Source of the DNA: a virus
IMG/VR virus record: IMGVR_UViG_3300049215_000256
Span: 1-27,385 of that record
Direction: 5' to 3' (one strand)
Length of the DNA stretch: 27,385 bases
The position numbers and the translations under genes were made by a program. The notes below the pieces were generated by a model, which saw nothing but the letters and a program-made list of their open reading frames with translations, was not told where the DNA came from and did no database searches. Positions 1-27,385 of the stretch are shown piece after piece; position 1 is the first letter of the stretch; each line of letters opens with the position of its first letter.

Positions 1-176
1 AACTCTTTAAAGCGTTCGTCAGTGGCTAAATCAATGTCTTTCAAATCTTTTCCGTCGATAAGAGAAATTGTATCTTCTTTAGAGTGGGGAAAATTCTTAA
101 GAAGCCAACGGCCAATTCGCGCGCCAGCAACAATTTTCGAATCTGCATTAGCAGGGTAATAAACTATATAGCGCAT
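1..176 (-). CDS. Hypothetical protein, 5' part only (runs off the window)
   Basis: An open frame begins with ATG at 176 and stays open for 58 codons to the window edge, so the C-terminus is missing. It is preceded by the extended SD CCTCAGGAGG (183-192), the same leader used by several other genes in this block. The start reads MRYIVYYPANADSKIVAG, followed by a stretch with WLLKNFP and LIDGKDLKDIDLATDE. It looks like a soluble mixed alpha/beta protein without a membrane segment. I do not recognise the family. It lies 64 bases downstream of the 138-aa gene ending at 241 and is probably co-transcribed from P5 (721-749). The strong SD and good codon structure make it a real gene; its function is unknown. 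Confidence 0.75.
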   Translation of the reverse strand, partial: MRYIVYYPANADSKIVAGARIGRWLLKNFPHSKEDTISLIDGKDLKDIDLATDERFKE

Positions 177-198
177 GGGTATCCTCCTGAGGGTTTAT

Positions 199-222
199 GG
201 GAGAGAGTTATTAGGCTCTCCC
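199..222 (-). other. Intergenic hairpin between 241-657 and the left-edge gene
   Basis: GGGAGAG (199-205) and CTCTCCC (216-222) form a perfect 7-bp stem with a 10-base loop. No T-run follows on the minus strand, so it is not a clear intrinsic terminator. It could stabilise an mRNA end or attenuate transcription between the two genes. Confidence 0.4.
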
Positions 223-240
223 CCGGTATTAGGTACATCG

Positions 241-657
241 TTATGCCACAGCAATCAAACCACGTTCTACAGCGAACTTAATGTCCGCAGAAGAAACGGT
301 GTTTTCCTTGCCGTTGACTGTAATCTTCTGGCCCAATACATCGTCAGTAGATTTACCAGCCAAGATAACGCCCATCAAAGCAGCACGAACGGAACCGTCC
401 CGCGCACCGTGATCTTTTGACAAGACTTTAATCTTTTTACCCGCAAAGGCACCCCGAGGAGCTGTCGCGGCAGCTTTTTCTTTAGGTGCTTTTTCTGCCT
501 TAGCAATTTTCTCTTTGCGTTCAGCTGCAGTCTTTTCGACGGGGGTAACTTTGGCGCTGGCTTTTTTAGCAATCGGCGCTTCGGTCATTTTCTTAGCTTT
601 TACATCCACCACGACTTTGCTTTTCGCGGCGAATTTGTTAGGTTTTTCTTCGCTCAT
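241..657 (-). CDS. 138-aa Lys/Ala-rich protein, nested in frame at the helicase 3' end
   Basis: ATG at 657 has AAAAGGAG six bases upstream and a promoter-like element (P5) at 721-749, so it looks like an independent gene. Its start reads MSEEKPNKFAAKSK. Residues ~1-65 are Lys/Ala/Glu-rich and probably disordered. Residues ~68-138 look folded and include GKKIKVLSKDHGARDGS, then ILAGKSTDDVLG and FAVERGLIAVA. No stop codon separates this frame from the helicase, so the same residues also form the C-terminus of the 647-aa frame. The basic N-terminus suggests nucleic-acid contact, but that is only inference. I do not recognise the family. Either it is a separate protein in a reading frame that has lost the helicase stop, or both a fusion and a free form are made. 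Confidence 0.7.
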   Translation of the reverse strand: MSEEKPNKFAAKSKVVVDVKAKKMTEAPIAKKASAKVTPVEKTAAERKEKIAKAEKAPKEKAAATAPRGAFAGKKIKVLSKDHGARDGSVRAALMGVILAGKSTDDVLGQKITVNGKENTVSSADIKFAVERGLIAVA

Positions 658-2184
658 TGTACTCTCCTTTTGGTTCGCGCGACCCGGCGCGGCGGGTGGA
701 AGATTTTCTTCCTCTTTACCATTATCCCTGTTATTTCCAGATTTGTAAAGTGACTTTTTTGATTTTGTTGAATTATTTTTTACACCAAGATGATTGTACA
801 ATTCACCGAGAAATAATGCTTGATCTGCCCCGCGCTGTCGGCAAACCTTATAGATTACTTCGTCTACTGTCCCTTTAGCAATAATGTGGTCAATGTACAC
901 CTGCTTAAACGGGTTGCCTCGGCGCCGAACGCGCTTATTAAATTGGTTGTAATACTCCCAATTATAGGTAAGGGAATGCCAAATAACGCGGTTGCTAGAC
1001 TGCTGTAAATTTAAGCCGTGGCCCATAGAAGCGGGCTGGCCTAATAGCACCGGGATATTGCCTAGGTTCCATTCCCGCTCAATTTCCAACGAGCGTTTAG
1101 TGCTCACCCCGCCGCCAATAAAAGGCGTGTCTTTACCGAACACTTTACGGAGCCGTTCTAGGTCGTGCGAGAATTCGTAAGCTACTAGTGCCGGCATACC
1201 GTTGAGTTCTTCAACGCGATCAAAAACTGCTTGAGCTTTACAATCGTGGATAAAGTGGTAACTCCCAAATTCATCGTACACACCTCCGTTAGCAATCTGA
1301 CGTAATTTCCCGGAAGCCACAGCCGTTGAAGCGGCAACGATAACCCCCCCATTAATTTGCGAGATAAGCTCTTCTTCCATATCATCATATATTTTCCGTG
1401 CTTCTGGCGGTAGTTCCACTTCGACAATTTTGGGGGATTCTTCGGGGAGAGTGCCGTCGCCTTCCGCAGAAATACGTATCGTGATCGGGCGAATTTTTTC
1501 GAGAATGCGCTCTTCCCCACCTTCTTGTATTTTCCAGTCGTACCCGCCGTAGCCCGAAGGATAGAAATAATTGTTGCGGTACTGTGTAATGTATTGTCCA
1601 AGCGCAGCTCCTTCGTCCAAAATATAAATTTGCCCGAACAAATCGAGCAACCCTTTGGGCCTTATGTCCCCGGTTAAAATAGTTCGGCGGCGAAACTTGG
1701 ACACCAACTTCCGTAACAATTTAAACCGTTTTGTGTTTGAATTTTTAAATTTTGTGGATTCGTCAACGTCTAACATATCGAACCCAAGCTTTTTTAAATC
1801 AAACTTACTGAGCCATTCAAGACCTTCGGGGTTCATTACGCACACGTCGGCGTCAGAAAACAAAGCTTTTTCTTTGTTTTTACCATGTAGTATTTCTAAC
1901 TTTATGTCTTCAAATTGACGCCACTTTTTCTGTTCAGCGGGCCACACGAGCCAAGCCGGTCGGAGTGGGGCTATGACTAAGCTGCGGCGAATAAGCTTTG
2001 CGTCACGCAGTTTCTTGTGCGCTGCTAGAATGATGCTCGTCTTACCTTTACCGGGGTCAAGCAAAAGCCCCAGGCATTGTTGTTCGAGGAGCAATTCGAC
2101 GGTCTTTAATTGAATTTCGTCCGGGATCCATTCTTCTTTTAATTGCGGCAATCGCGGCTTTGCTGTTGTGATGAACTTCGACAT
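241..2184 (-). CDS. SNF2-like superfamily 2 DNA helicase (in-frame extension at C-terminus)
   Basis: This is an ATP-dependent superfamily 2 helicase/translocase of the SNF2-like phage type. Visible motifs are: Walker A LLLDPGKGKTS near residue 43; motif II VDEST near 140, where the usual DEAD/DEAH is replaced; motif III TGDIRPKGL; motif V GHGLNLQ near 415; and motif VI with RVRRRGN. The helicase proper seems to end near LGELYNHLG (about residue 468). The next ~40 residues are Lys/Asn/Glu-rich and are encoded by DNA that holds promoter P5 and an SD. Residues 510-647 equal the separate 138-aa protein. The start overlaps the VRR-NUC gene by 128 bases, has only a weak SD, and must lie here because Walker A is so close to the N-terminus. 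It probably acts with the polymerase and nucleases in replication or recombination. Confidence 0.88.
   Translation of the reverse strand: MSKFITTAKPRLPQLKEEWIPDEIQLKTVELLLEQQCLGLLLDPGKGKTSIILAAHKKLRDAKLIRRSLVIAPLRPAWLVWPAEQKKWRQFEDIKLEILHGKNKEKALFSDADVCVMNPEGLEWLSKFDLKKLGFDMLDVDESTKFKNSNTKRFKLLRKLVSKFRRRTILTGDIRPKGLLDLFGQIYILDEGAALGQYITQYRNNYFYPSGYGGYDWKIQEGGEERILEKIRPITIRISAEGDGTLPEESPKIVEVELPPEARKIYDDMEEELISQINGGVIVAASTAVASGKLRQIANGGVYDEFGSYHFIHDCKAQAVFDRVEELNGMPALVAYEFSHDLERLRKVFGKDTPFIGGGVSTKRSLEIEREWNLGNIPVLLGQPASMGHGLNLQQSSNRVIWHSLTYNWEYYNQFNKRVRRRGNPFKQVYIDHIIAKGTVDEVIYKVCRQRGADQALFLGELYNHLGVKNNSTKSKKSLYKSGNNRDNGKEEENLPPAAPGRANQKESTMSEEKPNKFAAKSKVVVDVKAKKMTEAPIAKKASAKVTPVEKTAAERKEKIAKAEKAPKEKAAATAPRGAFAGKKIKVLSKDHGARDGSVRAALMGVILAGKSTDDVLGQKITVNGKENTVSSADIKFAVERGLIAVA
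721..749 (-). promoter_or_regulatory. Promoter P5, inside the helicase coding frame
   Basis: On the minus strand TTTACA (749-744) is followed by a 17-base spacer and GATAAT (726-721), close to the sigma70 consensus. It matches the -35 and spacing of four intergenic promoters in this block. It lies 64 bases upstream of the ATG at 657 and its SD, where a promoter for that gene would be expected. Confidence 0.6.
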
Positions 2185-2416
2185 CTTGGCCCAGGCTCCT
2201 TAGCTTCGTGATTAAATGAAATTGCAACGCGCTCAGCTCGTGGTCTTCCGATCGTTTAAACTCAATCCAGAATAACTTACTGCCGGGTAAAATAAATAGG
2301 CGATCTGGCCACCCGCGTTGCCCCGCACCGTTCATCTTGCGGTTAAGGACTTGGTTCTTCCGACACCACTTAACCACCGAACCTTCTATCGTGCTTTCCT
2401 TTTTTAAAATTTGCAA
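2057..2416 (-). CDS. VRR-NUC domain nuclease
   Basis: A small PD-(D/E)XK-fold nuclease of the VRR-NUC family. The hallmark pattern is visible: an ESTIEG entry near residue 7, GAGQRGWPDRLFI near residue 31, and the catalytic strand FWIEFKR near residue 49, giving D, E and K. In phages this family is often encoded beside an SNF2-like helicase, as here, and is thought to process branched or damaged DNA; the exact substrate is not known from sequence. The start appears to be TTG at 2416, because the conserved ESTIEG lies upstream of any ATG or GTG. It overlaps the previous gene's end by 13 bases. The last ~35 residues are beyond the usual domain and overlap the helicase start. Confidence 0.88.
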   Translation of the reverse strand: MQILKKESTIEGSVVKWCRKNQVLNRKMNGAGQRGWPDRLFILPGSKLFWIEFKRSEDHELSALQFHLITKLRSLGQDVEVHHNSKAAIAAIKRRMDPGRNSIKDRRIAPRTTMPGAFA

Positions 2417-3063
2417 GGCCCACCGTTCGCTTTCTTAAAGTGGCAGAACCGACAGGCATTCCCTGGGCGTGGCGCAAACTGCGTGTCGTTCAGCATGGCT
2501 TTGGTATTGTTTTCCCATTCTTTCTTCAATGCGGGCAGCTGAGCCACCTCGTAAACTTTTTCTTCGGGCGCAGCTGGGTGATCCAAGTACCAGAACTGCG
2601 CGGAGACGTGGGTTATCCCCGGCACCCGCAAAAACCCAGCTGTTCCGTACAGATCTAACTGCGCTGGCTGTCCGTTGTTCAATCTACCTGTTTTATGGTC
2701 GATAATAAACAGTGTTGTATCGACTTTAGCCGCCACGTCCACTTTAACCCGACACCAAGTATTTTTATCGAACCAACCCGTTGTTTTCCATTGGTCGTCG
2801 AATGCCCATTCCTGTTCAACGAGAGGCTTTAAAGGTTTTAGTTCTTTGAACCATTCCGCGTAGTTCTTCAACTCCGGCATAATAACTTTCACTGTACCCT
2901 TTAGGTAATCCTCTGCGAGTTTGTGAATTACAGTGCCACGCGCCATGGCAGGTGCGGAAGGCTCCGGTAACTTGTCGATAAACTTGTACTTTGCCTTTGC
3001 GGGGCACTCCTCGTAAGTCTGCCATCGGCTAAAGCTCCATGCGGTAATTTTCTGCGGCTGCAT
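2404..3063 (-). CDS. PD-(D/E)XK exonuclease, RecB/Cas4-like
   Basis: A 219-aa nuclease of the PDDEXK superfamily as found in RecB, Cas4 and many phage recombination modules. In order: TAWSFSRWQTYEECP with an early Cys; ARGTVIHKLAEDYLKG with the conserved His; FIIDHKTGR near residue 120 with the catalytic D and K; and QLDLYG, the motif after the active site. The C-terminus has CRFC followed nine residues later by another Cys. With the early Cys, these four could hold an iron-sulfur cluster as in Cas4/AddB, although the spacing differs somewhat from those families. ATG overlaps the polymerase stop by one base (TAATG). It likely resects DNA ends for replication-linked recombination. Confidence 0.85.
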   Translation of the reverse strand: MQPQKITAWSFSRWQTYEECPAKAKYKFIDKLPEPSAPAMARGTVIHKLAEDYLKGTVKVIMPELKNYAEWFKELKPLKPLVEQEWAFDDQWKTTGWFDKNTWCRVKVDVAAKVDTTLFIIDHKTGRLNNGQPAQLDLYGTAGFLRVPGITHVSAQFWYLDHPAAPEEKVYEVAQLPALKKEWENNTKAMLNDTQFAPRPGNACRFCHFKKANGGPCKF

Positions 3064-4922
3064 TATTTCTTCTCTTCTTTAAGTAAGTTACCCCAGCTAG
3101 AACCCAACTCACCGTCGCTGAGCATCGGTACGTCGAACTGAACACTTTCCATTGCCTCTTTTAAAATCCGCATTTCCTCCTTAGCCTTGCTCTTCGGCGC
3201 AGAAATACATATTTCGTCATGGACGCAAGCGAGGAACCGGCCATGTTTCTTTGTCTTGTGGTAATTGATAATGGCTTGCTTAGTGCAATCTGCCGCCGAA
3301 CCCTGAATTAAATAATTCAACCCTTTGTATTCGAAGGTTCTAAGCTGACCGTCGATTTTCTTCGGCGGCTCCACGCAATACACTCGCCCGCCCCAAGTAA
3401 CAATCGGTTCGTCTTTGCTTAACAACTTCTTTATATTCTTTTCAAGTACCGCTACACCCGGCACTCCCATTCGGTGTGCCTTAATGATCGTTCGAGCTTC
3501 ATCAACGGATACGCGCATACTGTCCGCCAGTTTTCCCTGCCCCATTCCGTACATAAGGCCGAAGTTGATAATCTTAACCGGGCTGCGGTCGAGCAGCCTA
3601 CCGGTGACGCGTTGTATTTCGTCCCGTACGTAGTTGTGCATGTCGAGACGGGGGTTCTCCAGGTAAGCAGTTCGCAATTTGTCATCTTCGAAGTGAGCAA
3701 GAATGCGGAGCTCCTGCTGGTTGTAGTCTCTTCGAAGAAAGACCTCTCCCTTATCGGGGAGAATATATTTACGCATTTCAGGTAGTCTAGGGAGTGACTT
3801 AATAAATTTAGGGTGTTCGTAGCCATCGTCCTTACCTTCAAATGCTTTAGGGATATTTTGAAAATTTGGGGTGGAGCTCAGTCTTCCGGTACGTGTTCCA
3901 GCGTTACTGTCCCGCGCGTTGGATTGCCTAACTTGATTCCAATTTGTATATATGTAACCTTTACTTTTCCGCGCGGTTTCAAGCCATGGCTCGATAAAAG
4001 TGCCCATACAAGTAGCCAACTTGTTACGGTAACTAAGAACGCTTGCCACTTTTGGATCATTGAACATGTCCACGGTGAGATTTTTCTTGGCGGTGCTGCG
4101 CTTTCCGGTTTTAGTAGTTGCCCATTCTGTGACGATCCCAGCTGCGTCAAGAGCTCCCGCCAGGTCATCATTAGAATCCACGTTAAGATCGGCCACACCA
4201 AGGCGCTTACGAATCCAATTGTCAGCAACGCCCATAGCGGTAGTGTAAATTTCATAATCTTCCTCCATCAGTTTAAGATCCACGCGCAACCCTTGCCGCT
4301 CATTCTCGAGCAGAATGGGCATCAATTCTCGTTCGCGGTCGTAAGCGCCCAAAACTCCAGCTCGAACAATTGCCGGATATAAGACGTTAAACAGCTTAAA
4401 AGTTCTAGTTGTATCTCCGTCAGCATACTTCCCCACCAAATCGCCGGGAGCCTTACTAATGTGAGCCCCCCATCGCGCATCATTTTTACGGACAATTCCG
4501 GCGTTAACGAGCCAGTCTCGGACAGCCTGTTGCTCTGTAGGAGGCATTCCCAAGAACCGTTCGGCAGCGGGTTTAAGCGCGTACGATGTAGCGTGGGGAT
4601 CCGCGAGGAATATAAGGTATAGTGTGTCATGGATAAGCTCCCAGGGCAACTCCGACATGCCCATGTGTGTTGTTGCTACATCGTAGTCGAACTTAGCGTT
4701 TTGGAATAGTAATGGAATTTTTGATACCCAAGCAAAGCTTAAAACTTTCTTTGCTTCTTCAAAGTGACAGTTATTATCAGTCGGGTGAGCCCAAGCGTAA
4801 TAATTTGCTTTATTTTGGTGCGGCCATTTAATGGAGAACCCAACCGGCTTCGGCGGATACGCGGGCCGCCCTTCGATAGCATCCGTTTCAAAATCAATTA
4901 CAATAACCTTTGGGGCTTTCAT
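3063..4922 (-). CDS. Family A DNA polymerase with 3'-5' proofreading domain
   Basis: The replicative polymerase, 619 aa, of the compact phage type without a 5' nuclease domain. The 3'-5' exonuclease motifs are visible: DFET at residues 10-13, QNAKFDYD, and KYADGDTTRTF. In the polymerase domain, motif A is DYNQQELR near 397 (usual form DYSQIELR), motif B is KIINFGLMYG near 449, and motif C is HDEI near 567 with the catalytic Asp. All key acidic residues are present, so both activities should be intact. The SD GGTGGAG precedes the ATG, which overlaps the upstream stop as ATGA. It is the fourth-last gene of the P1 operon, ahead of both nucleases and the helicase. Confidence 0.96.
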   Translation of the reverse strand: MKAPKVIVIDFETDAIEGRPAYPPKPVGFSIKWPHQNKANYYAWAHPTDNNCHFEEAKKVLSFAWVSKIPLLFQNAKFDYDVATTHMGMSELPWELIHDTLYLIFLADPHATSYALKPAAERFLGMPPTEQQAVRDWLVNAGIVRKNDARWGAHISKAPGDLVGKYADGDTTRTFKLFNVLYPAIVRAGVLGAYDRERELMPILLENERQGLRVDLKLMEEDYEIYTTAMGVADNWIRKRLGVADLNVDSNDDLAGALDAAGIVTEWATTKTGKRSTAKKNLTVDMFNDPKVASVLSYRNKLATCMGTFIEPWLETARKSKGYIYTNWNQVRQSNARDSNAGTRTGRLSSTPNFQNIPKAFEGKDDGYEHPKFIKSLPRLPEMRKYILPDKGEVFLRRDYNQQELRILAHFEDDKLRTAYLENPRLDMHNYVRDEIQRVTGRLLDRSPVKIINFGLMYGMGQGKLADSMRVSVDEARTIIKAHRMGVPGVAVLEKNIKKLLSKDEPIVTWGGRVYCVEPPKKIDGQLRTFEYKGLNYLIQGSAADCTKQAIINYHKTKKHGRFLACVHDEICISAPKSKAKEEMRILKEAMESVQFDVPMLSDGELGSSWGNLLKEEKK

Positions 4923-5167
4923 TTCTTACTCCACCTTAAAGAAGGGTGAACCCCCATGATCGCATAGTGTAGGCTGTTATCTAAAACCCAAACCAACAAT
5001 TTAGGGTGCTCAGTAAAGAACTCCTCGTCTCCAGGTAATGTGTCATAGCCTGGTAAGATTTCACCGTAATTTGAATTCTTCCAGCGAAGTTCCGTTGTTC
5101 TGTTCAGTTCGCGCAGGAAAGTCATTAAATAACTTCCGTGTTGTTCTTGTTCTATTTGCAAGTTCAC
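4919..5167 (-). CDS. Hypothetical 82-aa protein upstream of the polymerase
   Basis: A GTG start at 5167 overlaps the preceding stop as GTGA and has AGGAG about eight bases upstream. Its own stop overlaps the polymerase ATG as ATGA, so translation is coupled on both sides. The protein is soluble and rich in aromatic and charged residues, with LRWKNSNYGEILPGYD and a C-terminal HYAIMGVHPSLRW. I do not recognise it. Its place between two replication genes suggests a replication accessory role, but nothing in the sequence proves it. Confidence 0.8.
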   Translation of the reverse strand: MNLQIEQEQHGSYLMTFLRELNRTTELRWKNSNYGEILPGYDTLPGDEEFFTEHPKLLVWVLDNSLHYAIMGVHPSLRWSKK

Positions 5168-5358
5168 TTCGCGGCTCCTGCTAGCTCGTTGCGCTCCCGT
5201 TCAGTGCGCATTTTGTTTAGCCGCCCGTAAATGCGCAGCTTAAATTGCAACCGCTTTTTGCCCTTCTTCTCGAGCTTTAGCAGCTCCGTACATTGCTCTT
5301 CTGTTGCTTGCTTGAGGAACTCGTTTAACTTGCCCCAATTATCTAAGTGTTCTTGCAT
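5164..5358 (-). CDS. Hypothetical 64-aa helical, basic protein
   Basis: ATG at 5358 is preceded by GGAGGAAT, a strong SD. The protein is almost entirely helical by composition, with LLKLEKKGKKRLQFKLRIYG in the middle and RTERERNEL at the end. Net charge is positive. It has no recognisable domain. The stop overlaps the next gene's GTG. A large hairpin lies directly upstream (5377-5418). Confidence 0.8.
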   Translation of the reverse strand: MQEHLDNWGKLNEFLKQATEEQCTELLKLEKKGKKRLQFKLRIYGRLNKMRTERERNELAGAAK

Positions 5359-5376
5359 AATTCCTCCATGTTATAA

Positions 5377-5418
5377 GGTGGGTAGCTATCGCAGAGGCCA
5401 CAGGCCCAGCTACCCACC
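5377..5418 (-). other. Large GC-rich hairpin between SSB-like gene and 64-aa gene
   Basis: GGTGGGTAGCT (5377-5387) and AGCTACCCACC (5408-5418) are perfect 11-base inverted arms around a 20-base loop, which itself holds two GGCC blocks that can pair. No T-run follows on either strand, so it is not a standard intrinsic terminator. In the transcript it would sit between the SSB-like stop and the SD of the next gene. There it could act as an mRNA processing or stability element, or lower downstream expression relative to the SSB-like gene. Confidence 0.65.
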
Positions 5419-5439
5419 CCTGTCTTGCAACAGACCTCG

Positions 5440-6225
5440 TTACCGCTTACCCTTCGCGGCGAATTTCCCTGCGCTAGCTGCCTTGCGCTTTGGCTGCTCG
5501 ACCTTCTCGTACTTAGGGTACGGGAAGTCGATACCTTCCATACTACTTTCCCAGAGAGCTTCTAACGGTTCGAATAGATTGCTATCCTCGATTAACCCGT
5601 CGGGCTTTGCTAGGTTAAAAGTAATCTTAAACTGAGTATCCCCGTCGGGCTCAACCGCCAGTTCCGTAATCACCGCCCAGTGGGGCCGGCTCACTGACTT
5701 GTCCAGCTCCTTAATGTACTTCATCCAATTTTTAACGGAAGTCACGGCTACACGGAAGTAAGCAATTTCGGGGTTGGCTAAGTTATCGTCTTCAATCTCA
5801 CTTTCGGGGATTAGAGCCAACCGCACTTTATTGCCGCAAGCCTTGCCGCGTCCGCGCTCAGCCGATTCAAACTGATTCCATTGACAGCTAGCGCAGTTGT
5901 CATTCTGTGGGAACGCGGCTTCGGGGTGCGGCGCCATGTCTTCCTTGTCGGTGCCAAAGGCGTAGCACATCGGTGCACTAGGTTCGCCCGCTTTATACGG
6001 TACGTCTGGATCGTAATACGCATTCTCGTAGCACCAGCCGACGACGACGCAACGTAACACGTTATCGGGGATCTTGTCTCCGTTAAAGGTAAGCTGCCCG
6101 CTCTGAACAGAAATGAACTTCCCGGCCGGGAGTTCTACGCCAGCGGTCGTCTTCTTAGCCGCTGCCGCGAACTTATCTTCCCATTTAACAAGCGCAGTGC
6201 CTGTTTTCTTAGTTGCTTTTGCCAT
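5440..6225 (-). CDS. Candidate single-stranded DNA-binding protein with Cys cluster
   Basis: A 261-aa protein with a strong SD (AGGAG, six bases before ATG). Both termini are Lys/Ala-rich (MAKATKKTGTALVKW; the end reads KAASAGKFAAKGKR). The centre carries several Cys: WCYENAYYD, PMCYAFGTDKE, NCASCQW and GKACGNKVRLALIP. Four of these could bind zinc, with a beta-rich core that would fit an OB-like fold. I recall similar proteins in phage replication modules, sometimes called ssDNA-binding, but no diagnostic motif proves it here. The location between small early genes and the polymerase supports a DNA-binding replication role. An abundant product would fit the hairpin that follows. Alternative: an uncharacterised zinc-binding replication factor. 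Confidence 0.7.
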   Translation of the reverse strand: MAKATKKTGTALVKWEDKFAAAAKKTTAGVELPAGKFISVQSGQLTFNGDKIPDNVLRCVVVGWCYENAYYDPDVPYKAGEPSAPMCYAFGTDKEDMAPHPEAAFPQNDNCASCQWNQFESAERGRGKACGNKVRLALIPESEIEDDNLANPEIAYFRVAVTSVKNWMKYIKELDKSVSRPHWAVITELAVEPDGDTQFKITFNLAKPDGLIEDSNLFEPLEALWESSMEGIDFPYPKYEKVEQPKRKAASAGKFAAKGKR

Positions 6226-6240
6226 ATTTTGCTCCTGTTG

Positions 6241-6684
6241 TTACGCGGTTTTAAAAACCAGGTTGGTTGTGTAAAGATTATTACCGCGCTCTGAAACTTT
6301 GTCAGCCTTTAGTAAGCCTGTATCTACCATATGGTAAAGATAAGCGTTCAAGCAAGACTTTTTGTAATCAGAAAATTTACGCGGTAGAGTTTGGTAAATT
6401 TCATCGTTTGTTAAATGCTTACCCCGACAAGCATCGCGGATAATTTGCTTTAGTTCAGTACTTTGAACTTTTGTAAGTTTTGTGCGAGCAATAGGTTCTT
6501 CTTTCTTTTTTACTTTCGGGGTATCTACTTCTAAAAACTCTGGCTCTTTCTTCAATAGAGCTTTTACAGCTTTAATGGCTTTGGTTGTCTTGATATTATT
6601 GCGACCTGCTAGATAGGCTTCCACTTGTTCCCAAGTTAAATCTATCGTAAGGCCGCCGACATCTAGTTTTAATCCACTTTGCAT
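6241..6684 (-). CDS. Hypothetical 147-aa protein, possible winged-helix C-terminus
   Basis: The ATG at 6684 uses the extended SD CCTCAGGAG, which is also the coding end of the upstream gene. The N-terminus reads LDVGGLTIDLTWEQVEAYL, followed by a Lys-rich linker. The C-terminal ~70 residues (LKQIIRDACRGKHLTNDEIY, then YLYHMVDTGLLKADKVS and NLYTTNLVF) have the look of a winged helix: helices, then a beta hairpin with a Gly-Asn turn. That would suggest DNA binding, perhaps regulation, but this is inference from pattern alone. Confidence 0.75.
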   Translation of the reverse strand: MQSGLKLDVGGLTIDLTWEQVEAYLAGRNNIKTTKAIKAVKALLKKEPEFLEVDTPKVKKKEEPIARTKLTKVQSTELKQIIRDACRGKHLTNDEIYQTLPRKFSDYKKSCLNAYLYHMVDTGLLKADKVSERGNNLYTTNLVFKTA

Positions 6685-6687
6685 TTG

Positions 6688-7170
6688 TTAGTCTCCTGAG
6701 GTTGGTTTTTTGGTTTTCCCAGCTTTAGTCAAACTGAGAGTCTTACGTTCGCGCGCGGTTGTTCCTGGCACTTTGTCACCAGCCTCCAACATTTCAAACA
6801 CGGCAGCGGAAGATACGATATCGCTTTTAAGAAGATGATAGGCTTTCTTCTTGAGCACAAATTTGAGGAACTCCTCTACATCAGTCACCTCGATATAGTG
6901 TTTCATCTCGATCTTCGCCATATAGTTGGCGCCGACCGCGCCATCGTTGATGGAAAGATTTTCGATAAACCATTCCTGCATTGCTTTTTTGAACTCGGTT
7001 AGTGGTTCGAGTTCTTTGTCTTGAACCTTCTTAATCTCGCTTTCTTTTATGATTACAGACTTTAACAAGTCGGCGCGGGGGCCAATTGCCTTGTCTAGCG
7101 TATAACCCTTGGGGAGCAGTTTCTTAAGGACTGCATCTGTGACGGGTTTCTTCTCTTCTTTAGTGGCCAT
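6688..7170 (-). CDS. Hypothetical 160-aa phage protein
   Basis: Starts with ATG at 7170 behind the SD variant TTAGGAG and overlaps the previous gene by 11 bases. The sequence has a helical centre (IKKVQDKELEPLTEFKKAMQ), then WFIENLSINDG, HYIEVTDVEEFLKFVLKKKA, and a C-terminal KVPGTTARERKTLSLTK. The pattern of a helical domain followed by 'VPG...LSLTK' recalls a widespread uncharacterised phage early-protein family. I can name no function. A Gam-like nuclease inhibitor was considered but no Gam signature is visible. Confidence 0.78.
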   Translation of the reverse strand: MATKEEKKPVTDAVLKKLLPKGYTLDKAIGPRADLLKSVIIKESEIKKVQDKELEPLTEFKKAMQEWFIENLSINDGAVGANYMAKIEMKHYIEVTDVEEFLKFVLKKKAYHLLKSDIVSSAAVFEMLEAGDKVPGTTARERKTLSLTKAGKTKKPTSGD

Positions 7171-7396
7171 GTTTATCTCCTAAGGGCTTAGTGGCTTCGG
7201 TAAAGCCACCGTTGATTTCAGTTTCGTTGGCTAGCAACGGCGCAGCGCCCCAAACAAACTCTCCGGTGTGCATGTCGTAATGCGCCCCGTCGTAAGCTAT
7301 AATTTTGGGCTTGAGGGAATGATATTCGCAACCCGCGCCTATGAATAGGGCCGCAAGAACAACGAAAAACACAGTCACGTAGTCTAAAAGTTTCAT
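7160..7396 (-). CDS. Small membrane-anchored protein
   Basis: 78 aa with SD GGGAG before the ATG at 7396. Residues 4-22 (LDYVTVFFVVLAALFIGAG) form one hydrophobic segment, followed by a Cys (GAGC). This resembles a signal peptide or lipoprotein start, but the lipobox is poor because the -3 position is Gly. The remainder is hydrophilic (HYDMHTGEFVWGAAPLL) and ends KHGH. It is most likely an inner-membrane protein with a periplasmic tail. Its role in infection is unknown; superinfection exclusion or host takeover are possible jobs for such phage early membrane proteins, with no direct evidence. Confidence 0.75.
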   Translation of the reverse strand: MKLLDYVTVFFVVLAALFIGAGCEYHSLKPKIIAYDGAHYDMHTGEFVWGAAPLLANETEINGGFTEATKPLGDKHGH

Positions 7397-7406
7397 TTCT
7401 ATCTCC

Positions 7407-7640
7407 CTAGTTCTTTATTGCACGAGCAAGTTCGCGGATGCGCTGAGCTTCTTCGGTCATTTCTTTACGGCGGGCGGGGGTTAGCTTAAACCCGTTACGG
7501 TCGCGCTCGTTAACAAGAGCTTCGTCTTCTAACAAGTTCGCCGCCATATGAATAATGAAGTAAGCGCCTTTTAGGCTGTACGCTTCCCGCATTGCTGCTT
7601 CGAAATTTTCGTTATTTTCTTTAAAGGCACTGGCTGTCAT
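7407..7640 (-). CDS. Hypothetical 77-aa helical protein, first gene of the P1 operon
   Basis: The first gene after promoter P1, with the extended SD CCTCAGGAGG (7646-7655) before ATG at 7640. The protein is charged and helical, with FEAAMREAYSLKGAYFIIHM in the N-terminal half and RRKEMTEEAQRIRELARAI at the C-terminus. It resembles small acidic phage early proteins that may bind host factors. I do not recognise the family. Confidence 0.75.
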   Translation of the reverse strand: MTASAFKENNENFEAAMREAYSLKGAYFIIHMAANLLEDEALVNERDRNGFKLTPARRKEMTEEAQRIRELARAIKN

Positions 7641-7672
7641 GGGTTCCTCCTGAGGGTTGTTATGACATAATC

Positions 7673-7701
7673 ACGATACTCTAAAATTTTACAGTTGTAA
7701 A
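7673..7701 (-). promoter_or_regulatory. Promoter P1 of the long replication operon
   Basis: TTTACA (7701-7696), 17-base spacer, TATCGT (7678-7673). The spacer and flanks are almost identical to P2 (shared TAAAATTTTAGAG block and a GGGGC just upstream of the -35). It drives the run of coupled genes from 7640 down to the helicase. Confidence 0.8.
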
Positions 7702-7731
7702 GCCCCTATTTTAAATTATTTTATGGGGGCT
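7701..7731 (-). terminator. Weak hairpin at the end of the P3 group
   Basis: AGCCCC (7731-7726 on the minus strand) can pair with GGGGCT (7706-7701) across a 19-base AT-rich loop, followed by only two further T's. It spans the 3' end of the 86-aa gene and abuts the -35 of P1. It could be a weak intrinsic terminator between transcription units. Confidence 0.3.
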
Positions 7732-7971
7732 ATTTTGGAACTCGACGGGCTTTAACTGGGCTTCCCCCGGCATAAAGACCATACCATTCCCTAGCTTGTG
7801 GTGGGTTCGGTCGTCGATCCATACCTCACCCCAAGGAGCAAACATATGGACGTCGATTAAACATTCTAGCAATTTTTTCCAAACTTTTCCGTCGTGGAGG
7901 GAGCGGTAGCCGCCCTCAATAAAGGCAACCCACCCGGCATCGGTGCGGTCATGGCGGATTATGATTTTCAT
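7711..7971 (-). CDS. Hypothetical 86-aa protein, paralogue of the 82-aa protein at 8477
   Basis: The ATG overlaps the previous stop as ATGA. The protein begins MKIIIRHDRTDAGWVAFIEG, has CLIDVHMFAPWGEVWIDDR in the middle, and ends with MPGEAQLKPVEF. The layout matches the 82-aa protein at 8477-8725 (WIYAWRSG, QIYLDDRDF and QPGELKLVEF), so the two are likely paralogues from a local duplication. The regular strand-helix-strand pattern suggests a small alpha/beta fold. Function unknown. Confidence 0.78.
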   Translation of the reverse strand: MKIIIRHDRTDAGWVAFIEGGYRSLHDGKVWKKLLECLIDVHMFAPWGEVWIDDRTHHKLGNGMVFMPGEAQLKPVEFQNSPHKII

Positions 7972-8168
7972 TGTGTACCCGCCAATCTTTCTTCGATTGT
8001 TTGCACACGGCCATCAAGTTCGATGATCCATTCTTGCATTTCGTCTCGCGGGGTGTTTACGTGTCCGCATTGGGGGCATTCCTGCTTCCCCCGTCGCCAG
8101 CGAGTTTGCCAAGTAGCAGATTTGGGGAGAAAACAACTGCAATTTAAACAATACTGGTGCGTGCTCAT
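7968..8168 (-). CDS. Small zinc-ribbon protein
   Basis: 66 aa with two CxxC pairs: CLNC at residues 7-10 and CPQC at 31-34, the classic layout of a zinc ribbon. The segment between them is basic (WQTRWRRGKQE). The C-terminal 25 residues (MQEWIIELDGRVQTIEERL) look like a short coiled coil. It could bind nucleic acid or a protein partner. It is coupled at both ends by ATGA overlaps. Confidence 0.75.
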   Translation of the reverse strand: MSTHQYCLNCSCFLPKSATWQTRWRRGKQECPQCGHVNTPRDEMQEWIIELDGRVQTIEERLAGTQ

Positions 8169-8380
8169 GCTACAACTCCTTCCAATTCAACTAACGCCGC
8201 CGTAATAATACGTTCTTGGCGCCCTATTTCGTTGCGGATGGCGTGGAGGGTAACATCGTACGCGGCTTGCTTTCCTAAGTTATAGTCGCGGTCGGTGTTA
8301 GGGAAATTCCGTAACATTTGCGTAACTTGGGCTAAGTTATAAGCGGTTTTTCGTTCTAGTTCTAGTAGGTTATCAGTCAT
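8165..8380 (-). CDS. Hypothetical 71-aa helical protein, first gene of the P3 group
   Basis: Follows promoter P3 and the extended SD CTCAGGAG. The protein is all-helical in appearance, with heptad-like leucines (LLELERKTAYNLAQVTQML and IGRQERIITAALVELEGVV) and a mid-segment FPNTDRDYNLG. It may dimerise. No family recognised. Confidence 0.75.
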   Translation of the reverse strand: MTDNLLELERKTAYNLAQVTQMLRNFPNTDRDYNLGKQAAYDVTLHAIRNEIGRQERIITAALVELEGVVA

Positions 8381-8411
8381 CTTTTTCTCCTGAGGTTAAG
8401 TGACTCAAAAG

Positions 8412-8440
8412 ATTATGCCCGAGATTTGCAGAAATGTAAA
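8412..8440 (-). promoter_or_regulatory. Promoter P3
   Basis: TTTACA (8440-8435), 17-base spacer, CATAAT (8417-8412) on the minus strand, with GGGG immediately upstream of the -35. It lies in a 96-base gap and drives the three small genes 8380 to 7711. Confidence 0.75.
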
Positions 8441-8476
8441 CCCCAAAATTTCACAATTTTTAAATTATTTTGTTAA

Positions 8477-8725
8477 CTATTCGTTAACGAATTCAACCAG
8501 TTTTAATTCCCCCGGCTGCCGGGTGATTTGGTAGCGTTGTTGCCACCGCTCTAGTGGGGAGCCGCTAAAATCTCGGTCGTCTAAATAGATCTGTTCTCTA
8601 GGGAACCGCTGGCGCATGTAAATAAGAGCTTGTACTAGGTCGTTGCCTAGATAAGTACACCCCGAGCGCCAAGCGTAAATCCATTGGCCGTTGGTGGCGT
8701 TAAGATCTCTCCGGACGACCATCAT
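8477..8725 (-). CDS. Hypothetical 82-aa protein, paralogue of the 86-aa protein at 7711
   Basis: I place the start at ATG 8725, which overlaps the DnaJ-like stop as ATGA; the longer frame to 8767 would overlap DnaJ with no SD. From this start it aligns with its paralogue: MMVVRRDLNATNGQWIYAW against MKIIIRHDRTDAGWVAF. Both share the central (I/V)(Y/W)(L/I)DDR pattern and the C-terminal PGE..LK.VEF. It is the last gene of the P2 group. Function unknown; the paralogue relation is seen by eye only. Confidence 0.72.
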   Translation of the reverse strand: MMVVRRDLNATNGQWIYAWRSGCTYLGNDLVQALIYMRQRFPREQIYLDDRDFSGSPLERWQQRYQITRQPGELKLVEFVNE

Positions 8726-9057
8726 TGGCTTGTACCGGTTAAAATAATGTAGCCCGCGCCGCCGCAAGAGTTGCAGGGTTTCCGGGTCGCTTTAGTCATG
8801 CCTTTTGTTCGGAATGAATACCCCGACGTATTACAACCACGGCACACAGGGTACTTGGCTTTCAAGGCAGCAAGGAATTGGCTGAACGCTTTGGGCGGCA
8901 TCATTAACAGCGTCCAGGCTTGGTTGATTTGGGAAATCGTGGTAAGGTCGCCCCCCACGTCGGGGTGGTTCTTCTTTGCTAGCGCATAATACGCTTCTCG
9001 AATTTCTTCTGGCGAAGAAGCGCGGTGGACGCCTAAAATTGCCCAAGGGTTGATCAT
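8722..9057 (-). CDS. Mini-DnaJ: J-domain plus a single zinc-binding motif pair
   Basis: A 111-aa co-chaperone-like protein. Residues 1-60 form a J-domain (PWAILGVHRASSPEEIREAY, then the diagnostic HPD in KKNHPDVGG), which stimulates Hsp70/DnaK ATPase. The C-terminal half has two CxxC units, CRGCNTSGY and CNSCGGAGY, like half of the DnaJ Cys-rich domain. The DnaJ client-binding C-terminal domain is absent. The start is ATG 9057, overlapping the 34-aa gene stop as TAATG, with SD GGGAG. It may recruit host DnaK to phage replication or assembly complexes, as lambda relies on DnaJ/DnaK for replication; this is inference. Confidence 0.85.
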   Translation of the reverse strand: MINPWAILGVHRASSPEEIREAYYALAKKNHPDVGGDLTTISQINQAWTLLMMPPKAFSQFLAALKAKYPVCRGCNTSGYSFRTKGMTKATRKPCNSCGGAGYIILTGTSQ

Positions 9058-9161
9058 TACCAAAATCTCCCTTTTTGTGTAAAAAGTTTATACATGATAA
9101 AGGAAAAAAATGCAACAGGGATTAGAATAATCCAAGCTTGTAAGTCTGTCATTTCACTCAT
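9057..9161 (-). CDS. 34-aa single-span membrane peptide
   Basis: A very short gene that meets every translation criterion. ATG at 9161 overlaps the preceding stop (ATGA), SD GGAG lies upstream, and its TAA overlaps the DnaJ-like ATG (TAATG). It begins MSEMTDLQ, then the hydrophobic stretch AWIILIPVAFFSFIMY (residues 9-24), then a basic tail KLFTQKGRFW. By the positive-inside rule the C-terminus faces the cytoplasm. It could be a small inner-membrane modulator. Function unknown. Confidence 0.7.
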   Translation of the reverse strand: MSEMTDLQAWIILIPVAFFSFIMYKLFTQKGRFW

Positions 9162-9778
9162 TTTGTTTCTCCGTTCTTAGTTTCTGGTGCGGCGGCTATC
9201 ATTGCTTTGAAATTCTCTATCGCCTTTTGTGCTTCATCTTTTGTATCAAAAATCTGGGCTTCATCAAAATTTTCTAGCCAGTCGTAATTCCACGCTGGAA
9301 AATTAACTCCGTATTTCGTTCCAGTATATCTACAACCCTCAACTTCACCGATAGTTAATGGGTCAAATTCAGTCACAATATCCGACCAACATGAATAACC
9401 TTCAGCTTCATGTGTCCACCATTCAGGTTTCAAATCTTTAATCGGCACCAATACATAGCCTTCGGGTGGCTGGGCGAGTTGGGCATGACGCAATAGAATT
9501 TCTAAATTTTGCCCCTCGCGATTATCCAACTTCCAGCGTTTCATCGCCGAAGAAACAAATTGCACTGCAAAACTTAATTCATCATCCCCTACAGGCTTGG
9601 ATAGGGTGGCGCGGGTGTTCCAAAAGTCAATTTTCTCTTGGGTTTCATCCTTGTCCGATGCGCTTGGCCCCTCGCAATGACATTGCGTGCAATAGACTGA
9701 AAACTTTCCAATCTCGACATCATAAGTTCCGCACCACGGGCGAGGTTCCAGGGTCACATCCGTTGATTGCTGGGTCAT
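9158..9778 (-). CDS. Lar-like restriction-alleviation domain protein (206 aa)
   Basis: The start is ATG 9778 (SD AGGAG, ATGA overlap with the upstream gene), not the longer frame. The N-terminus matches the Lar family layout: PRPWCG, then VYCTQCHCEGPSA, and ending FWNTRA near residue 54. In the family the first motif is CPxCG. Here the first Cys is Arg (RPWCG), so one zinc ligand appears lost. Lar proteins modulate type I restriction. The remaining ~150 residues (PPEGYVLVPIKDLKPEWW, then a C-terminal AIENFKAMIAAAPE) resemble phage accessory proteins built from mixed short modules. Whether it still alleviates restriction is uncertain. Confidence 0.75.
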   Translation of the reverse strand: MTQQSTDVTLEPRPWCGTYDVEIGKFSVYCTQCHCEGPSASDKDETQEKIDFWNTRATLSKPVGDDELSFAVQFVSSAMKRWKLDNREGQNLEILLRHAQLAQPPEGYVLVPIKDLKPEWWTHEAEGYSCWSDIVTEFDPLTIGEVEGCRYTGTKYGVNFPAWNYDWLENFDEAQIFDTKDEAQKAIENFKAMIAAAPETKNGETK

Positions 9779-9963
9779 TTTGATGCTCCTGCGGGTGTAT
9801 AGTCTAGCCTGATATAATCCTGTAGATTTACCAATGCCCAATGCGTCATCACAACTATTTCTTCGTATTCTGCTTGCGATAATGAAGACATAGAAATGGC
9901 GTAGTCAAAGCCTCCATTATCTATATCACGGCCAATTTTAATTATCGGTAAAAATTCACTCAT
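9775..9963 (-). CDS. Hypothetical 62-aa protein
   Basis: I start it at ATG 9963, with SD GGGGGAG and just five bases after the Ala-rich gene stop. The in-frame extension upstream to 10242 is a Leu-rich shadow of the Ala-rich gene and is excluded. The protein reads MSEFLPIIKIGRDID at the N-terminus and has SMSSLSQAEYEEIVVMTHWA in the middle. It is small and soluble with no recognised domain. Its stop overlaps the Lar-like gene's ATG. Confidence 0.72.
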   Translation of the reverse strand: MSEFLPIIKIGRDIDNGGFDYAISMSSLSQAEYEEIVVMTHWALVNLQDYIRLDYTPAGASK

Positions 9964-9967
9964 TGCA

Positions 9968-10597
9968 TTACTCCCCCTTTTCCGCTGGTTGTGATTTCCA
10001 ATACTCTCTAAACAGTTCCTCTTGCGCTTTTCGTTCAGCATCCCCAGCAGCATTAGCAGCAGCATTAGCAGCAGCACAAACACCCCGCCAAGTAACGGCG
10101 CCGGCAACACCTCCAGCAGCATCCCAAATAACAGCACAAAGAGCAGCGCAAGCAGCATCCCAAGCACCCCAAACAATACCCCCAGCAGCTCTAGCAGCAG
10201 CTCTAGCAGCAAACCCAGCAGCCCCAACAACCCTAGCAGCATCTAAAGCAGCAACCCTAGGAGCATCTAATTCTTGTTGGGTAGCTTCCCCCACCGCGAA
10301 TTTACGCGCAACCGCAATAGCCTCGTGCGGACGGTTATCATTGGGGTAGTATTTTTCCCAAAACTGCAAGGCACGTTCTGCAAGCAAACAATTAAACAGC
10401 CTGATTTTACCGTCCATTTCTTTTGGCAAAACCCGCAAACACCAAAACGCATCCTCTAAACCGTTGCTATCTAAAATAGTTATTAAAGATAGCGGTTCAT
10501 CGTCGCACTTGGTTTTGCCTAAGTGTTTTAATAGCTTTAGCCATCCATCCGTGCAAGGTTGATGGGTCTTAATGTCTTTTAGGGTGATGGTAGTCAT
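9968..10597 (-). CDS. Ala-rich repeat protein of the 'putative immunity protein' type
   Basis: 209 aa, first gene after promoter P2 with the extended SD CCTCAGGAGG (10603-10612). Residues 1-105 are a folded N-terminal region: MTTITLKDIKTHQPCTDGW, then ITILDSNGLEDAFWCLRVLP. Residues ~115-195 are short Ala-rich pseudo-repeats with regularly spaced Arg, Trp, Asp and Gly (AARVVGAAGFAARAAARAAG), probably stacked short helices. The C-terminus (KAQEELFREYW) is charged. This architecture is shared by bacterial and phage proteins labelled putative immunity proteins; the molecular role is not established. It may be a moron-type gene acquired by the phage. Confidence 0.78.
   Translation of the reverse strand: MTTITLKDIKTHQPCTDGWLKLLKHLGKTKCDDEPLSLITILDSNGLEDAFWCLRVLPKEMDGKIRLFNCLLAERALQFWEKYYPNDNRPHEAIAVARKFAVGEATQQELDAPRVAALDAARVVGAAGFAARAAARAAGGIVWGAWDAACAALCAVIWDAAGGVAGAVTWRGVCAAANAAANAAGDAERKAQEELFREYWKSQPAEKGE
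10035..10265 (-). repeat. Low-complexity GC(T/A/C)-rich tract encoding the Ala repeats
   Basis: The plus strand shows many AGCAGC/TAGCAGC triplet runs. They encode Ala on the minus strand and create misleading Leu-rich and Ser/Pro-rich open frames in other readings. Such triplet-like DNA can expand or contract by slippage, so copy number may vary between isolates. Confidence 0.7.
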
Positions 10598-10617
10598 TGA
10601 ATCCTCCTGAGGATTTT

Positions 10618-10646
10618 ACAATACTCTAAAATTTTAAAGTTGTAAA
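10618..10646 (-). promoter_or_regulatory. Promoter P2
   Basis: TTTACA (10646-10641), 17-base spacer, TATTGT (10623-10618). The 17-base spacer differs from that of P1 by one base, and GGGGGC precedes the -35. It lies in the 54-base gap after the primase gene and drives the six coupled genes 10597 to 8477. Confidence 0.8.
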
Positions 10647-10651
10647 GCCCC

Positions 10652-12781
10652 CTATTTCTCGTTAACGGATATTTTCTTACCGGCGTACTTGGGCGCGGCC
10701 AGCTCGCGTTCGCTTTCGTAAAACGCCCCGGCTTGTTGCGGGGAATGGGCGTGGGCTTTACCGGCTTCGCGGATAACCCACAGCTTGTACTGCCCGCCTT
10801 TACATTTGCATCCTGTCCCGTTAGCCGCACGCAAAAAGCCCGCTCGCTTTAATGCCCGCGCTAGCCCGCTCGCCGTTAAGTTCTTCTGTCCGTCGGGGGA
10901 GAAAATAGGCAATAAGTCTTCTGCGCGGTAAAGCGCGTACTTGATAATATTGCCGTTGACTTGTAATATGGTGTCGGGGCTTTCCCGCAGCATAGCAACC
11001 CACGCGTCTAAATCGCTTTGGCTTTGGTCAATCATCTCGGCTTTGCTGGTCGTCATGGGCGGCGGCGCGTACGGCTCAAATCCTGTGAGGTCTAGCGTGA
11101 GTAAGTGGTGGAACAGTGCGGACATTCCACTGGCACTTTTATACCATGGGTCGTATCGCCGAGTGTAGAAGTCGTGTCGGAGTGGGGTTCCGCCAACCTC
11201 GTGGATAAAAAACCGACGGTCGTGTCGGTCAAGATAGAAGGCGTCGGGATGGTTGGAAGTAAAATAGTAGTTAATACAATCTCGGATTGCGTACTTAGCA
11301 ACATATTTAATGTTGATTCTAACTGTCTCCCGTGTGACTAGGCTTTTAAGACGGTCGGCAATTCCGCGCTTATCGCCGCCAGTAATTTCTTCTCCCACCA
11401 CGAACTGTTTATTCTCAGCATAGTCATTGTCATCACTCTCCAGTTCTGCGTTCCCAATTTCCGTTGCGTTGTCCCCGTATAACTTCATCAATGTGTAACC
11501 AATAAGTGTCTTGCCAGTCCCAGTTGCGAGACCCCAGATCACGCAAGCGCTGAATAGCTTCGTCCCGGGGTATTGTAAAGGATAGGCGCACCATTGCTCG
11601 AACCACTTCCGGCTCTCGGGTTCCCCGGCGAATACAAAATCCAACAGTTCTTTCCAGGGTGCAATGTCTCCCTCTTGCGGTTCGCAAGGCCAACCCTTCC
11701 ATAAGTTCAGGTTGTAATCTTCTGTAATACTCGGTTGCCCCGGTTCGTATACTAGCCGTTTTAGCTCTGCGCGTTGTTCCCAATTCAGCCACTCCGTAGC
11801 AGTTTTCACCTTAGTGGCTTTAACTTCGCCGTTAGCCAGCTGGCGCCGCTCGATAAACGTGCGGGGGGCATAGAGCACATCCTTAAACAATGGCGCGGAC
11901 ATCTTCTGCCCGGTTTCCCATTCGTAGATGCACGTAGGGTCGCGGATTAAGACTACTTCCTCATTGAGTCTGTGGAGCTCTTTAGCGAGAATAAAGGGGT
12001 TAGCCCGAGCCTCGTCCAATAATGATCCAAATCCGTCATCGTCCGTCTCCAGTAAGTAGTCGTCAAGTCCAGTTTTACCGCCGGGTAATATGTTCGGTAA
12101 GCGTACAATATATGGTCTCGCGCCCAACGCGGTAAGTTCACGGCACAAAGCACTCTCTGCTGCTGCGACGTTAGGGTTGAGAGCCGCGTCTGAATCGTAG
12201 ATAATGAATACCTCGCGTCCAGCAAGCGAGAGTTGATTAAAAATAGGGAGGATAGAGAGACCGCGTTTTCCTGAGCGGAAGCAATCAACTCCGCCAAGTC
12301 CAATAGTTGCCCAGCCCCGCGCAGTAGCCGCTGCAGCTTTAAGTTCTCCCTCCGTAATAATAATAGGCCGCGATACGTCCGTAATATAGTCAGTCCAGCT
12401 GATAAATGGCGGAAGGTAGGCTTCATTAAGGGTGTCGGGGGGTTGCGCATATCTTTGCTCCTTTTTGTCTGTTTGCTTAGTGAACCCCTGTTTAGTAGTT
12501 TCCAAATACCTAACTCGAAAGAAGTTGGTCGTTTTCCCTTGTAAATCAAAATACGGGATCTTGAATCCTTCAAAGGGTTTGACATTGAGTTTCTCCGCTT
12601 GTTGTCGGGTGAGCATTTCAAATTTAAGCTTCTTGGCGTCTTTAAGGTTGAGCCCAGAGCTTTCTAGCTTCTTTATAAACCTCGCTTGGAGGTCGTGGGA
12701 CTTAGTAACTTTAGGCACGTAATGCGCTCCGTTATGGTTCATTGTGGCGGAGACCTGAGTTTCTCCAAACGGGGTGGGCAC
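10652..12781 (-). CDS. Primase-helicase: DUF3854 Toprim-like plus SF3-type (DUF5906) helicase
   Basis: A replication initiation protein that should prime and unwind DNA. The Toprim-like half (residues ~130-225) shows IIITEGELKAAA with the catalytic Glu and VFIIYDSDAA with the DxD. The C-terminal ATPase (from ~400) shows Walker A GLATGTGKTLIG, Walker B QFVVGEE, and an arginine finger region with YFTSNHPDAF then DRRFFIHEV. This fusion is typical of phage and plasmid primase-helicases. The start is unclear: GTG 12781 (weak SD) or ATG 12742, 13 codons later; the leader can form hairpins over both. It is transcribed from P4 and is the gene closest to the ATCCGAATT cluster. Confidence 0.92.
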   Translation of the reverse strand: MPTPFGETQVSATMNHNGAHYVPKVTKSHDLQARFIKKLESSGLNLKDAKKLKFEMLTRQQAEKLNVKPFEGFKIPYFDLQGKTTNFFRVRYLETTKQGFTKQTDKKEQRYAQPPDTLNEAYLPPFISWTDYITDVSRPIIITEGELKAAAATARGWATIGLGGVDCFRSGKRGLSILPIFNQLSLAGREVFIIYDSDAALNPNVAAAESALCRELTALGARPYIVRLPNILPGGKTGLDDYLLETDDDGFGSLLDEARANPFILAKELHRLNEEVVLIRDPTCIYEWETGQKMSAPLFKDVLYAPRTFIERRQLANGEVKATKVKTATEWLNWEQRAELKRLVYEPGQPSITEDYNLNLWKGWPCEPQEGDIAPWKELLDFVFAGEPESRKWFEQWCAYPLQYPGTKLFSACVIWGLATGTGKTLIGYTLMKLYGDNATEIGNAELESDDNDYAENKQFVVGEEITGGDKRGIADRLKSLVTRETVRINIKYVAKYAIRDCINYYFTSNHPDAFYLDRHDRRFFIHEVGGTPLRHDFYTRRYDPWYKSASGMSALFHHLLTLDLTGFEPYAPPPMTTSKAEMIDQSQSDLDAWVAMLRESPDTILQVNGNIIKYALYRAEDLLPIFSPDGQKNLTASGLARALKRAGFLRAANGTGCKCKGGQYKLWVIREAGKAHAHSPQQAGAFYESERELAAPKYAGKKISVNEK

Positions 12782-12872
12782 TTAAAACTCGCATGCACAA
12801 TTAGCTCGGAAGCTCCATAATCATGCGGGTCGTTTATCCGTTTCCGGACACCTCAGGAGTGTGGCCCACCCC
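12771..12872 (-). other. Structured leader of the primase-helicase gene
   Basis: GGGGTGGGC (12771-12779) and GCCCACCCC (12864-12872) are exact 9-base inverted arms 84 bases apart. They flank the GTG start on one side and the P4 transcription start region on the other. Inside lies a seven-codon open frame (ATG ATT ATG ... TAA). A second hairpin (GGAGA / TCTCC) lies between GTG 12781 and ATG 12742. Pairing could hide the GTG start and set the level of primase translation. Confidence 0.4.
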
Positions 12873-12880
12873 TTAAATTA

Positions 12881-12909
12881 CTAATACTCCACCCAAATTG
12901 TGTTGTAAA
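12881..12909 (-). promoter_or_regulatory. Promoter P4 for the primase-helicase
   Basis: TTTACA (12909-12904), 17-base spacer, TATTAG (12886-12881) on the minus strand. The -35, spacing and GGAG before the -10 match the other promoters of this block. An ATCCGAATT copy (12929-12937) lies just upstream. Confidence 0.7.
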
Positions 12910-12921
12910 GGGGGCTAGGGC

Positions 12922-13172
12922 TAAAAATATCCGAATTGGCAAATGGGTGAGTTTCTTTATTTGTCAATGACTTAGCGGTGGATCAATTCAGATAATTCTG
13001 CAATTCGGCTTTTCCCTATTGTTATATAGAATATTCATAATACTATTTGAAAATAAGTTAATATAGTAGGAAGCGAATTATCCGAATTATCCGAATTGTA
13101 CCCCTTTTTCATCTTACAAAAACGACAATTCGGATATTTTTACCCGCCAAATTATCCGAATTATCCGAATTG
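12922..13172. repeat. ATCCGAATT repeat cluster in the 469-base divergent control region
   Basis: The gap 12782-13250 contains no gene. Exact ATCCGAATT units lie at 12929, 13080, 13089, 13154 and 13163 on plus, and at 13127-13135 on minus. Degenerate units lie at 13071 and 13145 (plus) and at 12985, 12994 and 13002 (minus). The tandem units repeat every nine bases. A 17-base sequence (12922-12938) recurs inverted at 13126-13142. Between them is a very AT-rich stretch (13011-13070), which also holds a weak plus-strand promoter candidate (TTGTTA 13019, TACTAT 13041, 16-base spacer). Iteron-like origin and multi-site operator are both plausible. Confidence 0.8.
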
Positions 13173-13250
13173 GAGTAAAAATGTCCTAAAGACTTAACTA
13201 GTTATTTACTTTCGCACAAATTTGAAGTAAGAGAAGAAAAGGGGGCAATT

Positions 13251-13808
13251 ATGGCAGAACGCTGGTATGTGGTTAACACGAAATACAATCACGAGTTTAT
13301 AGCTGTCCAAGAATTAAAGAACCAAGAGTTCAAAGCGTTTTGCCCCCGATATCAGCAGAAAATAAAGAAACGAGATACAATCTCGATTATCGAGAGACCA
13401 CTGTATGCTGGGTATGCATTCGTTGCTTTTGATGTTGACATGGATCCTTGGTTTAAAGTTAAATACACTCGTGGTGTTGTTCAGATCTTATCCTCCTCTT
13501 CCGACCGCGCCATCCCGTTGCCTCTTGGTTGGGTTGAACATTTGATGGATGCTTCAAAACTGACTGGAAAATTGGTAATCGAAGAGAGAACAATAGATCC
13601 TAGGATAACAGTTGGTTGCCAAGTCATTGTAAACGCTATCAATTTTCGTGGTTTTCGTGGTACAGTTATGGCATTAAGAAAAGATAAAATAATTATAAAT
13701 ACTTCTTTACTTTCCCGAAAAGTGGAGCTAATATTGCCTCTGAATCTTGTTAGATTCTCTGAACCCCTTGATCTTTCCGGGGCGGCGGTAGCATCTGCTA
13801 CATGTTAA
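13251..13808 (+). CDS. NusG/RfaH-like transcription elongation factor
   Basis: 185 aa with both NusG domains. The NGN domain (residues ~4-100) begins RWYVVNTKYNHEFIAVQEL and continues FCPRY, then RPLYAGYAFVAFD, the hallmark phage/RfaH pattern, and TRGVVQIL. The C-terminal KOW-type domain has GCQVIVNAINFRGFRGTV then INTSLLSRKVELILPLNLV. Family members ride on RNA polymerase and suppress pausing or termination, some only on operons with a recruitment site. It is the first gene of the rightward block and has SD AAGGGGG. It probably promotes full-length transcription of the structural operon; whether it needs a DNA element such as an ops-type site is not visible. Confidence 0.88.
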   Translation: MAERWYVVNTKYNHEFIAVQELKNQEFKAFCPRYQQKIKKRDTISIIERPLYAGYAFVAFDVDMDPWFKVKYTRGVVQILSSSSDRAIPLPLGWVEHLMDASKLTGKLVIEERTIDPRITVGCQVIVNAINFRGFRGTVMALRKDKIIINTSLLSRKVELILPLNLVRFSEPLDLSGAAVASATC

Positions 13809-13837
13809 GATAAAAAATCAACAGGAAATTGAGAATT

Positions 13838-14188
13838 ATGGCTAAAGGTGGCAAACAACCTGGTGCTGGTCGCCCCAAAGGCGCGGTCAACAAAAAAACT
13901 CGAATCATCGCTGCGTTGCTTTCAGACAAGATGGCAGCGGGCGAAAGAGTGTCCCCCCTGGAAGTAATGACAGAAGCAATGCAGCAGCATTACAATGTTT
14001 ACCGCAATGCGAAGCAAGCGGGTAAAAAAGCCGCCGCGTTACGAGAGGCTGTAATGTTCGCCGAAAAAGCCGCCCCGTATCTACATCACAGACTTGCGTC
14101 GACCACCATAGCCGGAGACAAAGATGCTCCCCTCAGCGTCACTATCATCAACGACATCCCGCGACCTGAAGGTAAGCCTCCTAGATAA
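13838..14188 (+). CDS. Small terminase subunit (probable)
   Basis: About 116 aa from ATG 13838. A TTG start nine bases upstream is possible but less likely. The N-terminus is basic and Gly-rich (KGGKQPGAGRPKGAVNKKT), typical of DNA-binding small terminases. It is followed by helical segments (PLEVMTEAMQQHYNVYRNAK) and the common AAPYLHHRLAS segment. Position directly before the large terminase, overlapping it by 65 bases, is the main support. It would recognise the packaging site and load DNA onto the large subunit. Confidence 0.8.
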   Translation: MAKGGKQPGAGRPKGAVNKKTRIIAALLSDKMAAGERVSPLEVMTEAMQQHYNVYRNAKQAGKKAAALREAVMFAEKAAPYLHHRLASTTIAGDKDAPLSVTIINDIPRPEGKPPR

Positions 14189-15431
14189 CATCGCGCCAAA
14201 ATTTCATGATGTTTTCTGGTCAATCCTGGATAATGAATATTCAAGTTTTTGGTTAAAAGGCGGGCGGGGATCCACGAAATCTTCGTTCGCAGCTATTGCG
14301 ATAATCTTAGGTATAGTCGCTGATCCTGAGGCCAACGCTTTCGTAACCCGGAAAGTAGGTGATACAATCCGTCTATCTGTGTTGAACACATTGTTGTGGG
14401 CAATTGGTAAATTGGGGTTGTCTACGGAATTCGTCTACACAAAAGCTCCGGCCGAAATTACGTACAAGCGTACAGGCCAAAAGATTATCATGAAGGGTCT
14501 AGACGATCCATTAAAAGTCAAATCAATTAAGCTCCGTAAAGGCTATTTCAAATATCTCTGGTTTGAGGAAGCTGCAGAATTTGGCGGCCCAGAAGAAATT
14601 CGCTCGGTTGAGCAATCAGTGTTGCGGGGCGGCGACGTGTTCGTTGAGTTTATCACTTACAATCCACCTAATGATCCAAGCGCGTGGGTTAATAAATACA
14701 GCGAAATGCATTTCCCCGATCGCCTAGTTCATTCCAGCACTTATCTCGATGTGCCGCCAGAATGGCTGGGTAAGAAATTCATCGAAGACGCAGCTGCGTT
14801 GCGGGAAGCTGATTATCTTGCCTATCAACATGAGTATCTCGGGGAGGCAGTTGGTCGTGCAGAACAGATTGTATTTTATGGTAAATGGGAAGAACGAGAG
14901 TTCTCTACGCCCGAGCGCTTACCGAGGTTATTCTTCGGGGCCGATTGGGGCTTCGCTAGTGACCCTACGGCGCTCGTCCGCTCGTTTATACAGGACGAAT
15001 GTCTTTACGTTGAATACGAAGCAGTCGGGCGGGGTGTTGAAATCGACGAGACATTCCAGCTATTTGACTCGATACCTCTTGCGCGCAACTGGCCGATTAA
15101 AGCCGATAACTCACGGCCTGAGACAATCAGTTACATGCGCCGGCAAGGATTTAATATCGACGCAGCCGAAAAGTGGAGTGGCTCAGTGGAAGACGGCATT
15201 GCCCATTTAAAAGGATTTAAGAAAATCATCGTTCACCCACGATGCAAGAATTTAATACAAGAGCTTCGCCTGTATTCGTACAAGGTGGATAAAGTTACCG
15301 GAGACGTCCTACCCATTATCGTGGACAAACATAACCATGCGATCGACGCGCTCCGGTACTCATTAGATGGCTACATCCAGAAACGGGGTGGCTTAGGTGT
15401 TTGGCGTAAACTCGCAGGAGATTATTCATGA
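14124..15431 (+). CDS. Terminase large subunit (PBSX-like)
   Basis: The packaging motor, 435 aa. The ATPase has Walker A KGGRGSTKSS at residues 45-54 and Walker B YLWFEEAAEF near 145-153. The nuclease domain begins FFGADWGFASDPTAL near 270, with the first catalytic Asp, and ends with NHAIDALRYSL carrying a further conserved Asp. The overall type matches PBSX/Terminase_3 with a 6C-like nuclease. The start at 14124 has SD GGAG six bases upstream. It uses ATP to pump DNA into proheads through the portal and cuts the concatemer. Confidence 0.96.
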   Translation: MLPSASLSSTTSRDLKVSLLDNIAPKFHDVFWSILDNEYSSFWLKGGRGSTKSSFAAIAIILGIVADPEANAFVTRKVGDTIRLSVLNTLLWAIGKLGLSTEFVYTKAPAEITYKRTGQKIIMKGLDDPLKVKSIKLRKGYFKYLWFEEAAEFGGPEEIRSVEQSVLRGGDVFVEFITYNPPNDPSAWVNKYSEMHFPDRLVHSSTYLDVPPEWLGKKFIEDAAALREADYLAYQHEYLGEAVGRAEQIVFYGKWEEREFSTPERLPRLFFGADWGFASDPTALVRSFIQDECLYVEYEAVGRGVEIDETFQLFDSIPLARNWPIKADNSRPETISYMRRQGFNIDAAEKWSGSVEDGIAHLKGFKKIIVHPRCKNLIQELRLYSYKVDKVTGDVLPIIVDKHNHAIDALRYSLDGYIQKRGGLGVWRKLAGDYS

Positions 15432-15643
15432 ACAACTGTTGGGCACTTTGCACTCATTGTTTTGAGCCGATGGAAGGTATCCATTCCTACGATAACTTTA
15501 CGCACCGCACAGTCTGCGTAGATTGTAGCGGCGAGCTCGAGGAAACGCCAGAGAGCCATGCGTTAAAATATACGCCTATCTTCGCTGACTACGCGAGTAA
15601 CCAAGATTTCCCAAACGAACCCCCACCCCGAGGAGCTGCTTAG
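15428..15643 (+). CDS. Hypothetical 71-aa Cys-rich protein
   Basis: Coupled to the terminase by an ATGA overlap. Two Cys pairs (CTHC near residue 8 and CVDC near 30) suggest a small zinc-binding fold: NCWALCTHCFEP then HRTVCVDCSGE. The C-terminus is acidic and Pro-rich. Its position between terminase and portal suggests a packaging or assembly accessory, but the family is not recognised. Confidence 0.75.
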   Translation: MNNCWALCTHCFEPMEGIHSYDNFTHRTVCVDCSGELEETPESHALKYTPIFADYASNQDFPNEPPPRGAA

Positions 15644-15825
15644 TGACTTCAGTAACAAAAGCGGCGCTTAAAGCGGCATGCGATTACCTAATGGCGAACG
15701 CAGAAATTAGAGAAATTAAGAGCCTTGATGGCTCTGTTGCTGCGCTACCTTACCACGCAGGAGATGCGGCAGCTATGGAAGCTGCGGTGTTGTTCACGAC
15801 GCTCGCTACACTGCACGGAAAATAA
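15643..15825 (+). CDS. Hypothetical 60-aa protein
   Basis: Starts with GTG at 15643, sharing the last base of the previous stop, behind SD GAGGAG. It is small, Ala-rich and helical (TKAALKAACDYLMANAEI, then AAAMEAAVLFTTLATLHG). The stop abuts the portal start. Not recognised. Confidence 0.7.
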   Translation: MTSVTKAALKAACDYLMANAEIREIKSLDGSVAALPYHAGDAAAMEAAVLFTTLATLHGK

Positions 15826-17286
15826 ATGGTCAAGAAGTCCGTAGCCCGCGTTGCTCAACGAGCACGTACAGAAGATAAAGCCCACCGCACCAGCGACAGT
15901 TTTCAAAACTGGATTGCGAAGTTAGGCTACGGCCAGAATAACCAACTGACCGCTAGCAATTACGTCTTTAATTATTTAACACGCAACCGTACGCAACTCG
16001 AAGCCATGTACCGCACAAACTGGCTGGTACGCGCGGCGGTCGACTCTGCTTCCGAAGACATGACGCAAGCAGGTATTTACTTCGAAGGTACTATCGCCCC
16101 AGACGATGCTGATTTGTTGCAGTCATCGATGATGGATTACCAAATTTGGCAACAACTCTGCGACACTATTCGGTGGAGCAGATTATTCGGCGGCTGTATT
16201 GCTGTGATGCTAATCGACGGGCAAGACGTCAACACGCCCTTGAATTTAGATAGCATCGGAGCGGGTTCGTTTAAAGGGTTATTAGTGCTTGACCGTTGGT
16301 TAGTGCAGCCTAACTTGTCTGACCTTGTTACTGATTACGGCCCCGATCTAGGCCACCCCAAATTTTATAACGTGATTTCCGACGCGCAAGCGTTAGCCAA
16401 TATGAACATCCACCACACTCGCGTGCTACGGATGGACGGCATGACGCTCCCGTACTACCAGAAATTAGTGGAAATGGGTTGGGGCGAGTCAATCCTGGAA
16501 GTATTCTACGATCGTCTACTGGCCTACGACTCTGCAACAATGGGCGCGGCGCAATTATTGTTTAAGTCACACTTACGCACATTAAAGATTGATCAATACC
16601 GCGATATCCTTTCTACCGGCGGCACAGCCTACACTGCGTTAATGCAACAAATTGAATTGTTGCGCCTAATGCAAACGAACGAAGGGATGACCGTTCTCGA
16701 TCTTACGGATGAGTTCGAAGTGCACCGGACGACGTTCGCAGGCATTGACGATATTCTACTGTCGTTCGCGCAACAGGTTTCTGGCTCATTACAAATTCCA
16801 CTAATTCGCTTGTTGGGGCAAAGCCCGGCTGGGTTAAACAGTTCAGGTGAAAGCGATTTAAGAACGTATTACGACAACGTCCGCAAAACACAAGAGCAAA
16901 AGTTGCGCCGCCCACTTACGCGGCTTTTAGACGTTATGGCGCGGTCGCTCGAGATTGAACTACCGGACGATTTCAGTTTCCATTTTAATCCGTTGTGGAT
17001 GTTGACGGAAACTGAGAAAGCAGAAATTGCTGCTAAAGACGCGACGACCGTTGGCACCGCGCTAGAAGGTAACATGATTAGCCAGGCAACTGCGCTTAAA
17101 GAATTGCGGCAACTCTCTAGAGTGAACGGGCGCTTTACAAACATCAGCGACAAAGATATTGCCGACGCTGACCAAGAAGTTCCGTCCGCCGAAGAAATGA
17201 TGCAAGCCATGAATCAGCCAGCTGAAGGCCAAAACCCAGATGAAGACAAAAAGCCAGTGGCAAAAGACAACCGTCGGAGAAGCTGA
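15826..17286 (+). CDS. Portal protein, DUF1073-type
   Basis: 486 aa. The pattern YRTNWLVRAAVDSASEDMTQAG near residues 62-83 is the signature of the DUF1073 family of phage portals. Further support is WSRLFGGCIAVMLIDGQD and the long helical segment around YDRLLAYDSATMGAAQLLF. The portal forms the dodecameric ring at one capsid vertex through which DNA enters, and binds the terminase. The C-terminus is acidic (PAEGQNPDEDKK) and overlaps the next gene by 47 bases. The Pfam family is linked by name to the anti-CBASS protein Acb1, but the Acb1 catalytic layout is not seen here. Confidence 0.88.
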   Translation: MVKKSVARVAQRARTEDKAHRTSDSFQNWIAKLGYGQNNQLTASNYVFNYLTRNRTQLEAMYRTNWLVRAAVDSASEDMTQAGIYFEGTIAPDDADLLQSSMMDYQIWQQLCDTIRWSRLFGGCIAVMLIDGQDVNTPLNLDSIGAGSFKGLLVLDRWLVQPNLSDLVTDYGPDLGHPKFYNVISDAQALANMNIHHTRVLRMDGMTLPYYQKLVEMGWGESILEVFYDRLLAYDSATMGAAQLLFKSHLRTLKIDQYRDILSTGGTAYTALMQQIELLRLMQTNEGMTVLDLTDEFEVHRTTFAGIDDILLSFAQQVSGSLQIPLIRLLGQSPAGLNSSGESDLRTYYDNVRKTQEQKLRRPLTRLLDVMARSLEIELPDDFSFHFNPLWMLTETEKAEIAAKDATTVGTALEGNMISQATALKELRQLSRVNGRFTNISDKDIADADQEVPSAEEMMQAMNQPAEGQNPDEDKKPVAKDNRRRS

Positions 17287-17965
17287 GTACGCGCGGGATC
17301 TACGTAGCATTGCCCGCGAAATTGGCAAACTTGTTAATCGGTATTCTCCCGGCGATATTTCTCAATTTCCTTTATTGCGTTATGCTTTAGAAAAGTACAG
17401 CGAACTGTTGCGGCCTTGGGCTGTTATGCGGGCGCAACGAATTATTGAACAAGCCAACGTGAGAAGCAAAAAAGTTTGGGCCAGTGTCTCTAAAGAAATG
17501 AGCGCCGGAATTAAACGAGAATTACAAACCACCCCCATCGGCGCTCGCGTACAGGAGTTAATGAATGAACAAGTTAAGCTTATCACCTCACTCCCTAAGG
17601 AAGCCGGAGAGCGAGTCCACAAGCTTGTACTTGAAAACGCTTCGCAAAGCAACAGGCCACCCGCGATCGCTAAAGAAATCGCCCGTTCCGGTGAAGTTGC
17701 CGCCTCACGTGCAACTCTTATTGCGCGAACCGAGGTATCACGGGTTGCTACGGTTCTTACTCAAGCTAGAGCCGAAAGCGTTGGATCAACCGGATACATC
17801 TGGCGAACCGCGCACGATGTTAATGTAAGGCCATCCCATAAAGTGATGGAAGGTAAATTTGTAGAATGGGGCGATCCCCCCACATTAGATGGATTAACTG
17901 GACATGCGGGCGCGTTGCCCAATTGCCGCTGCTACCCCGAACCCGTATTTCCAAAGGAACTTTAA
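17240..17965 (+). CDS. Minor head protein, Mu gpF-like
   Basis: 241 aa, overlapping the portal gene's end. Residues ~150-235 show the Phage_Mu_F signature: LIARTEVSRVATVLTQARAE, then WRTAHDVNVRPSHKVMEGK, and the C-terminal HAGALPNCRCYPEPV. The N-terminal half is helical (LREL-type segments such as RAQRIIEQANVRSKKVW). Mu F homologues are minor head components needed for morphogenesis and present in few copies. The start ATG 17240 has only a partial SD; coupling to the portal is likely. Confidence 0.9.
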   Translation: MKTKSQWQKTTVGEAEYARDLRSIAREIGKLVNRYSPGDISQFPLLRYALEKYSELLRPWAVMRAQRIIEQANVRSKKVWASVSKEMSAGIKRELQTTPIGARVQELMNEQVKLITSLPKEAGERVHKLVLENASQSNRPPAIAKEIARSGEVAASRATLIARTEVSRVATVLTQARAESVGSTGYIWRTAHDVNVRPSHKVMEGKFVEWGDPPTLDGLTGHAGALPNCRCYPEPVFPKEL

Positions 17966-18370
17966 ATGGCATCAAATCTTAAACCTTCGTTGGCTGCGGC
18001 TAACTTGCAATCTTCAACTTATGTTGGCGCTGTAACGAATAGCTCTACGCTGTCTATCTATTCCGGCACCCAACCTACTACGCCAGAAACGGCGGCTTCC
18101 GGCACTTTGCTAGCTACCGTTACGCTACCCGCGTCCGCTGCTATGACGTCAAACAATGGCGTTCTTACGGCGGCGGCGATTGCTAGCGTGACGATTGCAA
18201 CTTCTGGCGTCGCATCGTGGTTCCGGTGGGCTGAATCGGGCGGTTCTGTTGTGCTTGCGGATGGTTCGGTTGGTACGTCGGGTTCTGACATGAACTTGAA
18301 CTCTACCGCCTTGAGCTCTGGCGCTACATTGTCTATCACATCCTTCACCTATACGGTGCCTGGGTACTAG
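17966..18370 (+). CDS. Beta-rich phage structural protein (134 aa)
   Basis: Begins right after the Mu F-like stop with SD AAAGGA. The sequence TLSIYSGTQPTTPETAA, then GTLLATVTLP, ASWFRWAESG and a C-terminal GATLSITSFTYTVP fits a common uncharacterised phage family found near tail and head genes. It is Ser/Thr/Ala-rich and predicted all-beta, without a membrane segment. It could be a decoration or fibre-associated protein. It is the first gene of the ~8.3-kb block inserted in the head module. Confidence 0.8.
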   Translation: MASNLKPSLAAANLQSSTYVGAVTNSSTLSIYSGTQPTTPETAASGTLLATVTLPASAAMTSNNGVLTAAAIASVTIATSGVASWFRWAESGGSVVLADGSVGTSGSDMNLNSTALSSGATLSITSFTYTVPGY

Positions 18371-18373
18371 TAA

Positions 18374-18835
18374 ATGGCTCGTGTCCCGTCGTATGTTCAG
18401 GTTGCGCCGGATAGCACTGGTAAACTTATCAGCAATAGCCAGCTCGTCGATGCAAACAGCAACACTGTTCAACGACAAGTTGTATCGCTAGGCGATAGCG
18501 CAACTGAACCCAACATTGTTGCCGTTACTGGTGCGGGCTCGTTGCAAGTGGATGCGCGGGTGCCACAAACCCCCGGCTCGCCTACTTCTGCTACGGTGGG
18601 TACTTCTAGCGCGTCGATTTTAGCGGCCAATAGCTCCCGCACCGGTGCAGTGATTATCAACCTATCCACCAATACAGTTTCGCTGGGATTCGGGGTTGCT
18701 GCTGTACTAGGCAGCGGCATTACGCTTACGCAGAGCGGCAGCTTTACAATGGACGCGTTTTGTTTTTCTAAAGGCGCCGTTAACGCGATTGCTTCTGCCG
18801 CCGGCTCAGCGGTAAGCATTCAGGAATATTCATAA
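18374..18835 (+). CDS. Beta-rich phage structural protein (153 aa)
   Basis: Residues 1-60 carry an extended segment (VAPDSTGKLISNSQLVDAN). Residues ~70-153 resemble a widespread phage virion domain: TVGTSSASILAANSSRTGAV, then INLSTNTVSLGFGVAAVLG and ITLTQSGSFTMD. That domain is common among head/tail accessory proteins but has no agreed function. Its stop overlaps the next ATG by one base. Confidence 0.78.
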   Translation: MARVPSYVQVAPDSTGKLISNSQLVDANSNTVQRQVVSLGDSATEPNIVAVTGAGSLQVDARVPQTPGSPTSATVGTSSASILAANSSRTGAVIINLSTNTVSLGFGVAAVLGSGITLTQSGSFTMDAFCFSKGAVNAIASAAGSAVSIQEYS

Positions 18836-19170
18836 TGGCTGTTAACAACCCCGGCTTACCTTACTCGGGCGGTACTTTAATGGGGCCGCTTGTATTATCT
18901 GGCGATCCGCCTAATGCCAGTGTGGGCAACCCATTTCTTGCGGTCACTAAAGAATATGTAGACGCTGGGCCACTAGGAACAAAAACATTGACGTACACGA
19001 GTGGGCTGCTCACTGGTATTTCTTACCCTGACGGTAGCTCAAAAGCCCTGACGTACACTAGCGGCGTGCTGACACAAACAGTACTTACGCGCTCAGGGTA
19101 TAACACGGTAACTAAGAATTTTAATTACACGTCTGGAGTATTGAGCAGTATAGTGGTGAGCTCGCCATGA
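18835..19170 (+). CDS. Tail-fibre-like short repeat protein (111 aa)
   Basis: The N-terminus (YSGGTLMGPLVLSGDPPNAS, then LAVTKEYVDAG) is the phage fibre motif 'GGTMxGPLxLxGDP...A..KxYVDA', seen in many fibre stalks. It is followed by three short repeats with the core YTSG(L/V)L: LTYTSGLLTGISYPDG, LTYTSGVLTQTVL and FNYTSGVLSSIVV. The protein ends there without a receptor-binding tip, so it may be a fibre adaptor that trimerises with the next gene product. The stop overlaps the next start as ATGA. Confidence 0.8.
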   Translation: MAVNNPGLPYSGGTLMGPLVLSGDPPNASVGNPFLAVTKEYVDAGPLGTKTLTYTSGLLTGISYPDGSSKALTYTSGVLTQTVLTRSGYNTVTKNFNYTSGVLSSIVVSSP

Positions 19171-22100
19171 CGATTAGCTATAGCGGAACCGCTGGCGCCT
19201 CTGGCGCAACAATTTACATTACTGGCAGTGAAACGCTTGCCACACTCAAAACGTCATTGGCATCCAATACGTCTTGGGCGACGGTTAACGGCAGTACAAT
19301 AACTTTTAATGCCAGCTTGTCTATTGGTAACGGTACGACTACTGGAAATTTTACCGCTGCTGATTGCGTATTGGATTTTCCGCAAGCTTACACGTTTACG
19401 GTTCCAAACAATTCGGCTCAATCAGGAAGCGCGACAACGCTATCAGACACCGCGATTATTTTCGATGGTTCTGCTAAAAGCTATAGTAATGCGATTAACT
19501 ATGGCACGCACACGTGGACTCGCGTTGTTTACCGCAGCCAGATAACAACCCCACGTAACGACCTTTTTCAAAACACAGGTTGTATTTTCGTATTTAATAA
19601 CGTGCAGCTTGCGGTGAGTTCAACTGCCACTTCATATCCGTATGACTTTATCCACGTTTACAGCAATACCACTGGCACGCTGCAAGGATTGACCATCACA
19701 GGACTAGGCGGCGCGGGTTCTGCCAACAGCGTTGAAATTGGTTCCGCAACCGGAACCACGACAACGCTTCAAGGCTTAACAATCGGCGGAAACTTTGGCG
19801 CGATTACGCTGAACAACGGCGGTACGAGCTACGGTGGTACGCAAGATTTTAGAGCATTAAGCTGGCCCCTTAACACCACTTGGACATTTAACTACGGTTC
19901 GGGCGGAGGTACGGCTTATATCACCAACCCAAATAAACCTTCAGGTTGGACAGGTTATGCGTTTTTGGCTGGCGGCGCTGGCGGCTCAGGAAATATTATT
20001 GAACGCTACACGCACGACATTACCGCCGTTAATAGTTCGGCGACTGGCATTGTTGGTGTTAACTCAGGTGATTTTAGAAGCGGCGCTTTTGTCTGGGCAG
20101 CAACATCAAGCACTGGCGGGGTTACGCCAACCCAATATGTAACAACAGCAACGCTTACGGGCGCATACCCCGGCACCCTGACCAATTATTCTACCAGCGT
20201 CACGACTGCCGCGTGGCTCTATGGCTACAACACGTTCGTGGGCGGTAGAACCTACACGCCAACTGGCGTGGGCATTACGGACACCATCTTGATGGTGGCT
20301 GATGTCACGACGCTGTCTCAATCAGCAGTAGGTGCTTTAACCTCGCTTGCCACTTTAGATAATTTATATGATGCGTCACGTTATTGGAACACGCTAAACT
20401 CTACCAATATTCAAATTCCTGCCCTCGGCACGAATATTATTACTTATTCGGGTTCGCAATTAAACCTCGGCACTTACAATTTAATTATCAATTCCGGCAC
20501 GACCACGGCGGGTAACGCTTTCAGTGTGTCCGGCAGCACGATTACGATTTACGCGAGCAATTTAGCCACAGGCACAAAGTTCACTTCGTTCACCACGACT
20601 GGCACTGTGACGGTAAATAGCGGTGTGACTGTTACGGTTCCTTATGCAGGTTCAGGCGGTACGCAAGGCGTACTAACGCTTAATAACTTGCAAACACTGT
20701 CAACGATCTATGTGGCCACGTCGCAAGGCGGTACGCAGTTAGCCTACACAGCACTGACTGGCAGCAATACGAGCTACACGCTTTATATTCCGCCCAACTC
20801 AGCAACATCTTATTATTATAAAGTTGTCAAATATGGTTATCAACCTTCCACGGGGACATTCAATCCAACCGCAGTGACTGCTGTGACAGTCGCACAAGCA
20901 GTTGACACGAGCATCACGCAATCAACCGTAGCAACGGTTGCCGCCTACACAGCACTTGCAAATCCAGATCAAATTTATGATTACGCTGCTTACTATGAAA
21001 CGACTAACGCGGGGATTGTGTTTACGAGGCTCAATTTAGCAGCGGGTAAAAACCTGTCATTTGGCAGTAGCATTCTTGCGCTTAACACAGCAGCAAGTTC
21101 AGTTTATAGTATTTCAGGCACAACCGCGACGATTAAGACAGCGGCCACCGTAACAACGGGCGCCACGTTCACATCTTTCGGCACTACTGGTTCGCTCACC
21201 AATTCAGGCTCGACAATTCAGTGCGTGTACACAACAAGCGTGGGTACGTCGACGGTTGTTACAATTACGAATTTACCTTACACGTCCGCTAACGGCGGCA
21301 GCTACGTTTCGTTATTAAATAACAGCAATGCTCAAGTGCAATACGTGGGGCCGATTATTTCTGGCTCCACTGTACTCTACATTGCTCCCGGAGGAGCACT
21401 TAGCTATTCGGTTAAAATAGCTTGCTACACTTTCAATTCTGCGACTAGCGGGTTTACGACGCAAGGTTATGTTAGCGTTACTGCTTCTTTGGGGACTGAT
21501 ACAGGCATCACGCAGGGAACAGTGGCTACCGTAGCCGGTTATGGAAGTTTTTCTAGTCCCGACCAGATTTACGATTATCTAGCGTATTGGGAAACAACGA
21601 ATAATACGGGCGGCATTACTGTTACGCGCCCCGCAACGAAAAACGGGACGCAAGTTTCTTTTGGCAATAATAACGTAACGCTGAACGCCACTGCTGCTAA
21701 TGCCTACGTCTACACTGCTGGGACACCAAACGCTTTAGCGGTTAAAGTTACAACCCTTGCGGCCGGGGTTTCGTATCTTACGTTCGCTACCTCGGGCACG
21801 GTAACGCTTTCGAATGGCGCGACGATTACTTGCGTGTACACGTCTAACGTAGGTACGTCTTCGGTGCTTGTGTTGACGGGCGTTGTTGCGGGTTCAGCCG
21901 TGTATATTCAAAACGCTAGCGCGGCACAACAATCTTTTGTTACGGGCCAAAGCGGAACGTATTCTTACCCGCTTCCGCCCGGCGCTTCCGCTGGAACTTG
22001 GAAGTGGGCAACAAAGGCATTAGGCTATACAGGCGTTGTAGGTTCTTACGCGCCCAGCGGCGGCGGTACGTTTACAGCAGCAGCTACCGGAACGCAAAAA

Positions 22101-22589
22101 ATTAACCCGGACGGCAGCGTAGCGTATCAAGGCTCAACCAGTTCGTTGGTGAGCACGAGCTTTACGGGCTTAACGGAAGCCGACATTATTATTGGCAACG
22201 GCGCAATCAGTGTTCAAAATGCTTTTGACGCTTCAGAAACGGCGCTTGTCACTGCAGCTGGGTTGGCTTGGTTAGCGGGCGGCCTAGGAGAGCTGACGGA
22301 GTATAACTCGTTCGACGGAAACTTCTTATTCATGACGCACAATTGGCGGTTGAAAGCGTTAAACACTTCTTCCGGTAACGCGACTTTATACGGCTTCCCT
22401 ATTTCTGCCGACGGCAACCCGATTAACACAACAAACGGTAACATCATTATTGCGTCGAACACCACGGCTCAACAATTGGTGGCTGCGTTACTAGCGGCCT
22501 CGACTTCGACTTACAATACAGTGGGCACCGTCGGCCAGAGTTTTAATTATATAAACAACACCGCCCCTTTAATCCCAGCCCTGGTTTAG
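19167..22589 (+). CDS. Large fibre/adhesin-like protein (1140 aa) with three ~200-aa modules
   Basis: A Ser/Thr/Gly-rich, nearly Lys-free, all-beta protein, typical of phage fibres or adhesins. Residues ~1-395 look like a right-handed beta-helix (IYSN-like turns, repeated TLQGLTI(T/G)G). Residues from about 398, 601 and 799 begin three related modules: DNLYDASRYWNT, DQIYDYAAYYETT and DQIYDYLAYWETT. Each module is followed by a beta-sandwich segment with TFTSFGTTGS-type strands and, in modules 2 and 3, VGTS. The C-terminus (~1000-1140) is a helical plus beta domain: GNGAISVQNAFDASETALV, then FLFMTHNWRLKAL. No enzymatic motif is visible. It probably binds a surface ligand. It lies in the head module, so it may be a head fibre or a relocated tail fibre. 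Confidence 0.75.
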   Translation: MTISYSGTAGASGATIYITGSETLATLKTSLASNTSWATVNGSTITFNASLSIGNGTTTGNFTAADCVLDFPQAYTFTVPNNSAQSGSATTLSDTAIIFDGSAKSYSNAINYGTHTWTRVVYRSQITTPRNDLFQNTGCIFVFNNVQLAVSSTATSYPYDFIHVYSNTTGTLQGLTITGLGGAGSANSVEIGSATGTTTTLQGLTIGGNFGAITLNNGGTSYGGTQDFRALSWPLNTTWTFNYGSGGGTAYITNPNKPSGWTGYAFLAGGAGGSGNIIERYTHDITAVNSSATGIVGVNSGDFRSGAFVWAATSSTGGVTPTQYVTTATLTGAYPGTLTNYSTSVTTAAWLYGYNTFVGGRTYTPTGVGITDTILMVADVTTLSQSAVGALTSLATLDNLYDASRYWNTLNSTNIQIPALGTNIITYSGSQLNLGTYNLIINSGTTTAGNAFSVSGSTITIYASNLATGTKFTSFTTTGTVTVNSGVTVTVPYAGSGGTQGVLTLNNLQTLSTIYVATSQGGTQLAYTALTGSNTSYTLYIPPNSATSYYYKVVKYGYQPSTGTFNPTAVTAVTVAQAVDTSITQSTVATVAAYTALANPDQIYDYAAYYETTNAGIVFTRLNLAAGKNLSFGSSILALNTAASSVYSISGTTATIKTAATVTTGATFTSFGTTGSLTNSGSTIQCVYTTSVGTSTVVTITNLPYTSANGGSYVSLLNNSNAQVQYVGPIISGSTVLYIAPGGALSYSVKIACYTFNSATSGFTTQGYVSVTASLGTDTGITQGTVATVAGYGSFSSPDQIYDYLAYWETTNNTGGITVTRPATKNGTQVSFGNNNVTLNATAANAYVYTAGTPNALAVKVTTLAAGVSYLTFATSGTVTLSNGATITCVYTSNVGTSSVLVLTGVVAGSAVYIQNASAAQQSFVTGQSGTYSYPLPPGASAGTWKWATKALGYTGVVGSYAPSGGGTFTAAATGTQKINPDGSVAYQGSTSSLVSTSFTGLTEADIIIGNGAISVQNAFDASETALVTAAGLAWLAGGLGELTEYNSFDGNFLFMTHNWRLKALNTSSGNATLYGFPISADGNPINTTNGNIIIASNTTAQQLVAALLAASTSTYNTVGTVGQSFNYINNTAPLIPALV
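20358..22160 (+). repeat. Three ~600-base modules within the 1140-aa gene
   Basis: The IYDY-type entry motif recurs at 20358, 20967 and 21561, giving spacings of 609 and 594 bases. Modules 2 and 3 are closer to each other than to module 1. The arrangement points to duplication of an adhesin module and could support domain swapping between phages. Confidence 0.6.
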
Positions 22590-22613
22590 CCTAGGGGCGA
22601 CTAGGAGTAATCA

Positions 22614-24347
22614 GTGCTTCTTGACCTCCTTTCGCGTTACTTTACCAGTAACAGCTTTACTGGTTCCGTAGCTACTACGCAGGGAAAGAATGCGATTGCG
22701 CTAGCCAGCGCCGAAGTATTCACGGGCTCTATTAGTGTTACGCAAGCCAGTAACACAATTGCGGTTAGTGACGTTGAAGGTTTTGCGGGAAGCGTTAATG
22801 CTGCCCAGCCAAGTAATGTTTCGGGCGTGCTGGCTGCTGAATCTTTTTCAGGTTCCGTAGCTGTTGCGCAAAATGTTAACAAGATTTCTATAAGTGACGC
22901 TGAAAATTTCTCTGGAGCAATTTCAGCTACCCAGAATACGAATACGATTGTTGTTGGTGGTGTTGAGGTCGTCCTAGGGGCAAGTGCAACTACTCAGAGC
23001 GGGAACGCTGCGGCTATTACCGTCTCTGAGGTTTTTTCTGCTAGTCTAGCTTTAAGCCAGTCCGCCAATACAACGTCTATTGCAGACGTAGAGAGTTATT
23101 TGGGGGCTGTAGCGGCTACCCAAGTCGTAAACGCTTTAAATGCGTCTGCAACTGAAAATTTTAGCGTTTCTATAGCTGTTTCACAGCAAATTAACAAGAT
23201 TTCGGTTGTTGACAACGAAAATTACGCGGGTTCAATAAGCGCCGCGCAAGGTGCAAATACTGCTGTTTTAGCCTCTTTAGAGACGTTTACAGGAGCCTTG
23301 GCGCTCGTACAACCGGGTAACGGGGTTAATTTAGTAGGGTTAGAAGCTTATGCGGGTTATGCAGCAGCTGTACAGCCCGTAAACACGACTTCGGTGACCG
23401 ATGCCGAAAGCTTTATAGCATCGGCTACCGTAACCCAAGGCGGCAACGCTGCTGCTATCGCTGGCGCCGGGGCGTACACCGGCTCCGTAGCTACCGCGCA
23501 ACCCGGTAACGCTGTAGCAGCTACAGGTGCTGAAAGTTTTAGCGGCGCGGCTACTTTTGCCCAAGGGGTGAATGCAGCGGCGATAATTGATTCCGAAGTA
23601 TTTTCGGTTTCGTTCAATCCGCTTCAGCCGGGCAACGCAATTGGGCTAGCAGGGGCGGAAAGCTTTACCGCGACGGTAGCAGCGAGCCAAGGCGTTAACC
23701 AAGCCAGCGCGACCGCCGCTGAATCGTTTACAAGTTCAATAGCAGCCGCTCAGAGTAAGAACGTCCTCGCAATTACAGATGCCGAAATAGTCAGCGGCGC
23801 GGTTAATTTAACGCAGGGCGTAAATGCTGCTGGGTTAGTAGGTAGAGAGCTGGTTGCGGGTTCGCTAGCAGTTACGCAGTCGAGCAACGTAATCAGTGTT
23901 TCTGGCTCGCTACCTTATACGGCCAGCATCGCCGTGACGCAAAATAAGAACGTTGCTATCAGCAGCACGAATGAATTGTTTTCTGGCGCGGCAACTGCGG
24001 CACAAGTAAGCAACCAAATTTCAATTACGGACATTGAGGGTTTTGTTGGGGTCGTCGCGGTAACGCAAGGCACTAACGTCATAACACTCGTTGGGCTTGA
24101 AAACTTTAACAGCTCAATTACTGCGGCGCAACCGATTGATAAGTTTTCCGCGTACTTGCGGATGCCTGTGATTAAAGGATACGTTACGTTATCCGCTAAA
24201 TTGGTTAATGATGCAACAGTAGAAGGGACAGCTGTTGCGCTGGCTACGTTAGATGAAGAGCTTGTTAACACAGCTCAAATTGACGCAAGTACCGCAGCCA
24301 CCCGCTATCTTAAGAATAAATACACCAACACGAATCAAGCCGCCTAA
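22614..24347 (+). CDS. 21-residue-repeat structural protein A (577 aa, 24 repeats)
   Basis: GTG start with SD AGGAG seven bases upstream. After a 14-residue lead the protein consists of 23 exact 21-residue repeats plus a 24th partial copy (residues 15-~518). Each unit has an aromatic, usually Phe/Tyr, at position 1, small residues at 3-4, Gln at 9, Asn at 12, alternating hydrophobics around 14-16 and mostly Glu at 20. Example start of a unit: FTGSISVTQASNTIAV. The C-terminal ~60 residues (MPVIKGYVTLSAKLVND...) differ and resemble the end of the next protein. The pattern predicts a regular beta-solenoid or fibrous rod. It recalls curlin repeats but the Gln-Asn spacing is different. I recognise no named family. 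A virion fibre or surface rod is likely; proof is lacking. Confidence 0.8.
   Translation: MLLDLLSRYFTSNSFTGSVATTQGKNAIALASAEVFTGSISVTQASNTIAVSDVEGFAGSVNAAQPSNVSGVLAAESFSGSVAVAQNVNKISISDAENFSGAISATQNTNTIVVGGVEVVLGASATTQSGNAAAITVSEVFSASLALSQSANTTSIADVESYLGAVAATQVVNALNASATENFSVSIAVSQQINKISVVDNENYAGSISAAQGANTAVLASLETFTGALALVQPGNGVNLVGLEAYAGYAAAVQPVNTTSVTDAESFIASATVTQGGNAAAIAGAGAYTGSVATAQPGNAVAATGAESFSGAATFAQGVNAAAIIDSEVFSVSFNPLQPGNAIGLAGAESFTATVAASQGVNQASATAAESFTSSIAAAQSKNVLAITDAEIVSGAVNLTQGVNAAGLVGRELVAGSLAVTQSSNVISVSGSLPYTASIAVTQNKNVAISSTNELFSGAATAAQVSNQISITDIEGFVGVVAVTQGTNVITLVGLENFNSSITAAQPIDKFSAYLRMPVIKGYVTLSAKLVNDATVEGTAVALATLDEELVNTAQIDASTAATRYLKNKYTNTNQAA
22656..24167 (+). repeat. 24 tandem 63-bp coding repeats (21 aa each)
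   Basis: The first Phe codon is at 22656 and the 24th at 24105, exactly 23 x 63 bases apart, so no indel disturbs the phase. The DNA is strongly diverged between copies while the key residues are kept, so protein-level selection rather than recent slippage explains the array. Confidence 0.9.
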
Positions 24348-24359
24348 GGAGTATCACAA

Positions 24360-25994
24360 GTGTCGTACTCATTATTACAGCGGGCAAGTAACAGTGGCTC
24401 TACCAACACTTTAGTCTTAACACTATCTGCTACTGCAGCTGGCAGTTTGATTACCATCCACGGTGGCGCGAACGGCTCGAGCGCTGTTAGCTCTATCACG
24501 GATAACAAAAGTAATACATATACTTTAGCCACTTCACTTTCTTCTGGCTATGTTTACTATTGTCCGAATGCCACTGCTGGTGTTACGACGATTACCATTA
24601 CTTATACGTCGAGCCAAGGTTCTGTGGCTATCGCGAGTGAGTATTCAGGGATCTTAGGGACAAGTCCTTTAGATGTTCATGCAAATACAAGTTTAGGTTC
24701 TAATACTACTACACCAACATCTGCTAATTTTACACCAACAAGTTCTCCAGAACTTTGCATTGTTTTTCACTACGCATCTGGAAACGCTTTTACTTCTGTC
24801 ACAGCGGGAACTGGGTATAGTAATGCTGCTTTTAAGAATAGCTCTGCATTAGGTAATCGGGCTGTTGCGGTTGAAGATTGCGAGTTAACGACTACAAATA
24901 CGACTAATGGGGGCTTTACAGTTTCCCCTACTAGTCAGGCTACCAGTTATATGTTTGTTACAACTTTTAAAGAAGTTGTTCCAGCCACTGGTTCAATCGC
25001 GACTACGCAAGGCGTAAACACTACCGCGATTGCGGGTGTGTCTTTTGTTGGTTCGGTAGCGGCTGCCCAAAGTAAAAACACTATTGCGATTTCAGAAAGT
25101 GAATCTTTTTCTGCTACAATCGCTACTACGCAAGCCGTTAATACAGCTAGCGCCGTGGGCGCGGAAGTGTTTAGCGCCAGTTTAGCGGACGTTCAGAGTG
25201 TAGACAGTACTGCTATTGCTGGCACTTTTACCGCCAGTATTTCTGGTTCAATTGCGACGACACAGTCGGCGAATACAATTGTTGTTAGTGGGGCTGAAGC
25301 TTTTAACGCGAGCTTGTCTGCAACCCAAAACGCGAATACAGTTACTTTAGCCGGTAACGAGGCATTCGCCGCCACCGTAGCTGTCACGCAACCTATAAAC
25401 GCTTTCGTTGTAGCCGGGGCAGAAAGTTTTAGCGGAAGTGCGACTTTAACACAAGGTATTGACAGTGCGGCTATTACTGATGCCGAAGTATTTGCCGGCT
25501 CGCTAGGGCTAGGCCAAGGTGCTAACACTGTTGCGATAAGCGCGTTACAAAATTACACAGGCTCAATAGCGGTAACGCAAAGCGGCAATGTTATTACGCT
25601 TAGTGCAAATGAATCTTACGCGGGTGCGGTATCTACTACACAACCTAAAAACGCGGCCAATATTGTAAGCGCGGAAATATTTGCGGCGGCGGCGGCTTTA
25701 AGTCAAGCACTGAATCAAATTCAGGTTATCGACGCTGAATTTTTTACAACCCTCGTTGGGCTATTCCAACACGGGAATATCGCAGCAATCGTTGGGCAAC
25801 AAGCGATTGTCGGCGCGGTTTCACTAGAACAGCCGCTTAACCAGCTTGTTGCAGCCGGGATGGTGCTCGCCGAAAGTGGCTATGCTATGTTAACGGCGAG
25901 CCTAGTTAATGCGGCGCTAGTAAATGCTACACTGGAAAACCCAGCCGCAACGAGTGTAAAAGCAGTGAACACAATTACAGTACTGGCCAGCTAG
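24360..25994 (+). CDS. 21-residue-repeat structural protein B (544 aa, 14 repeats)
   Basis: GTG start with SD AAGGAG. Residues 1-205 form a beta-sandwich-like head (SLITIHGGANGSSAVSSITD, then VAIASEYSGILG and FVTTFKEVVP), a domain found in various phage and bacterial adhesin-like proteins. Residues ~209-503 hold 14 units of the same 21-residue repeat as protein A, with slight length changes in units 1 and 4 (20 and 23 residues). The C-terminus (GYAMLTASLVNAALVNATL) is related to that of protein A. A distinct N-terminal head on a shared rod suggests the two proteins form one fibre, or that head domains are swapped on a common stalk. Confidence 0.8.
   Translation: MSYSLLQRASNSGSTNTLVLTLSATAAGSLITIHGGANGSSAVSSITDNKSNTYTLATSLSSGYVYYCPNATAGVTTITITYTSSQGSVAIASEYSGILGTSPLDVHANTSLGSNTTTPTSANFTPTSSPELCIVFHYASGNAFTSVTAGTGYSNAAFKNSSALGNRAVAVEDCELTTTNTTNGGFTVSPTSQATSYMFVTTFKEVVPATGSIATTQGVNTTAIAGVSFVGSVAAAQSKNTIAISESESFSATIATTQAVNTASAVGAEVFSASLADVQSVDSTAIAGTFTASISGSIATTQSANTIVVSGAEAFNASLSATQNANTVTLAGNEAFAATVAVTQPINAFVVAGAESFSGSATLTQGIDSAAITDAEVFAGSLGLGQGANTVAISALQNYTGSIAVTQSGNVITLSANESYAGAVSTTQPKNAANIVSAEIFAAAAALSQALNQIQVIDAEFFTTLVGLFQHGNIAAIVGQQAIVGAVSLEQPLNQLVAAGMVLAESGYAMLTASLVNAALVNATLENPAATSVKAVNTITVLAS
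24984..25868 (+). repeat. 14 tandem ~63-bp coding repeats in protein B
   Basis: Unit starts include 25044, 25107, 25170, 25239, 25302 and then every 63 bases to 25806. Unit 4 is 69 bases, the first is 60. The Q9/N12/E20 pattern is shared with protein A, though N12 is Asp in units 4 and 8. Confidence 0.85.
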
Positions 25995-26002
25995 AGGATT
26001 AA

Positions 26003-26308
26003 ATGATTACGCACTTTCTGTTAGGAAATCTTGTTAGACTTTCGGCTACGTTTGTTAACGCAGCGGGCGCTCCGGTTGATCCTGGGTTTATTATACTCAC
26101 GATTAAGCTGCCCGATTGCTCAACAGAAACTCTAACTTACGCCAACGGCGACATTATAAAAGATGGCATTGGGCTGTATCATTACGATTTTTTGACCACC
26201 GAAGCTGGACTGCACTATTATTTATACGACGCCACCGGGGACGTAATCGCGGCTTCTCAAGGACAATTTGCCGTTGACCCTGTCAACACGTTGGATTGCG
26301 CATGCTAG
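26003..26308 (+). CDS. Small Ig-like structural protein (101 aa)
   Basis: The start ATG 26003 follows SD AGAGGA. The sequence has the layout of a common phage Ig-like or carbohydrate-binding accessory domain: FLLGNLVRLSATFVNAAGAP, VDPGFIILTIKLP, then KDGIGLYHYDFLTTEAGLHY and SQGQFAVDP. All-beta, no membrane segment. It overlaps the protease start by seven bases and may decorate the virion. Confidence 0.8.
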   Translation: MITHFLLGNLVRLSATFVNAAGAPVDPGFIILTIKLPDCSTETLTYANGDIIKDGIGLYHYDFLTTEAGLHYYLYDATGDVIAASQGQFAVDPVNTLDCAC

Positions 26309-27385
26309 TGGCTTCTGTAAAAACAAAACGACGTTCTACACTAACGCATGACCGCAGTTACCATGTAGTAGAAACATTGGGCAAGTCTCGTGGGTTGACA
26401 AAAGAAGGTTTTCTTCTTTGCCGCGACGTGCCGATTGCACGCATTGGCACTTTACTTTACGGAGAAGGCGAAACCCCAATAGAAGCTGGTAAAGATGGCA
26501 TCAGCCATATTAACCGTGAAGAAGACGAAGTATTTCGCCCAGAAACTTTAGCCTCGTTTGAGGGTAAGCCCGTCACGCTCCAGCATCCTGACGAAGAAGT
26601 TGGGCCCGAAAATTTTAAAGAGCATGTTGTCGGCGTTGTACAAAATGTACGCCGAGGAACCGGAATAGACGATCATTTAGTGATCGCAGATCTCCTTATA
26701 CAAGATAAGGAAGCCATAGATGCCGTCCGCGAGGGCAAATACCGTGAAGTATCCTGTGGATACGACGCGGACTATGAGCAAACAGGGCCTGGTCGCGGAA
26801 GGCAGTTAAACATCATTGGGAATCACGTTGCATTGGTCGATCAAGGCAGATGCGGCTCCCAGTGTGCCATCCAAGACAGGAGAACTATAATGGCAAAAGG
26901 AAAACTGAGCGTGGCTGACCGCATTATGAAAGCGTTCAAAGCACGTGATGAAAAAGAACTCGAAAAGGCAATGGAAGATGCAGACTTGTCTCCGTCTGAT
27001 GAAGGCGAAGACAAAGACGGCGACACGCACGTCCATGTCCACTTAAACAGTGGCGCGGGCGGTGCTAAAGTCATGTCTGACGAAAAAGAAGACGAGAAAA
27101 AAGAAAAAGTTGAAGACGACAGCCCAGACGACATGCACGGTTGCTTAAAGCGCATCGAAGCAATGTTGACTAAAATGGCAGGAGGCACTGGCGATGAAGA
27201 CTACGAAGGTAAAGAGAAAAAGGTTGAAGGTGGAGAAGTTGACGACCAAGAGTACCAAGAAGGCGAAGTCTACGATGCCGAAGAAGAGGAAGAAGACAAG
27301 CCTAAGAAGAAAACAGAAGACAAAAAATCTGTTGTTCAAGATGTTAAAGCGCGTCTTGAAATTCTTTCGCCCGGCTTCAGAATGC
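26302..27385 (+). CDS. DUF2213 prohead protease with C-terminal scaffold region (3' end missing)
   Basis: The open frame runs from ATG 26302 to the window edge (361 codons seen). Residues ~70-190 match DUF2213 head-maturation proteases: EVFRPETLASFEGKPVT, LQHPDEEVG, VSCGYDADYE and GNHVALVDQGRCG. The His in QHP, the Ser in EVSCG and the His in GNHVAL are candidate catalytic residues. From residue ~197 the sequence becomes very Glu/Asp/Lys-rich (KEDEKKEKVEDD; DAEEEEEDKPKKK), as in scaffolds. An internal start lies at 26890. The protease should trim scaffold and capsid during maturation. The major capsid gene is expected next. Confidence 0.9.
   Translation, partial: MLVASVKTKRRSTLTHDRSYHVVETLGKSRGLTKEGFLLCRDVPIARIGTLLYGEGETPIEAGKDGISHINREEDEVFRPETLASFEGKPVTLQHPDEEVGPENFKEHVVGVVQNVRRGTGIDDHLVIADLLIQDKEAIDAVREGKYREVSCGYDADYEQTGPGRGRQLNIIGNHVALVDQGRCGSQCAIQDRRTIMAKGKLSVADRIMKAFKARDEKELEKAMEDADLSPSDEGEDKDGDTHVHVHLNSGAGGAKVMSDEKEDEKKEKVEDDSPDDMHGCLKRIEAMLTKMAGGTGDEDYEGKEKKVEGGEVDDQEYQEGEVYDAEEEEEDKPKKKTEDKKSVVQDVKARLEILSPGFRM
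26890..27385 (+). CDS. Nested scaffold protein, internal in-frame start (3' end missing)
   Basis: ATG 26890 is in frame with the protease (196 codons downstream) and has AGGAG (26878-26882) with a 7-base spacer, a near-ideal initiation site. The product would start MAKGKLSVADRIMKAFKARD and consist of the acidic, helical C-terminal region. This copies the lambda C/Nu3 logic, where a scaffold is made from an internal start inside the protease gene. Not proven, but the strength of the site argues against chance. Confidence 0.6.
   Translation, partial: MAKGKLSVADRIMKAFKARDEKELEKAMEDADLSPSDEGEDKDGDTHVHVHLNSGAGGAKVMSDEKEDEKKEKVEDDSPDDMHGCLKRIEAMLTKMAGGTGDEDYEGKEKKVEGGEVDDQEYQEGEVYDAEEEEEDKPKKKTEDKKSVVQDVKARLEILSPGFRM

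What the first reader, a model, noticed from the sequence alone, without database searches (positions are those of the whole stretch)
22614..25994. Twin proteins built from 38 copies of one 21-residue repeat: possibly a new structural rod
Protein A has 24 units in perfect register (23 x 63 bases) and protein B has 14, sharing aromatic-1, Gln-9, Asn-12 and Glu-20, plus related C-termini. Protein B adds a separate N-terminal head. The regular Q/N ladders suggest a beta-solenoid with stacked amide side chains, as in curli or ice-binding proteins, but the spacing fits neither. DNA divergence between units shows the pattern is under selection.
Basis: partly seen in the sequence, partly recalled or inferred. 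Interest (0 to 1): 0.7.

Follow-up and report, generated by a model that had tools for sequence, protein, structure and literature searches.

The report
Widespread phage fibre-shaft repeat, Q/N variant
Two neighbouring genes of an uncultured phage encode proteins made mostly of a 21-residue repeat; the repeat belongs to a very widespread but unnamed family, is predicted to fold into a beta-helical rod, and is encoded with a relative of a protein seen wrapped around tail fibres, so these are probably shafts of the phage's host-attachment fibres.

Summary
Protein A (22614-24347) has 24 units of exactly 63 bp; protein B (24360-25994) has a 207-residue head and 14 units. They are not an isolated oddity. 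DNA pattern scans found the same repeat, (V/I/F)-T-G-S-x-A-x-T-Q-x-x-N-T, in many viral contigs, and a TExxD version in many more. Pfam has no model for it and the one matching PHROG has no function. A and B match profiles of both versions better than all 300 column-permuted controls. The repeat genes sit near one small gene, present in the window at 17966-18370, in 27 of 37 Q/N-type and 56 of 90 E/D-type loci, against 4 of 83 pattern-only controls. That gene is homologous to gp014 of Agrobacterium phage 7-7-1, the 'garland' protein seen by cryo-EM around the tail fibres (PDB 9RKV). AlphaFold2 models (pLDDT 71 and 62) give two strands per unit; structure comparison returns mainly beta-solenoids. 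In relatives the same repeats carry glycine-rich heads, a B-type head or an apiosidase-like enzyme domain. Best explanation: rigid beta-solenoid shafts of virion host-attachment fibres. Fold, virion location (tail or capsid) and partner contact are not shown.

The parts
22614..24347 (+). Protein A (577 aa, GTG start): 14-residue N-terminus, 24 repeat units, C-terminal region
22656..24167 (+). 24 units of 21 residues (63 bp) in perfect register
   Evidence: predicted two strands per unit
24168..24347 (+). C-terminal region of A, related to that of B
24360..25994 (+). Protein B (544 aa, GTG start); AAGGAG overlaps the stop of A, 12 bp gap
24360..24980 (+). Head of B (207 aa), a module shared with other phage proteins (L169, L102, L227, L239 and others)
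   Evidence: tblastn; profile built without B finds B at E 1e-29, best shuffle 2.7
24981..25868 (+). 14 repeat units of B; exact 21-residue spacing from 25239 on
25869..25994 (+). C-terminal region of B
17966..18370 (+). Garland-type gene (phrog_3758, 134 aa), the conserved neighbour of this repeat family
   Evidence: homologue of phage 7-7-1 gp014, PDB 9RKV
18374..18835 (+). 153-aa protein with YVQVAPDSTG start; homologues precede the SETVTLADTL repeat gene in L044
18835..19170 (+). 111-aa protein with a GGTLMGPLVLSGDP...TKEYVD motif as in many tail fibres (motif from knowledge; no Pfam match)
19167..22589 (+). 1140-aa protein of the same cassette, no family match
26003..26308 (+). 101-aa protein between B and the protease
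   Evidence: phrog_18294, E 0.008
15826..17965 (+). Portal (15826-17286) and gpF-like head protein (17240-17965), upstream border of the cassette
26296..27385 (+). Head maturation protease (runs off the window), downstream border of the cassette

Best explanation
A and B are shafts of virion host-attachment fibres. Shown: both are built from 21-residue units of a widespread phage repeat family, and their operon carries a garland-type gene. Inferred: each unit forms one coil of a beta-solenoid, with a strand at residues 1-8, a turn at Q-x-x-N (9-12), a second strand at 13-18 and a turn at 18-21. Equivalent residues of successive coils then stack into Q9, N12 and E20 ladders. At 0.48 nm per coil A would be about 12 nm and B about 7 nm long, so unit number sets shaft length. 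B's head is a terminal module. The related C-termini of A and B probably share one docking or assembly partner. The garland-type protein would tie these fibres to each other or to the tail-fibre complex, as 7-7-1 gp014 dimers do around the short and long tail fibres.
For: Position in the virion structural operon between gpF and head protease. Repeat-family membership by profile with column-permuted controls, 0 of 300 for A and B. Garland-type gene near repeat genes in 27/37 and 56/90 loci against 4/83, always on the same strand (Fisher 1.5e-13). Its homology to 7-7-1 gp014 in PDB 9RKV, E 1e-10 by single sequence and 1e-13 by profile (PMC12796354). Milano garland proteins have the fold of tail-fibre-network connectors (PMC10811340). 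Relatives join the same repeats to glycine-rich, B-type or apiosidase-like domains. In isolated phages the garland-type gene lies among tail or tail-fibre genes. Beta-solenoid models.
Against: No virion proteomics for any TQ/TExxD repeat protein was found. Model confidence is only moderate and Foldseek gives no PDB match at E 0.001. In the window the garland-type gene is 4.2 kb and three genes upstream of A, further than usual. The cassette lies among head genes. Contact between the two proteins is untested.
Confidence: 0.62

Rival explanations
1. Capsid fibres: A and B decorate the head, not the tail, as fibres that touch the host or its appendages.
For: The cassette lies between gpF and the head protease, as in Curvibacter phage P26059A. 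L346 has terminase, garland-type gene, repeats, then portal.
Against: In 7-7-1 the garland and long tail fibre genes also lie beside the terminase small subunit, away from the baseplate genes, yet the products are in the baseplate. In Vibrio phage CKB-S1, Caulobacter phage Seuss and mycobacteriophages the garland-type gene is among tail genes.
Confidence: 0.2
2. Fibre shaft with another fold: a homotrimeric intertwined beta-shaft such as a triple beta-spiral, not a monomeric solenoid.
For: Most phage fibre shafts are trimers (knowledge). Two strands per unit with turns at fixed positions suit both folds. Monomer predictions cannot show trimers.
Against: Both independent models give coils that superpose on beta-helices, e.g. 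3lyc and 3p4g at Z about 15 and rmsd 2.0-2.1 over 153-155 residues, though such Z values are common for repeats.
Confidence: 0.3
3. Flexible, mostly disordered low-complexity linkers without a fixed fold.
For: Ala/Ser/Thr-rich composition; model pLDDT 62-71; no solved homologue.
Against: Exact 21-residue periodicity without indels over 24 units and conserved Q9/N12, G3 and hydrophobic positions in A and in many relatives. No residue segment under pLDDT 50.
Confidence: 0.08
4. Secreted or cell-surface functional-amyloid or adhesin made during infection, not part of the virion.
For: Q/N-rich repeats; the CsgA fibril is among the structure matches (Z 12.2 but rmsd 8.7).
Against: The genes lie in the virion structural operon, and family members recur beside virion structural genes. 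No signal-peptide-like start is seen by inspection.
Confidence: 0.05

Closest known systems
Unnamed 21-residue TExxD/TQxxN phage repeat proteins (phrog_38872, function unknown; e.g. Curvibacter phage P26059A gp07, ASJ79159.1)
   Same: 21-residue period, [ST]-[QE]-x-x-[ND] turn, G3, T8 and G/A18 columns, garland-type gene nearby, position before the head protease in P26059A
   Different: Window units use Q9/N12 with an aromatic at 1 and E at 20; most relatives use E9/D12, V/I at 1 and V at 20
L169 ORF (IMG/VR contig; L169:3167-5053)
   Same: Same architecture as B: B-type head followed by TQxxNT units
   Different: More, and more uniform, units; a different C-terminus
Garland protein gp014 of Agrobacterium phage 7-7-1 (PDB 9RKV) and gp125/gp127 of Milano
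   Same: Homologous to the window's 17966-18370 product
   Different: Their tail-fibre partners (gp015 and Milano tailspike) are beta-helical or jelly-roll fibres, not 21-residue repeat proteins
Curli CsgA
   Same: Short beta-repeats with Q/N ladders; among structure matches
   Different: 22-residue units with other Q/N spacing and own secretion system (knowledge); no sequence match
Ice-binding beta-helix protein MpAFP (PDB 3p4g)
   Same: Model superposes on its beta-helix: Z 14.7, rmsd 2.0 over 155 residues
   Different: No sequence similarity found; a shared fold shows no function

Membership tests
TExxD/TQxxN 21-residue phage repeat family | Tandem units of exactly 21 residues | tested here: met
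   24 of 24 spacings in A; B from unit 5 on
TExxD/TQxxN 21-residue phage repeat family | Columns other than the Q/E and N/D anchors match the family | tested here: met
   0 of 300 column-permuted controls reach A or B, against Q/N and (recoded) E/D profiles; without recoding the E/D profile is not significant
TExxD/TQxxN 21-residue phage repeat family | phrog_3758 garland-type gene in the same operon | tested here: met
   17966-18370, same strand, 4.2 kb upstream
TExxD/TQxxN 21-residue phage repeat family | Protein is part of the virion | not testable with these tools
   needs virion proteomics
Garland protein family (for 17966-18370) | Sequence homology to 7-7-1 gp014 | tested here: met
   E 1e-10 to 9rkv_A by single sequence, 1.3e-13 by profile
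Garland protein family (for 17966-18370) | Homodimers around tail fibres in the baseplate | not testable with these tools
   known for 7-7-1 only (PMC12796354)
Curli (CsgA) | 22-residue curlin repeat with its Q/N spacing | tested here: not met
   period is 21 and Q to N spacing 3; no Pfam family matches A
Ice-binding beta-helix proteins | Sequence homology to a solved member | tested here: not met
   no PDB sequence match by single sequence or 46-row profile
Beta-solenoid fold | One coil per repeat with in-register stacking of coils | tested here: inconclusive
   AlphaFold2 pLDDT 71 and 62; VIA-align best rows mainly beta-helices; Foldseek finds no PDB hit at E 0.001

The most novel reading that the evidence does not exclude
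The 21-residue TQ/TExxD repeat with its garland-type partner gene is an undescribed, modular fibre-shaft system used by many uncultured tailed phages, in which a beta-solenoid rod of adjustable length joins interchangeable tips (glycine-rich, B-type, glycoside hydrolase) to a garland or connector network.
Probability: 0.4. Interest if true: 0.65.

Novelty: new variant of a known kind. Interest (0 to 1): 0.5.

Why it matters
Linking it to a solved garland protein gives a concrete, testable role and would let hypothetical proteins in many phage genomes be annotated as fibre shafts.

Tried and rejected
tblastn of A and B against 50,697 phage records: no match. Protein-based scan with A in viral contigs: no relative; a spaced DNA pattern was needed. 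Pfam and PHROGs on A and B: nothing significant. 'Chance Q..N spacing' rejected: 83 other loci with the same spacing (collagen-like GQTGNNGPQG, TSQQLNVSG and others) fail the repeat filter and rarely carry the garland-type gene. Reversed TExxD proteins also score against the Q/N profile, so that test was replaced by the column-permutation test. Without recoding Q9/N12, an E/D-only profile does not detect A or B. Mycobacteriophage Charlie gp22 and Send513 gp32 (minor tail proteins) have best period 21 near a garland-type homologue, but their units do not match the profile, and Send513 gp32 resembles the B head only weakly (E 0.59): left as analogy. A combined head-plus-repeat alignment was unusable, so the B head was not folded. 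The capped PDB sequence search with a three-row head profile gave only chance matches. Literature searches for a 21-residue phage repeat found none.

Full report
Observation. A (22614-24347) contains 24 units of exactly 21 residues; B (24360-25994) contains a 207-residue head and 14 units, the first four with small register slips. The period is far above shuffles. Key residues use both synonymous codons and third positions are nearly randomised, so the pattern is kept by selection.

Genome context. The window is an IMG/VR fragment of a tailed phage: helicase, exonuclease, polymerase and primase on the minus strand, then antiterminator, terminase, portal, gpF, fibre cassette and head protease on the plus strand. 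In Bordetella phage vB_BaM-IFTN9 and Burkholderia phage Magia, gpF directly abuts the protease. The window has 8.3 kb of extra genes in that gap: garland-type gene (p3758), 153 aa, 111 aa, 1140 aa, A, B, 101 aa. The closest protease relative, L006, has a GDSL-hydrolase-like protein in the same gap. Curvibacter phage P26059A has p3758, another gene and a 21-residue repeat gene before its protease.

Relatives. Twenty-three of the listed ORFs match the A/B profile, with consensus V-S-G-S-x-A-S-T-Q-A-x-N-T-S-S-A-S-G-x-V-x. The E..D equivalent also hit its limit and is almost entirely TEAxDT-type 21-residue repeats. L168 has both kinds of unit in one protein. In a test that does not use the A/B profile for selection, profiles from loci chosen for carrying p3758 score A and B above 300 of 300 controls that keep Q9/N12 and permute the other columns. 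For the E/D profile, Q9/N12 were recoded to E/D in test and controls alike, as a scoring device only. A profile from pattern loci without p3758 is weaker: 2 and 10 of 300 controls reach the full score of A and B. Without recoding, the E/D profile is not significant. So the Q/N link is firm; the E/D link is good but rests on the recoded test and on L168.

The partner gene. The window's 17966-18370 product belongs to phrog_3758, 'virion structural protein'. Its homologues accompany repeat genes in 25 of 33 loci against 6 of 87 others (Fisher p 1.5e-13). With a repeat definition independent of the A/B profile the counts are 27/37 and 56/90, against 4/83 for pattern-only loci of the Q..N scan and 1/80 for protease-selected contigs, the one being L081, which itself has the repeat. 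In the E..D scan 13 of 30 loci failing the filter also carry it; several of those are still TExxD-like by their consensus. All pairs are on one strand, 75 with the garland-type gene upstream and 8 downstream. A profile matches PDB 9RKV and 44NX. 9RKV is the tail-fibre model of Agrobacterium phage 7-7-1. The homologue in that phage is F406_gp014, described as the garland protein: 36 homodimers around the distal baseplate, touching the middle and C-terminal parts of short and long tail fibres (PMC12796354). The garland proteins of phage Milano have the fold of T4 gp8 and A511 gp105, connectors of the tail-fibre network (PMC10811340).

Architecture in relatives. Repeats follow glycine-rich domains (PF21722; L105, L120, L156), another shared head (L107, L128, L138), or B-type heads (L169). 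In L239 one ORF directly after the garland-type gene holds a B-type head, TExxD units and an apiosidase-like catalytic domain (PF13204, E 4e-13). In L102 the repeats flank a region ending in the same partner domain (PF12904). This is the layout of a shaft with exchangeable functional tips.

Fold. AlphaFold2 on 8 units (7 rows) and on 6 units (46 ungapped rows, alignment A10) gave pLDDT 70.8 and 62.1, with strands at about 1-8 and 13-18 of each unit. The best VIA-align rows for both are mainly beta-helices, including adhesins and phage tailspikes; Z values of this size are common for repeats. Foldseek found no PDB hit at E 0.001 and one in BFVD (A0A5Q2WAR1, 4.6e-4, TM 0.65), plus a lower-ranked Bcep22 virion-associated protein (probability 0.98, TM 0.58). 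The solenoid is therefore favoured, not shown.

Conclusion. A and B are most likely fibre shafts of the host-attachment apparatus, a Q/N variant of a widespread unnamed repeat family that travels with a garland-type gene. Whether they sit on tail or capsid is open. In 7-7-1 the garland and tail-fibre genes also lie beside packaging genes, so gene position does not decide.

Noticed in passing
L044:15270-16202: A different repeat (SETVTLADTLTR type, about 18-22 residues) joined to a C-terminal Pfam PF23148 Gp77 fiber-tail adaptor domain, downstream of a homologue of the window's 153-aa protein.
   Followed up: partly
L239:7878-10796 and L102:5981-9670: 21-residue repeats combined with an apiosidase-like catalytic domain and/or its PF12904 partner domain in one phage protein: a likely virion-borne glycoside hydrolase.
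   Followed up: partly
L118, L123, L159, L171, L180: Another 21-residue repeat, TSTTNLTSQQLNVSGITTLGI, in proteins of up to 1850 aa, found by the Q..N pattern but not matching the A/B family.
   Followed up: no
L117, L122, L133, L136, L143, L158, L174: Collagen-like repeats with a fixed GQTGNNGPQG unit every 21 residues.
   Followed up: no
L107, L128, L130, L138, L139, L151 (C-termini of the repeat proteins): C-terminal VPAExRxFxV-type motif, repeated several times in L139; possibly a docking signal.
   Followed up: no
window 19167-22589: The 1140-aa protein has internally repeated stretches (NPDQIYDYAAYYETTN and similar) and no family match.
   Followed up: no
window 10045-10076 and 10183-10211: Two short arrays of a 12-bp unit (CAGCAGCATTAG and CAGCAGCTCTAG) inside the minus-strand ORF 9968-10597.
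   Followed up: no
L168:1050-4070: One 1007-aa protein mixes TExxD and TQxxN units, suggesting the acid and amide forms interconvert easily.
   Followed up: partly
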